Source of the DNA: Thermoplasmata archaeon | GTDB taxonomy: Archaea; Thermoplasmatota; Thermoplasmata; Thermoplasmatales; Thermoplasmataceae | Length of the DNA stretch: 61,350 bases | Reading direction: 5' to 3' | Assembly (NCBI GenBank): GCA_021803655.1 | Contig: JAJZLK010000076.1 | Location: forward strand, 1-61,350 | Shown here: one piece after another, positions 1 through 61,350 of the stretch | How positions within the stretch are numbered: the stretch's first letter is position 1 | Layout: every line of letters begins with the position of its first letter | The notes under the pieces: generated by a model | What the model was told of the DNA's origin: nothing | The model's input: the letters and a program-made list of their open reading frames with translations, nothing else | The model's database searches: none | Translations under genes and position numbers: made by a program

Positions 1-2
1 CC

Positions 3-767
3 ACCTACACTGTGACATTCACAGAGTCAGGTCTTGCAAGCGGAACCTCATGGTCTGTAACACTTGGCAGTTCGACACAGTCATCCACTGGAAGCACAAT
101 CTCATTCACGGAACCCAACGGTACATACTCATACACCGTGGGATCAGTGAGCGGGTATACATCGTCACCATCCTCAGGATCGGTAACGGTGAACGGCGCT
201 AACCAGGGAGTGTCGATAACCTTCACGGCAGCACCAACCGGAGGAGTCTGGGCCCAGGTCACTGCAACCTCTGCAAACACGGCGTTCTACACATTGCCTG
301 AGGCTGAGGAATTCACCGTTGGTTCTACAAACGAGCCGGTCAACTTCGTGAACCTGTTCCTTGAGGGAACCGGAACCATTACGGTTGGCATTGGAACATC
401 GTTGTTCACATCGAACGTTGTGGCAAACATAACGGTAAGCGTCAGCCAGCCCTCATCTGGAGGATGGCAGAACATTACCTTCCCGTCTGTCACGTTAACA
501 GGAGGCACAGACTACTTCCTCAACGTGAACGAACCATCGGGAAGCGGTAATGTGCAGTGGGGTTACACCACCTCTCCGTCTACTGACGTGAACGCGCTGC
601 AGGACTACTGGTACTCCGGAGGCACGCTTTACAACGACAACAGCTATCCGAACCTGTTCAATGTAGGATACTCGTCTGCCGGACCGGCCATAGTCAACCA
701 CGTCGTGAATTCAAGTGCTCCAGCCACGTCGCTTGGAATCTCGGCAGCAATCATCAGGGAATTCTAA
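3..767 (+). CDS. C-terminal part of a secreted thermopsin-type repeat protein
   Basis: The frame is open to the left edge, so this is the 3' part of a longer gene. The visible part opens with a repeat of the form TFTESGLASGTSWSVTL, the beta-rich unit common in thermopsin-like and other surface proteins of Thermoplasmata and Sulfolobales. The rest is rich in Ser, Thr, Gly, Asn and Val with very few charged residues, typical of an exposed, N-glycosylated acid-stable protein. No protease motif lies in the visible part, so a peptidase function cannot be claimed. A long T-tract follows the stop. Surface location and family are inference from composition and the repeat. Confidence 0.65.
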   Translation, partial: TYTVTFTESGLASGTSWSVTLGSSTQSSTGSTISFTEPNGTYSYTVGSVSGYTSSPSSGSVTVNGANQGVSITFTAAPTGGVWAQVTATSANTAFYTLPEAEEFTVGSTNEPVNFVNLFLEGTGTITVGIGTSLFTSNVVANITVSVSQPSSGGWQNITFPSVTLTGGTDYFLNVNEPSGSGNVQWGYTTSPSTDVNALQDYWYSGGTLYNDNSYPNLFNVGYSSAGPAIVNHVVNSSAPATSLGISAAIIREF

Positions 768-774
768 ATTCCCA

Positions 775-812
775 CTTTTTTATTTTTATTTTTATTTTTT
801 TCTCCTTTTTTC
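775..812 (+). terminator. T-rich archaeal terminator
   Basis: Five runs of T, each 4 to 7 bases long, separated by single A or CTCC blocks, directly follow the stop codon of the surface protein. U-rich runs without a required hairpin are the usual archaeal termination signal. Confidence 0.6.
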
Positions 813-979
813 CTGCATTCATCGTTCTAAAGATTCTCAGTCATCCCCAATGGAATTGTGCAAAACTGATCCCGGTAGACTTGAAAGCGGAGACCGGAAA
901 ATAAAGCCTGACAGATAAGGTAACTCTTCTATTACCAATCATGGGATTGTATGACGTTAAGACCTGAATAGGTGGTAAC

Positions 980-1621
980 ATGACAGACGAAAATAAGAAG
1001 AAAGGTGACCCGACTGCACTAGGCATATTTGCGTATGGATTCAGCCTTTTTGCGTTATCCATATATGCAATTGGATTCTTCAGTTTCTCAACTGAAAGCA
1101 TAGTGATGATCGCACCCGCGCTGTTTTTTGGAGGAGTATTCCTTCTCATCGCATCGACATGGGAGTACAACAACGGAAACACATTCGGAGCCACAGCCTT
1201 CGGGACATATTCCGGGTTTTTCCTCGTGTTTGCGTTTGCACACATCGGGATTAAGCTTGGATGGTTTGCTCCCCTGATAGTAGCACACATGGTCGGGATA
1301 ATGGCACTCGCATTTATCGTGATGACATTTATCTACTGGGTTGGCAGTCTAAAGATGAACCTGGCCTTGAACCTGACGCTGTTCTTCCTCCTGATAGTCT
1401 TCATACTGTACGCCATTCCGCTTCTCTCCCTGACGCCAAGCAGCACAACCGCCATGGGAGCGTTCCCCGCTCCAGCACTGGCGCCTGCCGGATGGGTGGG
1501 GATAATAGACTCACTCTTCACAATGTGGGTTGGTGCAGCAGCAATAATTAACGACAGGTGGGAAGTGGCCGGGAGCCGCGGTCCGATTCCGGTGTTTCCG
1601 CTGGGAAAGAAGAAGAAGTAG
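980..1621 (+). CDS. GPR1/FUN34/YaaH (SatP) family acetate/succinate transporter
   Basis: A 213-residue integral membrane protein with about six hydrophobic helices. After a charged N-terminus it has GDPTALGIFAYG, a variant of the NPAPLGL signature of the YaaH/SatP family, and later the family-like stretch FGATAFGTYSGFF. The family moves acetate, succinate or protons with organic acids; in an acidophile it could export or import acetate. The C-terminus ends in a basic KKKK tail. It stands alone, converging on the siroheme synthesis genes, with a hairpin between them. Substrate is inferred from family only; the AmiS/UreI fold is a weaker alternative. Confidence 0.72.
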   Translation: MTDENKKKGDPTALGIFAYGFSLFALSIYAIGFFSFSTESIVMIAPALFFGGVFLLIASTWEYNNGNTFGATAFGTYSGFFLVFAFAHIGIKLGWFAPLIVAHMVGIMALAFIVMTFIYWVGSLKMNLALNLTLFFLLIVFILYAIPLLSLTPSSTTAMGAFPAPALAPAGWVGIIDSLFTMWVGAAAIINDRWEVAGSRGPIPVFPLGKKKK

Positions 1622-1652
1622 GCCCAGCCGATACGAAACTTGAACGTCACCG

Positions 1653-1681
1653 GTGATAGGGGAGGTCTTTTCCCCTTTCAC
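1653..1681. terminator. Hairpin between convergent genes
   Basis: An 11-base stem, GTGATAGGGGA against TCCCCTTTCAC with one mismatch and a 7-base loop, sits between the transporter and the end of the dsr operon. It could end transcription from either side, but no T-tract follows. Confidence 0.35.
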
Positions 1682-1712
1682 ACTATGTACAGGCAGAAAG
1701 CCCGGCAGTGTC

Positions 1713-2381
1713 TCAGAAAAATTCAACGTCGTCAGTAAGCCGCTTGCGCTTTTCCAGGAACGATCTGGCCTTCTCAAGACTGAAATTGAAAGCCTCATCC
1801 GGACTCTTTCTATTTATAAGATCCCAGAATTCCTTATCAGACAGAAGGGTCCTGAAGAACTCTGCCCGCAATTTCACATTCGGGATCTCCACCTTGCTTC
1901 TGACTCTCTCTATTACCGGGAGTGCTTTCGTGTATCTCCCCGCCTCCTTCTGCAATATGTCTCTCAGGAATCTTGCAAAGGAAGGTGATCGTCCCTGAGT
2001 GGAAACGGCGATCAGGACACCGTCAGACTCTGATACTGCAGGAAATATGAATGCGCTTTCATTGTTGTCCACCCTGTTGTACAGAATATCCTTCTCTCTG
2101 CATATCTTCTCCAGCCCCTCGTTGAGCCTGACGTCGTCGGTTGCGATTATGACTATGCTGCGGTCATCCAGGTATTTCTCAACCTCGTCCGGACTTTTCA
2201 GCCTCGCGGTCACCGTTTCCACGCCAAGACGGGAGAACTCCCTGGAAAACTCTGAAGCAACAACCAGGATTCTTTCAGAATGGGCTATCAGGTTCCTGGT
2301 CTTCTTTGCGGCTGCCTCTCCGCCCCCGATTATCAGGATCTTCCTGTCGCTGACATTAAGCATTACCGGTACGTAGCTCAA
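1713..2381 (-). CDS. Precorrin-2 dehydrogenase / sirohydrochlorin ferrochelatase (Met8/CysG-N type)
   Basis: A 222-residue Rossmann protein that oxidises precorrin-2 to sirohydrochlorin with NAD+, and in bifunctional members inserts iron to make siroheme. Residues 1-20 read MSYVPVMLNVSDRKILIIGG, the family start with the GGGEAA nucleotide loop at about 20-25. The conserved middle VDNNESAFIFPA corresponds to the catalytic-Asp region, and STQGRSPSFARFLRD is the family signature near 150. It overlaps the upstream methyltransferase by 4 bases and is the last gene of the dsr operon, so it is best read as the siroheme supply for DsrAB. Whether it also chelates iron cannot be told from sequence alone. 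Confidence 0.87.
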   Translation of the reverse strand: MSYVPVMLNVSDRKILIIGGGEAAAKKTRNLIAHSERILVVASEFSREFSRLGVETVTARLKSPDEVEKYLDDRSIVIIATDDVRLNEGLEKICREKDILYNRVDNNESAFIFPAVSESDGVLIAVSTQGRSPSFARFLRDILQKEAGRYTKALPVIERVRSKVEIPNVKLRAEFFRTLLSDKEFWDLINRKSPDEAFNFSLEKARSFLEKRKRLTDDVEFF

Positions 2382-3139
2382 GGGAATCGCTCCTGTCCCT
2401 CCGATCCGGGCACTGTCACCAGGGTTGCCAGACTGACCACTTTCCCAACTACGATTATTCCCGGAGAGACTACGGAGTTTCTTTCTGCAATGTCAGCGAT
2501 GTCTGATATCCTGCCGATAAAGACCTTCTGATTCTGCATGGTGCCGTTCTGGACAATTGCTGCCGGAAGCACCGGACTCATTCCCGCAGCCATGAGCTTG
2601 CTCATGATCTCCCTCACCTCTGCTATGCCCATCATGATCACGATCGTCCCGTCGAAATTCGCCACTGTCTTCCAGTCATTCTCCTCCTGTCTCTTCCTGT
2701 GGCCGGAGATTATGAGGATGGATGACGATATGTCCCGGTGGGTGAGCGGTATGCCTGCGAAAGTTGTCACCCCAAGGGCGGAACTCACGCCAGGAACAAT
2801 CTCGAACCTGATATCGTGATCTGCAAGGAAACCTATCTCTTCCCCCCCTCTTCCGAAGACAAAGGGATCGCCGCATTTGAGTCTCACGACGGTGAGTCCC
2901 CTGGATGCATCGTCCAGCATGAGCTGGTTTATGCCGTCCTGCTTCATCGCAGAATCCTCTCCGTGATCTGTGCCAACGCACACGGCCTTTGTGCTCTCGG
3001 GTATCAGAGAGATGATCTCCCTGCTCACGAGGCGATCGTATAGCACGGTATCGGCGGATTTCAGAAGATTCAGGGCCCTGATCGTGATCAGATCGGGATT
3101 CCCGGGTCCGGCTCCAACAAGGTAAACTTTTCCTCTCAT
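2378..3139 (-). CDS. cobA: Uroporphyrinogen-III C-methyltransferase (SUMT)
   Basis: S-adenosylmethionine-dependent enzyme that methylates uroporphyrinogen III twice to precorrin-2, the first step toward siroheme. The protein opens MRGKVYLVGAGPGNPDLIT, the typical SUMT N-terminus, so I use the ATG at 3139; a longer frame reaching 3250 would add 37 residues unlike the family and overlap the flavoprotein gene upstream. Other signatures are VVRLKCGDPFVFGRGGEE near 85-100 and GVTTFAGIPLTHR near 130. Length about 253 residues is normal for SUMT. It is translationally coupled with the precorrin-2 dehydrogenase by a 4-base overlap. Siroheme is the prosthetic group of DsrAB encoded in the same operon. 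Confidence 0.92.
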   Translation of the reverse strand: MRGKVYLVGAGPGNPDLITIRALNLLKSADTVLYDRLVSREIISLIPESTKAVCVGTDHGEDSAMKQDGINQLMLDDASRGLTVVRLKCGDPFVFGRGGEEIGFLADHDIRFEIVPGVSSALGVTTFAGIPLTHRDISSSILIISGHRKRQEENDWKTVANFDGTIVIMMGIAEVREIMSKLMAAGMSPVLPAAIVQNGTMQNQKVFIGRISDIADIAERNSVVSPGIIVVGKVVSLATLVTVPGSEGQERFP

Positions 3140-3221
3140 ATCGGCCCCCAACATCCATCCCGCAGGAGCACGTTGCACTTCCCGGCGGGTACCATACCTG
3201 AACAGTTCAGAATCATCAGGA

Positions 3222-4340
3222 TCATACGAGTCCCCTGACCATGCTTGCAAAATACGTGTCAGTTGAAGTCCACTTCAGGAGGTGATCAAGTTTCGAGGTG
3301 AACAGCGCTCTTGGAGGACTCTGGTGGGTGTAATAAAGGGTGACCGCCTTCTCCATTCCCGCTTCAACAAAACATAGTATTGTGCCGTCATAACCCTCCG
3401 GCAGTGGAGACCCGCTCAACTCTGAAGCCAGCCTGCTGGACAGGTAATCGGCCTCGAAGTGTGCAACGGAACCTGCCTTTGTAATCGGAAGGTTCGTCGC
3501 ATCCCCTATCACAAAAACGTCGTCATGGCCTTTGTAATTCAGCATCTTCCTGTCAACGTCAACGTATCCATACTCGTCAGCGAGACCAGAATCAGTCAGG
3601 AACTTCTGTCCCCTGTGTGGTGGCAGCATGATGAGGAGGTCGTAATCCTGTGTTTCCCCCTCGTAGGAAATCACCTTGTGTGATTCGGCATCAATTCTCT
3701 CAACGTTGAAATACGTATGATTGGTTATTCCTCTCTCTTCAAAGACGCCGGAGAACAGTCTGGATACAACAGGAATCGAAAAAGTGCCGTCTATGGGGTA
3801 CAGGTAGTGCATCTCCACCTTGTCCCTCATGCCCATGGATCTGAAATACTGGTCAAGAAGGAGGGATATCTCCAGGGGAGCTGGAGGACATTGTATGGGT
3901 TCTGAGGCCCTTCCGATTACAATTTTCCCGCCCCTGAATCCTGAAATGTGTTTCCTGAGCTCCAGGGCGTGTTCAAGATCGTAGAAATGTTTTGCCTCAG
4001 ATTCGTAGCCTGGAACGTCTTCCGGAGTATACCTGTCGCCGGTTGCAATTATGAGGTAATCATAACCCAGTGTTCTTCCTCCCCTGGTCAGGACCTTCCT
4101 CTCCTCTATATCGACAGAAGTTACCTCGTCAACAAGATACGTGATTCCACGGTTAATGAGGAACCTGTTTGGCTTGACGCTGTTGCGGTAGTCCTTGAAA
4201 CCGAATGGAATATGTATGCCATCCGGCTTGAAGTAATGGTTTGGACTCTTCCCGATAACAGTTACCTCAAGCCTGTCGGCAGGTATCTTGAGCCTTGACT
4301 TGTTAGCTATCATTATCCCTGCCGCTCCGTCCCCGATCAC
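3222..4340 (-). CDS. Sulfide:quinone oxidoreductase-like FAD flavoprotein
   Basis: A pyridine-nucleotide-disulfide oxidoreductase fold: FAD-binding GDGAAG at the N-terminus, YDYLIIATGDR near 95-103, and VFVIGDATNLPITKAGSVAH near 276-295, the SQR-type FAD site. Cys151 (in IQCPPAPLE) and Cys323 (in ILCFVEAG) sit roughly where SQRs carry the redox cysteine pair. SQRs pass electrons from sulfide to the quinone pool; here it could oxidise sulfide or process DsrC-linked sulfur. Odd point: the only usual in-frame start is a GTG placed so late that the first beta strand (RKQLLVIGDG) is cut; a CTG lies one codon upstream and a stop 11 codons upstream. The real start is uncertain, or there is a sequence error. 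It lies 35 bases after dsrK in the operon. Confidence 0.72.
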   Translation of the reverse strand: MIGDGAAGIMIANKSRLKIPADRLEVTVIGKSPNHYFKPDGIHIPFGFKDYRNSVKPNRFLINRGITYLVDEVTSVDIEERKVLTRGGRTLGYDYLIIATGDRYTPEDVPGYESEAKHFYDLEHALELRKHISGFRGGKIVIGRASEPIQCPPAPLEISLLLDQYFRSMGMRDKVEMHYLYPIDGTFSIPVVSRLFSGVFEERGITNHTYFNVERIDAESHKVISYEGETQDYDLLIMLPPHRGQKFLTDSGLADEYGYVDVDRKMLNYKGHDDVFVIGDATNLPITKAGSVAHFEADYLSSRLASELSGSPLPEGYDGTILCFVEAGMEKAVTLYYTHQSPPRALFTSKLDHLLKWTSTDTYFASMVRGLV

Positions 4341-4375
4341 CAGAAGCTGTTTTCTATCTCCCGTCTCAAATCACC

Positions 4376-5761
4376 TCATATTTCAATAGCGTATCCCACC
4401 AGATCCATGAGCCCATGGTTTTGCAGTTCCACCTTGTGGTAGCCGATCACATGCGGGAACTGGGCCTTGTCTATGGCACATGGAGAAACCATATGATGCG
4501 CACCGGTTTTCCATGCATAGTATACTGCAGGCCAGCCTGCCCACGCCCTGTACTCATTCCAGTCTTTTTCATCGGCAAGGAGTCCCCCGCCTGCCCCGCA
4601 GCACAAAGTCTCCTGCTTTGTGTATTCGGCCTCCACAGTTTCCCTGACAACTGCCTTCAGCACGTTTCTCGGTTCGTTGATCAGGTTTCCTCCCCTGGCA
4701 TAGTTGCAGGGATCGTGATAGTTATACAGGTCATCGTTCCTGTTCCTGTCCACCTTTATGATTCCACGCTCGATCCCCTTCTCTGTCATCTGATGCACAT
4801 GGGTGAGTTCGATCCCTTTCTTTGCAAGCTCATACCTGACGTAGTTGTTTGCGGTCCTCCACCCATGTCCGCACTCTCCCCACACGACAGTTTTCACGCC
4901 CTTCCTTACGGCTTCGCCCACCACCCTGTCGCCAAAGTCCCTCAGGTGTTTCTCGCTCGCAAAGATTCCAAAGTTTGCAGCTTCTGTTGTGAATGTAGAC
5001 ATAGTCCAGTCCTTCTTCATGACATGCATGACCTTTGTGTATCCCTTCAGCGTGTCCGTATTGACGAACAGGTCCGCTGAGGACGGGATAAACAGGAGAT
5101 CGGCCTTTTCCCTGTCCAGGGGGAGATCAATCTGCTTCCCCGTTTCTTCGTTCAACTCTTCCTTGATGAAATTCACTACCGACCCGACAGATTTCGCATT
5201 CAGGCCCATGTTATTTCCGGTCCTGTACACCTGGGCCATTGTTGCAGCAACGTATTCCGGGATCTCTCCCATTTCCGTGAGAATGTTTCTCACGTTTCTC
5301 GTGATCTCGGACTGGTCAATGCCCTGCGGACAGAATACCGAGCACCTTCTGCACTCTGTGCACTGATAGTAATATGTGTAAAGTTTCCTGATATCTACAG
5401 CAGCCGGTTTCAGCCTCTTCCCCTTCCTGTAAAGCTTCCTGACCAGTTCTGCCCTTCCGACAGGAGAGTTGTTCACGTCTCCAGTAGAGATGAACATGTG
5501 GCACTTGTCAATGCATATCCCGCAGTGAGTGCAGCTCTCCATGAAACCGACAAAAGCCCTGCTTTTCTTTAACTGCTGAAGGCCATCAACGAAGTGTCCT
5601 GTGTCCCGGACAGGTTCCACGCCGATATCGCTCAGCTGCTTCTCCTTCGCGGGTCTCTCGGAAACCGACTTTGCCCATTCAATGTCCTTCTGCCTTGAAA
5701 GCCAATCTTCAGCCTTCCCGCTGGGACTCTCCATGATAATGTCCCTGATCTTTGGCTTCAT
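4376..5761 (-). CDS. dsrK: DsrK-like heterodisulfide reductase-type iron-sulfur protein
   Basis: A 461-residue cytoplasmic subunit related to HdrD/HdrB. Two ferredoxin-type [4Fe-4S] motifs are visible: Cys77-80-83-87 and Cys134-137-140-144. They are followed by a CCG-type catalytic region with ECGHGWR (Cys297), DPCNYARGG (Cys352), the paired LCCGAGGGL (Cys387-388) and Cys428. The EC(G)HxWR and PCNxARGG blocks are characteristic of DsrK. In sulfur metabolism DsrMK exchanges electrons between membrane quinones and the DsrC trisulfide or disulfide. The gene overlaps dsrM by 4 bases. Distinguishing DsrK from generic HdrD relies on the operon and these blocks; both agree. Confidence 0.87.
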   Translation of the reverse strand: MKPKIRDIIMESPSGKAEDWLSRQKDIEWAKSVSERPAKEKQLSDIGVEPVRDTGHFVDGLQQLKKSRAFVGFMESCTHCGICIDKCHMFISTGDVNNSPVGRAELVRKLYRKGKRLKPAAVDIRKLYTYYYQCTECRRCSVFCPQGIDQSEITRNVRNILTEMGEIPEYVAATMAQVYRTGNNMGLNAKSVGSVVNFIKEELNEETGKQIDLPLDREKADLLFIPSSADLFVNTDTLKGYTKVMHVMKKDWTMSTFTTEAANFGIFASEKHLRDFGDRVVGEAVRKGVKTVVWGECGHGWRTANNYVRYELAKKGIELTHVHQMTEKGIERGIIKVDRNRNDDLYNYHDPCNYARGGNLINEPRNVLKAVVRETVEAEYTKQETLCCGAGGGLLADEKDWNEYRAWAGWPAVYYAWKTGAHHMVSPCAIDKAQFPHVIGYHKVELQNHGLMDLVGYAIEI

Positions 5762-6513
5762 TTGATCTCCCCCGGGGTGTAAACTGAGTTAAGAGTGGGG
5801 TTCGTGAAAAAGGAATAGGGATGCATGAACTTGCTCACAGGGAGAGGGAAATAGAGGAACAGCGTCATGGTGAGGATTACATGCAGCGTGAAGAGGGGAG
5901 AAGAAGGAAGGTTTATGGGAGAAAAGCTGGAAAGTGAGAGAATGAAGGGACTTGCCTGGGCATAGGCAAAATCAGGGGGAAGCATGATCCTCATGGCCAG
6001 TCCTGAAAACCCGATTGCCACTATGATGAGTATTGCAAAAAAGTCTGCCATGTTGCTGATCTTCATGAGATATCTGTCCGTGATCCTGCGAAGGAGAAGA
6101 ATAACGCCTGAGACCAGAAGAAGCACATTGAACGTGGTTCCGACGTAGGCTCCAATCATCTCCATGGTGCTTTCAGGAATCCCTGATGACACCATGTAAG
6201 GGAACAGGACAATGTCTGCGTGGGCAAGGATTATTATCCACAGGCTCCAGTGGAATACGAGGGATGTTGCCCTGACGTATGGATTCCTCTTCATGCTTGT
6301 GAAGAGGAATATCCTCCCGAGAATGTTTACAAACGCTTTCCATCGCGTGTCCTGCCCCGGATAGGTGAAGAGGTTCGGGAACCCGAGATAAGTTCCAGTT
6401 GGCCCCTTTCTTATGAAAAGCCATCTCGCCAGGACGTATATCGTCCCGAAGATGAAAACAGAGATTGCCAGGTATACGTAACCGATTACCAGGATCGACA
6501 GCAAATTCAGCAT
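5758..6513 (-). CDS. dsrM: DsrM-like membrane cytochrome b subunit
   Basis: A 251-residue protein with about six hydrophobic helices, related to the NarI-type cytochrome b fold. His88 in VFHWSLW and His98 in LAHAD lie in one helix region, with further His in FTLHVILT and FMHPYSFF near the C-terminus, giving candidate axial ligands for b hemes. The order dsrM then dsrK, with a 4-base overlap, matches DsrMK complexes in which DsrM takes or gives electrons at the menaquinone pool. DsrJOP subunits are not seen, so this is the minimal two-subunit form. It lies 39 bases after dsrB. Confidence 0.8.
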   Translation of the reverse strand: MLNLLSILVIGYVYLAISVFIFGTIYVLARWLFIRKGPTGTYLGFPNLFTYPGQDTRWKAFVNILGRIFLFTSMKRNPYVRATSLVFHWSLWIIILAHADIVLFPYMVSSGIPESTMEMIGAYVGTTFNVLLLVSGVILLLRRITDRYLMKISNMADFFAILIIVAIGFSGLAMRIMLPPDFAYAQASPFILSLSSFSPINLPSSPLFTLHVILTMTLFLYFPLPVSKFMHPYSFFTNPTLNSVYTPGEIK

Positions 6514-6552
6514 GCCTGAATCACCACACAGCAGGGGGTGAGTGAGGGGGCG

Positions 6553-7623
6553 TTACCTCCCACTTCCATCCCTGAGAGTTGCTATCCCTCTTACGTCCAG
6601 GTACTCCATGCTCTGCTCGAAAAATGGAAAACCCGTTCTCTCGAAGAACTTCTCCCATCCTATCCTGTCAATCCAGTCAGCGATCCTTTCACCTTTCTTC
6701 GCATCTTCCTTCCAGGTATCCACGATTCTCTTCACAGCACCGACCGTCCTGTCATAATGCGGGGGTTCGTTTGGAAGGAATGGAATGACGATTCTCCCAA
6801 GCATGGTCCCATATCTTGACGCCGAAGCCCTTCCGCCTATGGCTATCGAATGGCCATCAGTCTTCTCCGGAGATTCGAATATGATGCCGCCGCAGGCGCC
6901 TACACAGAGACCGCATCCGATACAGAGGTTCTGTCTTATCTCCAGCGTCCTCTCCCCTTCGGGCGTCGGCTTGAGCTGGATGGCCCCCACAGGGCACGTA
7001 AATGCGGTTCCCTGCAGGTCGCATTTCTTCACGTCAGGAGTGACGACCGGTACTTCGGTGTGAATCCCGTTCACTGAGATGTCTGCAAGAAAACTCCCGC
7101 CACAGGAACTCGGGCATCCGGAAACACTGACGGTGAGCTTTGCAGGAAGTTCCTGCCAATTGAAGTATTCAACAAGTTCATTGCCGAGCTTCTGCGCCAC
7201 GGAAGGAGAATCGGTAGCTGAAAGCGCGCAGTGGAAGTATCCGGCACAGCTTGTCACACTCCAAAGATGGTTCCCCCATCCGCCAACCGGGAAGCCAAGC
7301 AATTCAAGCTCCTTCTTCAGATCTTCAGTCTGATCCAGCTCAGAGGTGATGAATTCCATGTTCAGGGCCTGGGTGAATCTCATGGTTGCCCCGGCATATT
7401 TTCTCGCAAGCTGTGATATCTTCCTGATAGTATCCGTGCTGTATCTGGCGTTCGGCGTGGCTGCTGCTCTCAGCGAATAAACCCTCTTGCCCGTAGTGCT
7501 GGTGTGCTCTACTATTCCGGGTTCGAGGATCCTGTGCGATACCCATGTTCCAACGGTTCCCTTGAGGAATTCCGGGATAAAGTCCGCGTATGGTCTTGGA
7601 GGTCCCTCAATCATCTCATTCAC
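6553..7623 (-). CDS. dsrB: Dissimilatory sulfite reductase beta subunit
   Basis: A 356-residue subunit of DsrAB, the siroheme enzyme that interconverts sulfite and DsrC-bound sulfur. The N-terminus (YADFIPEFLKGTVGTW) and C-terminus (RIGWEKFFERTGFPF) match the DsrB pattern. The cluster/siroheme cysteines appear as Cys126-x5-Cys132 (TSCAGYFHC) and Cys170-x3-Cys174 (SGCPSSC). An inserted ferredoxin domain has Cys234-237-240-244 preceded by FTCPVGAI. The conserved tail of the ferredoxin part reads VIPFLPNEPPHYD. Position 126 is Cys where the classic DsrB motif HTQGWxHC has Thr. It overlaps dsrA by 8 bases, giving coupled translation of the two subunits. Confidence 0.9.
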   Translation of the reverse strand: MNEMIEGPPRPYADFIPEFLKGTVGTWVSHRILEPGIVEHTSTTGKRVYSLRAAATPNARYSTDTIRKISQLARKYAGATMRFTQALNMEFITSELDQTEDLKKELELLGFPVGGWGNHLWSVTSCAGYFHCALSATDSPSVAQKLGNELVEYFNWQELPAKLTVSVSGCPSSCGGSFLADISVNGIHTEVPVVTPDVKKCDLQGTAFTCPVGAIQLKPTPEGERTLEIRQNLCIGCGLCVGACGGIIFESPEKTDGHSIAIGGRASASRYGTMLGRIVIPFLPNEPPHYDRTVGAVKRIVDTWKEDAKKGERIADWIDRIGWEKFFERTGFPFFEQSMEYLDVRGIATLRDGSGR

Positions 7624-8800
7624 CCCTCACTATCTTGCCGATTTCCTCAGGTATTCTCTGCCGGTCATCCTCGTTGACGGCATAGAACAGGTTTGTCCTG
7701 AGGTCCTTGACGTTCAGTGCTGCCGGTTTCATCTTCATGAGATCCAGGAATCCCTTCATGCCAATCCTGAAGATGAGGTCACCCAGTCTCTCCTTTCTGG
7801 CTGCGTGGTCTGTGAAAACCTCGACGATTCGATCCATAAGATCCATGGCATCCCCGATACTGTCAACCCGGGCGAGAAGCTTTGACGAGAGCGGTCCCTT
7901 CTTTCCGCGGAGCTTTCCCCCGACGTAGATCAGGAACTGTTTCCTCTTTCCGGGGGTTATCGCCCCGTTCCCCTTCCTGAGGCAGATCATGCATTGGGTG
8001 CAATCCTTGCTGCTGATGGAAACAGATCCATCGCTGGCACGAATGGCGCCGGTTGGACAGGACCTGATGATGTCTTCTACGGACTCCGCTGGAAGTTCCT
8101 TTATCTTCTCCTTATCCACAAGAGGCGCGTCTTTCCACGATCCAACGATTCCAATATCCGCTTTCTGCGTCGCTCTTGCACAATCAAGCGGACAGCCTGA
8201 TATTTTCAGCTTCACCTTGTGCGGGAATGTCGGATATTTTGCGTAATCGTTGTATCGATCGTAAAACTTGTCCCTGACATCCAGCGTGTCTGTATTGGCA
8301 TATTCACAGAGAACCTGCCCAATGCATGCGGTCGCGTTCCTGAACGCATCGCCTGTAGATCCGATCTCCATCCCTGCATCCTTGAACGCAGAGACGAATT
8401 CACGGATTCTGTCCTTCGGAATCCCCGGTATCTCCACGTTGTGTCCTGTGGTTATGGCGTGCAGCATGCCTACGCCGTACTTATCAGCGAAGTCAGCCAG
8501 TGTGTCAAGCATGTCACTGGTCACGAAATTCCCCGACGGAAGGAGAACCCTGACGACGTTGGCACTCTCTCCAATATCAGGCCTGCTGGTAACGCGCATC
8601 AGAATGCCTGTAGGAGCACCGGGAACTGAGACGTATCCCCCAGTGGTCCACAAATCCCTCTTAAGATAGAGTGAAGCGCCGTAAAGATCGATGGGATACC
8701 TGGTGTGATCCGCCTCTCTCAGGAAGTTCGGCCAGGGGCCCTTTCTCACTTCACTTAGAATCTCCCTTCCTTTTCTCACCTCCTCAGGGGGCTCACTCAA
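7616..8800 (-). CDS. dsrA: Dissimilatory sulfite reductase alpha subunit
   Basis: A 394-residue partner of DsrB. The start region KGPWPNFLREA and WTTGGYVSVPG follows the DsrA pattern. Siroheme/[4Fe-4S] ligands are Cys159-x5-Cys165 (TACIGQVLCEYA) and Cys203-x3-Cys207 (SGCPLDCARA). The inserted ferredoxin domain has Cys248, then Cys267-270-273; the 19-residue gap followed by CxxCxxC is the arrangement known in DsrA. The protein overlaps the small knuckle protein by 4 bases upstream and dsrB by 8 downstream. DsrC and DsrMK in the same operon make the dissimilatory reading much safer than an assimilatory sulfite reductase. Cytoplasmic, expected as an alpha2beta2 complex. Confidence 0.92.
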   Translation of the reverse strand: MSEPPEEVRKGREILSEVRKGPWPNFLREADHTRYPIDLYGASLYLKRDLWTTGGYVSVPGAPTGILMRVTSRPDIGESANVVRVLLPSGNFVTSDMLDTLADFADKYGVGMLHAITTGHNVEIPGIPKDRIREFVSAFKDAGMEIGSTGDAFRNATACIGQVLCEYANTDTLDVRDKFYDRYNDYAKYPTFPHKVKLKISGCPLDCARATQKADIGIVGSWKDAPLVDKEKIKELPAESVEDIIRSCPTGAIRASDGSVSISSKDCTQCMICLRKGNGAITPGKRKQFLIYVGGKLRGKKGPLSSKLLARVDSIGDAMDLMDRIVEVFTDHAARKERLGDLIFRIGMKGFLDLMKMKPAALNVKDLRTNLFYAVNEDDRQRIPEEIGKIVRGE

Positions 8801-9108
8801 TTTGCACCGCCTCCAAAATGATCTAGCGCATACTTTGAACCGACAGCGTAACCGTTCTTCCTGCAGAATTCAATGAATTTCTGCTTCAGTCCGCCAGCCA
8901 CTTCAACCCTTATTACGGGAATATTGTCTTCCTCAGCGTCAACCCGTTCGCATTTTCCGATGGTGTTGATGCAGTTGGGGCAGACCTGGTCTCTGGTCAT
9001 CAGGTACTTCATCCGTTTTGATCTGGCAGGGCCGGTACTCTCCTCCTCGGTGAAAATATCTATGGAATAGCCGCAGACAGGGCAGACCATGTATATCATT
9101 TCAAACAC
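8797..9108 (-). CDS. Small two-knuckle (CPVCG / CPNC) protein of unknown function
   Basis: A 103-residue protein I do not recognise. It has CPVCG at residues 9-13 and CPNC at 43-46, a pair of knuckles that could hold zinc or an iron-sulfur centre, then an acidic stretch and a C-terminal part with LKQKFIEFCRKNGYAVG. It is not DsrD, which is a winged helix without such cysteines. It is locked between dsrC (8-base overlap) and dsrA (4-base overlap), so it is almost surely made together with them and may be a DsrC/DsrAB partner, assembly factor or regulator. ATG codons at 9099 and 9090 are alternative starts. Confidence 0.8.
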   Translation of the reverse strand: MFEMIYMVCPVCGYSIDIFTEEESTGPARSKRMKYLMTRDQVCPNCINTIGKCERVDAEEDNIPVIRVEVAGGLKQKFIEFCRKNGYAVGSKYALDHFGGGAN

Positions 9109-9457
9109 ATCCTGTAGGTTTCGGCGCTCCGGCCAGCCTGCAGGCCCCCTTGGCAGGTCCGGTAGGGAAGAGCTGATATATCCTCTTCAGTTCGTATCCA
9201 GTTTCCTTCACCACCATCCTGATGGGAGGGCAGCTTTCGTATGTTGCGTAGTATCCCCTCAGGTAGTTTATGATCTTCCAGTGATCTTCTGTGAGAGCGG
9301 ATATGCCCTCGTCCCCTGCAACCGCTTCCACGAACTCCGGGCACCAGTCACCCGGGTTCATGAGGAAACCGTCCTCGTCCATTTCAATCCTCTTCTCCAC
9401 ACCATTTCCTGTTTTCACGGAAATGAAGCTAGCATTATCCTCAGAAGACATCCACAT
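9101..9457 (-). CDS. dsrC: DsrC sulfur-carrier protein
   Basis: A 118-residue member of the DsrC/TusE family. The core LTEDHWKIINYLRGYY and the C-terminal arm LFPTGPAKGACRLAG then PKPTGCV are diagnostic. Both redox cysteines are present: Cys117 (penultimate, CysA) and Cys106 eleven residues earlier (CysB). TusE and RspA-type homologues lack one or both, so this is a true DsrC able to form the trisulfide with DsrAB and be reduced or oxidised by DsrMK. First gene of the operon. A TATA-like box about 27 bases upstream supports the ATG at 9457; an ATG at 9451 has better spacing from a GAGGT motif and is an alternative. Confidence 0.93.
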   Translation of the reverse strand: MWMSSEDNASFISVKTGNGVEKRIEMDEDGFLMNPGDWCPEFVEAVAGDEGISALTEDHWKIINYLRGYYATYESCPPIRMVVKETGYELKRIYQLFPTGPAKGACRLAGAPKPTGCV

Positions 9458-9483
9458 TAACCTCTCAGATACTATGGAGTGAA

Positions 9484-9493
9484 GGATAATAAG
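9484..9493 (-). promoter_or_regulatory. TATA-like box of the dsr operon
   Basis: On the minus strand CTTATTATCC lies 27-36 bases before the dsrC ATG, so the transcript would start within a few bases of the start codon. This is the only good TATA candidate for the operon; the genes downstream are overlapping or closely spaced. Confidence 0.45.
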
Positions 9494-9620
9494 CCGGATG
9501 CCGAATCTATCAGGCTCTTTTTCCCGCAGCGGCGGACGAATCGATGTTACATTTCAACCTTGATCTGGAATCTCCCGGGAAATTGCCCGGAAAAATATGT
9601 CAAACATTAGGGAAAAGGGT

Positions 9621-9629
9621 TTTATATGG
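9621..9629 (+). promoter_or_regulatory. TATA box of the divergent regulator
   Basis: AAAAGGG followed by TTTATATGG begins 24 bases before the ATG at 9645, fitting a leaderless archaeal transcript. It argues against the in-frame ATG at 9597, which would lie upstream of this box. Confidence 0.45.
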
Positions 9630-9644
9630 CAGGCTTATAATAAC

Positions 9645-10259
9645 ATGATATCGTTGAAGTGTCAAGTGGAGGCACTTCTTGACGTGAAGAGAAGTGACTG
9701 TCTTGTCGTTAACGCATTCGCAGACCAATGCAATACCATAGAGCATCTTTCACTCGGAGAGGACAGGACAATACACAGGATAACCCCGCTACACGGAAAC
9801 GAGGCCACGTTTCCAAGGCTGCATGTGGAAGACGTGAGGCTCAAGAGGATTAACGACGGCACCACATGGGTTGAGGCAAACAGTTGTGCCGCCTGCGCTT
9901 TCTTCTCCAGGCTCCCCTTTGCCAACATAGTCGGTATTTCCATATCCGGACGTAAATCCGTCCAGTTCAGGATTCTCGCGCCTTCAAGGTCAGACTTCAG
10001 CTTGATGAAGTCTCGAATGAGGGACGAACAGATAGAATTCAACGTATTGAGCGTAACCACCGGAGGCCGCAAGGAGCTTACCTGCAGGCAGAGAGCAATA
10101 ATGCAGACAGCCATCCAACTGAGGTATTTTGAAAACAGGAACAGAATTTCTCTTACCGATCTGGCAGAAGTTATTGGGGTTTCTCCCTCAACACTGTCAG
10201 AGATAATCAGAAGGAGTGTAAAAAAGACGATCTCCTATTATTTTGATCACAGGCCCTGA
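9645..10259 (+). CDS. HTH_10 (bacterio-opsin activator-like) regulator with Cys-containing sensor
   Basis: A 204-residue regulator. The C-terminal 55 residues match the HTH_10 domain: LTCRQRAIMQTAIQLRYF, then LTDLAEVIGVSPSTLSEIIRRS as the helix-turn-helix. The N-terminal 140 residues form a divergent sensor region with Cys6, Cys19, Cys29 and a CAAC pair near residue 80. It is transcribed divergently from dsrC with under 190 bases between the start codons, so control of the dsr operon is a natural inference. The cysteines might sense sulfur species or redox state or bind a cluster; nothing in the sequence proves this. The start was chosen from the TATA box spacing. Confidence 0.75.
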   Translation: MISLKCQVEALLDVKRSDCLVVNAFADQCNTIEHLSLGEDRTIHRITPLHGNEATFPRLHVEDVRLKRINDGTTWVEANSCAACAFFSRLPFANIVGISISGRKSVQFRILAPSRSDFSLMKSRMRDEQIEFNVLSVTTGGRKELTCRQRAIMQTAIQLRYFENRNRISLTDLAEVIGVSPSTLSEIIRRSVKKTISYYFDHRP

Positions 10260-10417
10260 AGAACCATTATGGTCTGCCTGCTGGTGCAAAAGACAATCCT
10301 GCGCGGCATAACATGGAAGTGAAAATCGAAAACTTTGCATTAAATAGGGGTGTCTCCTCATCTGTGAGCCATAAAGTACTTCAGCGATCCACCACTATTT
10401 TTTATTGAGGTGAATGA

Positions 10418-11044
10418 ATGTCAATTTCGCGAAAGAGTATGATCGCTGTTATTGTTGTGACGGTATTTCTCAGCATGATCATCGGGGCTTACGTGGTGAA
10501 TCCGCTGTACAATGCACAAAACGCTCCTCCGCCAAAGACAGGAGCACTCACCATGATAATCACTTCAGACAACTGGTATAACAACACATCGGGTTACCAG
10601 GCCGCCTTCTTTGTTGTTGAGAACGGACATATCGAATCCTCATCCATGATTACCGTAGCTGCACACACCCTTCTTGAGATTACAATAATCAACTACGACA
10701 AAGCTACCGATCCGTTGCTTGTGAACAACGATGCAAATGTGACCGGAACTGTCGGGGACGTTGTGTATGAGTACAACAACAGCCTCGTGAATGCTTCTGG
10801 TGCAGGCGTCATAAGCCCCAGGGGCGAATTTGCACTCACCTCCGTGCCCGCCTCCAAGATCTCCCATACGTTTACCACAAATACCGGACTGAACATTCCG
10901 ATCTACCCGTCATCAACAGAGGTTGCTTATGCTTATTTCAACACGACGGGTCTCTACACATGGGCATGTATGTGCGACTGCGGACCGGTAGCAATGGATC
11001 ATTCAGGATGGATGTTCGGGGATATCCAGGTCGTCTCCCAGTGA
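10418..11044 (+). CDS. Membrane-anchored cupredoxin, COX2/CuA-like
   Basis: A 208-residue protein with a single N-terminal transmembrane anchor (about residues 9-27) and an exported beta-sandwich domain rich in Asn and Thr. Candidate copper ligands are His in KISHTFTT near 150 and the C-terminal motif ACMCDCGPVAMDHSGWM. The CxCxC holds the Cys-x3-Cys of a CuA centre, but His comes seven residues after the last Cys and Met four residues later, unlike the usual CGxxHxxM. It could be a subunit II of a terminal oxidase, a type I blue copper protein like sulfocyanin, or a variant. No oxidase subunit I gene is next to it. GAGGTGA lies 5 bases before the ATG. Confidence 0.65.
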   Translation: MSISRKSMIAVIVVTVFLSMIIGAYVVNPLYNAQNAPPPKTGALTMIITSDNWYNNTSGYQAAFFVVENGHIESSSMITVAAHTLLEITIINYDKATDPLLVNNDANVTGTVGDVVYEYNNSLVNASGAGVISPRGEFALTSVPASKISHTFTTNTGLNIPIYPSSTEVAYAYFNTTGLYTWACMCDCGPVAMDHSGWMFGDIQVVSQ

Positions 11045-11055
11045 TCGACTCCTTC

Positions 11056-11087
11056 AGATCTGAGCAGTTCCTCGCTGTCTCAGGTCT
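11056..11087. terminator. Stem-loop after the cupredoxin gene
   Basis: AGATCTGAG pairs with CTCAGGTCT (nine pairs, one G-T), extended inside by CAG/CTG around a 7-base loop. It starts 12 bases after the cupredoxin stop. A T-tract is missing, so it may protect the mRNA end rather than terminate. Confidence 0.35.
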
Positions 11088-11240
11088 ATCAGGTGCGTAA
11101 GTTGCAGATCCCCCGCTTACAGGCAAGAAAAGTCACAGCCAGGCGGAGAACACCGTAACTCATGGGGTCGATCAGGGTCATCCGGCAAATTGTCGCCAAT
11201 TCCTTCGATAGATTAGAATACCATATTTCAATCCGAAACC

Positions 11241-12098
11241 GTGAAGCCTGAGTATGCAAAGGTGGACATACCTTCAGGCGAAGGCTATCTTTCTATCCGG
11301 GAAACGATGAGGAAGAGAACCCTGCATACGGTATGCGAAGAGGCCAGGTGCCCAAACATAGCGGAATGCTGGGGAAGTGGAACTGCCACGTTCATGATTC
11401 TTGGAAGCAACTGTTCAAGGGGCTGCAGGTTCTGTTCCGTTACACATGGAAAAATGCAGCCGGTAGACCCAGATGAACCGGAGAAAGTCGCGGAAGCCAC
11501 AAGGAACATGGGACTTAACTATGTGGTGATAACCTCCGTGGACAGGGATGATCTGCCGGATCAGGGTTCAGGTCACTTTGCCCGGGTGATTAAGGCACTG
11601 AAGATGGAAAAGATTCTCGTGGAGGTCCTGATCCCGGACTTTCAGGGAAGGATTGATCTTATACAGAAGATTGTTGATGAGGAACCGGAGGTGATAGCCC
11701 ACAATGTGGAAACAGTAAGAAGGCTCACGCCAGTCATAAGGGATCACAGGGCAGGATATGATCAGTCACTGTCGCTTCTGAGATACGTGAAGCAGGCAAG
11801 ACCCTCACAGATCACCAAGTCATCAATTATGCTGGGGCACGGGGAGACTGACGAGGAAGTATTATCAACAATGAATGATTTGCGAGACGCTGGCGTAGAC
11901 GTTCTGACCGTGGGACAATACCTCCGGCCTTCAAAGATGCAGATTGAAGTGGTTGAGTATTGTACCAGTGAAAGGTTCAAGAAATTCGAAGCGATGGGAT
12001 ACGAGTTGGGCTTCTCATTCGTAGCTTCCGGTCCACTGGTCCGGACATCGTACAGGGCTGCCGAAGCGTGGACAAGAAGGAGGATTAGCAATGCCTGA
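11241..12098 (+). CDS. lipA: Lipoyl synthase
   Basis: Radical SAM enzyme that inserts two sulfurs into protein-bound octanoyl groups. The radical SAM cluster motif is Cys58-x3-Cys62-x2-Cys65 (CSRGCRFC). The auxiliary cluster motif is Cys32-x4-Cys37-x5-Cys43 (CEEARCPNIAEC). The C-terminal RTSYRA supplies the serine ligand. At 285 residues it is a full-length LipA. The start is a GTG at 11241; no other start fits the N-terminal KPEYAKVDIPSGE. It overlaps the E1 alpha gene by 8 bases and begins the operon that encodes the lipoate-dependent 2-oxoacid dehydrogenase complex. Confidence 0.95.
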   Translation: MKPEYAKVDIPSGEGYLSIRETMRKRTLHTVCEEARCPNIAECWGSGTATFMILGSNCSRGCRFCSVTHGKMQPVDPDEPEKVAEATRNMGLNYVVITSVDRDDLPDQGSGHFARVIKALKMEKILVEVLIPDFQGRIDLIQKIVDEEPEVIAHNVETVRRLTPVIRDHRAGYDQSLSLLRYVKQARPSQITKSSIMLGHGETDEEVLSTMNDLRDAGVDVLTVGQYLRPSKMQIEVVEYCTSERFKKFEAMGYELGFSFVASGPLVRTSYRAAEAWTRRRISNA

Positions 12099-13101
12099 AG
12101 TTGAAAAATCGGAAGAAAAAAGCAGACTGATAAAAGCATACACAGCAGTTATACTCTCAAGAACGCTTGACAGGAAGATAGTTACCTCACAGAGACAGGG
12201 GAGAGTGGGGTTCTATACCCCGACGATGGGACAGGAGACGCTGCAGATAGGAGCTTCAATGGCTCTCGAGGCCAAGGACCTGATCTACGGTTACTACAGG
12301 GATGTTCCCTTCATGCTTCACAGGGGAGTACCCATGGAGAACATAATCAACCAGATCATGGGAAACCGTGACGACTCTGCGCTGGGAAGGCAGATGCCTA
12401 GCCATTACAGTGATAAGAAGCGGAACTTCATGTCCGTGCAGAGCCCGGTAGCTGCACACCTGCCTGTCGCTGTCGGTGCTGCATACGCGCAAAAGTACAG
12501 GAAGACCGGGGCAGTTGTAATTGCCACATTTGGCGAGGGATCCACATCCACCCCGGATTTCCATGCAGCCATGAATATGGCTGCGGTATTCAACCTCCCC
12601 CTCGTATTCCTGTGCGAAAATAACGGATGGGCAATATCGCTCCCGGTGGAGAAGCAGACAATAGCGGAGATATGGACAAAGGCCGCTGCGTACGGAATGA
12701 GAGGACTCAGGGTAAACGGAAATGACATGCTGGAGACCTATGAGGTGGTGAAGGAAGCAGTCAAGAGAGCCCGGGAAGGAAAGGGTCCCACACTCATTGA
12801 TGCCATATCGTTCAGGATGGGGCCGCATTCCACTTCTGACGATCCGACAAAATACAGGACGGAAACAGTTGACGAGGGAAGCGATCGCGATCCAGTGGTT
12901 GTCACGGAAAAACTGCTCAAGGCCAAAGGATTTATTGACGACAAATTAGTGGAATCTATAAAGACAAAAGCCCAGAAAATAGTGGACGAGAAGTTCGAGG
13001 AGTGTGCAAAGATACCTGCTCCTGATCCAAAGACCGCATTCGAGGGCGTTTATGCAGAGACCACATGGATGCTTGAGGAGGAGGTTCGAGATATCCTATG
13101 A
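12091..13101 (+). CDS. 2-oxoacid dehydrogenase E1 component, alpha subunit
   Basis: Thiamine-diphosphate-dependent decarboxylase subunit of a pyruvate or branched-chain 2-oxoacid dehydrogenase. The ThDP/Mg motif runs from GEGSTSTPDFHAAMNMA to LCENNGWAIS near 147-175. GFYTPTMGQE near 43-52 and RMGPHSTSDDP near 248 are conserved E1 alpha segments, the latter in the phosphorylation-loop region. At 336 residues it has the length of the alpha chain of alpha2beta2 E1 enzymes. It overlaps lipA by 8 and E1 beta by 4 bases. Sequence resembles branched-chain-type E1; the real substrate cannot be told by eye. Confidence 0.92.
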   Translation: MPEVEKSEEKSRLIKAYTAVILSRTLDRKIVTSQRQGRVGFYTPTMGQETLQIGASMALEAKDLIYGYYRDVPFMLHRGVPMENIINQIMGNRDDSALGRQMPSHYSDKKRNFMSVQSPVAAHLPVAVGAAYAQKYRKTGAVVIATFGEGSTSTPDFHAAMNMAAVFNLPLVFLCENNGWAISLPVEKQTIAEIWTKAAAYGMRGLRVNGNDMLETYEVVKEAVKRAREGKGPTLIDAISFRMGPHSTSDDPTKYRTETVDEGSDRDPVVVTEKLLKAKGFIDDKLVESIKTKAQKIVDEKFEECAKIPAPDPKTAFEGVYAETTWMLEEEVRDIL

Positions 13102-14066
13102 CTGAAATGAACATGGTGCAGGCGATAAACGGCACCCTTGACATGGCAATGGCAAAAGACAGTTCCATTATCCTCCTGGGAGAGGACATAGGAGTAGATG
13201 GCGGAGTATTCAGGGTTACCGATGGCCTGCAGAAGAAATATGGTGCAGAAAGGGTAATCGACACCCCTCTGGTCGAACTCGGAATTGTCGGAATGGCAAT
13301 CGGGATGGCACTGTCAGGACTGAAACCGATTCCTGAGATACAGTTCCAGGACTTCATCTTCACCGCCATGGACCAGATAATAAACCAGGCGGCTAAGATA
13401 AGATACCGTTCTGGCGGGGAGTATACTGTACCGATGGTTCTCAGGACACCTTACGGAGGCGGAATCAGGGGAGGAATCTACCATTCCCAGAGCGGGGAAG
13501 CTTACTTTGCACACACGGCAGGTCTCACGGTCGTTACACCATCAAATCCATCGGACGCGAAAGGACTTCTCCTGTCGTCCATAGATTACGGAGACCCAGT
13601 AATATTCCTTGAACCCAAGAAACTCTACAGATCCATGAAGATGGAGGTCAAGGAGGGTGACTACAGGGTCCCGCTCAGAAAGGCTGCAGTTGTGAGGGAA
13701 GGGGACGAAGTCACTGCCATCACCTACGGTTCAATGGTTCCACTGGTGAAGAGTACGTTCGAAAAGAACAACGTAAATGGTGACATCATAGACTTGAGGA
13801 CAATCCTCCCGATGGACATTGAAGCGATAGTCCACTCGGTTGAGAAAACAGGGAGGGTCGTAATTGTACACGAAGCTCCAAGAACAGCTGGAATGGGGGC
13901 AGAAATAAGTGCGGCCATAACAGAAAGAGCGCTGGAATCACTTCTTGCGCCAATCCTGAGGGTGACTGGACCTGATTCTCCCTTCCCGTACAGGCTGGAA
14001 GAATATTACATGCCAAATGAGAACAGGATCATGAAAGCTGTGAACAAGTTGATGGAATACAGGTGA
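13098..14066 (+). CDS. 2-oxoacid dehydrogenase E1 component, beta subunit
   Basis: A 322-residue E1 beta chain. Conserved segments are LLGEDIGVDGGVFRVT near 29-44, DTPLVELGIVGMAIGMALSG near 60-80, EIQFQDFIFTAMDQI near 83-97 and RTPYGGGIRGGIYHSQS near 115-131, which contains the active-site His. The transketolase C-terminal part has EAPRTAGMGAEISA near 264. It pairs with the alpha chain encoded 4 bases upstream and is followed by E2 after a 4-base gap. Confidence 0.93.
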   Translation: MTEMNMVQAINGTLDMAMAKDSSIILLGEDIGVDGGVFRVTDGLQKKYGAERVIDTPLVELGIVGMAIGMALSGLKPIPEIQFQDFIFTAMDQIINQAAKIRYRSGGEYTVPMVLRTPYGGGIRGGIYHSQSGEAYFAHTAGLTVVTPSNPSDAKGLLLSSIDYGDPVIFLEPKKLYRSMKMEVKEGDYRVPLRKAAVVREGDEVTAITYGSMVPLVKSTFEKNNVNGDIIDLRTILPMDIEAIVHSVEKTGRVVIVHEAPRTAGMGAEISAAITERALESLLAPILRVTGPDSPFPYRLEEYYMPNENRIMKAVNKLMEYR

Positions 14067-14070
14067 GAAA

Positions 14071-15264
14071 ATGTTTCAGTTCAGGTTGCCGGACATAGGA
14101 GAAGGGGTTGCGGAAGGGGAGATTGTAAAGTGGCATGTCAAGGCGGGAGACCAGATCAAGGTTGACCAGGACATGGTTGAGATCATGACCGATAAGGTTA
14201 CTGTGAAGATCCCTTCCCCAGTGGGGGGAAAAATCTCTTCAATCATCGTGCCTGAAGGAAAGGTCGCCAAAGTTGGAGACCTTCTGATCGAGATTGAGGA
14301 CGGATCATCCGCCGTGACAGGAAACATCGAGGAAAAACATGAACATGCAGCGGTTCAGCACGCTGATGATGTGGAAACCCCTAGGGAGAGAATTTCAGAG
14401 AGGAAAGTCATGGCTTCGCCCGCTATCAGGAAAGCCGCCAGGGAAATGGGGATCGATCTTGAAACGGTGAAACCTTCCGGTCCCAACGGGAGAATCCTCA
14501 TGGAGGATCTTGAGGCAGCAAAGAAAAAGCATGAGAAGAAAGCATCAGAGACAACCCCGGAACCGAAGAAGGAAGCGGCTGTGGCGGCAGGGAACGGTGA
14601 CGAAATATATGAACCAAGGGGGCTGCGCAGGATCATTTTTGACAAGATGGCAAAATCAAAGGTGATCATGCCGCATTTCACCATAGTGGAAAAGGTGGAT
14701 CTTACCAAATTCAGGGAAACCAGGGAAGAACTCAAGACAAAGGACAGCAGTATCACCTACACGCCGCTGTTAATCAAGGCCGTGACACTTATCCTGAAGG
14801 AATTTCCAAGATTCAACGCTGTGTACGACGAGGCAAACAGGAGATACATCATCAGGAAGTACTACAACATAGGGATGGCTGTGGACACCCCAGACGGACT
14901 TACTGTTGCAGTCATAAAGGATGCTGACAAGAAGAATGTCTTCGACCTGGCTAAGGAAGTCAATGATCTGGGGACAAGGGCCAGGGCCGGGAAATTGAAG
15001 CTTAATGAAGTTCAGGACTCAACGTTCACCGTTACAAACGTGGGAACAATAGGCGGTACAAGCTCCAGCCCCATCATAAACTACCCTGAGGTGGCAATCG
15101 CTGCCTTCCACAGGATGGAAACAGTCATGGACGGTGACGAGGAGCGCTATGTCATGAACATATCCATGTCGTGCGATCACCGCCTTATAGACGGGGCTGA
15201 CGCTGCAAGGTTCATCAACAGGCTCAAGGAACTGCTGGAGAAACCCTCACTTCTCTTTGTGTAG
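14071..15264 (+). CDS. 2-oxoacid dehydrogenase E2 component (dihydrolipoyl acyltransferase)
   Basis: Core subunit carrying the lipoyl arm. Domains: one lipoyl domain (residues 1-77) with the lipoylated Lys42 in MTDKVTV; a charged Lys/Glu/Pro linker; a peripheral-subunit-binding domain near 115-150 (MASPAIRKAAREMGIDL); a second linker; and the catalytic acyltransferase domain from about 170, ending with SMSCDHRLIDGADAARF, which contains the His and Asp of the HRxxDG active site. Length 397 is normal for a one-lipoyl-domain E2. Lipoylation would be done by LipB/LipA from the ends of the same operon. Confidence 0.94.
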   Translation: MFQFRLPDIGEGVAEGEIVKWHVKAGDQIKVDQDMVEIMTDKVTVKIPSPVGGKISSIIVPEGKVAKVGDLLIEIEDGSSAVTGNIEEKHEHAAVQHADDVETPRERISERKVMASPAIRKAAREMGIDLETVKPSGPNGRILMEDLEAAKKKHEKKASETTPEPKKEAAVAAGNGDEIYEPRGLRRIIFDKMAKSKVIMPHFTIVEKVDLTKFRETREELKTKDSSITYTPLLIKAVTLILKEFPRFNAVYDEANRRYIIRKYYNIGMAVDTPDGLTVAVIKDADKKNVFDLAKEVNDLGTRARAGKLKLNEVQDSTFTVTNVGTIGGTSSSPIINYPEVAIAAFHRMETVMDGDEERYVMNISMSCDHRLIDGADAARFINRLKELLEKPSLLFV

Positions 15265-15271
15265 TGATCCC

Positions 15272-16585
15272 ATGAAATACGATGCAATCATAATCGGTGC
15301 AGGTCCCGCAGGATATGCGGCGGCAATACGAATTGGACAGAGGGGAAAGAAGGCAGCCATAATTGAAAAGGACAGGATAGGCGGCGAGTGCCTTAACTAC
15401 GGATGCATACCATCCAAAGCCCTGATCGAACTGGCAAACTCGGTATATTCCATGAAAGAAACTCCCGGAATAAAAGCTACCATGGAGATTGACCTGAAGG
15501 AGTGGCAGAAGTGGAAGTGGGGCATGATCGGAAAGCTCACCTCCGGGGTGGAGACCCTCTGCAAATCATACGGAGTGGAAGTGATCAGGGGAGAAGCCAG
15601 GATTGTCGACAGGAATACGGTATCCGTTGGAAATGAGAGGTACGAGTGTGAGAACCTGGTGATAGCCACTGGGTCGTCCCCTGTCAGGATAAAGGGAATG
15701 GAACCTGCAGTGGGAAACAGGGAGATTCTCGATCTGGAAAAGATACCGGAAAAGATTGTGATAATCGGCGGCGGGTACATCGGCGTGGAGATCGGGACCG
15801 CCATGGCAAAACTCGGGAGTTCCGTCACAATAATAGAGATGATGGGCAGCATCCTCCCGGGAGTAGATCAGGACCTGGTATCGCCGGTAGCCAGGAAACT
15901 CAGGACAATGGGAGTCGAAGTCCTTACATCGACAAAGGTAAGTTCTGTCTCGGGAAAGTATTCTGTAGCAATTGAGAACGGACCATCCATTGAATGTGAT
16001 CTGGTGCTTCTCACAGTTGGCCGTGTTCCAAATACCTCAGGCTTCGGCCTTGAGAATCTCGGACTTGAGATGAACGGCAGATTCATCCGGACTGATGAGA
16101 GGAAGCTTACAAGCGTTCCAGGCGTATATGCGATCGGGGACGTATCCGGGGAACCGATGCTTGCTCACAAGGCATACTACGACGCGGATGTGGCCGCTTC
16201 CAACATATGCGGCGAGGACGCAGCAGTAGAATATCAGGCGATGCCCTTCGTGATATACTCAGACCCTGAGATAGCATATACAGGGAAGAAGGGCGACAGT
16301 GAGTCCGTGTTTCCACTGGCAGCCAACGGGAGGTCGCTGGGTCTCAACTCCACTCTTGGCTCATACCGGATATATTTCGATAAATCAGGATCTATTACGG
16401 GGGCTGGAATCGCTGCTCCCCACTCTTCAGAGATGATCAGCGAGATATCCCTGGCCGTTGAAGCGGGTCTGAGTCCGGCAGACATTGGGCTGACCATTCA
16501 CCCGCATCCCACGGTATCAGAGGGAGTGAAGGAGGCCGCGGAGGGTGCATACGGAAAACCATTACACTTCAAGACTGGCCGTTGA
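15272..16585 (+). CDS. lpdA: Dihydrolipoamide dehydrogenase (E3)
   Basis: FAD enzyme that reoxidises the E2 lipoyl arm with NAD+. The N-terminal MKYDAIIIGAGPAGYAAA binds FAD and the redox disulfide is Cys40/Cys45 in GGECLNYGCIPSK. A second nucleotide loop IVIIGGGYIGVEIG lies near 168-181, YAIGDVSG near 285 is the second FAD site, and HPHPTVSE near the C-terminus carries the catalytic His-Glu pair. I use the ATG at 15272; a TTG at 15257 would add five residues overlapping E2. Its end overlaps the lipB start. Confidence 0.94.
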   Translation: MKYDAIIIGAGPAGYAAAIRIGQRGKKAAIIEKDRIGGECLNYGCIPSKALIELANSVYSMKETPGIKATMEIDLKEWQKWKWGMIGKLTSGVETLCKSYGVEVIRGEARIVDRNTVSVGNERYECENLVIATGSSPVRIKGMEPAVGNREILDLEKIPEKIVIIGGGYIGVEIGTAMAKLGSSVTIIEMMGSILPGVDQDLVSPVARKLRTMGVEVLTSTKVSSVSGKYSVAIENGPSIECDLVLLTVGRVPNTSGFGLENLGLEMNGRFIRTDERKLTSVPGVYAIGDVSGEPMLAHKAYYDADVAASNICGEDAAVEYQAMPFVIYSDPEIAYTGKKGDSESVFPLAANGRSLGLNSTLGSYRIYFDKSGSITGAGIAAPHSSEMISEISLAVEAGLSPADIGLTIHPHPTVSEGVKEAAEGAYGKPLHFKTGR

Positions 16586-17243
16586 TCTCGGGACCATGGA
16601 TTACGCGGAGTGTCTTGCACTCCAGAAAGACATGGTGAAGAAGAGGGTTGATGAGGCCATACCGGACACACTCCTGTTCGTCGATCATCCGCCGGTTTAT
16701 ACTATCGGAAGGAAGGCAGATCCTTCAAACTTTCCCGGAATCGAAGTTATAAGAACGGAGAGAGGCGGAGATGTCACATACCACGGTCCGGGGCAGCTTG
16801 TTGTCTACCCCATAATGAAACTCTGGAGAGAGGGAAAGGTCGATATAAAACAGCTCGTCAGGGAAGTCACAGGTGCAGTCATCGATATGCTCTCATACCA
16901 TGGCTACACGGGATACCTGGGCGATGAACCGGGAATATGGGTCGAAGGGAGAAAAGTGGCCTCTGTAGGAATGGCGGTGGAATCAGGCGTAACCTATCAT
17001 GGCGTAGCAATAAACCTGTCCAGCGTGGCCGTGGATGGATTCAGCAGGATCAGGCCCTGCGGGCTTTCATCTGAGGTCATGTCCTTCGTGCCTATCAACA
17101 GGGAAATGGCTATTGACGGTCTCATAAGAGCTTTCACCGAAAGGTTCGGAGAGTTCAGGTTCTTACGGTCGAATCACGACTCCCTGCCTATGTCCCAGAT
17201 CCTCTCCTCGATCCCGAGCCGCCTGTTGGAAACCAGTGAATGA
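16545..17243 (+). CDS. lipB: Octanoyltransferase (octanoyl-ACP:protein N-octanoyltransferase)
   Basis: LipB transfers an octanoyl group to E2, the substrate for LipA. Motifs: LLFVDHPPVYTIGRK near 43-57, RGGDVTYHGPGQLVVYPI near 74-91, GRKVASVGMAVE with the catalytic Lys near 135, and RPCGLSSEVMSF with the catalytic Cys near 172. The GTG at 16545 gives a 41-base overlap with E3 but keeps the first strand (LAVDLGTMDYAECL); the next start, ATG 16596, would remove it. The 3' end overlaps the adenosyltransferase gene on the other strand by 70 bases. Archaea often use LplA instead, so the lipA-lipB pair is notable. Confidence 0.9.
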   Translation: MHTENHYTSRLAVDLGTMDYAECLALQKDMVKKRVDEAIPDTLLFVDHPPVYTIGRKADPSNFPGIEVIRTERGGDVTYHGPGQLVVYPIMKLWREGKVDIKQLVREVTGAVIDMLSYHGYTGYLGDEPGIWVEGRKVASVGMAVESGVTYHGVAINLSSVAVDGFSRIRPCGLSSEVMSFVPINREMAIDGLIRAFTERFGEFRFLRSNHDSLPMSQILSSIPSRLLETSE

Positions 17244-17707
17244 AAGAAGATCAGCGATGAAAGCCTGTTCATGTATTTCAGCAGCTCAGGCCTGACCTCC
17301 CTCTCAGAAGAGAGGTGAACCAGCGATCTCTCAACATTTCTGCATACAGTCCTTGCAATGTGGAGGGAAGTTGCCTCCCTTGATCCTCCGGGAACTACGA
17401 ACAGCCTGATCTTTCCCACCTCCTTCCTGTATTCCAGAATCTTTTCCTCAAGCCACTTTACGGCGTCCTCGCTGAGAGTTCTTCTCTTTGCCGAAGTGGT
17501 GATCTCCTCCCCGACAGTGAACAACTGATCCTGTATTGCCATAAGATCTCCCCGGATGTCATCCCATCTTGAAGCGACTAGAGCATCTCCAACGAAGGAG
17601 ATCAGCATGTCCAGGTCGCCCTGGAATGCTATCAGTGAAGAGCCTTTGCTGACGCGTATCCTTTCTCCCGTGTCCGTTTCGCCTGTATCTCCTCTCCTGG
17701 TGAACAT
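17174..17707 (-). CDS. Cob(I)alamin adenosyltransferase (PduO/MMAB type)
   Basis: ATP:cob(I)alamin adenosyltransferase that makes coenzyme B12. The N-terminal TRRGDTGETDTGERIRVSKG is the ATP-binding loop of PduO-type enzymes, FVVPGGSREATSLHIARTVCR near 103-123 is the main signature, and YMNRLSSLIFFHSL near 148-161 the cobalamin-side helix. At 177 residues it is the usual length. It converges with lipB and the two coding regions share 70 bases at their 3' ends. No B12-dependent mutase is visible here, so its client enzyme lies elsewhere. Confidence 0.88.
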   Translation of the reverse strand: MFTRRGDTGETDTGERIRVSKGSSLIAFQGDLDMLISFVGDALVASRWDDIRGDLMAIQDQLFTVGEEITTSAKRRTLSEDAVKWLEEKILEYRKEVGKIRLFVVPGGSREATSLHIARTVCRNVERSLVHLSSEREVRPELLKYMNRLSSLIFFHSLVSNRRLGIEERIWDIGRES

Positions 17708-17736
17708 GCAAAGCCATGCATCAGGAAGTATCTAAC

Positions 17737-18918
17737 CTAATCGACCCTCTTGCTGATCTTTCCTGATATTTTCAGTACGACTGAAAGAATAAGGCCAAGA
17801 TAGAGAAATATGGACCAGAAGAGGATGGGGGTGGAGATCAGGTACCCCAGCGCAAGGGTTCCGAATAGCGGTGCAAGGGGAACAATCATACCGCTCACGG
17901 CTCCGAACGCCCCGAAATACTCACCCCTCCTTGACTCGGGTGCAAGTTTGGCTATGATCGTCTGGGATGCCGGTGCCATAGCATTCTCGCCTATAGTGAG
18001 TATTGCTGTATCCAGCAGGACAAAGGGGAAGTATGAGGTGAGGGAAAAGGTGAAGAACGTCACGGCATAGATCAGGACACCGATAGAGAGCTTTGAAACA
18101 TCCGTGAACCTCTTCAGTGCAGCGTTCACAGGCAACTGAAACAGTATGACGATTATCCCGTTCAGGGAGTAAAGTACTCCGATCTGGACAGAAGTGTAGT
18201 CATACGCCCGGTTCAGGAAAAGGGTTAGGGTCGTACCCCACTGCCCGGCAATGAACCATGCCATTGATACCATTATTGCGAAATAGATGAACTCCCGATC
18301 CTTTGCGGGAAAGGAGAACTTGCTTGTTGTGCTCGTGGAAGCTGGTCTTGTTTCAGCCATCTTGATGAGGTAAATTATTGCAACTGCGAGACTCGTGACA
18401 AAAGGGATGAAGAATGTGTAGCCGAACCCGTACAGCGCAATAAATCCGCCAATTGCCGGACCCATGGAGAATCCTACATTCGCGGAAATCCGTGCAAGGC
18501 TGAAGGCGTCATTCCGCTGTTCCGGACTCACGGTATCCGAGATCATCACGTTGTCAGCTATGCCTTCAAGGTCTGCGAATGGGTAGATCAGGACAAAGAG
18601 GATGTACACGATCATTGCAGGCAGATGGATGAACGACGAAAGAAACAGGCCAAAGAATAAAGCCGACGAAACCACCGGAGAGACTATGGAGACAACCCTT
18701 CTTCCTACGCGATCAATCAGGTTTCCTCCGTAGATGCTTACAGGAAGGGAAATCAGGGAAGAAACAAAGAATATCATCCCGATCTGAAAGTACGTGTCAT
18801 GGTAGTCGATCAGCAGGTAAAGCGGGGTGAATATCCACGCGACGGATCTTCCCATAACTCGTATGAACTGGGAAAGCGTAACAAGACCAAGGGTCCTGTT
18901 CTCGAGCAAGAGTTTCAT
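17737..18918 (-). CDS. MFS transporter
   Basis: Twelve-helix major facilitator with GGNLIDRVGRRVVSIVSPV as motif A in loop 2-3. I start at the ATG at 18918 (MKLLLENRTLGLVTLSQF), since the frame further upstream to 19143 encodes a polar stretch unlike a transporter and crosses the promoter region of the divergent DtxR-type gene. About 393 residues. Resembles drug or small-metabolite exporters, but the substrate cannot be read from sequence. Its divergent pairing with a metal-dependent regulator leaves open a role in metal or siderophore handling. Confidence 0.78.
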   Translation of the reverse strand: MKLLLENRTLGLVTLSQFIRVMGRSVAWIFTPLYLLIDYHDTYFQIGMIFFVSSLISLPVSIYGGNLIDRVGRRVVSIVSPVVSSALFFGLFLSSFIHLPAMIVYILFVLIYPFADLEGIADNVMISDTVSPEQRNDAFSLARISANVGFSMGPAIGGFIALYGFGYTFFIPFVTSLAVAIIYLIKMAETRPASTSTTSKFSFPAKDREFIYFAIMVSMAWFIAGQWGTTLTLFLNRAYDYTSVQIGVLYSLNGIIVILFQLPVNAALKRFTDVSKLSIGVLIYAVTFFTFSLTSYFPFVLLDTAILTIGENAMAPASQTIIAKLAPESRRGEYFGAFGAVSGMIVPLAPLFGTLALGYLISTPILFWSIFLYLGLILSVVLKISGKISKRVD

Positions 18919-19037
18919 GAGAGGACTTCTATTCCGCACGGATACCAAGAGAATCAGTTCAGGTTGAGCGGCTATAAAAACATGTGAGACGGACAAAAGT
19001 GAATAGAAATATGTCTCCTTGTACTGATCGGACATAG

Positions 19038-19655
19038 ATGAACAACCGCGAAGACTACCTGCTTGTTCTGTGGGAATACGGGGAATCAATTGGCTATGCA
19101 ACCGAGAAGGATCTGAGCGAGAGGCTTGGTACCTCTCCCGCAACCATATCAGAGGCGATCTCCAGGATGACGGAAGAGGGAATTATATCAAAGGAAGGCA
19201 GGTTCCTGAGGCTTACGACAAAAGGATCAGCCGCTGCACTTCCCCTTGTTAGAATCCACAGAATCTCGGAAGTGTTTTCATACCGGCTACTTGAGGTACC
19301 GTGGGAAGAAGTTCATGCGTCGGTCATGGAGATGGAGCACGTGTTCAGGGGTAAAATGGTAGAGTCTCTCCACAAGAACCTTGGGTATCCGGATTCTTGC
19401 CCGCATGGGAATCCTATCGATCCGGCTGCAAGACTGCAGGACATGGAAGCAGGGTCGGCGGGAATCGGAAAATACAGGGTGGCACGGGTTACAATGGAAC
19501 AGAAAGATCTCCTGAAATCCATCGCGAACATTGGTGCATATCCGGGAACCGAAGTCGAGGTTTATTCCGATGGGGACGTTGTAATTATGGCACCGAACGG
19601 TGAGCTGAGACTCAATGAAACATGGTCAAGAAGTCTTCGGCTTGCAAGGGCTTGA
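19038..19655 (+). CDS. DtxR/MntR-family metal-dependent transcription regulator
   Basis: A 205-residue repressor with an N-terminal winged helix (ATEKDLSERLGTSPATISEA near 20-40) and the DtxR dimerisation/metal domain: RIHRISEVFSYRLLEVPWEEVH near 78-99, EMEHV near 104, and CPHGNPIDP near 125, which carry the His, Glu and Cys ligands for Fe2+ or Mn2+. The C-terminal 65 residues look like the SH3-like FeoA domain. It faces an MFS gene. A TATA-like element TATAAAAAC lies near 18973 on this strand. Targets probably include its own promoter and metal uptake genes. Confidence 0.88.
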   Translation: MNNREDYLLVLWEYGESIGYATEKDLSERLGTSPATISEAISRMTEEGIISKEGRFLRLTTKGSAAALPLVRIHRISEVFSYRLLEVPWEEVHASVMEMEHVFRGKMVESLHKNLGYPDSCPHGNPIDPAARLQDMEAGSAGIGKYRVARVTMEQKDLLKSIANIGAYPGTEVEVYSDGDVVIMAPNGELRLNETWSRSLRLARA

Positions 19656-19760
19656 GACCTGCAATACGGGTATGATTAGAAGAAGCGAATATAAATAGAC
19701 TTATTATAACTATATAGCAATATTATACAATGTACTTGAATATATTCTATGTTGTTAATA

Positions 19761-19769
19761 TTTATACAT
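19761..19769 (+). promoter_or_regulatory. TATA box of the phosphate permease
   Basis: TTTATACAT starts 32 bases before the ATG at 19793, within an AT-rich stretch that also holds further TATA-like words from about 19690 onward. Transcription would start at or next to the start codon. Confidence 0.4.
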
Positions 19770-19792
19770 TCAGGAGGACATGACCTCTTACA

Positions 19793-21223
19793 ATGTCTGA
19801 ACAACAAATGTTTGACGATTCAAACAGTGCCGGACTGAACATGGGACATCTGAAAGTATGGTTCACGGCCGGTATGGGGTTCTTCACAGACGCGTACGAC
19901 CTCTTTATAATCGGTATTGTGCTGATTCTGCTGGAAGGGAACTATTCGACGACCTTCCATGTGTCTGGAGGTAACGCTTACGTGGGAGCCGGGCTGCTTG
20001 CATCTTCAGCTATAATTGCGGCTGTATTTGGGCAACTCACCTTTGGCAGGCTGGCTGACAAGCTTGGAAGAAAAGCGGTATACGGGATAGAAGCCGCTAT
20101 GCTGGCAATAGGGGCAATACTCAGCGCCTTCGCAACGAGCTATATTGAGTTGCTGATCTTCAGGTTCCTTCTTGGGTTTGGAATCGGAGGAGATTACCCG
20201 GTGAGCGCAACAATAATGAGCGAGTATGCAAACATCAAGGACAGGGGAAAACTTCTTGCCCTTGTATTCGCGAACCAGGGAATCGGTTCAGTGGTTGCAA
20301 TTGTGGTGGGTATAGTCAGCGTGGCGACACTCCCGGCGGATCTCGCATGGAGGTTCATGCTGGGTTTCGGAGCCATTCCTGCCTTGGCTGTAATATACAT
20401 GAGGAGAAAGCTTCCCGAGACGCCCAGATATTCTGCTCTTGTCAAGGGAAACAACAGCGAAGCTGAGAGGGCAATGAAGGTAGTTAATCCAGATGCCGAA
20501 TTGAAAGTCACCGGAAAGACGCGAACCACAACGCTGATGAGCTTCTTCTCAAACTACTGGAAAATGCTCATTGTGACAGGCGGCTCCTGGTTCCTTCTGG
20601 ATATGGCATTCTACGGTACAGGTCTGTACTCAGGCCCAATAACAAGCCAGTTCATACCGTCCTCGACCCTGACAGGCGAAATCATACTGGCCGGGATGCC
20701 TTTCCTCGTAGGGTTCTTTGGGTACTTTACGTCCGTTGCAACAATGGACAGGCTTGGCAGGAAGAAGATACAGCTACTCGGGTTCTTCATGATGGGCCTT
20801 ATCTACCTGGTTCTAGCATCCGTGATGATAACGAAAGGGACAAAGGTGACTGGCTTCACAATTCCCGCGAGTGTTGCACTGGTACTATACTCGCTCTCGT
20901 TCTTCTTCATAGACTTCGGGCCCAACACCACAACGTTCGTAACTCCCGCGGAACTCTATCCTGTCAAATTCAGGACGACGGGACATGGGATATCCGCGGC
21001 CGCAGGAAAGGTGGGAGCAGCAATAACGACCTTTACCTTCGCCGGGCTCATCGGGTCAGTAGGAATCAAGTCCATGATGGTACTGCTTGCGGTGACATCG
21101 CTTGCAGGATTTGGGTTGTCACTGTTCCTGAAGGAGGGCAAGGATCTTTCGCTTGAGAGTGCGTCGAACGACAGGATTGACACCAAAGACATCTCCACAG
21201 CCGGAGATATGTCAGTGAAGTAG
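19793..21223 (+). CDS. MFS inorganic phosphate transporter (PHS/Pho84 type)
   Basis: A 476-residue twelve-helix transporter. AGMGFFTDAYDLFIIG near 23-38 is the PHS-family signature in helix 1, GRLADKLGRKAVYG near 85-98 is MFS motif A, and LLGFGIGGDYPVSATIMSEY near 126-145 matches phosphate:H+ symporters such as Pho84 and its archaeal relatives. A long cytoplasmic loop separates the halves. A glycerophosphodiesterase gene follows about 200 bases on, which fits phosphate scavenging. Other sugar-porter-like substrates remain possible. Confidence 0.8.
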   Translation: MSEQQMFDDSNSAGLNMGHLKVWFTAGMGFFTDAYDLFIIGIVLILLEGNYSTTFHVSGGNAYVGAGLLASSAIIAAVFGQLTFGRLADKLGRKAVYGIEAAMLAIGAILSAFATSYIELLIFRFLLGFGIGGDYPVSATIMSEYANIKDRGKLLALVFANQGIGSVVAIVVGIVSVATLPADLAWRFMLGFGAIPALAVIYMRRKLPETPRYSALVKGNNSEAERAMKVVNPDAELKVTGKTRTTTLMSFFSNYWKMLIVTGGSWFLLDMAFYGTGLYSGPITSQFIPSSTLTGEIILAGMPFLVGFFGYFTSVATMDRLGRKKIQLLGFFMMGLIYLVLASVMITKGTKVTGFTIPASVALVLYSLSFFFIDFGPNTTTFVTPAELYPVKFRTTGHGISAAAGKVGAAITTFTFAGLIGSVGIKSMMVLLAVTSLAGFGLSLFLKEGKDLSLESASNDRIDTKDISTAGDMSVK

Positions 21224-21250
21224 AGCGGCAAAAATAGACAGTTCCAGGAT

Positions 21251-21281
21251 GGACCGCCACTTTGTGGCTGGTCCTTTTTTT
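21251..21281 (+). terminator. Hairpin plus T-tract after the phosphate permease
   Basis: GGACCGCCAC and GTGGCTGGTCC form a stem of nine to ten pairs around a three-base loop, followed directly by seven T. It has the form of a bacterial intrinsic terminator and separates the permease from the next gene. Confidence 0.65.
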
Positions 21282-21424
21282 CTCAAACATAACATCGGTT
21301 AAACCTTACATCAGATTCGATCTCCCACAGAGCATGTGATATCAGGGAAGTAAGGACCAGAGCGTATTCTGTCCTGAGAAGCCTCAACAGGAAATTATTA
21401 TCTATCCCGGTAATAGCACAGATA

Positions 21425-22132
21425 ATGGGAACGACTTCAGCAATCCAGGATTTATTGGTTATCGCACACAGGGGAGGGGGAGACCTCTTTCCTGAAAACA
21501 CTATTCGCGCCTTTACCGGAGCTGAGAAAATGGGATGCGATGCCGTGGAATGTGACGTACACCTGACTAAGGACGGCAAACCCGTCGTGATACATGATCC
21601 CGATCTTAATCGTGTTGCGGGAATCAACAGAAGGATTGTCGATCTGGACATGGCTGAAGTATCCCTGATCAGGACGAAAAGCGGAGACCACATCCCTACC
21701 CTTGATGAGGTACTGGACAGCATATCGATACCAGTCGTAATCGAACTGAAATCCAGGGAGACTGCTTCTGTTATGGCAGAACTTTTTCGTGAGAATCCAG
21801 CGGTGCTTGATAGGTGTATTGTTATATCATTCTACCACGAGATTTTGCTGAGGCTGAAGAATTCATTCAGCAAGCTCTCAAGCGGAGCGTTGCTTGCAGG
21901 TTTCCCAGTCGATCCGGTCTCAGTGGCAAGGAGCTGTGGAAGTCAGACACTGTCATTCAACCATGAAGGCATAAACGGGGATTATGTGGAAAAGTGTCAC
22001 CGGGAGAACGTAAAAGTCAGTGTCTGGACACCTAACACAGAGCAGGATATCGAATTATGTATAAATGCCGGAGTGGATTCCATAGCATCTGACAGGCCAG
22101 ATATAGTCCTAAGGCTCCTGGAAAGGAAATGA
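21425..22132 (+). CDS. Glycerophosphodiester phosphodiesterase (GlpQ/UgpQ family)
   Basis: Hydrolyses glycerophosphodiesters to glycerol 3-phosphate and an alcohol. A TIM-barrel GDPD domain fills the 235 residues: VIAHRGGGDLFPENTIRAF near 13-31 (catalytic His and metal-binding Glu), CDAVECDVHLTKDG near 38-51 (metal Glu/Asp), VVIHDPDLNRV near 54-64 (second catalytic His), and VSVWTPNTEQD near the C-terminus. There is no signal peptide, so it is cytosolic and may recycle head groups of archaeal ether lipids. Confidence 0.92.
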   Translation: MGTTSAIQDLLVIAHRGGGDLFPENTIRAFTGAEKMGCDAVECDVHLTKDGKPVVIHDPDLNRVAGINRRIVDLDMAEVSLIRTKSGDHIPTLDEVLDSISIPVVIELKSRETASVMAELFRENPAVLDRCIVISFYHEILLRLKNSFSKLSSGALLAGFPVDPVSVARSCGSQTLSFNHEGINGDYVEKCHRENVKVSVWTPNTEQDIELCINAGVDSIASDRPDIVLRLLERK

Positions 22133-22201
22133 GGGTTCACGTTGAATCCTGAATCGCAATCGATCAACACATTCATACACAGGTTCACAGTTCTCTGTTG
22201 A

Positions 22202-23065
22202 GTGGAGGCGGGAAATCTGGAGAACTTTTACATAAGTGAAAACGGGGCGAAGATTCGTGTCCATAAGCGTGGAACAGGGAAGAAAAGTCTCATCCTCATC
22301 CATGGGCTCGGAGCCTTCATAGAGATCTGGGAGCCACTGATGAAGGAACTGGAAGATAAATTCACCATTTATGCACCAGATCTCCCCGGTCACGGTGAAA
22401 CCGTGTTTCCCGCATCTGAAATGACAGATTTCTACAGGGAAAACAGTCCGTTTTTCAAGACAATTGACATGCTGATCGAGAAAGAGAATATTTCCTCGCC
22501 GATTCTGGCTGGAAACTCCATGGGGGGAGGGATATCAATGGCGTATTCTGTCTTAAGGAGAGATGTTATTTCAGGATGCATCCTGATTGATCCGCTCGGA
22601 GCCGGAAACAGGGTTGATGCGGTTCACCGTATTCTGTCATTTGGTCCAGTAAACTGGTATTTCAGGAGAAAGGGACCGGATATGGAATCAATCAGGGCAG
22701 GATGGAATCAGTCTTTCAGCGCAATTGAACCTCCCGAATGGCTTATAGACTGTTCAATGAAGCATTATGAAAACAGGGATAACTGGCAATGGTATTTCAG
22801 GCTGGTAAAGTACGGTACTTCTATTTTCGGGCTCAGGAAAAGGGACCTGAAACCTATAAGGAGCCAGTTCGCACAATTGCCTGTGCCAAAACTCGTTATC
22901 TGGGGGAGGAAGGACAGAATCCTCGATCCGGATGAGGGAAAGGCTTACTTTGATCGTGTAGAAAACACCAGATTTATCATGATCCCGGATGGGGGGCACG
23001 TCCCCATGGTAGAATATCCGGGGCTTGTGGCCAGGGAGATCAGCACTTTCGCTGAGGGAATTTAA
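22202..23065 (+). CDS. Alpha/beta-hydrolase fold protein
   Basis: A 287-residue hydrolase beginning with a GTG. It has the oxyanion HG motif LILIHGLGAFIEIW near 30-43, the nucleophile elbow AGNSMGGGI near 101 with the catalytic Ser, VIWGRKDRILD near 236 with the acid Asp, and PDGGHVPMVEYP near 263 with the catalytic His. The lid region is in the middle. Resembles esterases and C-C hydrolases; the substrate is unknown. It lies 69 bases after the phosphodiesterase and may be co-transcribed. Confidence 0.85.
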   Translation: MEAGNLENFYISENGAKIRVHKRGTGKKSLILIHGLGAFIEIWEPLMKELEDKFTIYAPDLPGHGETVFPASEMTDFYRENSPFFKTIDMLIEKENISSPILAGNSMGGGISMAYSVLRRDVISGCILIDPLGAGNRVDAVHRILSFGPVNWYFRRKGPDMESIRAGWNQSFSAIEPPEWLIDCSMKHYENRDNWQWYFRLVKYGTSIFGLRKRDLKPIRSQFAQLPVPKLVIWGRKDRILDPDEGKAYFDRVENTRFIMIPDGGHVPMVEYPGLVAREISTFAEGI

Positions 23066-23105
23066 TGGTGTCTCCTCCCGGCATATGGGATTGAAGAGAC
23101 GGCAT

Positions 23106-24401
23106 CTACTCCATCAGCGGTACGGCCGATGGCGTTGTGCCCTCCATCAGTTCCCTGTTCATCTCGTCGGTAATCTTCAGCCTCTGAAGTAACACAAACG
23201 CAACAAATGAACATAAGAGCGCGATCGGGAACATCACTTCGAGGTCTTGGTTGGATAGATAGAGAACTGCGGCCGTTCCAAACGCACCAATGATGATTGC
23301 GAGATTTCCGAAGAATGAGTTAAGTCCGAAAAATGCCCCGAGGGGAGAGTTCTCACCGGCGAATTTCTTGACAAGATAAGCTCCAAGAGGGTAGGACGCA
23401 GTGAGGATGAATGCCCATCCCACTCCAGCAACTGCCAGAAACAGGAGTATGGAATCGGAGGTCTGATAGAAACTGCCAAGAAGTTCCGTCAACATGAAGA
23501 TGACCAGGCCAATACCGATCAGGTTCTTCTTATTTAGAGTCCTGGCATAAATCTTGCCGATCGCTATTGAAGAAAGTACTGTGGCAACGTTGAATACAGC
23601 AAAGGCTATGGCTGCGTATATAAGGGAGGAACCACCCGGCGTAAGGGAAAGGTTGAGGTTCTTGACAAAGTAGTACAGGTAAGTGGCAACAGATTCGTAG
23701 GATGCCCACCAGAAGAGCTGCATCAGGAAGAATGTGCGTATCTCCCTGGTTTGCAGCAGGTTCCTGATGCTTCTTCTTCTGTGGAAGGTTTTCTTCCTGT
23801 TAGGGGATTCCCTGATGGTTGCAGGGGTCACGAGTCCAATCAGGAGTATCATCGTGCCGGCTGCGAATGCAGCATAGATCAGGGATGTACTTATGAGCAG
23901 CCCGACAACAAGAAATGCTGTAATTGAACCCAGCGCAAGAAATGCATTGATGAAACCTGAGGCTTCTCCCCAGTCCCTTCTTCTCACAACCTCCGGCATC
24001 AGGGAGTTATATGGCGGGCGGATGAAGTGAGCAGCTATATAAAGTACAAGGAGCACAAGGATAAACTCCGCAAGAGTTTGAGAGAATGGAAGAATGAATA
24101 TCGATATGGACATAACAACAAGGCCTATCGCAATGAACCTGCCCTTTGTGGAGGCAGGATGAAATATGTCCTTGTCAGTGTAGATACCCGACAGTGGATC
24201 AACTATCATTCCCGTGATCCCCTCAAGACCAAGCACCAGCCCCAAAATAGTCGCATCGATATTATATCCGTTCACCGAAAAGTATGGGACAAAAATCTTG
24301 TTGAAACCCCACGCCAGATATATTGCAAATGCAGACATAGAGAGCAGAATGTAATGTTTGGTTCCACTATATTGTTTCCAGGAAACTTTCGGATTAGCCA
24401 A
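23106..24401 (-). CDS. MFS transporter (GPH/SLC45-like sugar porter)
   Basis: A 431-residue protein with about twelve membrane helices. LAWGFNKIFVPYFSVNGYN near 28 and DPLSGIYTDKDI near 68 resemble the glycoside-pentoside-hexuronide and SLC45 sucrose porters, where Asp in the helix 2-3 loop is conserved. A basic central loop (SPNRKKTFHRRR) splits the halves. It converges on the hydrolase gene. Sugar transport is a family-level guess. Confidence 0.75.
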   Translation of the reverse strand: MANPKVSWKQYSGTKHYILLSMSAFAIYLAWGFNKIFVPYFSVNGYNIDATILGLVLGLEGITGMIVDPLSGIYTDKDIFHPASTKGRFIAIGLVVMSISIFILPFSQTLAEFILVLLVLYIAAHFIRPPYNSLMPEVVRRRDWGEASGFINAFLALGSITAFLVVGLLISTSLIYAAFAAGTMILLIGLVTPATIRESPNRKKTFHRRRSIRNLLQTREIRTFFLMQLFWWASYESVATYLYYFVKNLNLSLTPGGSSLIYAAIAFAVFNVATVLSSIAIGKIYARTLNKKNLIGIGLVIFMLTELLGSFYQTSDSILLFLAVAGVGWAFILTASYPLGAYLVKKFAGENSPLGAFFGLNSFFGNLAIIIGAFGTAAVLYLSNQDLEVMFPIALLCSFVAFVLLQRLKITDEMNRELMEGTTPSAVPLME

Positions 24402-24752
24402 GACGCCTCATAAAAGGAAAGTGGATCTATTGTTTGAATCTTCCTATTGACCGAATACACTTGATATCGAGAATATATAGGAGGTAGGGATAGAAGTAAC
24501 ATGTCGACGAGCAGGCTGCCGATGCACAATGCCTCCTTTCCCGGCTTTCGCTGTAAGGCTCCAGTTCCCGAGGTCGCTGGCGGAACCTCCACTCATAATC
24601 TTGTTAATGGTCAGTGAGCGGAAAAACAGGTCGTTCCAGAAGTTGGGTTCAGGAGTCTGTTCCATCTGCTGACGCAGGAACAGGCGAAGAAACGGATATT
24701 CGCAACTTCCGAAATTGTTCATATTCGATAGTGCAGAAAAACATTAATAAAA
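24402..24752. other. Intergenic stretch without a supported gene
   Basis: Divergent spacer of 351 bases. Short frames exist on both strands but have no family resemblance and compete with each other. TATA-like ATATATAG at 24472-24479 on the plus strand is the only visible signal. Confidence 0.4.
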
Positions 24753-25772
24753 TTGATGGGAATAGGCAATTGGTACTTATTGTCGAAAAATTCCTCATTT
24801 GATATCCTGAAAATGTCAATGGAATTCCTCAACTGGCCACTGGAAAAGGAGATCCTTGAAATACCTCCATTTGTCCCCGGGAGCCAGCTAATACTGAAGA
24901 GGATAGTATCCGGAGGCAGCAATCCGGATCCTTCCTGTGACAGGAAATGTTGGTATTACAGGATTGGAAGGACCTGCAAACAGATGCAGGACATTGAAAA
25001 TGGAGGCATGCTTCTGGGATTCAAGATCTATCCGGAATACTGGACAAACGACATCGAGAGATTGTCTCTTTCCTTCAGAACGGGTGAAGACTTTCATTTC
25101 GACCGTGAGACCCTTCGGGATCTTAACTTTGTGGAGACAGTCACCACAATGAGACTCTTTAGGGATTCTTCCACATATTGCTCGGTGAACTTAATTGGAA
25201 GGCGGAAGGATAGGAACAATACAATTTCCAGACTCAAGGAGGCTGTTGGAGTCGACGACTTCATACTTACGGAGCACGACAATTCCAGGAGGATTAATGC
25301 CTCAGCAGAAGCCATCAAATTGCTCTCCCTAAAGAGCGAGAACCCTTACCTGAAATTGGGGGACATCTCTTCCCGGATTCCTGACTTTCGGAGGAACGAT
25401 GTAGCGACTAACTGGAAATTCCTTTCCAAGAACAGGCTTTTCCGGATTGCGCCCGTTATGGATTCTAGGCACACCAGGGACTTCAGGCTTTACATGATTG
25501 GCATTGTGAACTCTTCAGGAATAAACGGGGATCTTATACGTGAATTTGAATCCATTCTCGGGAGCAGCGGACTTTTCACCGTACATCTGGGAATGAGTAG
25601 GTACTGGAAAATGATCAGTTCCACTGACGAGGCATCTGTTGAGAAGAAAATAGGGTCCCTCAACAAGTTAAGACTTGCAGGAAAAATCGAATCCTACAAC
25701 TGTGTTGAGAGTTTCAGTATGATAGACAATAGCAGAAACGTGCCTTACGGGTCACTTCTGGTGCCTAGCTAA
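24753..25772 (+). CDS. Unrecognised protein, possible AsnC/Lrp-like winged-helix regulator
   Basis: I do not recognise this 339-residue protein. It has four Cys in the N-terminal part (CDRKCWYYRIGRTC then more), which could hold a metal. A central segment, EAIKLLSLKSENPYLKLGDI followed by SSRIPDFRRNDVATNWKFL, resembles the two-helix DNA-binding part of Lrp/AsnC-type regulators, and the C-terminal third could be a ligand-binding domain. The start is unsettled: TTG 24753, ATG 24756, or ATG codons at 24813 and 24819. Its stop overlaps the PUA gene by 4 bases on the other strand. Confidence 0.6.
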   Translation: MMGIGNWYLLSKNSSFDILKMSMEFLNWPLEKEILEIPPFVPGSQLILKRIVSGGSNPDPSCDRKCWYYRIGRTCKQMQDIENGGMLLGFKIYPEYWTNDIERLSLSFRTGEDFHFDRETLRDLNFVETVTTMRLFRDSSTYCSVNLIGRRKDRNNTISRLKEAVGVDDFILTEHDNSRRINASAEAIKLLSLKSENPYLKLGDISSRIPDFRRNDVATNWKFLSKNRLFRIAPVMDSRHTRDFRLYMIGIVNSSGINGDLIREFESILGSSGLFTVHLGMSRYWKMISSTDEASVEKKIGSLNKLRLAGKIESYNCVESFSMIDNSRNVPYGSLLVPS

Positions 25773-26230
25773 CCGAATTCCCTGTATATCCTGTCCGAGG
25801 CCTGGTGAATAATTCGCACTGCCTCGCCCTGCTTATTTGCCATGATGTCTGAAGCGCTTCGGGTAACTATTCCTATAGCAAAATAAACGCCTTGAGTGTT
25901 GCGGATGTATGCCATGTTTTCGGGCTCGATCTCCGGGTCCAGTTCAACGATGCCCTGTGCAAAGAGGTTCGCTCCGTTGAGAAGCCTTGGAACAGCCCCG
26001 TCGTCAACGGTGATGAAGCGACCTGATGGTTTAAGTTCATTGAGCATCTTCAGCGCCGGTACAAGATAACCCTCACTCGTGTAGGCAAGCGGTTTTCCGT
26101 TCATGAAATAGAAGTCTGCGGATTTGGTCTCGTTCACTTCCACATTCCCCTTTTCTATGGGAATTTTTTCCTTCTGGAGCCTTGAAACAACCTCGGCTGC
26201 CTCTTTCTTTGCAAGAAAGTGTCTTGACAT
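25769..26230 (-). CDS. PUA-domain RNA-binding protein
   Basis: A 153-residue protein with an N-terminal helical/pre-PUA part and a C-terminal PUA domain: ITVDDGAVPRLLNGANLFAQGI near 73-94 is the PUA signature, followed by GVYFAIGIVTRSASDIM near 114. Archaeal stand-alone PUA proteins of this kind are related to MCT-1 and are linked to translation. It is the last gene of the secE-spt5 run on this strand, five bases after the large unknown gene. Confidence 0.82.
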   Translation of the reverse strand: MSRHFLAKKEAAEVVSRLQKEKIPIEKGNVEVNETKSADFYFMNGKPLAYTSEGYLVPALKMLNELKPSGRFITVDDGAVPRLLNGANLFAQGIVELDPEIEPENMAYIRNTQGVYFAIGIVTRSASDIMANKQGEAVRIIHQASDRIYREFG

Positions 26231-26234
26231 TTTA

Positions 26235-27650
26235 TCACGCCACGTATACCTTTATGCAGCCTATCATCTCATTGACCTTGGACAGGTCTCCCCCTACCAC
26301 ATCGCGAAGACATGGAATCATGTTCTCCCCGAGGTCAGTTTCTTCCCTGCTGTATTTCCAGGCTCTTTCCCCGGTTTTTCCAGCAATCTGGGATATTGCG
26401 TAGACCATGGCCTTTCTCGTCATAGAACTCCCTGCCCTTCTCTCGGTTTCCCGGAGGAACGCTTCATAACCATCATTTATCAGGGTGGTTAACGACTCGA
26501 ACAGGAACCTTGAGTCCTCGGACCACTCCTTTCCGCTGAAAGACTCTTTCAGCTTTCTCCGGTTGATCTCTCTCCGGTAGTTGCTTATCTTTTCCAGTGG
26601 ATTGCCCTTCAGACCTGCGATCTCACCATCGGTTATTCCGGGGAAGAGGGTTGCAAGTATCTCATTCCCGAAGTCGGGCCACAGTATTTCGAGGAGCTTT
26701 CTAAGGCTTGGAGACTCCAGCCTTATTCCCCTGTTATACCTCTTTACGAATTCTTCAAGATCTGAAGCGTTGATCCACTCAGTTCCTATGGCAGAAACGA
26801 AGTCTGCCGGATAATCATACGGGATATTCCCTATGAAACTTACCCCCTTGGCAAGGGCTTTGGCAATCCTGAAGTTTTCTATATCATCAAGGAAAGCCCT
26901 GTCAGTTGACTGGTTCGAGATGTATTTTGCCAATGCAGGTTCCGGTATCTCTGTTGAATAATCCGAAAGCAGGTCGCAGGTAAAGGTGAATTCCCTATCG
27001 GGGTTCTTGCAGAGAATGTGTTTCATAAGCTTGAAGTAGAGATTTCCCTGTGAGTCTCCGTGAACATTTATCTTCAAGCCTGAGCTGTTTACTATGCTGA
27101 AACTCCTGTTACTGCTGCCTACTTCTATGTCTCCGTTGTTCTCGGTGAACTGCACCTTCTCGTCCTTCAGGACATCAAGAAAGAACTCACTGTCCGGCGG
27201 AGTCCCCTTGCATGTCGATCTGTAATAATTGGAAGAGGAATACACTGCCGCACCTCTCCCCCTGACAAGTGCAGAGAATGCCAGGCCCCTGTAAACAGGG
27301 TTATCAAAATTATGTATCCCTGCCAGGACAAGCGGGTCAGTATCCCCGCGCTTTGCATAGTCTACGTTTCCGTATGGCGTCGATATAACCCCAAGAAGAG
27401 GAGCGTTTCCGGAATCCACAATCCGCTTAGTTTCAGCTATCCCGCTCAGGAACTGATCACTGGATCTGCCTACTTTCTCCAGCGAACCCTTTGCATTGGA
27501 CTTCCGGAGTTTCTCAGCATACGCCTCGAAATGGCACATGAAGCCTTTTTCAAGGCACTCAGGTACCAGTTTCTCAGGTTCGCTGAGTATACCCTCCAGC
27601 TTCTTTACAAACTCCTGTTCTGTTCCCTTTGATCTAGTCTTCAGCTTCAT
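26235..27650 (-). CDS. Conserved-looking protein of unknown function in the secE-spt5 operon
   Basis: A 471-residue soluble protein I do not recognise. It has no signal peptide or membrane segment. The N-terminal quarter is charged and helical; residues 90-150 contain VISTPYGNVDYAKRG and VRGRGAAVYSSSNYY; the last third is helical and rich in Arg/Lys. It lies four bases after spt5 and four before the PUA gene, so it is likely expressed with transcription, translation and secretion components. A role with nucleic acid or the ribosome is only a guess from context. Confidence 0.75.
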   Translation of the reverse strand: MKLKTRSKGTEQEFVKKLEGILSEPEKLVPECLEKGFMCHFEAYAEKLRKSNAKGSLEKVGRSSDQFLSGIAETKRIVDSGNAPLLGVISTPYGNVDYAKRGDTDPLVLAGIHNFDNPVYRGLAFSALVRGRGAAVYSSSNYYRSTCKGTPPDSEFFLDVLKDEKVQFTENNGDIEVGSSNRSFSIVNSSGLKINVHGDSQGNLYFKLMKHILCKNPDREFTFTCDLLSDYSTEIPEPALAKYISNQSTDRAFLDDIENFRIAKALAKGVSFIGNIPYDYPADFVSAIGTEWINASDLEEFVKRYNRGIRLESPSLRKLLEILWPDFGNEILATLFPGITDGEIAGLKGNPLEKISNYRREINRRKLKESFSGKEWSEDSRFLFESLTTLINDGYEAFLRETERRAGSSMTRKAMVYAISQIAGKTGERAWKYSREETDLGENMIPCLRDVVGGDLSKVNEMIGCIKVYVA

Positions 27651-27654
27651 GGGA

Positions 27655-28515
27655 CTATTTTCTGTCCAGAACCCTGATTGCCTCAGCCTTTACCGTTACC
27701 GGGATTGGTACCATGGATTCTATCAGCTGGACTGTAGCTTCCTCCTTTCCAGCGTCAATATTCATGATCTTGGCTTTTTCTCCTTTGAAAGGACCGGCGA
27801 TAAGTTCTACCATCGATCCCAGTTCAAGACCGCTAACGGCCGGTTTCGGGGTCAGATAATGCTTTATCTCATCAAACTTGACAATTCCCTCTACCATTCC
27901 CTTGAATGCACGGATGCTTCTTGCCGTAAACGCAACCCTGTCCGGATGCATTGTCTCAACAAAGACGTATCCTTTCAGGGCAATGGGAGACATTACGGAG
28001 ATAACCTCATTTCCGCCAATTTCACTTGCCTTCTGGTTTTTGTTGGTGAGGTCATCTGCAAACTGCATCTCTGCACCCAAAGTGGTCTTGAGTGTAACTA
28101 TAACTGGCGTAAGCGTCACAGAAACCTTGGAAGAACTGGAGTTCTGTCCGTCTTCAGATTTCACTGAAACATCAAGTTTCAGGGTGTCTCCCCTGAATCC
28201 TCCCTTGGGTGTTCCGACAACGAGGTTAAACGTCCTTATCTTGTCCCCGTCCACTTCTATCGTGGCTTCATAGACCTTGTTGTCAGAAGGGGAAGTCGCC
28301 ACTTCGGCAAGTTCCTTTGCCCCATCCACGTATACTATCCACTCAACCTGTTCATCCTTCTGTTCAAAGGTTGACGTTATGCGAAAGTCAAACTTACGTT
28401 TCGAAGAGGAAGAGTTCCTTAGCCTGATGGGGATTTCAAGTCTTCTGCCGCACCCCTCTTCTGCATGGTTTATTGCAATACTTAGCCACTCTGCTGATTG
28501 ATTCTTTTCATCCAT
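27655..28515 (-). CDS. spt5: Transcription elongation factor Spt5 with an N-terminal beta-domain extension
   Basis: The C-terminal 150 residues are archaeal Spt5/NusG: an NGN domain (VIVTLKTTLGAEMQFADDL through GYVFVETMHPDRV) and a KOW domain (LELGSMVELIAGPFKGEKAK). Spt5 closes the RNA polymerase clamp and couples transcription with translation. The first 135 residues are an added domain that looks beta-rich and Ig-like (FNLVVGTPKGGFRGDTLKL), absent from ordinary 140-150 residue archaeal Spt5. At 286 residues the protein is about twice the usual size. It lies 8 bases after secE, an order common in archaea and bacteria. Confidence 0.85.
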   Translation of the reverse strand: MDEKNQSAEWLSIAINHAEEGCGRRLEIPIRLRNSSSSKRKFDFRITSTFEQKDEQVEWIVYVDGAKELAEVATSPSDNKVYEATIEVDGDKIRTFNLVVGTPKGGFRGDTLKLDVSVKSEDGQNSSSSKVSVTLTPVIVTLKTTLGAEMQFADDLTNKNQKASEIGGNEVISVMSPIALKGYVFVETMHPDRVAFTARSIRAFKGMVEGIVKFDEIKHYLTPKPAVSGLELGSMVELIAGPFKGEKAKIMNIDAGKEEATVQLIESMVPIPVTVKAEAIRVLDRK

Positions 28516-28523
28516 CTTAACAC

Positions 28524-28745
28524 CTACGGGATTGGGAAATAGACTGCCATCAGGAGATAAATAACGAACCCTACAACTCCGAGAAGCAGGATACCGAATC
28601 CGGTGATCAGGAGCACCTTAATGTATTCTTCTCTGGTAGGTTTCTTGGCCATTCTGAGTATTCTTGCGTACTTCCCCTTGCCTATCCCTCCCACTTTTCT
28701 CTCTATTCTGTCCTGAATTTCGGTTAGCCGATCATCCACCGTCAT
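28524..28745 (-). CDS. secE: Preprotein translocase subunit SecE/Sec61-gamma
   Basis: A 73-residue tail-anchored protein: an amphipathic cytoplasmic helix (RIERKVGGIGKGKYARIL), the conserved AKKPTREEYIKV that packs on SecY, and one transmembrane helix at about 45-68. Length and layout are those of archaeal SecE. It heads the run secE - spt5 - unknown - PUA protein. Confidence 0.88.
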   Translation of the reverse strand: MTVDDRLTEIQDRIERKVGGIGKGKYARILRMAKKPTREEYIKVLLITGFGILLLGVVGFVIYLLMAVYFPIP

Positions 28746-28884
28746 TTGTCATTACCCCAGTGCAAAGTCCCAATAAATGTTTTTTCTATTTCGCTAGAAT
28801 AGTATTGCGTTAACATAGTTTAGTTTACCGGAATCGAGTCACGGGTTGAGATCATGAACGGGGTATGAGATTCCGGTGTTCAGG

Positions 28885-29670
28885 CTAAGTCGATGGCCTC
28901 ATCTCGGGATAGAACCTCATAAAGACCGTTAAAATCAGCGCTATCAGAACAGAGAAGATTGGGAAAGGTGGTGAGAAACTAGAAATAACATGACTACCAG
29001 TCCCCTCATTAACGGTCATAACAGCAACCAAGCTTACAAACGCAAGGGGCACCACGACAATGGCCCAGCGTTTCCATCCAGTCATTGCCCACGGAATGAA
29101 AGTTGCGTAAAGTATTGCGGTGTCTATTACAGTTGGGAACTCAAAATTTAAGGTGGTAGAGGTGAATCCGTAGTAGTATGTTGTTTTCAGGTCAAACGAA
29201 AATAAGCTGAGAACGAAACCCATCAGTGAAATCAGGAGGAATTCCCCAAAGTTTAACGTAACGTTGCATGAATAATATAACAGGAAGGACGCAATAAGAA
29301 GCGTCAATATCGAAATAAACTGGAAAGACGCCTCTCCACTAATCAGGCCAAAATATAGGGAGACCGGGGAAATAGCCAGAAATAACCACGACAATGGCCT
29401 GAAGATATTTCTATTGTCCTGTACAACCTGTTTTTCAAGACCGTCTAACAGTGCACAAGCATTGTTTCCAAAGTCGTTCAGGGCGTACCTGTCATCATCC
29501 CGATTAAATAATGGAGTAAGCACCTTGAGGTGGTAGTTTAGCCTTCCTGTGCCGGTCTTCATATGAGAAAGTATCTCAGAATATGAGGCACTCCCCTTCC
29601 TTCCAAGAAACCTGATTATCTCCTGTCTGGTTCTGTCTCTTAACAGCGTGTGAACTGATTTTGCTTCCAT
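28885..29670 (-). CDS. Winged-helix protein with a multi-helix membrane domain
   Basis: A 261-residue protein. Residues 1-80 form an ArsR-like winged helix (LLRDRTRQEIIRFLGRKGSA, then GRLNYHLKVLTPLF, then RYALNDFGNNA). Residues 92-258 contain about six hydrophobic helices. Such one-piece membrane-bound regulators are frequent in Thermoplasmata and related archaea, where the membrane part is thought to sense a signal. It is the first gene left of the IS pair and reads away from rpoK; its targets are unknown. Confidence 0.78.
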   Translation of the reverse strand: MEAKSVHTLLRDRTRQEIIRFLGRKGSASYSEILSHMKTGTGRLNYHLKVLTPLFNRDDDRYALNDFGNNACALLDGLEKQVVQDNRNIFRPLSWLFLAISPVSLYFGLISGEASFQFISILTLLIASFLLYYSCNVTLNFGEFLLISLMGFVLSLFSFDLKTTYYYGFTSTTLNFEFPTVIDTAILYATFIPWAMTGWKRWAIVVVPLAFVSLVAVMTVNEGTGSHVISSFSPPFPIFSVLIALILTVFMRFYPEMRPST

Positions 29671-29935
29671 TCCAACCGTGATATAATATTACGACTTAAC
29701 ATATTTTGACAAAAAAGATTGTCAAAGATTTGTCATGCCTCTGGAAATGGTCTTTTTCATAAGATCAAGTTCCGTTGAAATTGGAGACAGAGAAGCAGAC
29801 CTATAACCGAAAGGAGTTTACTGTCTCTATTTCAGCCAAGATGGTAATATAATCGTTACCCATAACAAGCTATCGGCACGGAACCTGGCAGAAGTTAGGG
29901 GGAGTAACTCTTAATGATGCTTCACATTGTTTCGA

Positions 29936-29943
29936 AATGTTAC
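29936..29943. repeat. 8-bp target duplication, left copy
   Basis: AATGTTAC directly outside the left inverted repeat of the outer IS; the same eight bases recur at 32916-32923. Confidence 0.75.
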
Positions 29944-30278
29944 GACATTGTCAATTTTTAGTTGAATATTCTGCAAATCCTCGATTTCAGCCGAAATCAT
30001 GAAATATGACATACGCATTCACTTACATGCGACTGCGGAAGGCGCCATACACTGAGTTCAAGAGAATTTCAACCACACTTGACACTTTCTCTTCTGTGGA
30101 TTCTGGTCCCGTTTTTTTGATCAACAACATACCGGTGATGGATATAGAACTGGTTGAAAACGATCTCATGAGCTTAATGAATCCGGCATGCCCGCAGTGC
30201 TCCTCCCCCAGGGTGTCCAGGAACGGAACATGCATCAGGAAGATGGAGAATGGTACAGTATTCAGGGTGCAGAGATAT

Positions 30279-31980
30279 GAGACTGTGTGAAAATTATTGG
30301 AAAAATCTCCGCAGAATAATAGATTGCAAGTGTAATGCTTGAACAACCTGAAAATATTGGTTATTTTTCAGATTATTGTCCTGAAGTTTCAATTTTCCCG
30401 TTATTCATGCTGGGATATATTGAAAGAGTGTCATATTTCCTGTATTCTTTAGCCTGATTGCCTCATTCTCCTCTGATTTTATATTGATCACCCTCTTCAT
30501 GTTGTACGCAAGGGCCATCAGTCCGAATTCCCCTTTCACCTTCCTCTTTCCCTTCAGCAGCGTATAGCCTGCATTCATTGCCCGTTTCATGGTTCCGAAC
30601 GGATGCTCCACCATGGACTTCCGCTTCTTCATCTTCTCATGGCCAGCGAGTTTCATCCTCTTCCTGTGTTCATCCACGATGTCCTGGTGTATCCATCTTG
30701 AGATCTGTCTCCCGCTCTTCGACGAGGTGCATTTCGATCGTACAGGACAGGATGAGCACGATCTGGTTGCATATATCCGGAACACCTGTTTCTTTGCGTT
30801 TGTCCGGTTGCCGGTGTTATGCATGACGTTTCCCTGCGGACAGGTGTATGTACTGTTCCCAGGATTGAAGGTGAATTTCGACTCGTGGAATTCAGGGGCC
30901 GGTATTCCACTTTTTCCGTCCGGCACTCCATGTTTCTGTTCCGGAATGAAGGCGCTGATCTTTCTGTCATTAAGGTCCTTCACATTTTCCAGTGAAAAAT
31001 ATCCCTTGTCGGAGAGGGATTCCAGATCTTCGGAGTGAAGGATTTCCTTTGATCTCTCAGACATGGGTACGAGGGAAGCAAAATCCGTGGGATCATCGGT
31101 AAGATCATAATCCACGATCAGGTGATTCTTGTCATCCACTGAAATCTGTCCGTTGTAGCAGATATCGATGCCATGACGGGTCTTCATCTGCCTGGATTCA
31201 GGATCGGTGAGCTCAATCTCCTCGAGGTTGTTTTCCTTCATGGTTTTCCGGATCTCCCTGAGTTTCTTCGTTTTCTTCTTCATTGCCTCGATCTTTTCCT
31301 TCATGTTGGTTATCTTCGGCTCATCCTTCTCTTTCTCATCGTTCTCGTCCATCTCCCTGAGATATTTTTCAATCTTTTCATCCGTTTCGGCGATCTGCTT
31401 TTCCACTGTTTCTTTCCTGTAGCTCCGTTCCCTTGTGTTCCATGCCTTGATCTTCGTTCCGTCTATTGCCACGGTCTTTCCACCAAACAGTCCATCACTG
31501 ATACACTGTTCGTTGAAAGACCTGAACACCCCTTTGATGCAGTCAATGTTGTCCCTGCGGAAATCAGAAATTGTCTTGAAGTCCGGCCCGATTTTGCAGA
31601 GAAGCCACATGACCTCCATGTTGCGATGGCTTTCCTTCTCCAGTTTCCGGGAAGAGCGGATGCCGTTGAAATATCCCCAGAGATAGAGTTTCAGAAGATC
31701 ATGCGGGTCGTATGATGGTCTTCCCGCACCATCTTCCAGGACTGCATACCTGAAACCCAGCTTGTGAAGATCAAGACTGTTCACAAAGGCATCCATGAAT
31801 CTGGCTGGATTATCCCCTTCTATGTAGTTTTCAATCATGTCAGGAAGCAGCAGGAGCTGTCTTCTGCCTGTTCCTGAAACGTATGATCCGCTCATTACAT
31901 AGTATAATACAGCTTCATGAATAAACCTGTCGCTTCTGGAGACCGTGAAACACAGGGTCTAATAATTTTCACACAGTCTC
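30279..31980 (-). mobile_element. IS1182-type insertion sequence
   Basis: A 1702-bp element bounded by perfect 20-base inverted repeats, GAGACTGTGTGAAAATTATT at the left and its complement at the right. ATAT is duplicated at 30275-30278 and 31981-31984. It carries one transposase gene on the minus strand and has intact ends and an intact gene, so it may still move. Confidence 0.85.
30405..31895 (-). CDS. IS1182-family transposase
   Basis: A 496-residue full-length DDE transposase. The N-terminal DUF772-like region contains GRPSYDPHDLLKLYLWGYFN near 58-77; TVAIDGTKIKAWNTRERSY near 141 holds the first Asp; a long Lys/Glu coiled coil spans about 165-220; KGYFSLENVKDL near 305 follows SDKG; a four-cysteine CSSCPVRSKC patch lies near 390; and MVEHPFGTMKRAMNAGYTLL near 440 carries the catalytic Glu. 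All blocks are present with no frameshift. Confidence 0.9.
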   Translation of the reverse strand: MSGSYVSGTGRRQLLLLPDMIENYIEGDNPARFMDAFVNSLDLHKLGFRYAVLEDGAGRPSYDPHDLLKLYLWGYFNGIRSSRKLEKESHRNMEVMWLLCKIGPDFKTISDFRRDNIDCIKGVFRSFNEQCISDGLFGGKTVAIDGTKIKAWNTRERSYRKETVEKQIAETDEKIEKYLREMDENDEKEKDEPKITNMKEKIEAMKKKTKKLREIRKTMKENNLEEIELTDPESRQMKTRHGIDICYNGQISVDDKNHLIVDYDLTDDPTDFASLVPMSERSKEILHSEDLESLSDKGYFSLENVKDLNDRKISAFIPEQKHGVPDGKSGIPAPEFHESKFTFNPGNSTYTCPQGNVMHNTGNRTNAKKQVFRIYATRSCSSCPVRSKCTSSKSGRQISRWIHQDIVDEHRKRMKLAGHEKMKKRKSMVEHPFGTMKRAMNAGYTLLKGKRKVKGEFGLMALAYNMKRVINIKSEENEAIRLKNTGNMTLFQYIPA

Positions 31981-32915
31981 ATATATCTGCAAGTCCTGCC
32001 GCTATTCGTTCGTTGCGAGGCCTCCGAACTACGGTTATGGAAAGCACCATCCCGATGATATCCTGGATAAGAGCGTCAAGGCAAGGGTTAAGACCTCGCT
32101 CAGGAAGGCTGCCCATATGTTCAGGATCATAGGAAGCGTGAACATATCGCATGAGACCATCAGACGGAATGTCCCCGATATACAGGTGAAACGCATGCCA
32201 TGCTCAGGGTATTTCGTCTATGATGAGCAGTATGTGGGCATTGATGGAGAGGATAAGTTCAGGGCACTGCTGAAGGACGTGAAGAAGGGCAATTTCACGG
32301 AGGAGTTGCTTGACGATCTGAAGGAGAATACGCTCATCTCGTTCTTTGTCAGCGCTCTCCGCAGATTCATCATTCATGGGACGGTAACCATAACCACCGA
32401 CGGGTATCATTACGAATATGCACTGAAGGAGGCGGGAAGGATTCTTGGCATCCGGATAATGAGGCAGAGATGCCTCTTCCACATTGAGAAGGATCTTTCG
32501 CACAAGATCAAACTGGCAAAGAAGGAGGATGAACTTGACGGTGCAAAGAGGCTCGTCAAGTTCATGTTCTTCCAGACGCCCGGGAATCTCAGGAAGATCA
32601 AGAATCATGAGGCGTTGTCAGGGAAGATTGAAGGAAAGAGTGAACCGGAGATTGTCGAATATATCCTTGATCTGCTGAACGGCCTCTATGCAGACGATTC
32701 GATCATACAGAGTTTCCTGGACTTTGTGAAGAGGAACAGGAAGGAGGTCTTCCTTTATCTCAAGGACGGTGAGGTGGAGAAGACCTCAAACATCGCGGAA
32801 CAGCACTTCTCCATAATGTCATGGTTATTCAAGAAGAGATTCAAGACAAAGGAAGGACTGCTCAGGACTTCGTACTGGTATCATCACTACCTGTCAACCG
32901 GAATGTGACAATGTC

Positions 32916-32923
32916 AATGTTAC
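32916..32923. repeat. 8-bp target duplication, right copy
   Basis: AATGTTAC immediately after the right inverted repeat of the outer IS, equal to 29936-29943. Confidence 0.75.
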
Positions 32924-32928
32924 GCAAT

Positions 32929-32939
32929 GTATATATATG
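32929..32939 (+). promoter_or_regulatory. TATA box of rpoK
   Basis: GTATATATATG lies 34-44 bases before the rpoK ATG and six bases beyond the outer IS target duplication, so the insertion replaced everything upstream of the core promoter but left the box. Confidence 0.5.
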
Positions 32940-32972
32940 GAGATTAATTGACGATCTACTTTGTTGATTTTT

Positions 32973-33149
32973 ATGCCCTATACGAAATTTGAAAAAGCTA
33001 GGATTATTGGGTCGAGGGCTCTTCAGATTTCAATGGGCGCCCCTGTTATCATGGACGTCCCAAAGGACATCATAGATCCAGTTGACATAGCACTTCTGGA
33101 GTTCGATAATGACCTTATCCCGATCACGATAAAGAAGCATACCAGTTAA
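32973..33149 (+). CDS. rpoK: DNA-directed RNA polymerase subunit K (Rpb6/omega)
   Basis: A 58-residue RNA polymerase assembly subunit. [20 protein letters not shown] and [16 protein letters not shown] cover nearly the whole protein and match archaeal RpoK. I use the ATG at 32973 (MPYTKF); a TTG four codons earlier is less likely. It stands alone rather than in a larger ribosomal operon, with an IS element directly upstream. Confidence 0.93.
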
Positions 33150-33265
33150 TGGCTTCCGGCTGCCTTTTGGACAAAGCGTATATTTAGGTTCAGGAAAGGA
33201 AACAAGTGGGAGGGAAATCTGGATCCAATAGTTCCGATTCGCTATGCGAATGGCAGGAATGAGTT

Positions 33266-33293
33266 GAATAGGGTTATATTACCTATCCTATTC
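33266..33293 (+). promoter_or_regulatory. Inverted repeat around the promoter of an unknown gene pair
   Basis: GAATAGG at 33266-33272 and CCTATTC at 33287-33293 are perfect inverted arms; a nested ATAGG/CCTAT pair lies inside. They bracket the TATA-like GTTATATTA at 33273-33281, just before the ATG at 33296. It looks like an operator that would hide the TATA box. Confidence 0.45.
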
Positions 33294-33295
33294 TG

Positions 33296-34195
33296 ATGCC
33301 GTTGGACTGGAATGAATTTGCTGAACTTCTGATCCAGGTGTCCCCGAAACCCTCCCGGGGGAGGACGGTAAGGATGTCCCTGGTCAGGACGGAATCCGAC
33401 TATTTTCTGTCTAAATTGTCAAGTCAGGCATATCTCAGGTTGAGGACTGTTCCGGTAGACAGGAAGTACAGGTTGATAGTCTCAGACTTCACACATGAGG
33501 AATATGCAGGTTTCAAATCAGATTTTATAAACGACATTGATTTTCTGAGACTCTCAGATGAAGTTTTCCAGTCCCTGATAAGCACGGCCTCAGAGGATGA
33601 GTTACTTCTCGACGGATTTGACGCCTCGGGTGCAGGACGGGTTTCATTCAACTGCAAAGACACCGGCTGGGATCACTGGAAAATGTATGAAGAACTCAGG
33701 GCACAATCAAACAGGGGACTGAAACCATACGTTCTCTCTTTCCGGAAAGGCGATCAGTCCCTTACCGTACGGAAAGACCTGAACTTCTTTGTCACAAGAC
33801 TGGAACGTGAAACTGCCATGTGGATTCACACCATTATAACGGAAGTTCTGAAAAGAGTGAAAGAATCTTTCGATAATCTCTCAAGATTTAAGGTCAGGCA
33901 GAGGTATGACCAGAATACACCTCCGTCCGTTATTCCAATAATATTCTCTGATTTTGGCGCCAGGTTTCCGTCAATTGTGAAGAGCATGGAACCAGAATTC
34001 AACATCAGGTACGTTACAAAAGACCCGGTAGATCCTGTAGTGATGTTTCAGGACAGGAGACTGCCAGGATCCTGCATCAGGCTTACCATGAGGCATCCGT
34101 ATGTGATTGCCACACCGGAGATCAGGACCAACCTGGAATCAACCCTCATTCTGGTTGACAGCCTGAAGGGAATGGGAGGAAAACGGATTGCCTAG
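33296..34195 (+). CDS. Protein of unknown function (first of a coupled pair)
   Basis: A 299-residue soluble protein I do not recognise. No signal peptide or membrane helix. Features seen: a basic N-terminus (SPKPSRGRTVRMSLVRT), an acidic middle (STASEDELLLDGFD), and MWIHTIITEVLKRVKESF, a likely amphipathic helix near 180. The C-terminal 60 residues are beta-like with several Pro and Asp. Translationally coupled to the next gene by an 8-base overlap, so the two products probably act together. Confidence 0.7.
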   Translation: MPLDWNEFAELLIQVSPKPSRGRTVRMSLVRTESDYFLSKLSSQAYLRLRTVPVDRKYRLIVSDFTHEEYAGFKSDFINDIDFLRLSDEVFQSLISTASEDELLLDGFDASGAGRVSFNCKDTGWDHWKMYEELRAQSNRGLKPYVLSFRKGDQSLTVRKDLNFFVTRLERETAMWIHTIITEVLKRVKESFDNLSRFKVRQRYDQNTPPSVIPIIFSDFGARFPSIVKSMEPEFNIRYVTKDPVDPVVMFQDRRLPGSCIRLTMRHPYVIATPEIRTNLESTLILVDSLKGMGGKRIA

Positions 34196-34973
34196 GAAGA
34201 GAAAGTCACCGTTCCCGGATGATATCGGGAAGAGGCATGTGCTGCTTTCGTCCATTTATGGTTATCTTCTCTGGAACGGTGAGAAGGAAGGATTGAAGAT
34301 TGTATCTGTATCTGCACTTTCAAACGGTGTCCCTGTAATCACCATCCTGAGGACTTCTGACAGCAGGAACCTGGTCCAGATTGTGCCTGCCCTGAAATCA
34401 GACCCCGATAATTTCCTGCAGCTGTGCAGGGAAAGGACTGTGGCCATCCAGGGGATAACACCGGAAATTGCAGTCGCAACGAACGCGGATTCGCCATTCT
34501 CAGGCAGAGTAGGAGTGGACACCCCCCAACTGAGAATAAACCAGAAGATCTTAGTTGCACACTGGGTCGAAGACGGGATTCCGGATCATGAGGCTGTGGA
34601 CCGAAGTAACCTGCCAAACATCACTCCATGCTATCCTCATCCATACTATTACGGGATAGATTTCACTGTACTCCTTGATTTCCTGAATAATTCCAGGATC
34701 AGCGGAGCAGGCAATACAATAAGCCGGATAGTCGCCGATGCCTCAGAACTTGCATTCAGGCTTTCTGTGGGTTATGACCTGTTGCACATAAGAATGGAGA
34801 TGAATAATCTCGTGAGGATATTGGGTAAGATTGGAGCCCTTGACACCTCACGGGGGAGGATCAGTTCTGATCTCTCATCCATGACATTCAAGAGAAATTT
34901 CCACTCGAGATATACCCGTTATCTGGAAAGAATTGGCAAGAAGACGATTTTTGACTTTGAATCACTGATCTGA
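34188..34973 (+). CDS. Protein of unknown function (second of a coupled pair)
   Basis: A 261-residue soluble protein I do not recognise. The N-terminus is strongly basic (MPRKRKSPFPDDIGKRH), the middle holds a Pro/Tyr-rich patch (PCYPHPYYYGIDF near 150), and the end is basic and helical (RYTRYLERIGKKTIF). The basic termini could bind nucleic acid, but no known domain is visible. Overlaps its partner upstream by 8 bases. Confidence 0.7.
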   Translation: MPRKRKSPFPDDIGKRHVLLSSIYGYLLWNGEKEGLKIVSVSALSNGVPVITILRTSDSRNLVQIVPALKSDPDNFLQLCRERTVAIQGITPEIAVATNADSPFSGRVGVDTPQLRINQKILVAHWVEDGIPDHEAVDRSNLPNITPCYPHPYYYGIDFTVLLDFLNNSRISGAGNTISRIVADASELAFRLSVGYDLLHIRMEMNNLVRILGKIGALDTSRGRISSDLSSMTFKRNFHSRYTRYLERIGKKTIFDFESLI

Positions 34974-35091
34974 AAACATGCTTATGAGTAAACCAGCAAT
35001 TTGACTCCGCCCCGCTGAAATCGCAATAACTGCAGAGAACAGACGGGAAAAGACCTGATTTCTGGAAACCGTTCGCTAAACGCCTGAAAAT

Positions 35092-35100
35092 GTTAATATC
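35092..35100 (+). promoter_or_regulatory. TATA-like box of glnA
   Basis: GTTAATATC lies 22-30 bases before the glnA ATG, consistent with a leaderless transcript. Confidence 0.4.
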
Positions 35101-35121
35101 CACTCCCCATTATTACCTGAT

Positions 35122-36456
35122 ATGGCAGTGGATGCCGATATCGTTCTAAAAAAACTCAAGGAAGAGAATATCCATTATCTGCAACTCCAGTTCTCCGATA
35201 TACTTGGAAATGTCAAGACCGTGACGGTTCCGGAGAACCGGTTTGAAAGTGCCATGGCCGAAGGAGTCGTATTCGACGGAAGCTCGGTGGCGGGATACGC
35301 CCAGATAGAGGAATCTGACATGAGGGCTTTCCCGGATATGGAATCGTTCCAGCTCATACCGGACGGGGCTTATGAGGGAAAGGTTGCAAGGTTCATCTGT
35401 AAGATATATTCCCCTTCAGGGGAGAGGTTTCCGGGTGATCCGAGATATGTTCTCGAAAAGCTGGTCGACAGGCTAAGGAAAGAGAAGAAGGACTTCTATG
35501 TGGGCCCGGAGTTCGAGTTTTTCCTGTTCAGAAGGGATGCTGACGGAAATCCGACAAATATCCCGAGTGACAACGGAGGATATTTTGATTACACCCCAAT
35601 GGACAAGGCAAGCAGGATCAGGCAGGAGATACTGACCGATCTCTTTGAGCTTGGGTATTCCCCAGAGGCTGCTCATCACGAGGTCGCATACGGACAGCAG
35701 GAAATTGACCTGAGATATGCCTCCGCAATCACCATGGCGGACAGGGTCACGGTACTAAAAAGTCTGATAAAGAATGTGGCGCAGAAACACGAACTGTACG
35801 CGACATTCATGCCGAAACCGATCAACGGGGTCAACGGATCGGGGATGCACGTTCACCAGAGCATAATGGCAATGGACGAGAAAGTCAACTACTTCTACGA
35901 TGAGAAGAACAAGTATGGGATCAGCGACTACGGGTTGCATTACCTGGGAGGTGTTCTGAGTCATATCAACGAATCAGCGGCAATCCTGGCGTCGTGGGTG
36001 AACTCATACAAACGGCTTATTCCGGGATACGAGGCACCAGTATACATCTCATGGGCCAACAGGAACAGGAGCGCCCTTGTGAGGATACCTGCAGGAGTTG
36101 GCACCCGGAAGAGAATGGAACTTAGATGTCCTGACCCCGCCGGGAACCCATACCTGCAATTCTCTGTGATTCTTGCAATGGGCCTGGAAGGCATAGAAAA
36201 GAAGATCGTGCCTCCGGAGCCAACAGAGAGGGATATATACACCATGAGCAAGGAGGAGCGCCTGAAATCAGGAATACAGTCAATGCCTGAGAGCCTTGGA
36301 GAATCGCTGCATCACTTCAGGGAGAGCAAGCTTATGAGGAAGGTTCTCGGGGACCATATTTTCGAGAATTTCCTGACGGCAAAGTCTAGGGAATGGGATG
36401 CTTTCAGGTCCCATGTAACCGAGTGGGAACTGAAGAGGTACCTGCCTGTTCTCTAG
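35122..36456 (+). CDS. glnA: Glutamine synthetase type I
   Basis: ATP-dependent amidation of glutamate, the main ammonia assimilation step. N-terminal beta-grasp part with VVFDGSSVAGYAQIEESDM near 50-68; catalytic part with EFEFFLFRRDADG near 132-144, EVAYGQQEIDLRYASA near 195-210, NGVNGSGMHVHQS near 234-246, and NRNRSALVRIPAG near 315-327. The 444 residues correspond to GSI-alpha enzymes, which are usually not adenylylated. Its stop overlaps the aconitase stop on the other strand by 4 bases. Confidence 0.95.
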   Translation: MAVDADIVLKKLKEENIHYLQLQFSDILGNVKTVTVPENRFESAMAEGVVFDGSSVAGYAQIEESDMRAFPDMESFQLIPDGAYEGKVARFICKIYSPSGERFPGDPRYVLEKLVDRLRKEKKDFYVGPEFEFFLFRRDADGNPTNIPSDNGGYFDYTPMDKASRIRQEILTDLFELGYSPEAAHHEVAYGQQEIDLRYASAITMADRVTVLKSLIKNVAQKHELYATFMPKPINGVNGSGMHVHQSIMAMDEKVNYFYDEKNKYGISDYGLHYLGGVLSHINESAAILASWVNSYKRLIPGYEAPVYISWANRNRSALVRIPAGVGTRKRMELRCPDPAGNPYLQFSVILAMGLEGIEKKIVPPEPTERDIYTMSKEERLKSGIQSMPESLGESLHHFRESKLMRKVLGDHIFENFLTAKSREWDAFRSHVTEWELKRYLPVL

Positions 36457-39137
36457 TTCGTGGTCATGCTTGCGATCACGAACTGGAGTATTCCTCCTTT
36501 TCTGAAGTACTCATATTCGAGGGGCGTATCGAGTCTTACTTTCACCTCGAGGGACTTCTTCTCTCCCCCTGTTGATGTGTAATGAATCGTTGCAGTTCTG
36601 GGAGAATTGTCGTCAGGGAAGTCTATGGAAAACGGCTTTGAAGCATCCATTGCCATCTTCGAGAAATCCATGCCATCGGCGAACTGCAATGGGATTATTC
36701 CCATACCGGCCAGGTTGCTGCGGTGGATTCTCTCGAAACTCCTTGCCACTACGGCCTTGATGCCGAGCAGGAATGGTCCTTTTGCGGCCCAGTCTCTCGA
36801 ACTGCCCGTACCATAGTCAACCCCCGCAAAAGCCACGAGTTTGTTCCCCCTGACGGCATATTCTTCAGAAGCCTCGAAAATGGTTGTCTGTTTCTTCTCA
36901 GGAAGGAGGGTAGTAAACCACCCTTCCTTATCTACGAGAAGATTCCTTATCCTGACATTGGCGAAGGTTCCCCGCATCATGACTTCATGGTTTCCCCTTC
37001 TAGCTCCGTAGGAATTGAAGTCTTTCTGTGTCACTCCATGCTGCTCAAGGTAAAGCGCCGCAGGACTCGACTTTGCAATTGATCCGGCAGGAGAAATGTG
37101 ATCCGTTGTAATTGAATCCCCGAGAACTACAAGCGGGAAGCAGCCATCCAGCCTCTCAAACTTCCTGCTTGACGATGAATCGAACCCGTTGAAATATGGC
37201 GGATTGCGGACGTAAGTGCTCTTTTCATCCCACTGGTATATGTCACCTTCCGGAACCTTTATGGAATTCCAGGCTGCATTATAGCCTTCCACGTTGCTGT
37301 ACTTCTGCAGGTAGGACTCCCGTGTGAGGAATTTCTTGACAGTATCATCAATCTCCGTGTCTGAAGGCCAGATATCCTTCAGATATACCTTGGAACCGTC
37401 ACTGGCGGATCCTATTGGTTCGGAAGAAAGATCAATGTTCACGGTACCCGCGATAGCGAAGGCAACAACCAGGGGAGGAGACATGAGGTAGTTGGCGGCA
37501 ACATCTTTATGCACTCTGGCCTCAAAGTTCCTGTTTCCGGATAGAACCGAGACAACCTTGATCCCATGCTGGTCTATGGCCTTCTGTACGGGATCAGGCA
37601 GAGGCCCGCTGTTTCCTATGCAGGTGGTGCATCCATAACCGACCAGGTAGAAGCCAAGATCATTCAGGTACTTCTGCAGTCCGGATTTCTCCAGATATTC
37701 CGTAACCACACGGGACCCGGGAGCCAGTGAGGTCTTCACCTTCGGGTTTACTTTCAGGCCAAGGTTGATGGCCTTCTTCGCAAGAAGTCCTGCAGCAACC
37801 ATTACTCTCGGGTTGCTTGTGTTTGTGCAACTGGTGATTGCAGCTATAGCCACGTCCCCGTCAGAAAGGGAAGTATCCACTCCCCCAATACTGATCGGCG
37901 CCTGTTTGAGATGAACGCTGACTCCCCCCTTCGTTCTCGTAACCCTGCTCTCGTCATTTTCCAGCGACGTGAGGAAACTGTCCGATATGTCGCCGATCGG
38001 AACCCTCTGCTGCGGAAGCTTCGGTCCGGCTACACTTGGCTCGACCGAGGAAAGGTCTATCTCAATCCTCTCGTCAAATACAAGATTGTCTCTTGATCCG
38101 AAGAGATCCTGCCTCTTCATGTATTCTTTAACGACCCTGATCGAATGGCTGTCCCGCCCAGTTGACTCCAGGTAGTCCATAGTCCTCTCGTCCACCGGGA
38201 AATATGCAAGGGTTGCACCGTATTCTGGACACATATTCGAAATTGTGGCCCTGTCAGGTGCAGGAAGCTCAGTTACACCGGGCCCGTAGAACTCAAGGAA
38301 CTTCCCGACAACATTGTGTTTCCTGAAAATCTGGGTCAGGGTAAGCACCATGTCGGTAGCGGTCAAGCCAGGCTTCAGGCTTCCCGAAAGCCGAACACCA
38401 ACCACTCTTGGGACCTGCATGCTGATTGGTTCCCCAAGCATGGCAGCTTCTGCTTCTATTCCGCCAACACCCCAGCCAAGAACCCCGATCCCGTTGATCA
38501 TGGTGGTGTGTGAGTCAGTTCCAACGAGGCTGTCTGGAAACGCATAGGTTTTTTCTGATATCTCTCTTGTCATGACCACCCTGGCAAGATACTCCAGATT
38601 CACCTGATGAACAATACCGACAGAAGGTGGAATTATGTTCACATTCCTGAAGGCGCTCTTGGCCCATTTCAGGAACCGGTATCGTTCCGCATTTCTCTGG
38701 AACTCAATCTTCACGTTCTCCTCGAAAGCCTCATTAGTTCCGAAGAAGTCTACCTGAACCGAATGATCAATCACCAGATCGACAGGAACCTCAGGGTTTA
38801 TCATTGCGGGATCAAAGCCGAGTTCCTTCACCTTCTGCCTCATTGCGGCAAGATCCACCACCGCAGGTACTCCCGTCAGGTCCTGCATAAGGACTCTTGA
38901 AACCTTGAACGAGATTTCCTTATCGGTATCTCTCTTCTCCGCGGTTATCGTCCTGATGTCGTCCTCACTCACCTTTGTCCCGTCGAGGTTCCTGATCATG
39001 GATTCAAGGATTATCCTGAGAGTTACAGGCATTCTCGAGACGTCTATCCCGGCCTTCTTGAGACCGGGCAGGGAAAAGTAATGATATTTTCTTCCGTCTG
39101 TTTCAAAGAAATCCTGAACTCTGTATTCGGAATTCAT
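36453..39137 (-). CDS. acnA: Aconitate hydratase (AcnA/IRP1 type)
   Basis: [4Fe-4S] enzyme of the citric acid cycle, citrate to isocitrate. Cluster ligands are the Cys in ITSCTNTSNPRVM and the pair in YGCTTCIGNSGP. Other conserved blocks are LVGTDSHTTMINGIGVLGWG (substrate/cluster site), GSIAKSSPAA, SYGARRGNHEVMMRGTF and YGTGSSRDWAAKGP (swivel-domain Ser). The protein is about 894 residues from the ATG at 39137 (MNSEYRVQDFF), which fits the family; the frame further upstream to 39248 adds 37 residues unlike aconitase. A TATA-like TTTAAAAAC lies near 39238 on this strand. Confidence 0.94.
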   Translation of the reverse strand: MNSEYRVQDFFETDGRKYHYFSLPGLKKAGIDVSRMPVTLRIILESMIRNLDGTKVSEDDIRTITAEKRDTDKEISFKVSRVLMQDLTGVPAVVDLAAMRQKVKELGFDPAMINPEVPVDLVIDHSVQVDFFGTNEAFEENVKIEFQRNAERYRFLKWAKSAFRNVNIIPPSVGIVHQVNLEYLARVVMTREISEKTYAFPDSLVGTDSHTTMINGIGVLGWGVGGIEAEAAMLGEPISMQVPRVVGVRLSGSLKPGLTATDMVLTLTQIFRKHNVVGKFLEFYGPGVTELPAPDRATISNMCPEYGATLAYFPVDERTMDYLESTGRDSHSIRVVKEYMKRQDLFGSRDNLVFDERIEIDLSSVEPSVAGPKLPQQRVPIGDISDSFLTSLENDESRVTRTKGGVSVHLKQAPISIGGVDTSLSDGDVAIAAITSCTNTSNPRVMVAAGLLAKKAINLGLKVNPKVKTSLAPGSRVVTEYLEKSGLQKYLNDLGFYLVGYGCTTCIGNSGPLPDPVQKAIDQHGIKVVSVLSGNRNFEARVHKDVAANYLMSPPLVVAFAIAGTVNIDLSSEPIGSASDGSKVYLKDIWPSDTEIDDTVKKFLTRESYLQKYSNVEGYNAAWNSIKVPEGDIYQWDEKSTYVRNPPYFNGFDSSSSRKFERLDGCFPLVVLGDSITTDHISPAGSIAKSSPAALYLEQHGVTQKDFNSYGARRGNHEVMMRGTFANVRIRNLLVDKEGWFTTLLPEKKQTTIFEASEEYAVRGNKLVAFAGVDYGTGSSRDWAAKGPFLLGIKAVVARSFERIHRSNLAGMGIIPLQFADGMDFSKMAMDASKPFSIDFPDDNSPRTATIHYTSTGGEKKSLEVKVRLDTPLEYEYFRKGGILQFVIASMTTN

Positions 39138-39480
39138 GTTTCGGGATTCCTGCGTTATACATATTCTTTCACAATCCCGCTGAAGGACGTCCGAGCCTTG
39201 AGGTGCGTGAGAAGTTGAGACTCCGTTACGCTCGTTTTTAAAACGCAAATCTTAGAAATCTACCTAATTATGCAAAACAGGTTTCCGACTGGAGGATGAG
39301 CGCGAATTGACTCAGATGCTACGAAAATCTGCTGAGTCAACACATCGATAAGTGCTGGCAAATGTGCTGCAGTGATTGACATTCGACTCTTTTCCGGAAC
39401 TATGTCGGAGTGTGATTGCTAATGTTTTAATTCTATGAACTATGTTGTTACTTCTAAACGAAAAATGAAAGGAAAGTTTT
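39138..39480. other. Intergenic spacer with an inverted repeat
   Basis: 343 bases between divergent genes. No coding region is supported. At 39307-39340 perfect 9-base arms TTGACTCAG and CTGAGTCAA enclose 16 bases; this could be an operator or a hairpin in the leader of the KaiC-like gene. The aconitase promoter candidate lies near 39238. Confidence 0.4.
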
Positions 39481-40464
39481 ATGGCAAAGGGATCAGATTT
39501 GGTTGGAGAGCAAAAGATGCCCGAAGATCGTGAGGCGCTCAGGCAGCTTGTCGAGGAGCTCCGGAAAGTGGACGAGTCCATCAGGAGAAACATAGACGCG
39601 GCTCTTGCTCTGGAGAAGAGGATTTCTGAAATCATGTCCAGGTTTCAGGGCGTGCCTGAGAATGAGAGACCCGCGGTCAAGATTCCTCCTGCCGTTTCCC
39701 CCGCCATACCCGATCCACGCCCCGGCCCATCCATGAGCGCTGAGAAAGTATCAGTAGGGATAGAGAAGTTGGACGAACTCCTTGTTGGTGGCATGAGGCC
39801 AGGAACCAATGCATTGCTTACCGGCCCTCCTTTCTCAGGAAAGTACGTACTTGCATGGAATTTTGTTGCCAAATCACTCGACGAGGGTATACCTGTGGTC
39901 GTCATTACGGCTGACAGGGACATTGGTGAAATCAAGTATGAGATAAGCAGGATCTACCGGAACGTCGACGAAGCTGAATCCAGTGGTCTCCTGAGATTCA
40001 TCGACGTTTACTCAAGGGTGGTGCAGGCAAAGTCTCCCTCAAAGTATGCTACGGTCATTGACAGCACGACTAACGTAAGTTCTCTGGTGAGGGCCGCAGA
40101 ACAGATAGGAATTGAAGTCAGGAAGTCTTACCCGTACTACCGTCTCCTCTTTTCATCACTGAATGTGTATCTTGCGGAGCTGGAAGACAAGACGCTGGTT
40201 AAATTCCTCCAGCAGTTCGCTCAGAGAAGGAAGGCTGAAAGCGCGGTCTCACTTTACCTCATTGAGGAAGGACAGAGCGAAAAGAGGCCATCAGACAGCG
40301 TTTCGTACCTTTTCGACGGAATTCTCGAGTTTAAGTCAGACTCATCCAAGAACTACATGAGGGTCAGCGGGCTTGGAAACGTGAGATCAAGGGACTGGGT
40401 CGAACTTTACCTGAACGAGATATCATTCGATCTCGGTTCATTCACACTTGAGAAGATCAGGTAG
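39481..40464 (+). CDS. KaiC-like RecA-superfamily protein with coiled-coil N-terminus
   Basis: A 327-residue protein. Residues 1-60 form a charged coiled coil (LRQLVEELRKVDESIRRN), then a Pro-rich linker, then a KaiC/RadA-type ATPase domain: VSVGIEKLDELLVGGMRPG near 91-109, Walker A GPPFSGKYV near 115, and VVVITADRDIGEI near 140. The Walker A lacks the Ser/Thr after Lys (it is Tyr), and the Walker B region is not clear, so ATP hydrolysis may be weak or lost. Archaeal relatives are common near chemotaxis or signalling genes, but none are next to it here. Confidence 0.75.
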   Translation: MAKGSDLVGEQKMPEDREALRQLVEELRKVDESIRRNIDAALALEKRISEIMSRFQGVPENERPAVKIPPAVSPAIPDPRPGPSMSAEKVSVGIEKLDELLVGGMRPGTNALLTGPPFSGKYVLAWNFVAKSLDEGIPVVVITADRDIGEIKYEISRIYRNVDEAESSGLLRFIDVYSRVVQAKSPSKYATVIDSTTNVSSLVRAAEQIGIEVRKSYPYYRLLFSSLNVYLAELEDKTLVKFLQQFAQRRKAESAVSLYLIEEGQSEKRPSDSVSYLFDGILEFKSDSSKNYMRVSGLGNVRSRDWVELYLNEISFDLGSFTLEKIR

Positions 40465-40632
40465 GCAGGAACCGTTTCTGTCCTGTATCTCCTTTCTTAT
40501 TGTAACCTCATCCGGTTAGAGACTGCGGATTCCGGTAAAGTGTCTCTTGGGATTCGTGCTGGATTATAACGAACCATAACGGATGACATTGAGATCGGCC
40601 CATCACACTCTGTGTCGCGGAACGTCAGGAAA

Positions 40633-40641
40633 GTTAATATC
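40633..40641 (+). promoter_or_regulatory. TATA-like box of the NAC gene
   Basis: GTTAATATC starts 33 bases before the ATG at 40666. It supports that ATG over an in-frame ATG-like start at 40612, which would precede the box. Confidence 0.4.
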
Positions 40642-40665
40642 AAAACGGGGAATCTGCAGTTCATT

Positions 40666-41025
40666 ATGATGCCCGGCAGGATGAACTCCAGAGAAGTGAA
40701 GAGAATGATGGCCCAGATGGGCATAAAGACGACGGACCTGACAGATGTCAGGAGAGTCATAATGGAAGGGGATTCCAGGAATTATGTTATCACCGAGGCA
40801 AGCGTAACGAAGATCGATGCAAAGGGTGAGGTCTATTTCCAGGTATCAGGAAAACTTTCCACGACAGAGAAGAAGGTGGAAGGCCCGCAGGAACCTGCGA
40901 TAAACCAGGAAGACGTAAACCTGGTTATCGAGCAGACTCATGTTTCCAGGGAAAAGGCCGTTGAAGCTCTCAAGAAGGCCAAGGGAGAGGTGGCTCAGGC
41001 AATCATGGACCTCATGGAACAATGA
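40666..41025 (+). CDS. nac: Nascent polypeptide-associated complex protein
   Basis: Archaeal homodimeric NAC, which binds ribosomes near the exit tunnel. The NAC domain covers residues 1-60 (MNSREVKRMMAQMG, RVIMEGDSRNYVITEASV, then VYFQVSG), and a UBA domain covers the last 45 (NLVIEQTHVSREKAVEALKK). At 119 residues from this start it has the usual archaeal length. Its stop overlaps the start of the CCA-adding enzyme by 4 bases. Confidence 0.9.
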   Translation: MMPGRMNSREVKRMMAQMGIKTTDLTDVRRVIMEGDSRNYVITEASVTKIDAKGEVYFQVSGKLSTTEKKVEGPQEPAINQEDVNLVIEQTHVSREKAVEALKKAKGEVAQAIMDLMEQ

Positions 41026-42350
41026 TAGATTATCGCAGGATCATAGATCGAATTTCTCCCGGAAAAGACGAGAAGGCCATGTATGACATGGTTGCAAAGG
41101 AAGCCATGAAGAGGACAGAGAAATTCCTCGGTACGGAAGGAATCAGCGCAGTCCCGGTTCCAGTGGGTTCTGCTTCAAGGGATACCAATCTTTCACACTC
41201 CCTGAGGAATTCGGATGTGGACATTTTTGTGGTTTTTCCGAGAGACCTGCCGAGAAATGAGCTGAGAAGGATGGGACTGAGGACAGGACATGCGGTTCTT
41301 CCGGAAGGTGTTGAGAAGTACGCGGAACATCCCTATGTCAGCGGATTCATACAGGGCGTGAAGGTCGACGTTGTTCCATGCTACAGCATGAAGGAGGGGG
41401 AGGAAAAGATTAGTGCAGTGGATCGGACCGTCCTGCACAATGAATACCTTAAAGGAGTTCTTAACAGCAGCCTCAGGGGGGAGATAAGACTGCTCAAGGC
41501 CTTCCTCATCACTGCCGGAATCTACGGTTCAGAGGTGAGCAAATCAGGGTTTTCCGGACTTGTGACGGAACTACTGGTGTTGCGCACTGGTTCCTTCGAG
41601 AATGCTATACGTGTTATTGCAGGGGGAAAAGGAAGGATCTCCATACCGGATTCAGTAGAACTGAAGAAGAAGTTTCCCGATCCGATCGTGGTTCCAGATC
41701 CGGTGGACCCGGACAGAAATGCTGCTGCCGGGATCAGCGAGGAAAACCTTTCGAGGCTAAGGATTGCCGGAAAGCTGTACCTGCGTTCTCCGTCTGACGA
41801 TTTCTTCATTCCGGCGACAAAAAAACCCGCGAAGAGGGGCGGATCGCATGACAGGGGCACGGCATTCAGGCTCGTTATCATACCGAAACCGGACGAGGTT
41901 GACGACGTGGTCTATCCGCAGGCAAACAGGTTCAGGAAGATCATGATCTCCATTCTCGAAGGGAGTGGATTCATTCCTGTATCATCGGCCATATTTCTGC
42001 AGGACTCGATCCTGATACTTATCGAATGCGAGCGCCCTTCCCTTCCAGGAGTGGAGAAACATCACGGCCCTCCTGCGGACAGCGACAACGCACTGGATTT
42101 TATCGACAAGTGGAGTTCTTCACCCAAGACCATGCGCGGCCCATACGTTGAGGGAAACAGACTGGTCGTCGAAAAGGAGAGAGAAGTCACCGACATCGAG
42201 ACCGCAATCCTGTCAGGGATCGCTGGTACAAGCATCGGAAAGCATCTTGACGAACTGAAGGACAGGATCAGGATAATTGATCCCGTCAGGTCCGGAAAAT
42301 ATGGGGAAATAATGGAATCTTACCTTTCAAGGGGAATAATGGACTCCTAG
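41022..42350 (+). CDS. cca: CCA-adding enzyme (archaeal class I tRNA nucleotidyltransferase)
   Basis: Adds or repairs the 3' CCA of tRNAs from CTP and ATP without a nucleic acid template. The nucleotidyltransferase signature is PVGSASRDTNLSHSLRNSDV then DIFVVFPR near 48-75, with the third carboxylate in VDVVPCY near 112. Central, body and tail domains follow over 442 residues, the normal archaeal length. Co-expressed with NAC. The neighbouring tRNA-Gln gene does not encode its CCA end, so the enzyme is needed there. Confidence 0.93.
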   Translation: MIDYRRIIDRISPGKDEKAMYDMVAKEAMKRTEKFLGTEGISAVPVPVGSASRDTNLSHSLRNSDVDIFVVFPRDLPRNELRRMGLRTGHAVLPEGVEKYAEHPYVSGFIQGVKVDVVPCYSMKEGEEKISAVDRTVLHNEYLKGVLNSSLRGEIRLLKAFLITAGIYGSEVSKSGFSGLVTELLVLRTGSFENAIRVIAGGKGRISIPDSVELKKKFPDPIVVPDPVDPDRNAAAGISEENLSRLRIAGKLYLRSPSDDFFIPATKKPAKRGGSHDRGTAFRLVIIPKPDEVDDVVYPQANRFRKIMISILEGSGFIPVSSAIFLQDSILILIECERPSLPGVEKHHGPPADSDNALDFIDKWSSSPKTMRGPYVEGNRLVVEKEREVTDIETAILSGIAGTSIGKHLDELKDRIRIIDPVRSGKYGEIMESYLSRGIMDS

Positions 42351-42541
42351 CCCCCGGAAAACACTTCCATGAAGACCAGTTCATCGGATTCCTTGAATTT
42401 CCTGTCGGAGGTGCATGGCATGCCATTCAGGATCGCCACGTATCTCTGCGTGGAAAGCCCGAGCTCTACAAACGCTTCTCCGACCGTTTCCGATAACACG
42501 ATTTTCGCTGCTTCCGACTTCCTTCCAACTATCCTGATCAT
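42347..42541 (-). CDS. MoaD/ThiS/SAMP-like ubiquitin-fold protein
   Basis: A 64-residue beta-grasp protein ending in VFSGG; the C-terminal Gly-Gly is the site of adenylation and thiocarboxylate formation. It may be a SAMP-type protein modifier, or sulfur donor for tRNA thiolation or molybdopterin/thiamine synthesis. I use the ATG at 42541 (MIRIVGRKSEA) because the ATG at 42553 falls on the end of the tRNA gene. It overlaps the cca stop by 4 bases on the other strand. The E1 enzyme partner is not in the window. Confidence 0.82.
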   Translation of the reverse strand: MIRIVGRKSEAAKIVLSETVGEAFVELGLSTQRYVAILNGMPCTSDRKFKESDELVFMEVFSGG

Positions 42542-42552
42542 GTGTAATTCCA

Positions 42553-42625
42553 TAGCCCCGGGCAGATTCGAACTGCCGTCGTCGGATTCAAAGTCCGAAA
42601 TGCTTGGCCACTACACCACGGGGCT
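42553..42625 (-). tRNA. tRNA-Gln (anticodon UUG)
   Basis: The minus strand folds as a tRNA: acceptor stem AGCCCCG/CGGGGCT, anticodon stem TCGGA/TCCGA around CTTTGAA (anticodon TTG), and T-arm GGCAG-TTCGAAT-CTGCC. No CCA is encoded and no intron is seen. It lies directly upstream of the SAMP-like gene on the same strand. Confidence 0.93.
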
Positions 42626-42665
42626 TCAAGGGCAAATCAGCAACAGAGATAAAAATCATTCATGT

Positions 42666-43418
42666 TCAGATGCGGTAGAGCGATGATCCCTGATCCTGGG
42701 TTGCGCACTCAATTGAGGAGTAGTGAATCTCCCTGTTAGCCAGGCTTGAGGTCACGTGGTTCAGTGCGAGATCAGGAGTGTTGTTCTTCTCGCTCAGGTG
42801 AAGCAGCACTATCCTGCTTTCCGGACCCACGGTGCTGGAAATGAGATCCGCAGACTGCTCGTTGGACAGATGCCCTCTATCCCCAAGAATTCTCTTCTTC
42901 AACCATGGGTCATAAGGACCCTCCTTAAGCATTGAAACGTCATGATTTGCCTCCACTGCCAGGATATCGGATCCTTCAATGGCCGCTACAAGACCTGCCG
43001 GGGCGAATCCAAGGTCGGAAACAACGCATATCTTAGCCTCGCCATTGCGTATCACGTACACTACCGGATCGGCAGCGTCATGGGGTACCTCAACAGGAGT
43101 TATGGTGAAGTTGCCTATGATCGTCTCCCTCTCCGTGGGGTAAAAGTCTATCCCGATCCTCTCTCCAGTCAACTTTCTGGTATAAACGTCCACTTCATGT
43201 TTTGATTTCAGGGTCTTGAGTCCGGAGGAGTGATCCGAATGCTCATGGGACACAAATGCGGAGGTGTTCAGGCCTTCGGGAAGAAAGGAATCTGTTGCGT
43301 TGCGAAACCTCCTGTATGATATTCCAAAATCAATTATTATCAGGTCGCTGGAATCCCACAAAACCGCGCAGTTTCCCCTGCTTCCGCTGGATATGGACTT
43401 GAAGAATACTTCACTCAC
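42666..43418 (-). CDS. Metallo-beta-lactamase-fold hydrolase (YycJ/WalJ-like)
   Basis: A 250-residue MBL-fold protein. SSGSRGNCAVL near 9-19 starts the fold as in YycJ-type proteins, SHEHSDHSSGL near 57-67 is the HxHxDH metal motif, SDLGFAPAG near 133 holds the bridging Asp, and LLHLSEKNN near 209 a later metal His. YycJ relatives are suspected exonucleases, but this has not been settled for archaeal members. It reads toward tRNA-Gln. Confidence 0.83.
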   Translation of the reverse strand: MSEVFFKSISSGSRGNCAVLWDSSDLIIIDFGISYRRFRNATDSFLPEGLNTSAFVSHEHSDHSSGLKTLKSKHEVDVYTRKLTGERIGIDFYPTERETIIGNFTITPVEVPHDAADPVVYVIRNGEAKICVVSDLGFAPAGLVAAIEGSDILAVEANHDVSMLKEGPYDPWLKKRILGDRGHLSNEQSADLISSTVGPESRIVLLHLSEKNNTPDLALNHVTSSLANREIHYSSIECATQDQGSSLYRI

Positions 43419-43489
43419 TGGGCTTCAATATGCCCTGCGGATTAAAGAATTTACGGACTCTTGCAAAGTCGTTTCCTCTCCGCAATATG

Positions 43490-43636
43490 TCAGTCATCAC
43501 AGACCTCAGGCTCATGAACGGGAAGTGTGGGTGATTCAAAGAAGTTCATCATCCGGGGCTCATGGGGGTGAATCCATACGTCATCGCCGTAAGCAACGCA
43601 AACAGCTTCATAATCCCTCAGCGATACAACCTCCAT
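43490..43636 (-). CDS. Possible small protein (48 residues)
   Basis: An ATG-started frame encodes a protein beginning MEVVSLRDYEAVCVAYGDD and containing VWIHPHEPRMMNFFESP, ending in Asp-Asp. The composition looks protein-like, with three His, two Cys and several acidic residues that could bind metal. It lies 71 bases upstream of the MBL gene on the same strand and its first two bases overlap the P-loop kinase start. I know no family for it. It could equally be chance. Confidence 0.3.
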   Translation of the reverse strand: MEVVSLRDYEAVCVAYGDDVWIHPHEPRMMNFFESPTLPVHEPEVCDD

Positions 43637-44159
43637 GAACCTGATAGTCCTCTACGGCCCGCCAGCAGCAGGGAAACTGACTGTGGCGAAGGAACTGCAG
43701 AAAATTACGGGCTACCGGCTCCTGCAGAATAACGTAACCAACCGGGCTGCCCTTGAAGTCTTTCCTATGGGATCGGAACCATTCAACAGAATTGTCGAGG
43801 AGCTCAGGATCAGCATTTTCCGGGAGGCTGTCTCACAGTCTGTAGACCTGATCTTTACCTTTGTCTACGCGCTGAGGATTGACGACTCTTTCATCAGGGA
43901 AATGATGGAGACAGTGTCAAACGGCGGAGGAAAGATTACCTTCGTCAGGGTCCAGTGTCCAAGAGATATCCTGCTGGATAGAATAGGCAATGAATCCAGG
44001 AAGGAACACAACAAGCTGATGAACCGGGAGAGGCTGGAAGAACTTCTCTTGTTCCGTGAGATCGAAGAACTGATCCCATTCGTGGAGAGTCTTTCAGTGG
44101 ATACTTCAGTTCTCTCTCCCAGTCAGTGCGCAGAGAGGATCGTCAAGCACATGGAATGA
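43635..44159 (+). CDS. P-loop nucleotide kinase-like protein (AAA/shikimate-kinase type)
   Basis: A 174-residue protein opening with LIVLYGPPAAGKLTVAKEL, a Walker A in which Leu replaces the Ser/Thr after Lys. FVRVQCPRDILLDRIGNESR near 107-126 resembles the arginine lid of small-molecule kinases. The acidic C-terminal end is helical. Substrate unknown. The odd Walker A may mean altered ATP binding. Confidence 0.72.
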   Translation: MNLIVLYGPPAAGKLTVAKELQKITGYRLLQNNVTNRAALEVFPMGSEPFNRIVEELRISIFREAVSQSVDLIFTFVYALRIDDSFIREMMETVSNGGGKITFVRVQCPRDILLDRIGNESRKEHNKLMNRERLEELLLFREIEELIPFVESLSVDTSVLSPSQCAERIVKHME

Positions 44160-44237
44160 GGTTCAATGGCCGCGGGAAAATTAATTTCGACAATTGTAAC
44201 ATAACTCCTTAAATACAAAGAAACAGCATGAACCTAC

Positions 44238-44612
44238 ATGGAAAAAGGAGTGGAGATATCTTTCCAGCTGAAAGATGACAAGGAAGGGGTGAGGACAGTG
44301 GAAGCCCTTGCTGATCTTACCGGTCTTGAAGTTTCAGATCAGTTGCAGGTGCACTGGAATGTATTTCTCGTGACGCTGGAGGACAAGAAATTCTTCAAGG
44401 TGCTGTACAGTGGAGGGAAGGTAACAAAACTCCATCCACACAATGAGAAACTGATCAGGGATACGTTCGACAGGCTCGCACATCTGGACTATGATCAACT
44501 TATGCTAAAATATGCCAAGGCAAAGAAGAGTCATGAATTCAAACCGATTGAGATCAAGAAGGTGACGGAAGAGTACGATCTGTGGCAGGATAATTTCTGG
44601 GCCTATTTCTGA
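44238..44612 (+). CDS. Protein of unknown function
   Basis: A 124-residue soluble acidic-basic mixed protein that I do not recognise. It contains YSGGKVTKLHPHNEKLIRD near 55-73 and ends in an aromatic-rich tail (YDLWQDNFWAYF). A TATA-like TTAAATAC lies about 25 bases before the ATG, typical of a leaderless gene, so it is likely real and expressed. Confidence 0.65.
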   Translation: MEKGVEISFQLKDDKEGVRTVEALADLTGLEVSDQLQVHWNVFLVTLEDKKFFKVLYSGGKVTKLHPHNEKLIRDTFDRLAHLDYDQLMLKYAKAKKSHEFKPIEIKKVTEEYDLWQDNFWAYF

Positions 44613-44690
44613 TCCACACGGGGAAAACAGAATACGCTGCTGATCCCGGTCAGGATTGGCAGATTATCCCATGTCGCACAAACGACGCGT

Positions 44691-45566
44691 CTATTCCTGT
44701 CCCATTTCTGACAAGACCGCATCTATTCTCCTGGCTGTATCTGGGTTTGGCTCAACCATTGGAAGCCTGTATCCGCCATTGAAGCCGGAACTTCTGTAGA
44801 ACCCGTAATAATAACCGGAAGGGAACTTCGCCGAATTTAGTGCATCCATTAGGGGATTCACCTCCTCAAGCTGGATCCTGGTAGCTTCTGCAATATCCCC
44901 ATTTTCAACCAGTTGAGCTATCCGGGTAACCTGTGGAACCAGGTTGGTTGTTCCACAGATTCCACCGTTGCTTCCCAAGAGGACAGACTGCATGAAGAGA
45001 TCGTCCTGTCCCTGGAGGACACTGAAATCCTTTGACTTGAACCTCAGCAGTCTTTCATGATATCTCATATCGCCGGAACTGTCCTTGATCCCGACAAGAT
45101 TTGAATGTTCCCGTTTCAGTGCCTCTATAAGATCAACCGGAATCGTTGAACCCGTATTCTGCGGGATGTTGTAAAGCATGAATTTTATGTCAACCGATCC
45201 AAGTATCCTGGAAAAGAATGAACCCATCCCCTCCACGCTTGGGGCAATGTAGTAAGGCGGGAGTATTATTGCATAGTCGCAGTCAAAGTCAAGGGCCATC
45301 CTCGCGAGTTCTATGCACTCCTCGACGTTGGGGGAAGCCGAACCGGCATACACCTCCATGCTGCCGGAGTATTCTGCAATATAACCGAGGAGTGACTTCT
45401 TCTCCTCAAAGCCGATCCAGGGAAAGACGCCGGTGGAACCCAGAGGGAAAACCCCATCAACTCCAAAACCTGAAAGCCTCTTAAGCAAGTGACCGGTCAT
45501 GTCAAAATCTATCTTGCCGTCTGTTCCAAAAGGGGTGATCATAGGCGTAATCACTACTGGCTTCAT
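44691..45566 (-). CDS. 2-keto-3-deoxy-(6-phospho)gluconate aldolase, DapA superfamily
   Basis: A 291-residue Schiff-base aldolase of the dihydrodipicolinate synthase superfamily. It opens with VVITPMITPFGTDGKIDF; GSTGVFPW near 45 is the substrate-carboxylate loop, YNIPQNTG near 130 holds the catalytic Tyr, and GIKDSSGD near 157 the Schiff-base Lys. The divergent gene is a gluconate/galactonate-type dehydratase, so a KD(P)G aldolase of the non-phosphorylative Entner-Doudoroff pathway is more likely than lysine synthesis. The ATG at 45566 is used; the frame reaching 45707 adds unlike sequence. Confidence 0.85.
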   Translation of the reverse strand: MKPVVITPMITPFGTDGKIDFDMTGHLLKRLSGFGVDGVFPLGSTGVFPWIGFEEKKSLLGYIAEYSGSMEVYAGSASPNVEECIELARMALDFDCDYAIILPPYYIAPSVEGMGSFFSRILGSVDIKFMLYNIPQNTGSTIPVDLIEALKREHSNLVGIKDSSGDMRYHERLLRFKSKDFSVLQGQDDLFMQSVLLGSNGGICGTTNLVPQVTRIAQLVENGDIAEATRIQLEEVNPLMDALNSAKFPSGYYYGFYRSSGFNGGYRLPMVEPNPDTARRIDAVLSEMGQE

Positions 45567-46210
45567 ACAATGAAAAGGTGACCATCGTAGATAAGGCTTG
45601 GCGGACATCTGATTCCGGCTGACATCATCTCCTCCCTGAGGGTCGGAACTTTCTTGCTCCGTCATCTGTAAGGCAACAAACAGTCTGCACCAACGGATCG
45701 CAAACAACGCATTGACCGCTATTGCGTAGTCTCGACAAAGTTCACATAACCAACTTTTTTCCTTGTGAGCATGGTCTCCGGAAGCACTCTTTTGCCGACC
45801 TCCATTTCGAACGATGGCCTTGATGTGACCGATCTCCTTGTGATCGTCACAAACGTCTCTGATAATAAGCTGAGACAGGGCACAGATCCTTCAGTATGCT
45901 GTTTACACCCATCGTGTTGCTAACACGTAGTTTGGTACAAACGTCCGTATTTGCGATACACATAATGCGGGCGACGGAGTGATTATACTCGACAAGATGC
46001 GGTTATATAAGGAAGCCAGAGACATACAGGCGAGAAAGGAGAGGAACAAGCGAACTCTGATCTTCTGAAGGACGAGGTGTCACGCTGGAGGGCTCAGGAC
46101 AGCCGATAAGGCCATGAATGGTCCTCCTACGCTTTGTAAATAATTCCGGACAATATGCAACACACCAGGACAATGCGCAACTGATTTATACGGTGAAAAA
46201 CTCTTTAGCC
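45567..46210. other. Long divergent spacer; one weak small frame
   Basis: 644 bases between the aldolase and the dehydratase. On the minus strand 45719-45850 is an open frame from a GTG, encoding 43 residues beginning VTITRRSVTSRPSFEM and including KRVLPETMLTRKKVGYVNF; upstream of it the frame stays open for at least 20 more codons. It might be a small protein or the remains of a larger gene. No RNA gene or repeat is seen. The dehydratase TATA box is near 46186. Confidence 0.35.
46184..46192 (+). promoter_or_regulatory. TATA box of the dehydratase gene
   Basis: TTTATACGG lies about 20-27 bases before the ATG at 46211, supporting that start and a leaderless transcript. Confidence 0.45.
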
Positions 46211-47443
46211 ATGAATTCTAAGATAACGGGCATAGAGATTCTGGAACTTGGAGAGAGGGGGAGGGAAGTTTCGTCTCCGTGGAGTTCCACGATACTGCTG
46301 CTCAAGCTTACAAGTTCTGATGGAACCGTTGGGTTCGGTGAAGCTCCGACAACCCTGATGACACTTCCGGTGAAGGAGAGCATGAAGGAAGTGGAAAGGG
46401 TTTTCTCAGGCGCAGATTTTTTTGAAGTTGAGAATAACCTGCGCAATTTTTACAGGAATTCTTTCTACCTTTCTAAGTCAATGGAGGCCACATCTGCCCT
46501 TAGCGCATTTGAAATAGCAAGCTGGGACCTGATAGGCAAAACTCTCGGTGCGCCGGTTTATAACCTGATCGGCGGCAAGATGCGGGACCGGATAAGGGCA
46601 TACGCGAACGGCTGGTACTCAAACTGCATTACCCCAGATGATTTTGTAAGAGCAGCGAAGGAAACAGTACGGAAAGGATTCACCGCATTGAAGTTCGACC
46701 CATTCGGTCCGAACTTCGACACAATTGACCGGGACGGGCTGAAGTCGGCAGAATCCATAGTGCAGGAAATGAGAACGGAGCTTGGTGACAGAATCGATCT
46801 CCTGATTGAGTGTCATGGGCGGTTTTCAAAACGCGCTGCAATCGCCGTGGGAAAGTCACTGGAAAAGCATGGTATCTTCTTCATAGAGGAACCGCTGCAT
46901 CCGGAACTTGAACACCTGCTGCCGGAGTTCAGGAGGGAGGTAGGAATACCTGTTGCCCTAGGAGAAAGAGTTCTCAACAAGACAGAATTTGCAAAACTGA
47001 TCAGCATGGGTGCGGTGGACGTAGCGCAACCGGATATCACCAATTCACTGGGCATACTCGAGGGCAAGAAAATTGCCGCAGTTGCGGACGCCTTCGGGAT
47101 ACCAATGGCTTTCCATAACGCCTTCGGCCCCATCCAGACTGCTGCAACCCTCAACGTGGACTACACGATCCCGAACTTCCTGATACAGGAGAGTTTCGAG
47201 GAGTTCTGGCCTGACTGGAAGAAGAAGGTGGTGAGAAGCGGATATTCCATGGACAGCGGTTATCTGAGCCTATCAGGGAAACCCGGCATCGGCGTGGACG
47301 TGGACGAGAAGATTCTTGAGGAGTTCTCCATAGACGGAATGGAACCCTTCGACCCGGTGGAACCTCCATGGGTTGTTTCCGGTACATATGGCAAGACAAA
47401 GCCCGGAAAGGCACAGGCGGGAGAGAGGAGCAAGGGAGACTGA
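46211..47443 (+). CDS. Enolase-superfamily sugar-acid dehydratase (gluconate/galactonate type)
   Basis: A 410-residue member of the mandelate racemase/enolase group. N-terminal cap with TVGFGEAPTT near 45; barrel with ALKFDPFG near 160 (catalytic Lys), LLIECHGRFS near 200 (metal Glu and His-like acid/base), FFIEEPLHPE near 225 (metal Glu), VALGERV near 248 (metal Glu), VAQPDITNS near 268 and PMAFHNAFGP near 300 (His). It would turn gluconate or galactonate into 2-keto-3-deoxy acids for the divergent aldolase. ATG 46211 is preferred to earlier in-frame starts because of the TATA box. Confidence 0.85.
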   Translation: MNSKITGIEILELGERGREVSSPWSSTILLLKLTSSDGTVGFGEAPTTLMTLPVKESMKEVERVFSGADFFEVENNLRNFYRNSFYLSKSMEATSALSAFEIASWDLIGKTLGAPVYNLIGGKMRDRIRAYANGWYSNCITPDDFVRAAKETVRKGFTALKFDPFGPNFDTIDRDGLKSAESIVQEMRTELGDRIDLLIECHGRFSKRAAIAVGKSLEKHGIFFIEEPLHPELEHLLPEFRREVGIPVALGERVLNKTEFAKLISMGAVDVAQPDITNSLGILEGKKIAAVADAFGIPMAFHNAFGPIQTAATLNVDYTIPNFLIQESFEEFWPDWKKKVVRSGYSMDSGYLSLSGKPGIGVDVDEKILEEFSIDGMEPFDPVEPPWVVSGTYGKTKPGKAQAGERSKGD

Positions 47444-47495
47444 TCCGGCGAAACAAGGACCTGTCCTTGCTCAATCGCCTTAGTTGGAACGTCTC

Positions 47496-49034
47496 CTATT
47501 TCAGGAACTTCTCCCTCAGCATTTTCTTATCTATCTTTCCCACGCTGGTCAACGGCATCTCAGGGATGAATATGATCTCTTCCGGTATCCACCATTTCAC
47601 AATCCTTCCCTTTTCCGCACATCCGGACAGGTGAGCAACGACCTCTGCTGCTTCAAGGGAACTACCCGCCCTTTGCTTTATCATGGCAACCGGCCTTTCT
47701 CCCCACTTGCTGTCAAGTTTCCCCACGACCGCCACAGACTCCACCGAAGGAATCTCGGATATGAAAGATTCCAGGATGCTTGTGGGAATCCACTCCCCTC
47801 CACTCTTCACGACATCCTTGAGCCGATCCATGATCTGTATGCCTCCCGAGTCCGTGATCCGGGCAATGTCACCAGTCCTGAACCACCCCTTCACGTAGGA
47901 TTCGCCGGATCTTTTCGGATCGTTCATGTACCCGTCAGGCAGCCATGGGGCACCAACCCAGAGTTCACCCATCTCTCCTCTGGGCTTCTCATTGCCATTC
48001 TCATCACGTACTGATATCATGCTGAAAGGAACCGGATGGGTTATGTTCCTGATCTCATCAGCAGCCTCCGCTGATCCGTCGCGGAGAAGTGATATGGATG
48101 TCGCCAGCATGTCAGACCCTCCATATATTGTTGAGAACACAATCCCTCTGTCGTGCATGGCACCGGCAAGAGCAGTGGTGATAGCTGACCCGCCCACTAT
48201 TGCTTTCAGGCCCTTCAGTCTGCCTGACGTATCAACCCTCATGATTTCCTGGATCATTGTCGGGATTCCGTTTATCCACGTTACCCCATGCCTGTCTATC
48301 ATGTCCACGGTTTTCTGTGGATCGAATCTTCCGCCGAGAACGTAATCTGATCCGAGATATGTCGCATGGAACAGTGACCCCCAGGCCCAGAGATGGTAAA
48401 ATGGTATGAGGGGCATTATGACGTCATTGCTGTTCAGGGTAGCAGGTGTGTTGAAAAGACCAAGCTGGTGTACGATTCCCATTGCACCGGATACGACTTT
48501 CTCCTGAGTGTATAGAATCCCCTTTGGAGGACCGGTAGTTCCGGAGGTGAACAGTATGGAATATGGGTCCTTTCCGCTGACTTCTGTACCTGCCTGAAGA
48601 GGTTTTCCTGACTTTACAAGGGATTCATGCGTGAGCCCGTCACCGTCACCTATGGTGATTGTCCTGTCACGTGATGCGCCGGCGCCTGCAGCGAACGGGA
48701 CAAAGTCTTTCGACACTTCGAACCACTCGGCGCCGGATTCCTTTATTGTCCTGATGGCAAGTTCCGGGGGCAGACGAATATTGATTGGATAGACGACCGC
48801 TCCCGTAAGTGCGGCGGCGAAGAACATCTCCGCAAACTCCCTTGAATTCCAGTCTGCAACCGCAATAACAGATCCTTTGTGGACTCCCAGTCCCGTCAGG
48901 GATCCGGCCAGCCGGTGTACCCGATCACGCATCTCCCTGTAAGTCATAGAGCCCTTCTCCCAGATTACCCTCCTGCCTGGAAAAAGATCAGAAGCCCTCT
49001 GGAGCAGGTCTCCAACCCTGAATCCCGAATTCAC
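47496..49034 (-). CDS. AMP-forming acyl-CoA synthetase
   Basis: A 512-residue adenylate-forming ligase that activates a carboxylic acid to its CoA thioester. Motifs: SILFTSGTTGPPKGILYTQ near 165-183 (P-loop-like), YGGSDM near 300, WFRTGDIARITDSGGI near 383-398, VKSGGEWI near 405 and the catalytic Lys in TSVGKIDKKMLREKF near the C-terminus. Probably a medium- or long-chain fatty acid substrate. It overlaps the acyl-CoA dehydrogenase gene by 4 bases, so activation and first oxidation are coupled. Confidence 0.9.
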   Translation of the reverse strand: MNSGFRVGDLLQRASDLFPGRRVIWEKGSMTYREMRDRVHRLAGSLTGLGVHKGSVIAVADWNSREFAEMFFAAALTGAVVYPINIRLPPELAIRTIKESGAEWFEVSKDFVPFAAGAGASRDRTITIGDGDGLTHESLVKSGKPLQAGTEVSGKDPYSILFTSGTTGPPKGILYTQEKVVSGAMGIVHQLGLFNTPATLNSNDVIMPLIPFYHLWAWGSLFHATYLGSDYVLGGRFDPQKTVDMIDRHGVTWINGIPTMIQEIMRVDTSGRLKGLKAIVGGSAITTALAGAMHDRGIVFSTIYGGSDMLATSISLLRDGSAEAADEIRNITHPVPFSMISVRDENGNEKPRGEMGELWVGAPWLPDGYMNDPKRSGESYVKGWFRTGDIARITDSGGIQIMDRLKDVVKSGGEWIPTSILESFISEIPSVESVAVVGKLDSKWGERPVAMIKQRAGSSLEAAEVVAHLSGCAEKGRIVKWWIPEEIIFIPEMPLTSVGKIDKKMLREKFLK

Positions 49035-50689
49035 TTTAGATCACCTTCTTTGGAAGGTTTGTCGACGGAAACTATGGCGGCACAATCTGCCAAGGCTCCC
49101 GGAGAATAGTCCTTCCTTTCAACGAATCTCCTGAAATAGAACTTTCCTGCGGAGATCATGGTTGGGAGGTGGAGGACATTTCCCATGTGAATCAGCAGTG
49201 CCGCCGATAAGGTGTGTCCCAGAGTGTTGACGAGATCTTTTGCAAAGAACTGGGGGTCGTCTCCCGACACAGAGGAGATGAAGTCTATCGAAGATCTGGC
49301 AGATTTCAGGGAACCGTCGAAAGCATCCATTCCCTCACGGATATCCTTCCTCATCAGTTCCATCTCGGCAATGAAGGTCTTGTGCGACCCCTTCTTCACC
49401 ATTGCCTCAAGCATGTCCAGTGCCTGGATATTGCTCGGTCCTTCCCATATGGGTGTTATCAGCGCCTCCCTGTGTAGCCTCTCTATGGGGAACTCACTCA
49501 GGAAACCGAGCCCTCCATGCAGTTCCATTGCCATCCTCGTCACGTATGATGCCATGTCTGCGGTGAGGTTCTTTGCAATGTGCGTCAGCATTCTTGCATA
49601 ATGATACCGGGCAGAATATGGCGGCTTGTCACCGAAGGTCTTCTGGAACTCATCCACTGCCTTGAATGCAAGCGCCATTGTTCCCTCTAGATACACTTCC
49701 ATGTCCATGAGGTCCCTGAGGATCAGGGGATGTTCGATGAGCTTCTTACCGAATGCAACCCGCTTCTGTGCATAATAATATGACTCAAGATAGGCCTTCC
49801 TTGCGATTCCAAGCGCTGCCATTGCGTTGGAAAGCCTGGATATCATGAGGTTTTCCATTATGTAGTATATTCCCTTGGAGATGTCTCCAAGCGCGAACGC
49901 CTCAGAGTCATTGAACTCAACCTCTCCAGTGGGAACCCCGACCGTCCCGCTCTTCTCCTTGAGCCTTCTCACCTTGAAGTTCCTGCCTCCAGACTCATTG
50001 AATTCGGGAACGAGAAAGAGTCCCAGTCCCTTTGCCCCTTCCTGTGCACCTTCCGGTCTCGCCGAAACGATTGCCACTCCGGCAAGACCTCCACCGCTGG
50101 CGAAATACTTAGTGTCTCCTGATATCTTCCACTTTCCGTTGTGCTGGGCCGCACTGACCAGGTTCTGTCCGAGATCGCTCCCGCCCTGAAGTTCGGTAAA
50201 CCATGTTGCGCCGTAGAGCACTTTTCCGTTCTGCCCGGTCAGTCCTTCAAAGTAGTCTTTCATCTTGTCATTACCGTATTTGCTGATCGCGTAAGCTGTC
50301 TGGTTGGTGATAGTCAGGATGCAGCCCATTCCCGGGTCGGATATGAGGTAGATTGACGTGAAATGCCTGTGCCAGTCTCCATTGTTGTATGGATGGTAAT
50401 TTACCCTGAACTCTGTCATGAGCCTCTCAAGCGCCCACCTTTCAGACGGGTCAAGGAGAGCCCTGTCTACTCTTTCCCCGTTTATTCCCCACATTACGTG
50501 GACCGGTTTGGACTGCCGGTCAACGTGTTCAGCTATCTCATAAAGCTCCCTGCCCGCGAAATCCCCGAGTTCCGCGAGTCCGGACATGTCCTGTCCAAAA
50601 TATTTCATCACGTTCTTCAGCGGGTAATCCAGTTCATAGTGGTTCAGGCCGTATATATTTGAGAGATATCTGAATGGAGATTCTGTCAT
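49031..50689 (-). CDS. Acyl-CoA dehydrogenase (AidB-like subgroup)
   Basis: A 552-residue FAD enzyme, longer than the usual 380 because of an added C-terminal helical part. YGATWFTELQGGSDLGQN near 175 is the FAD/substrate motif, KISGDTKYFASGG near 201 the beta domain, and LITPIWEGPSNIQALDMLEA near 430 carries the region of the catalytic base in AidB-type members. It starts the operon with the acyl-CoA synthetase. Its role in an archaeon is probably fatty-acid-like acyl oxidation; DNA protection as in AidB is less likely. Confidence 0.87.
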   Translation of the reverse strand: MTESPFRYLSNIYGLNHYELDYPLKNVMKYFGQDMSGLAELGDFAGRELYEIAEHVDRQSKPVHVMWGINGERVDRALLDPSERWALERLMTEFRVNYHPYNNGDWHRHFTSIYLISDPGMGCILTITNQTAYAISKYGNDKMKDYFEGLTGQNGKVLYGATWFTELQGGSDLGQNLVSAAQHNGKWKISGDTKYFASGGGLAGVAIVSARPEGAQEGAKGLGLFLVPEFNESGGRNFKVRRLKEKSGTVGVPTGEVEFNDSEAFALGDISKGIYYIMENLMISRLSNAMAALGIARKAYLESYYYAQKRVAFGKKLIEHPLILRDLMDMEVYLEGTMALAFKAVDEFQKTFGDKPPYSARYHYARMLTHIAKNLTADMASYVTRMAMELHGGLGFLSEFPIERLHREALITPIWEGPSNIQALDMLEAMVKKGSHKTFIAEMELMRKDIREGMDAFDGSLKSARSSIDFISSVSGDDPQFFAKDLVNTLGHTLSAALLIHMGNVLHLPTMISAGKFYFRRFVERKDYSPGALADCAAIVSVDKPSKEGDLK

Positions 50690-50851
50690 GATCTAACTAA
50701 AGGGAATGTGCCTAATATAGCATTTTCCTCTGGGATCAGCATCTATCCGTTGGTTGTTGTTATCTCTTTGTAAGCGCAATCAGTTTGCTTCCGTCTTTCC
50801 GTAAGATCACTATTCAATGGAAGTTGTTTTGTAACCACGCAAAGACTTATC

Positions 50852-50947
50852 CCTCCATGTGTGCTATCACTTCAGCAGAAGAGGATGGAGGTATCACATC
50901 GAGTTAGTACCGACTCAAGGTGTGTGCCATGGAATAGGATTCGTCCT
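50852..50947 (+). other. Cluster of three hairpins, candidate non-coding RNA
   Basis: Hairpin 1: CCTCCAT (50852-50858) with ATGGAGG (50885-50891), with inner TGCT/AGCA. Hairpin 2: CACATC (50895-50900) with GGTGTG (50919-50924) and inner GAGT/ACTC. Hairpin 3: AGGA-TTCG-TCCT (50936-50947). They sit in a gene-free spacer just before the TATA box of the next gene. No known RNA family was recognised. Confidence 0.3.
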
Positions 50948-50960
50948 CTCCAGCTGAACG

Positions 50961-50969
50961 TTTAAAAAA
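50961..50969 (+). promoter_or_regulatory. TATA box of the DUF4870-like gene
   Basis: TTTAAAAAA begins 24 bases before the ATG at 50985; the gene is expected to be leaderless. Confidence 0.5.
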
Positions 50970-50984
50970 AGAGGTCTGGTGTGA

Positions 50985-51302
50985 ATGTCAGAAAAGAGAG
51001 AAGATGGAATAATTTTCATATTTTGTTACCTGCTAACATGGCTGTCAGGCATAATTGTGTACGTCATGTATGGGAGCAAGAACAAGGATCTTAAGTTCCA
51101 CTCAATCCAGGCAATTCTGCTTGGAGTGATCATATTCGTGATAGGCATCATTCCCTCGATTTTCCCGCTTGAACTATACCCAATTTCGTGGATAGTGAAT
51201 TTGGTGGTAATTATCCTGTGGCTGTCTGGCATATATGTTGGATACAAAGCATACAATGGCGTTGACATCGCGATGCCCGTAATAGGTGGCTTAGCCAAGT
51301 AG
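50985..51302 (+). CDS. Small membrane protein, DUF4870-like
   Basis: A 105-residue protein with three hydrophobic helices. CYLLTWLSGIIVYVMYG and DLKFHSIQAILLGVIIF match the DUF4870/TMEM-type pattern in which a conserved His lies in FHxxQ. Function of the family is unknown. It stands alone. Confidence 0.75.
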   Translation: MSEKREDGIIFIFCYLLTWLSGIIVYVMYGSKNKDLKFHSIQAILLGVIIFVIGIIPSIFPLELYPISWIVNLVVIILWLSGIYVGYKAYNGVDIAMPVIGGLAK

Positions 51303-51363
51303 TTCAGCATATTTCACACAGACTTAGCAGCTTTGAACCAGCTTCAGCAGTTGATTCCTGACC

Positions 51364-52167
51364 TCAGTCACCGATGTCCGAGGAGGACACAAAGGTGACC
51401 GTGGTCAGGGACGCAGCACTGAACTCGATCTCACTCGAATGGATTATGGCGGTATAATTCTCTCCGACAACCCCAGAAACAACTCTTAGGGGGAGTTCTC
51501 CACCTTCCGGGGACGCTGCACTCATCAATTCTCCAGAAACACTCCACAGATCCTCCCAATTTCCTTTGCTGAACGCCTTCAAGGCTGTATCAAGGTAATC
51601 CTGCGCGTATTTCGGAACAGAGGAATTTCTGCTGTGAAACAGATCAAGCCTGTGTATTAGCGATCCCGTTGCAATGACGCAGATATTGTGATTTTGACTG
51701 ACTTCTCTCAGGACGCGTCCAAATGCCTCGTGAACTCCCATTCCAAGTTCCGGGGAGATGGATACCGGAATGACTGGTATGTCAGCATCCGGGAAGATGT
51801 GAATCAGTGGAGACCATGCTCCGTGATCAAGCCCCCAGTTTTCTGCCATCGAGACAGGCAACCCTCTCCCAGATGCAGCCTCTAGAATCTCCCCGGCTAT
51901 CGTGGGAGACCCTGGAGGCTCATAGCGGACTTTGTAGAACTCATCGGGGAACCCATAGAAATCATATATCTGTCTCAGCCTTGGGCTGGAAACCACCCCT
52001 ATTGACCCTCCGGTAACGAAATGAGGCGTTACCACTATGGCTGCTTCAGGGTGACCGATTCCCGCACCGATGCGGGAAAGGGCCTTGATTGTATTCTCAT
52101 GCCTTACTCCAAGGTTGCCTATGAGCGTGGGAGTATTGGGAACGTACGCTGTTCCCAGAAGCGCCAT
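51364..52167 (-). CDS. Class III extradiol dioxygenase-like protein (LigB/DODA fold)
   Basis: A 267-residue protein of the LigB superfamily. VVTPHFVTGGSIGV near 45 and GLDHGAWSPLIHIFPDADIP near 112-131 hold the conserved His residues that bind the non-heme iron or zinc; VIATGSLIHRLD near 163 is a further family block. Members include ring-cleaving dioxygenases and 4,5-DOPA dioxygenase. No aromatic-degradation genes are adjacent, so the substrate is unknown. Confidence 0.82.
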   Translation of the reverse strand: MALLGTAYVPNTPTLIGNLGVRHENTIKALSRIGAGIGHPEAAIVVTPHFVTGGSIGVVSSPRLRQIYDFYGFPDEFYKVRYEPPGSPTIAGEILEAASGRGLPVSMAENWGLDHGAWSPLIHIFPDADIPVIPVSISPELGMGVHEAFGRVLREVSQNHNICVIATGSLIHRLDLFHSRNSSVPKYAQDYLDTALKAFSKGNWEDLWSVSGELMSAASPEGGELPLRVVSGVVGENYTAIIHSSEIEFSAASLTTVTFVSSSDIGD

Positions 52168-52218
52168 CAGTACATCATCTCCCGGAGTTTACACCAAACG
52201 TGACTTAACACGTTAGAT

Positions 52219-52746
52219 TCATTCGTTCTTTGTTGCTTCAAGATGGAAAGTCATGTTTACCTTGTCGCCCACCATGAGTCCTCCGCCTTCAAGGATCATG
52301 TTCCACTGAAGCCCGAAATCCTTCCTGTTGATGCTTCCGGTTACTGACAGACCGATCCTGTCCTTTCCGTAGGGATCTTTTATTCTTCCCTCGATCTCTG
52401 CCGAGAGTGTTACCGGCTTCGTGACATCCCTGATAGTCAGGCTTCCGGATACCTCAAAGTGGTTCTTGTCCAATGCCTTTACCTTGTCTGATTTGAATGT
52501 CATCACCGGATGCTTCTCTGCGTCGAAGAAATCGGCGGAGCGAAGATGGCCGTCCCTCGTTTCGTCCCTGGTGTATACGCTGGCCGTCATTATCCTTGCA
52601 TTGACTGAAACCTTCTCAGGTTCATCCGGCGATCCGTTAAGATCTATTTCAAAATCCTTGAACTGTCCCTTGACAGTTGATATCATCATGTGCCTGACCG
52701 AAAACTCAATTTCTGAATGTGCTTTGTCAACTACCCATCGTTCCAT
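52219..52746 (-). CDS. YceI-family lipid-binding protein
   Basis: A 175-residue YceI-like beta-barrel that binds isoprenoid-type lipids. WVVDKAHSEIEFSVRHMMIS opens the fold, GHLRSADFFDAEKHPVMTF near 85-103 is the signature, and FGLQWNMILEGGGLMVGD near 143 closes it. There is no signal peptide, so it acts in the cytosol. It is divergent from an HxlR-type regulator with an inverted repeat between them, suggesting control by that regulator. Confidence 0.9.
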   Translation of the reverse strand: MERWVVDKAHSEIEFSVRHMMISTVKGQFKDFEIDLNGSPDEPEKVSVNARIMTASVYTRDETRDGHLRSADFFDAEKHPVMTFKSDKVKALDKNHFEVSGSLTIRDVTKPVTLSAEIEGRIKDPYGKDRIGLSVTGSINRKDFGLQWNMILEGGGLMVGDKVNMTFHLEATKNE

Positions 52747-52820
52747 TGTTTATCACCGTGTTCCCCCGGGCATTGGTTGCCAAAGGGAAGTGAGTATAAC
52801 AAATATAGTTAAATAGTTAA

Positions 52821-52838
52821 GGTGGCATGAGTGTCACC
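52821..52838. promoter_or_regulatory. Inverted repeat in the yceI-hxlR spacer
   Basis: GGTGGCA and TGTCACC (one mismatch) flank TGAG. The repeat lies 11 bases before the hxlR ATG and just after a TATA-like AGTTAAATAG; a likely operator for the HxlR protein. Confidence 0.45.
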
Positions 52839-52849
52839 AGGTATCAGAA

Positions 52850-53188
52850 ATGCAAGCCTCTCTGAGCATTAACAAAGAAAGAGAAACTGAAATATGCCCG
52901 ATGGTAGAGTCGATAAAGGCAGTCGGGGGAGAATGGAAGCTGATTATTATCAGGTATCTTTCGGATGGCCCCTCAGGGTTCAACGAACTCATGAGGAGAA
53001 TAGGGAATTCCAACGCAAAGACCATATCCAGGACGCTGCAGTCCCTCACCTCGGACGGGATAGTGCTGAGAAACGTCAGGAGCACCCAGCCCTTCAGGGT
53101 GGAATACAGCCTCAGCGACAAGGGAAAAGATCTTTCCGGGGTGTTCAGGGAACTTATGCAGTGGGGAGAAAAGTGGATCGAGAAATAG
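52850..53188 (+). CDS. HxlR-family transcription regulator
   Basis: A 112-residue MarR-related winged helix. The family starts with Cys in a CPM(V) motif followed by GGEWKLIIIRYLSDGPSGFN, then ISRTLQSLTSDGIVLR as the recognition helix and wing. The N-terminal Cys (CPMVESI) can act as a redox switch in this family. It faces yceI and probably controls it and itself. Confidence 0.88.
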   Translation: MQASLSINKERETEICPMVESIKAVGGEWKLIIIRYLSDGPSGFNELMRRIGNSNAKTISRTLQSLTSDGIVLRNVRSTQPFRVEYSLSDKGKDLSGVFRELMQWGEKWIEK

Positions 53189-53375
53189 TCTGCAAATGTT
53201 GGTAAGACATCGTTAAGAGCTATTTTGCGGATTCAGGATCACGTGGTACCTGAATGGTCTTCTTGAACAACACTTTTTTTTGGGAAGGAACTGCAGGCCG
53301 GTCACGATATATTGCCGGAATCTTTCGATTGTCCGCGAATCCTGAACCTGATGACAACGTGACATAAGGCTGGAT

Positions 53376-54479
53376 TCAGTTAATCTTGAGAATTGTGTCA
53401 GTCTGGAAAAATTTCCCGTATCTTTCCACAACAGATCTGACATCGGAAAGTTGTTCCCCGCTGAGCTTTGTGAACTGGGTAAGAATGATCACAGCGTTCT
53501 TTTCAGTCTGTGTCCTTTTCCATGTGCCGAGTACTTCTCCGTCAATTACTATGACTGGTGCGAATACACCGTTGCTGTGCACAACAGCTTTTCCGCTATT
53601 TATCCATTCCCGCGTCTGCTTGTTTCCGAGCATCGCGGACCTGTCTTCATAACCAACCAAGTATTCATCAAAAGCCGGGAGGAGATGTACGGTTTGCCTA
53701 TTCTTAATGGGAGCAGGAGTCTTGGTTGAACCGTAATACGTTATATCTCCGATTACTTCCTTCTTAAGTTTTGAAGAGGTTTTCAATAGGCCGATTTTTG
53801 CATCTGTCACCTTAAGCCCTGACCACCATGCGAAGTCGTTGAGAGTCGCAGGACCGTGACCGGTAAAGTACCTGAGTGCTAGTTCCCCAAGAGCCTCCTC
53901 CCCTGTCAGTTCAGTCCCTCCATGAACCCACTCGTCAAGAAGTGCAAAAGCGGGTTGTTTTCCATTGTGCGAACCAAAACATATTAGGCCATCCCACGCA
54001 GCCCTATACAGCATGTGGTATCCCAGGGTTTTCGTTGAACGTAAACCGTTTTCCTCAAGTATCCTGTACAACTCATCGCGGGCAAGTTGCTTTCCACTGT
54101 GAAGAGCTTCAAAGAAGAGTGATTTCGCCCGGTCAACATCTACATCAGAAAGTCCGAGGTGACGGTCTCTCAACTTCGCCGTGCTGACGAGACGAGGCGC
54201 GAATAGACTCAACATCCAGCGTACGTCTTGGGAGGACGCAAAATGAAGAGTACCTCTCATAAGCCAAGTCCGGACTATCTTTCTTTCATCTATGCTGGTA
54301 TGAATGTCAGACATTGTGGTATCTCCATTGCATCTGAGACCAATGGCCCACAATGCAGAGTTATAGTCCTGGGCCTGCATTGCACCAAGGCTGTACACTA
54401 CTTCTTCAGGCTTTTTCGGTGTAACACCACAAATGCTTTGACTGATGAGGCGGTGATTCAGGATGTCCTGTGTGTCCAT
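53376..54479 (-). CDS. HTH_42/AlkZ-like winged-helix protein (possible DNA glycosylase)
   Basis: A 367-residue protein related to the AlkZ/YcaQ group of winged-helix DNA glycosylases. SLGAMQAQDYNSALWAIGLR near 32-51 contains the QxQ-like catalytic loop; TWLMRGTLHFASSQDVRWML near 73-92 and LPAFDEYLVGYEDR near 272-285 are family blocks. It may excise alkylated or crosslinked bases, but only the family supports that. I use the ATG at 54479 (MDTQDILNHRL); an ATG 14 codons earlier is less likely. Confidence 0.75.
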   Translation of the reverse strand: MDTQDILNHRLISQSICGVTPKKPEEVVYSLGAMQAQDYNSALWAIGLRCNGDTTMSDIHTSIDERKIVRTWLMRGTLHFASSQDVRWMLSLFAPRLVSTAKLRDRHLGLSDVDVDRAKSLFFEALHSGKQLARDELYRILEENGLRSTKTLGYHMLYRAAWDGLICFGSHNGKQPAFALLDEWVHGGTELTGEEALGELALRYFTGHGPATLNDFAWWSGLKVTDAKIGLLKTSSKLKKEVIGDITYYGSTKTPAPIKNRQTVHLLPAFDEYLVGYEDRSAMLGNKQTREWINSGKAVVHSNGVFAPVIVIDGEVLGTWKRTQTEKNAVIILTQFTKLSGEQLSDVRSVVERYGKFFQTDTILKIN

Positions 54480-54731
54480 AGAGTACGTCCGCTGACTGTG
54501 TGAATTCCCACATAAAGTCACATTTCTTGAATCTTCCCATGCTTATCTGAACCAAGATCAAACAGGCGATCACAGCTGAACACAAAGATGCTTAAAGCCG
54601 AAAGCCAATTGGAATAGCGCCATGGGATTCTACAACCTCTGCGTTTGATATTGCAGTCGGGGGTCTGCCAATGTATTAGGGGAATACTGAGAAAACATAG
54701 GTTCTTAGCATCTCACTTGCTTAACTTGTAT

Positions 54732-55286
54732 ATGGATTCGCAGATTATTATCCTGCAGGGAGGTGAGGATGTAAAGAGGAGAACAAACGAATCCCTGATA
54801 AGGAGAGTTGGAGAGCTTTCCAGGTCAAAGAAAATTATGATCATACCATGGACCTCAGATTCCGGTGAAAAGGAAGCGGAATACAGGGCAATATTGCACG
54901 GATACTTTTCCAGTAATGGATTTCAGGAAGTACGGTTCCTGGAGCGGGAAGACACAGAACGCGTGACAGTCAGGAAATTCGATTCAGTTGACGTAGTCTA
55001 TCTCCCAGGTGGAGATCCTCGTGCACTGTATGAAGAACTTGAGAAAAGATCCTTGCAGGACAGATTGCGGGAGTTCAGAGGCATCATAGTGGGAAATTCG
55101 GCAGGTGCTATAGTGTTATCCAGAGGTGCTAAGGAAGGCGAGACATTCTATCCAGGTTTCGGATTGGTTGATTTCTTCATCTCCGTACATTACAGTCTGC
55201 ACGAGGAGCCGATTTCCGGAACTGATGAAAAGATAATTGTGAATATTCCCGAGAATATGTGGATTGCAGTAGCGGGGAAACGATAG
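54732..55286 (+). CDS. Peptidase S51 / dipeptidase E-like protein, probable 3' frameshift
   Basis: A class I glutamine amidotransferase-like fold. LPGGDPRALYEEL near 97 and the nucleophile elbow GNSAGAIVL near 125 match S51 peptidases, which cleave Asp-X dipeptides, and SVHYSLHEEP near 160 holds candidate His. The frame ends after VAGKR at 55286, while the next frame continues GETIAIRGYTV, which resembles the normal family C-terminus; a 1-base frameshift or sequencing error near 55275 is likely. ATG 54732 (MDSQIIIL) is the best start. Confidence 0.72.
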   Translation: MDSQIIILQGGEDVKRRTNESLIRRVGELSRSKKIMIIPWTSDSGEKEAEYRAILHGYFSSNGFQEVRFLEREDTERVTVRKFDSVDVVYLPGGDPRALYEELEKRSLQDRLREFRGIIVGNSAGAIVLSRGAKEGETFYPGFGLVDFFISVHYSLHEEPISGTDEKIIVNIPENMWIAVAGKR

Positions 55287-55652
55287 CGATTCGTGGCTAT
55301 ACCGTTTGAAATGGGCTGGCAATTGGATCATGAAGGACATAAGAGAGTTGTACTCAACCTACCGGGAGCATGAACTGGTTCGCCTGAATAACCTGCTTAT
55401 GTGTGTTCACCCCGTATGGCAATAAAGCCTATTCTCTGCCCCCAGGGTTGAAAGCGACTTGGATGGTGGATTTCCAGAGCATTGAGAATAAAATATGGGC
55501 CTGTCGGGGGTTGCCCAAAACGGGAAGAGAACACTAAACATAAATCGAGCTGCGAACGCATCGAGTGCAATTCATGAAGAGGAAGATTGGATGCTATTTT
55601 GGTTGTATGGAAATTATTAAAGGTGGTTATATTTCTATATTTCTTTAAATAG
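55287..55652. other. Spacer before the Fic gene
   Basis: 366 bases without a supported gene. It includes a short frame that could be the frameshifted tail of the S51 peptidase (to about 55300) and, at 55643-55652, the TATA-like CTTTAAATAG of the Fic gene. Confidence 0.35.
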
Positions 55653-55666
55653 AGAATATGTATTCT
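55653..55666 (+). promoter_or_regulatory. Palindrome at the Fic gene transcription start
   Basis: AGAATATGTATTCT is a 14-base sequence with perfect 6-base arms around TG. It lies right after the TATA-like box and 11 bases before the ATG, where a bound protein would block initiation. Confidence 0.5.
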
Positions 55667-55676
55667 TCTTTGGCAT

Positions 55677-56579
55677 ATGGAAAGATACATACTGGACAAG
55701 CTGAGGGAAAAAGTGCTGGATCGTGGTCTTATCCGAAATATGCCGGAGAAAACACTTCAAGAAGCATTCATACTGAATACTTGGGGAACAAACGCGATAG
55801 AGGGAAATACCCTGACTCTTGAGGAGGTAACGACCATAATTGAAAAAGGCCTTACAGTCCCAAACAGGCCAGTGAGAGACCTGCTGGAGACGACTCAACA
55901 CATGTCGGCGCTGACTGAAATAGTCAAGTGCAAGATTGCTTCAGTGAATATGGAAAGCGCACTGACGCTACACCAGTTGACATTCCACGGGATTCTTTTG
56001 GACGCGGGGCAATGGAGAAGGGTCAATGTCAGGATATTCGGTTCCAGACATACTCCACCAAGAGTGGAAAAGCTTCTCTCTATTCTCCAGAAGTGGGAGC
56101 AGAATTATATTGCATCGGAACTGAGCAGGAAGGATGTGTTTCTCCAGGCAGCTGAAACACACTTCGGGTTTGAATCTATACATCCTTTCTCGGATGGAAA
56201 CGGAAGGGTTGGAAGATTATTGCTCAACATACACTTTCTCAACCACAACTGGCCGATCATGAACATCCTACCTTATGACCGAAGTGCATATTTGAATGCG
56301 CTTGAGCACGCCTATTCCGGAGGAACAGATAAGCTTGTACGATTTCTGAAAACAAACATGGCAAGATCGCTTGTCTTCATTCTGGACAAGATCGGAACTG
56401 AGGAAGACAGGCTCATGACCCTGAATGAAGTCAAGGAAGTACATGCAACCGATTACTCCCCAAAATATATGGCACTCAGGATCAACCAGGGGGAGCTGCC
56501 GGGAATCCGTATAAATAAGGTATGGCGAACCAGTTTGGCTGCAATACGACTGTATCGTGAGATAAAATCCATGAAATAA
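55677..56579 (+). CDS. Fic-domain protein with C-terminal DNA-binding-like segment
   Basis: A 300-residue Fic protein. The catalytic motif is HPFSDGNGRVGR near 180, which places AMP or another nucleotide on a target hydroxyl. The inhibitory helix motif appears N-terminal as TNAIEGN near 38-44, so this is a class II, self-inhibited Fic. The last 55 residues (LNEVKEVHATDYSPKYMALR then NKVWRTSLAAIRLYREI) look like a MerR/excisionase-type helix-turn-helix. The palindrome at its promoter suggests autoregulation. It could be a lone toxin-antitoxin-like module or a host regulator. Confidence 0.87.
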   Translation: MERYILDKLREKVLDRGLIRNMPEKTLQEAFILNTWGTNAIEGNTLTLEEVTTIIEKGLTVPNRPVRDLLETTQHMSALTEIVKCKIASVNMESALTLHQLTFHGILLDAGQWRRVNVRIFGSRHTPPRVEKLLSILQKWEQNYIASELSRKDVFLQAAETHFGFESIHPFSDGNGRVGRLLLNIHFLNHNWPIMNILPYDRSAYLNALEHAYSGGTDKLVRFLKTNMARSLVFILDKIGTEEDRLMTLNEVKEVHATDYSPKYMALRINQGELPGIRINKVWRTSLAAIRLYREIKSMK

Positions 56580-56732
56580 TGTCACTCCAGCTATTTGTGG
56601 GACCAGGACACAGTTTTGATTTGAGCATGCAGTATTATTAGGACCTGTGAACGCGCCAAATCACAGGATGCTGGCGAGTACTGAAGCCGGAAGTTCACAA
56701 CGACAATCTTATTAGATTCCTGCCTATGCGAA

Positions 56733-57167
56733 TTGCGTAGAGGAACACGCGTGGTAAGCATAGCAGTTTTCGTTCTTATCCCAGTAATTGGCTGTGTCTT
56801 GCTCTGGATTCTGGGAAGCATATTTTTCCTCGTTTATTTCAGGGTCTTTAAGGTCCAGAAAAACCTTGGATATGTCGATATGATCAAAAGCGTACCAGCC
56901 TATCTGGCGATACTGACTGTTCCTATTTGTAGCATTCTCTCATTTTATGTTACCACAAGAATCATGCTTGAGATATTTAATGCGGCTATTTCGTACTGGA
57001 CGGGACTGGAAGTGGGCGTAGCGGCATTGATGTTCACGGTTGTAGTGGATCTCATAGTAACGCCACTTATCGAGAAGGTGAGCATAAGGGCATTTCCTCT
57101 GAACTTCATGTATCTGTTTGCATGGATAGTAATCATTCCTTCGGTTCTTGTTGCAACACTTCAGTGA
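56733..57167 (+). CDS. Small integral membrane protein of unknown function
   Basis: A 144-residue protein with about four hydrophobic helices and few charged residues (one basic cluster, RVFKVQKN, after the first helix). I see no family. A start at 56733 is assumed (TTG/ATG choice uncertain). It lies 150 bases after the Fic gene. Confidence 0.45.
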   Translation: MRRGTRVVSIAVFVLIPVIGCVLLWILGSIFFLVYFRVFKVQKNLGYVDMIKSVPAYLAILTVPICSILSFYVTTRIMLEIFNAAISYWTGLEVGVAALMFTVVVDLIVTPLIEKVSIRAFPLNFMYLFAWIVIIPSVLVATLQ

Positions 57168-57282
57168 TACTGGAAGTCGAAGGCCGAGTTAATGTAAGAT
57201 CTATGTTTATGGCGCAGCTTAAATATTTGTTTCGGCCTGAACATAAGCGCAGAAGAATACAAGGAAAAAAGTTAGTTGGGTC

Positions 57283-57723
57283 CTACAGGACAGTCTCTAT
57301 CCCAATTCTCTTGGCTGTCGCGTTAAGTTCCTTGTCTGCAGAGCAGAACACAGTTCCATGAGCCTCAATGCACGTTTCCAGCTGAATTGCATCAATGATG
57401 TATATGTGTTGTTCTAAAACGGTTTTGATGGCTTTTCGAATTAAATGACTGCCTACTGGATATACTTCAACCGAGGAAGATCTTTCAAGGCTCTTCAACT
57501 CACTCAGCATTGTTTGGAGTCTAGAATTTGCGTCTATTCTCATTCTTCTGGAATACTTGTCAAAAACCACTGTCGCCTCGCCAAGATTGATCTCAGATAG
57601 GCAAATAACTGTCTCTCCGCGCTGGGCCTTACGGAAATAGGAATCGGCCATATCGCTGCCCTCCTCCTTAACGTACCTCTTGATCAGAATGCTGGTATCA
57701 AGATAGACGCGAGATTCGTCCAT
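57283..57723 (-). CDS. vapC: VapC-type PIN-domain toxin
   Basis: A 146-residue PIN ribonuclease. YLDTSILIKRYVKEEG near 7-22 has the first Asp, SEINLGEATVVF near 43 the Glu, IIDAIQLE near 108 the next Asp and FCSADKELNATAK near 126 the last. The set of acidic residues for Mg2+ is intact. It overlaps vapB by 26 bases and is expected to cleave RNA when freed from the antitoxin. Confidence 0.88.
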   Translation of the reverse strand: MDESRVYLDTSILIKRYVKEEGSDMADSYFRKAQRGETVICLSEINLGEATVVFDKYSRRMRIDANSRLQTMLSELKSLERSSSVEVYPVGSHLIRKAIKTVLEQHIYIIDAIQLETCIEAHGTVFCSADKELNATAKRIGIETVL

Positions 57724-57982
57724 GTCTCATCTTCCCAACTTCTGCCGCTGAATCCGCTCTTCCCGAAAGATCCGGCCTGTTCCTCTCAACGTCTTCTCCG
57801 CTTACGTATCCACAATGGAGGTTAAGTTCTTTACAAAGATCATCAAGGATTTCTGAGGTGGAAAGAGAACGGAGTGACTTTTCAATGAAATCACTGAGTG
57901 TTCTTCTCTTTTTCAGGAGGGCCAGCTTTGCACGGTCTATTACTGGTTTTTCGACCGACACTGTTATCTTGGTTTTAACCAT
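57698..57982 (-). CDS. vapB: VapB-type ribbon-helix-helix antitoxin
   Basis: A 94-residue antitoxin: an N-terminal ribbon-helix-helix (KTKITVSVEKPVIDRAKLAL, then LSDFIEKSLRSL) and a C-terminal tail that would wrap the toxin. The RHH should bind the palindrome four bases upstream of its ATG, repressing the operon. First gene of the pair. Confidence 0.85.
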   Translation of the reverse strand: MVKTKITVSVEKPVIDRAKLALLKKRRTLSDFIEKSLRSLSTSEILDDLCKELNLHCGYVSGEDVERNRPDLSGRADSAAEVGKMRHGRISRLS

Positions 57983-57986
57983 CTAG

Positions 57987-57998
57987 CCGTATATACGG
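57987..57998. promoter_or_regulatory. Palindromic operator of vapBC
   Basis: CCGTATATACGG is a perfect 12-base palindrome between the vapB ATG and a TATA-like CTTAATAC (58004-58011 on the minus strand). A half-site ATACGGC recurs at 58023. Confidence 0.6.
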
Positions 57999-58339
57999 TA
58001 AGCTGTATTAAGTATTTCTGCCATACGGCCCTCAGACTTGCGATCTCCACGTTGAGTGCCGCCTCATTGAAGCACTTCTCTATCAACTGCTGTTAAGTAA
58101 TAAGTTATGGACGAACAATATTTGGCACAAGCGAGAACTTTCTCCGGAATGGACCGGTTGGGATTCGCCTAATGTTTTGCGCGAATGCCACAATCCAGAA
58201 AACAAGGCCGATGAATGTGAAGAAAAATTGAGTGCAACAAAAGACGGGTATATTTCGTGTGAAATCAGCCTACCGGACTTGCCGACGCACTGCTGGTATG
58301 GAAAGGGGGGTTCATATTGGTGCTCAAATTATATCATAA
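57999..58339. other. Spacer between vapBC and the ars operon
   Basis: 341 bases in which I see no gene. It holds the vapB TATA box and the extra half-site at the left, and the AT-rich ars promoter at the right. Confidence 0.4.
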
Positions 58340-58351
58340 CATATTAATATG
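58340..58351. promoter_or_regulatory. Palindromic promoter element of the ars operon
   Basis: CATATTAATATG is a perfect 12-base palindrome, nested between TATCATA at 58332-58338 and TATGATA copies to the right. It ends 6 bases before the first ATG, a natural site for ArsR encoded at the operon end. Confidence 0.5.
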
Positions 58352-58356
58352 ATAAT

Positions 58357-58890
58357 ATGATAATGACAGATGGTGGTTTCACGAAGAAAGTTGGAATAAT
58401 GATTGACGATGGATTCCACGACCTTGAACTGTGGATACCCTATTACAGGTTTAAGGAGGAGAAGATCAATTTTGATGTGATGGCGTTCGAAGACAGGGAG
58501 TATAAGGGTGTTTATGGGCTTGATGGTGTTAAACCCACACAGTTACTCGGTTCCATCGACACAAAATACGATCTGGTATATATCCCGGGAGCAAACTCTC
58601 CAGGCAATCTGATAAAACGCCCAGAAACTGCAGAAATAATAAAGAATATGTCGTCCGAGGGATCAACATTTGCAACAATCTGCCACGCGCCATTACTGCT
58701 TGCAGAGGCTGGTCTGTTGGACGGGAAGGAAATCACGGGACACCCGTCGATAAAGGGAGAAATAGAATCGAGGGGAGCAAAGTACGTCGATCTGCCTTAT
58801 ATCAGGAGTTCCAGGAATATTATGTCAGGAAAGACTCACTTCCAGATTGATCACCTGATTCCAGAAATGTTAAGATTCATCAGGGAGTGA
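58357..58890 (+). CDS. DJ-1/PfpI-family protein
   Basis: A 177-residue DJ-1/ThiJ/PfpI fold protein. VGIMIDDGFHDLELWIPYY near 10-28 has the conserved acidic residue, LVYIPGANSPGN near 67 the turn, and ATICHAPLLLAEAGLL near 104-119 the nucleophile Cys with His. DJ-1-like proteins act as deglycases, glyoxalases or peptidases; placed before ACR3 and ArsR it may aid arsenic or oxidative stress tolerance. ATG 58363 is an equally good start. Overlaps ACR3 by 4 bases. Confidence 0.87.
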   Translation: MIMTDGGFTKKVGIMIDDGFHDLELWIPYYRFKEEKINFDVMAFEDREYKGVYGLDGVKPTQLLGSIDTKYDLVYIPGANSPGNLIKRPETAEIIKNMSSEGSTFATICHAPLLLAEAGLLDGKEITGHPSIKGEIESRGAKYVDLPYIRSSRNIMSGKTHFQIDHLIPEMLRFIRE

Positions 58891-59927
58891 AAGTGATGGG
58901 CAGGCTAGATCTAAAGACAATGCTGTTCCCTCTGTTTGTTGCAGTTGCGATTGTCTTGGGACTGTTTCTGGGGCTACGTGTATCATATGTGTCTGGGCCG
59001 TTATCCGACTATGGTATACCCGTAGGCATTTTTTTCATGATTTACCCCGCAATGACCAGGATCCACATCAGGGAACTGGGGAGAAGTATCAGAGACATCA
59101 GAACAGTAGGCCTCATGGTGTTTCTGAACTATGCCATAGCTCCATTCCTTGTGGCCGGTCTTGCCTACCTCTTCTTTTTCGTAATATTTTCTCATTTCAG
59201 TCTGCTCAGCTCGGCCGTTGCGACACAGGTCTACGTGGGGATCATTCTGCTCGGAGTAGCTCCATGTATAGCGATGGTGATGGTTTGGACAAATCTCGCC
59301 CACGGAAACATGTCCAAGGCAGTATCTTTCGTTGCGTGGAATTCTGTGATACAGGTCGTAACTACTCCGGTACTTGTCTATATACTCGCCAGAACCTCTG
59401 TAGTGATAAGTCCGTTCCTGATACTGGAGAGCGTCTTGCTGTATCTGGCACTACCTCTTGTTGCAGGCCTGGTAACCAGGAAGCTCTTGCAGAAGAAGAC
59501 ATATTTCTCAAGGATCCTGAACGCTCTTAGTTCGATACAGACTCTGGCTCTGCTGTTCACGATCCTGGTGATATTCTGGAGCCAGGGAAAAGGGATCCTG
59601 TTGTACCCTTCCCTGGTCTGGATGGTGGGAGCTGTTATGCTGATATTCTATTTTGCGCTATTCCATGTCGGTTACTTTTCCGCGAGGAAGGCAAGGTACA
59701 ATTACGAAGATTCCACCGCCATAGGCTTCACAGTTTCGGCGCGGGATTTTGAGATAAGCATTGCCATAGCAGTGGTTGCCTTTTCCTCTTATCCCTATGT
59801 TGCAGTTACCACCGCAATAGGTCCGTTACTCGAGATACCGCTGATGCTGTTCCTTGTATGGATCCAGATTAACAGGGAAACGAGGATCAACAATATAAAA
59901 GCCTCAGTTGGGGTGAGCAAGGCATGA
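58887..59927 (+). CDS. acr3: Arsenite efflux transporter ACR3
   Basis: A 346-residue protein with about ten membrane helices of the bile-acid/arsenite superfamily. GVAPCIAMVMVWTNLAHGN near 127-145 carries the conserved Cys of ACR3 that is needed for As(III) transport, and FTVSARDFEISIAIAVVAF near 278 is the second conserved helix pair. It exports arsenite using the membrane potential. GTG 58887 or ATG 58896 may be the start. Followed at a 4-base overlap by arsR. Confidence 0.88.
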   Translation: MKVMGRLDLKTMLFPLFVAVAIVLGLFLGLRVSYVSGPLSDYGIPVGIFFMIYPAMTRIHIRELGRSIRDIRTVGLMVFLNYAIAPFLVAGLAYLFFFVIFSHFSLLSSAVATQVYVGIILLGVAPCIAMVMVWTNLAHGNMSKAVSFVAWNSVIQVVTTPVLVYILARTSVVISPFLILESVLLYLALPLVAGLVTRKLLQKKTYFSRILNALSSIQTLALLFTILVIFWSQGKGILLYPSLVWMVGAVMLIFYFALFHVGYFSARKARYNYEDSTAIGFTVSARDFEISIAIAVVAFSSYPYVAVTTAIGPLLEIPLMLFLVWIQINRETRINNIKASVGVSKA

Positions 59928-60301
59928 AAGAAGACTTTGAAGGATGTGAAGTGGGACAGTTTAACATCATTGATGAAGGGATTTTTAAAGAGTTGAGTGA
60001 ACTCCTGAGCGCACTTTCCAACAGAACAAGACTGGCAATATTAGCCATTGCAATGAAACAAGGAGAAGTCTGTGCGTGCAGACTGCAGCAGTCTCTCGGA
60101 TTACCACAGCCTACAGTTACTGTGCATCTGCAGAAATTGTACGGTGCTGGTCTTCTCAACAAAAGGGAAGCCTGGCGATACACATATTTTTCCATCAAGA
60201 AGGAGCATGAATCGTTTTTAAGTGCAATATTTGCCAGGAAACCTGCTGGACCAGGTGGCACGCACCAAAGGGAGACTGAAGATAAAAGGCAATCCCAATA
60301 A
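59924..60301 (+). CDS. arsR: ArsR-family arsenic-responsive repressor
   Basis: A 125-residue ArsR/SmtB winged helix. LLSALSNRTRLAILAIAM near 28-45 starts the domain; EVCACRLQQSLGLPQPTVTV near 50-69 holds the Cys-x-Cys As(III)-binding pair next to the recognition helix. Binding As(III) should release it from the operator. It is the last gene of the ars operon, an autoregulated layout. Confidence 0.9.
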   Translation: MKEDFEGCEVGQFNIIDEGIFKELSELLSALSNRTRLAILAIAMKQGEVCACRLQQSLGLPQPTVTVHLQKLYGAGLLNKREAWRYTYFSIKKEHESFLSAIFARKPAGPGGTHQRETEDKRQSQ

Positions 60302-60552
60302 AAACAGGAAATAAGATGGAATCTGATGTAAGAGGGACTATAGGAAGCAGAATTGGAGCACTATCAGAGCACACCCGAAGATACCTCAGAGGTTTCGGAA
60401 GACATCGCCAGTATATCATGCTGCCTCAGGCTGTGCATGTGATCTTCAGGCCCTCTTCCATCATCTTCACTCGAGCCAGCCTCATCCTCATCTTTGCTGA
60501 CAAACACCAGCTGCCAACAATCTAAAAATAAGATAAGGTCAATACACTTTGT

Positions 60553-60681
60553 ATGGAGAAAACTCAGAGTAGCGCTTCAAGAACTGAATCGTGGTGCACA
60601 AGGGACGTTCTTTTCATAGCGCTTTCCGCTTTTTTCGCTGATATGGGGTATCAGGCAGTTACCGTAATTTTTCCACCTTAA
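60553..60681 (+). pseudogene. N-terminal fragment of an MFS transporter cut by an IS
   Basis: The frame begins at the ATG at 60553 and enters helix 1 (SAFFADMGYQAVTVIFP), a start seen in MFS proteins, then stops at a TAA inside the transposase region. The rest of the transporter must lie beyond the IS, outside this window. It is downstream of arsR and was possibly an arsenic or drug exporter. Confidence 0.5.
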
Positions 60682-61350
60682 CTCCGCAACTTTTTAGGGA
60701 ATATATTGGTTCCAAGCATCTCGTCTATCTTTTCAGCGCCCGAAGGTATTTCGCTCAGTGTTTCCTTGTTTCCCCTGACTATCTTGTATACCTTTGAGAA
60801 TTTCAGAAGCACGTCTTTTACCGACAGTTTACTGGTGAGATCCGCAGCCCTGATCAGCACGAATATGCTGTAATATAGATACAGGGAAAGAAACGATACA
60901 AAGAAATAGCCCCTGACGGAATCATCGTCACCCAGGTACGATTTGTCATTCTCAAGCTCGTTCTTCATGGCATCGAATGCCTGTTCCACCTCTTCACGCT
61001 GCTTGTAGAGATTGTATATCACCTCAGGATCGTCCCTTACGTTGGACAGGATTGATATCTTCCCGAACCTGATCGATTCCGTATCAAATTCCCTCTGTGT
61101 CCTCTTCTTTTCCGCAATCATCTTTATGAAGGTCGAGGATTCCTCCGCCATGAGCATCTGATCCTGGAACATGTAGATCCTCAGCCCGTCCCTGTTCATG
61201 AATCCAGACCTGATGCCCCTGTCACGATATACGAAGCTTGATCCCATCTCCATGCCATAATCTATTATCTCCTGGTTCCTGCGCAAGGGCATGATGAACT
61301 TCATCTCCATCCGCATGATCTCAGCCAGATCCTGCGATGAGAATCCTGTA
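60678..61350 (-). mobile_element. IS4-superfamily transposase, C-terminal part, runs off the window
   Basis: At least 223 residues of a DDE transposase, with the frame open through the right edge. YKQREEVEQAFDAMK near the middle is the Y-x2-R-x3-E-x6-K signature of the IS4 superfamily (IS1634-like), followed by a hydrophobic helix SLYLYYSIFVLIRAA. It ends in KKLRS, and the stop is at or very near the IS end. The missing part carries the first two catalytic Asp; the other IS end is not in view. Confidence 0.82.

Follow-up and report, generated by a model that had tools for sequence, protein, structure and literature searches.

Dissimilatory sulfite reductase genes (dsrAB) have already been published from the Thermoplasmatota, including YNP-TEG/MV2-Eury (PMC7174415), the pit-lake Thermoplasmatales MAG EUR_06 (PMC9326234) and RA-DsrAB clades 1 and 5, which include Thermoplasmataceae (PMC12948486), so the novelty that an earlier, sequence-only reading had implied for dsr in this phylum is not supported. 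For archaea, DsrABCMK is recognised as the minimal module (PMC10504309). Oxidative systems are represented by the rDsr of the Allochromatium type, and in cable bacteria a reductive-type DsrAB is run backwards with DsrEFH type II (PMC13293266), which provides a precedent for oxidation by such an enzyme.

The window analysed here is a stretch of 61,350 nucleotides from a Thermoplasmata archaeon (contig JAJZLK010000076.1). It shares DsrA, B, C, M and K with the minimal archaeal DsrABCMK(N) module (PMC10504309), but its operon lacks dsrN and carries a sulfide:quinone reductase (SQR) gene, siroheme genes and a gene for a small protein, X103. As in the Allochromatium type, DsrABCMK, sulfur-carrier/SQR genes and Apr-Sat occur within one organism, although DsrAB is not of the oxidative type and DsrL, the DsrEFH trio and DsrJOP are missing from the operon. 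Reductive-type DsrAB, sulfur-transfer genes and O2 respiration are shared with the cable-bacteria type, which differs in its DsrAB lineage and in having DsrEFH type II rather than the single DsrE-like gene or SQR of the window clade; furthermore, Qmo was not found in the window host. What is added here is the occurrence of aprBA-sat and a heme-copper oxidase with dsr, an SQR in the slot that DsrE occupies in sister operons, and X103, which is tied to DsrA.

Operon organisation and gene identities

Nine open reading frames on the minus strand, spanning 1713-9457, form an intact minimal DsrAB, DsrC and DsrMK operon with its own siroheme supply from CobA and CysG-N (Table 1). Their positions and strand were as first read, all nine are open, and their identities, backed by profile matches, are nearly certain. 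From dsrC to cysG-N the junctions measure -8, -4, -8, +39, -4, +35, -29 and -4 bp; the description of one overlapping run was thus nearly right, as most junctions overlap, with gaps at dsrB/dsrM (39 bp) and dsrK/SQR (35 bp).

Table 1. The dsr operon of the window and its flanking genes.
Feature	Coordinates	Strand	Profile evidence
dsrC, 118 aa	9101..9457	-	PF04358 E 7.7e-35
X103, 103 aa, predicted small DsrA-associated four-Cys (zinc-ribbon/rubredoxin-type) protein	8797..9108	-	no Pfam match over cut-off
dsrA, dissimilatory sulfite reductase alpha, 394 aa	7616..8800	-	TIGR02064 258 bits, PF01077/PF03460
dsrB, dissimilatory sulfite reductase beta, 356 aa	6553..7623	-	TIGR02066 319 bits
dsrM, NarI/DsrM-type cytochrome b, 251 aa	5758..6513	-	PF02665 62 bits; NF038037 62 bits
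dsrK, HdrD-like Fe-S subunit, 461 aa	4376..5761	-	NF045796 330 bits; Fer4_8 + CCG domains
SQR, type III-like sulfide:quinone reductase flavoprotein (predicted), 372 aa, true start uncertain	3222..4340	-	NF049943 338 bits
cobA/SUMT, uroporphyrinogen-III C-methyltransferase (siroheme synthesis)	2378..3250	-	TIGR01469 285 bits, cut-off 185
cysG N-terminal type precorrin-2 dehydrogenase/ferrochelatase (siroheme synthesis)	1713..2381	-	TIGR01470 91 bits, cut-off 62
HTH_10 (bacterio-opsin activator-type) regulator, divergent	9597..10259	+	PF04967 47 bits
GPR1/FUN34/YaaH (SatP-type acetate) transporter, convergent neighbour	980..1621	+	PF01184 92 bits

DsrA and DsrB keep every siroheme/[4Fe-4S] and ferredoxin-domain cysteine in an alignment with Archaeoglobus and bacterial DsrAB, the inserted ferredoxin domain is present, dsrA adjoins dsrB, and the closest solved structure to DsrA is that of A. 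fulgidus DsrA (3mm5, E 6e-49). Both subunits score below their NCBIfam equivalog cut-offs (DsrA 258 of 393 bits for TIGR02064, DsrB 319 of 342 bits for TIGR02066). The DsrB of most Thermoplasmata relatives, which are 61-75% identical to that of the window, likewise fall under the TIGR02066 cut-off, which therefore leaves out most of the clade.

In the reference tree, the window DsrAB sits inside an 11-row Thermoplasmatota clade (support 100/100) together with MV2-Eury and acid-mine MAGs, and is of the ‘reductive archaeal’ type. This position is separate from AsrC, from single-subunit SiR and from the oxidative types, and rules out an assimilatory, AsrC or Fsr-type identity. The oxidative type was represented in the DsrA tree solely by the SUP05-type phage Lau218 rdsrA, with which the window DsrA does not group. 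A plasmid search for DsrAB returned solely AsrC-type matches among the records listed.

A mainly assimilatory use of DsrAB has two points in its favour: DsrA and DsrB give the only two PF01077 (NIR_SIR) matches in the host genome, and a second sat lies with the gene for an assimilatory PAPS/APS reductase on contig C13. However, a two-Cys DsrC, DsrMK and the tightness of the operon are typical of dissimilatory systems, and the congeners G001 and G002 have sat without dsrAB in searches with profiles other than PF01077; such a use is very improbable.

DsrC ends in CRLAGAPKPTGCV, nearly invariant among relatives, and has both C-terminal cysteines of the trisulfide arm, as had been read. At 251 aa, DsrM does not reach the length of the bacterial DsrM model (320 positions; NF038037 62 bits, cut-off 300), and DsrK is below the NF045796 cut-off (330 vs 400 bits); dsrM directly precedes dsrK both here and in relatives. 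The operon has no DsrL, DsrEFH trio or dsrN gene, and none for DsrJ, DsrO or DsrP; DsrJOP is not needed for the minimal DsrMK form.

Conservation of the locus and the X103 protein

The dsr gene order was found again in 10 other genomes or contigs, so the arrangement is not due to chance and the contig is not a chimera. An HTH_10 homologue is placed divergently upstream of dsrC in L003, L004, L006, L108 and L127, making it a candidate regulator of the operon, and the SatP-type transporter, probably outside the pathway, is a conserved flank that L004, L006, L108 and L127 have in the same position. The possibility that binning or assembly brought in an operon from another archaeon is suggested by the state of the MAG (80 contigs, 91% complete, 2% contamination) and by the two congeners searched, which are without dsrAB. 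Against this, the same operon and flanks recur in several MAGs, including some of the same family, and the GC3 of the operon genes (0.57-0.65) is near that of the rest of the contig (0.53-0.62); an artefact is extremely unlikely. The earlier claim that a genome of the order Thermoplasmatales carries a genuine, minimal dsr operon is supported.

The Thermoplasmatales/Thermoplasmata MAGs A_EUR_06, YP2.bin70, DS3.bin83 and TL1-4.bin52 have the same operon, with DsrB 71-75% identical, but where the contig extends far enough they carry a DsrE-like gene and another cobA (only 40-43% identical to that of the window) in place of the window SQR and cobA. EUR_06 (L006; G016) also has aprBA-sat and COX1, as does the window host. 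MV2-Eury shares the order dsrC-X103-dsrA-dsrB-...-dsrM-dsrK and a two-Cys DsrC, with DsrA 63% and DsrB 61% identical, but there dsrB and dsrM are separated by a roadblock-domain gene, a cluster of hydrogenase genes adjoins the operon, sat/apr and COX1 are missing, and the dsr-adjacent flavoprotein is without the first SQR cysteine. Among clade members without COX1, G039 has qmoA-aprBA-sat, and G046, G049 and G153 have hydrogenases.

The X103 gene always lies between dsrC and dsrA in the Thermoplasmatota dsr clade, and of 390 Thermoplasmatota genomes sampled it is present in 6/6 of its dsr clade and 0/384 others. A homologous domain is fused to the DsrA N-terminus in Chloroflexota and Planctomycetota (L011, L016, L025), among the basal bacterial enzymes. 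Because of this strict linkage and the fusion, X103 is predicted to be a DsrA-associated subunit. It contains two CPxC knuckles with invariant cysteines, its profile matches are weak, with none over Pfam cut-offs, and the two structure models of best, though uneven, confidence (pLDDT 80 and 77; others 55-68) gave fold matches to bL33 and MCM zinc ribbons that were not significant (E >= 0.28). X103 can be called no more than a putative rubredoxin, as the two models gave no significant fold match; a part of an MqsA-type antitoxin (TIGR03830, 21 of 62 bits) was rejected because the score is far under the cut-off and X103 is strictly linked to dsr.

SQR, host genome and the direction of sulfur flow

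The operon SQR has an FAD fold with both redox cysteines (PIQC and TILC) and is predicted to be of the two-Cys, sulfide-oxidation (type III-like) kind. No ATG, GTG or TTG occurs in its frame upstream of the GTG at 4340, yet RKQLLVIGDGAAG is encoded before and across 4340. It is 55% identical to the second SQR of the host, beside DsrE-TusA on contig C63, and groups in a clade of DsrE-TusA-linked SQR (support 100/99). Equating it with the dsr-adjacent flavoprotein of MV2-Eury and G039 was rejected, since the two fall in different clades and the flavoproteins of MV2-Eury and G039 are without the first redox cysteine. In L003, L004, L006, L108 and L127 the slot after dsrK, occupied by SQR in the window, holds a DsrE-like gene with a conserved cysteine. 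The statement that dsrEFH is absent is thus true of the window operon, but sister operons have a DsrE-like gene and the host genome has DsrE-TusA-SQR elsewhere, the C63 protein next to TusA being DsrE2-like.

Similarly, the set is minimal as an operon but not as a genome, since targeted searches of the host MAG found aprB-aprA-sat, in that order, on another contig (G000:C80). AprA scores 907 bits (cut-off 642; 740 bits against A. fulgidus AprA), sat follows it immediately and is over its cut-off, and the tree sets the host AprA apart from Qmo-linked AprA (100/99). A heme-copper oxidase is present (COX1, 361 bits). In this 91% complete MAG, NiFe hydrogenase was not found, nor was a dedicated QmoA, the QmoA query giving only a 1194-aa HdrA-like ORF (35% identity) of a kind also present in a dsr-less congener. 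A full sulfate reducer was not adopted as an interpretation: Sat and AprBA are present, but with no Qmo found the usual electron entry to AprAB would be missing. Cytochrome bd was discarded as a marker of direction because it occurs in both groups, with and without COX1. The host is presumably an acidophile, judging from the habitats of its relatives (acid mine waters).

In a reductive mode, sulfite, or sulfite derived from thiosulfate, would be respired to sulfide without O2, with menaquinol feeding DsrMK and DsrC, and SQR would detoxify sulfide or act in an aerobic mode of its own. Consistent with this, DsrAB clusters with MV2-Eury within the reductive archaeal type, and enrichments in which MV2-Eury was present made sulfide from sulfite (PMC7174415); all characterised or published archaeal Dsr systems are reductive (PMC10591310), the module matches the minimal reductive set DsrABCMK (PMC10504309), and DsrL and the DsrEFH trio are missing from the operon. 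Against it speak an operon-borne SQR with two cysteines, the DsrE of sister operons, and the presence of a heme-copper oxidase where NiFe hydrogenase and Qmo were not found. We give sulfite respiration somewhat less than an even chance.

These same features point the other way: an oxidase-bearing host in which neither NiFe hydrogenase nor Qmo was found suggests that net flow is most likely oxidative, as do an SQR of the DsrE-TusA-linked clade inside the operon and a DsrE-like gene in the SQR slot of sisters. In the reductive direction, pairing an SQR that uses sulfide with a DsrMK that consumes quinol would be futile. The same direction is hinted at by the COX1-less members, which carry Qmo (G039) or hydrogenases, and by the separation of the host AprA from Qmo-linked AprA. 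The dsrAB of EUR_06 showed no expression in an anoxic sulfidogenic layer (PMC9326234), which was also counted for oxidation.

Other observations count against oxidation, namely that the window operon lacks the DsrE gene kept by its sisters, and that it has no DsrL, DsrEFH trio or DsrJOP. Sat-AprAB without Qmo is also known in archaeal sulfite reducers (PMC10504309), and so is no proof of oxidation. Across the group, sulfur-carrier genes accompany the dsr cluster in 7/8 members with COX1 vs 1/4 without, a weak association (Fisher p = 0.067, with non-independent lineages); the one COX1-less case, G153, is a partial DsrE match at a contig edge. Overall, we lean slightly towards sulfide/sulfur oxidation over sulfite reduction as the net direction, giving it about an even chance.

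For the oxidative direction, SQR would reduce quinone with electrons from sulfide, forming protein- or poly-sulfide, and sulfane sulfur would pass to DsrC through DsrE/TusA-type carriers. DsrAB would interconvert sulfite and DsrC-trisulfide, and DsrMK would link the DsrC thiols to the quinone pool; running in reverse, they would produce sulfite, which AprBA-Sat could oxidise to sulfate with formation of ATP. Electrons would flow from quinone to O2, and under anoxia the set may reverse.

Significance for archaeal Dsr systems

If the system is plainly reductive, it is one more example of the published kind. A broader proposal, which we regard as tentative and rather doubtful as a whole, is that oxidase-bearing Thermoplasmatales have reversed the Dsr module to convert sulfide/sulfur to sulfate, recruiting SQR or DsrE, with X103 as a redox partner of DsrAB. 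X103 is small and expressible, a candidate electron partner or assembly factor for the oldest DsrAB lineages, and as a redox partner it would offer a possible answer to what feeds electrons to DsrAB without DsrL. A reversed module would give archaea their first case of Dsr-based sulfur oxidation; were the direction oxidative, archaeal-type dsrAB would no longer mark sulfite reduction in acid-mine settings, and these archaea may add to the acidity there instead of removing it.

Operon integrity and placement of DsrAB

The identities proposed for the nine operon genes by the sequence-only reading all hold, and the run is tight, with overlaps of 4-8 bp at five junctions and 29 bp at one; dsrB and dsrM are 39 bp apart, dsrK and SQR 35 bp. 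DsrC retains both C-terminal cysteines, and DsrA and DsrB retain the siroheme/[4Fe-4S] and ferredoxin-domain cysteines of the Archaeoglobus and bacterial enzymes, A. fulgidus DsrA being the best solved relative of the window DsrA (E 6e-49). The contig does not appear to be a chimera: operon and flanks recur in loci L004/L127, L006 and L108, and in L003 as far as that contig extends, and operon GC3 is in line with the remainder of the contig.

Coordinates of features in the window and in compared loci
Feature	Location	Strand	Remark
dsr operon	1713-9457	-	every ORF open
SQR gene	3222-4340	-	sulfide:quinone reductase
X103 gene	8797-9108	-	103 aa, four Cys; between dsrC and dsrA
HTH_10 regulator	9597-10259		divergent, upstream of operon; position conserved in relatives
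DDE transposase	30405-31895		mid-contig
Second transposase-like ORF	32117-32908		mid-contig; by eye
Host contig C63 module	L161:6853-11389		DsrE2-like, TusA, SQR, DUF1641, HdrDE-like fusion
Host contig C13 set	L160:8812-10657		second sat, PAPS/APS reductase
X103-DsrA fusion, Chloroflexota	L011:1801-3210		one ORF, 469 aa
X103-DsrA fusion, Planctomycetota	L016, from ~1044		
X103-DsrA fusion, Planctomycetota	L025, from ~97		
GltD/NfnB-type NAD(P)H flavoprotein, G022	L005:4303-5757	-	~2.4 kb upstream of dsrC; adjoins TauE-like gene
Broken sat copy, A_EUR_06	G016:C10:12643-13781		internal stops

In a concatenated DsrAB tree the window falls in an 11-row Thermoplasmatota clade (100/100) of six Thermoplasmatales/acid-mine MAG rows (nearest to the window, 72% identity), followed by G153 and next by the Yellowstone MV2-Eury group with G039; its sister is a second, distant Thermoplasmatota clade of six rows. 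A separate DsrA tree rooted on AsrC places the window within DsrA proper, apart from AsrC, from phage-borne SUP05-type oxidative DsrA and from the single-subunit sulfite reductases that other Thermoplasmata­ta carry, so the claim of a dissimilatory enzyme survives the assimilatory or Fsr-type alternative. The host shares its family with A_EUR_06 (genome G016; locus L006), described as Thermoplasmatales (PMC9326234), and its order with MV2-Eury. DsrB model matches (E <= 1e-20) occur in 13 of 390 Thermoplasmatota genomes, two of them (G220, G352) single-subunit enzymes outside DsrAB; dsrAB is missing from most of the host's family and was not found in either of two congeners searched. Thermoplasmatota dsrAB, Thermoplasmataceae and acid-mine MAGs included, are already published (PMC7174415, PMC9326234, PMC10591310, PMC12948486); the minimal DsrABCMK module has also been published.

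The X103 protein

X103 carries two invariant Cys-x2-Cys knuckles and a KRxxYL helix, and is present in exactly six of the 390 genomes, all dsr-positive members of the window's clade; it was found in none of the others, including dsr-positive genomes of the second clade. In one Chloroflexota and two Planctomycetota loci, basal-type DsrA bears a homologous domain as an N-terminal fusion within a single reading frame. Judged by this strict co-occurrence and fusion, X103 is a DsrA-associated subunit. It may be a redox (rubredoxin-like) or a structural (zinc) domain, its profile and fold matches being weak. No description of X103 was found in the literature searched (one may exist elsewhere); relative to that literature, both the protein and its occurrence as a DsrA fusion appear new.

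Operon variation and sulfur genes elsewhere

The clade shares the order dsrC-X103-dsrA-dsrB-dsrM-dsrK, followed in oxidase-bearing sisters by a DsrE-like gene (24.7 bits against a PF02635 threshold of 22.7; aligned Cys retained), cobA and cysG-N. In the window, SQR stands in the DsrE-like slot together with a distinct cobA, which is 40-43% identical to cobA of the sisters and 53% identical to the G038 gene. The window SQR has both redox cysteines and belongs to a Thermoplasmatales SQR clade whose genes adjoin DsrE-TusA (100/99), together with the host's C63 copy (55% identical). The dsrK-adjacent flavoproteins of MV2-Eury, G049 and G039 belong to another clade, and the first redox cysteine is missing from those aligned. 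The SQR frame has no ATG, GTG or TTG upstream of GTG 4340 (window 4300-4420, minus strand) and encodes FETGDRKQLL ahead of VIGDGAAG; a start at 4340 would truncate the FAD fold at its first strand, and a non-canonical start or a one-base error in TTT is possible. The C63 module is likely a sulfide-oxidation unit, and DsrE-TusA-SQR occurs also in G034 and G016.

The host carries aprB-aprA-sat on contig C80 (AprA, 740 bits against A. fulgidus AprA); in G034 these genes share a contig with dsr, ~9 kb from dsrC. Targeted searches of the host found no cytochrome bd. Despite the C13 set, which is assimilatory, no NIR_SIR protein other than DsrAB was found in the host. G039, of the same order, has qmoA-aprBA-sat adjoining dsrC-X103-ABMK, no COX1, and an AprA grouping with Qmo-linked bacterial AprA, separate from the host's; it is likely a sulfate reducer in Thermoplasmatales. 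The G022 flavoprotein, which gave no match to a named DsrL, is a possible electron partner of DsrAB. In the second clade (L106, L109, L111, L129-L131), TusA, DsrE2, DsrE and a DsrN-like amidase adjoin dsrABMK in several members, and COX1 is present where tested. One G383 contig (C12; L131, L173, L174) is a dense sulfur-metabolism island with dsr, two aprBA copies, sat, TusA, DsrE2, a second TusA and SQR.

Direction of the pathway

Sulfite reduction, to which we assign somewhat less than an even chance, is favoured by the DsrAB phylogeny, by enrichments with MV2-Eury that made sulfide in a sulfite-dependent manner (PMC7174415), by its being the direction in every characterised archaeal case (PMC10591310), and by an operon with neither DsrL nor the DsrEFH trio. 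Sat-AprAB without Qmo is neutral on direction, since it is known in archaeal sulfite reducers (PMC10504309). Sulfur-carrier genes occur in the dsr cluster in 7 of 8 cases with COX1 versus 1 of 4 without (p = 0.067, lineages non-independent). Oxidation is favoured by the operon's SQR, whose sulfide oxidation to quinone opposes quinol-consuming DsrMK; by DsrE in sister operons and TusA-DsrE2-DsrE in the second clade's dsr clusters; and by a host genome with a heme-copper oxidase, in which targeted searches found no NiFe hydrogenase and no dedicated QmoA. Also counted for oxidation are the silence of EUR_06 dsrAB in an anoxic sulfidogenic layer (PMC9326234) and the precedent of reversed reductive-type DsrAB in cable bacteria (PMC13293266). 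Other readings are jointly improbable. Within the literature searched, an operon variant that bears SQR, in a genome with aprBA-sat and an oxidase, appears to be a new detail, and the chances are about even that its Dsr module runs as sulfide or sulfur oxidation.
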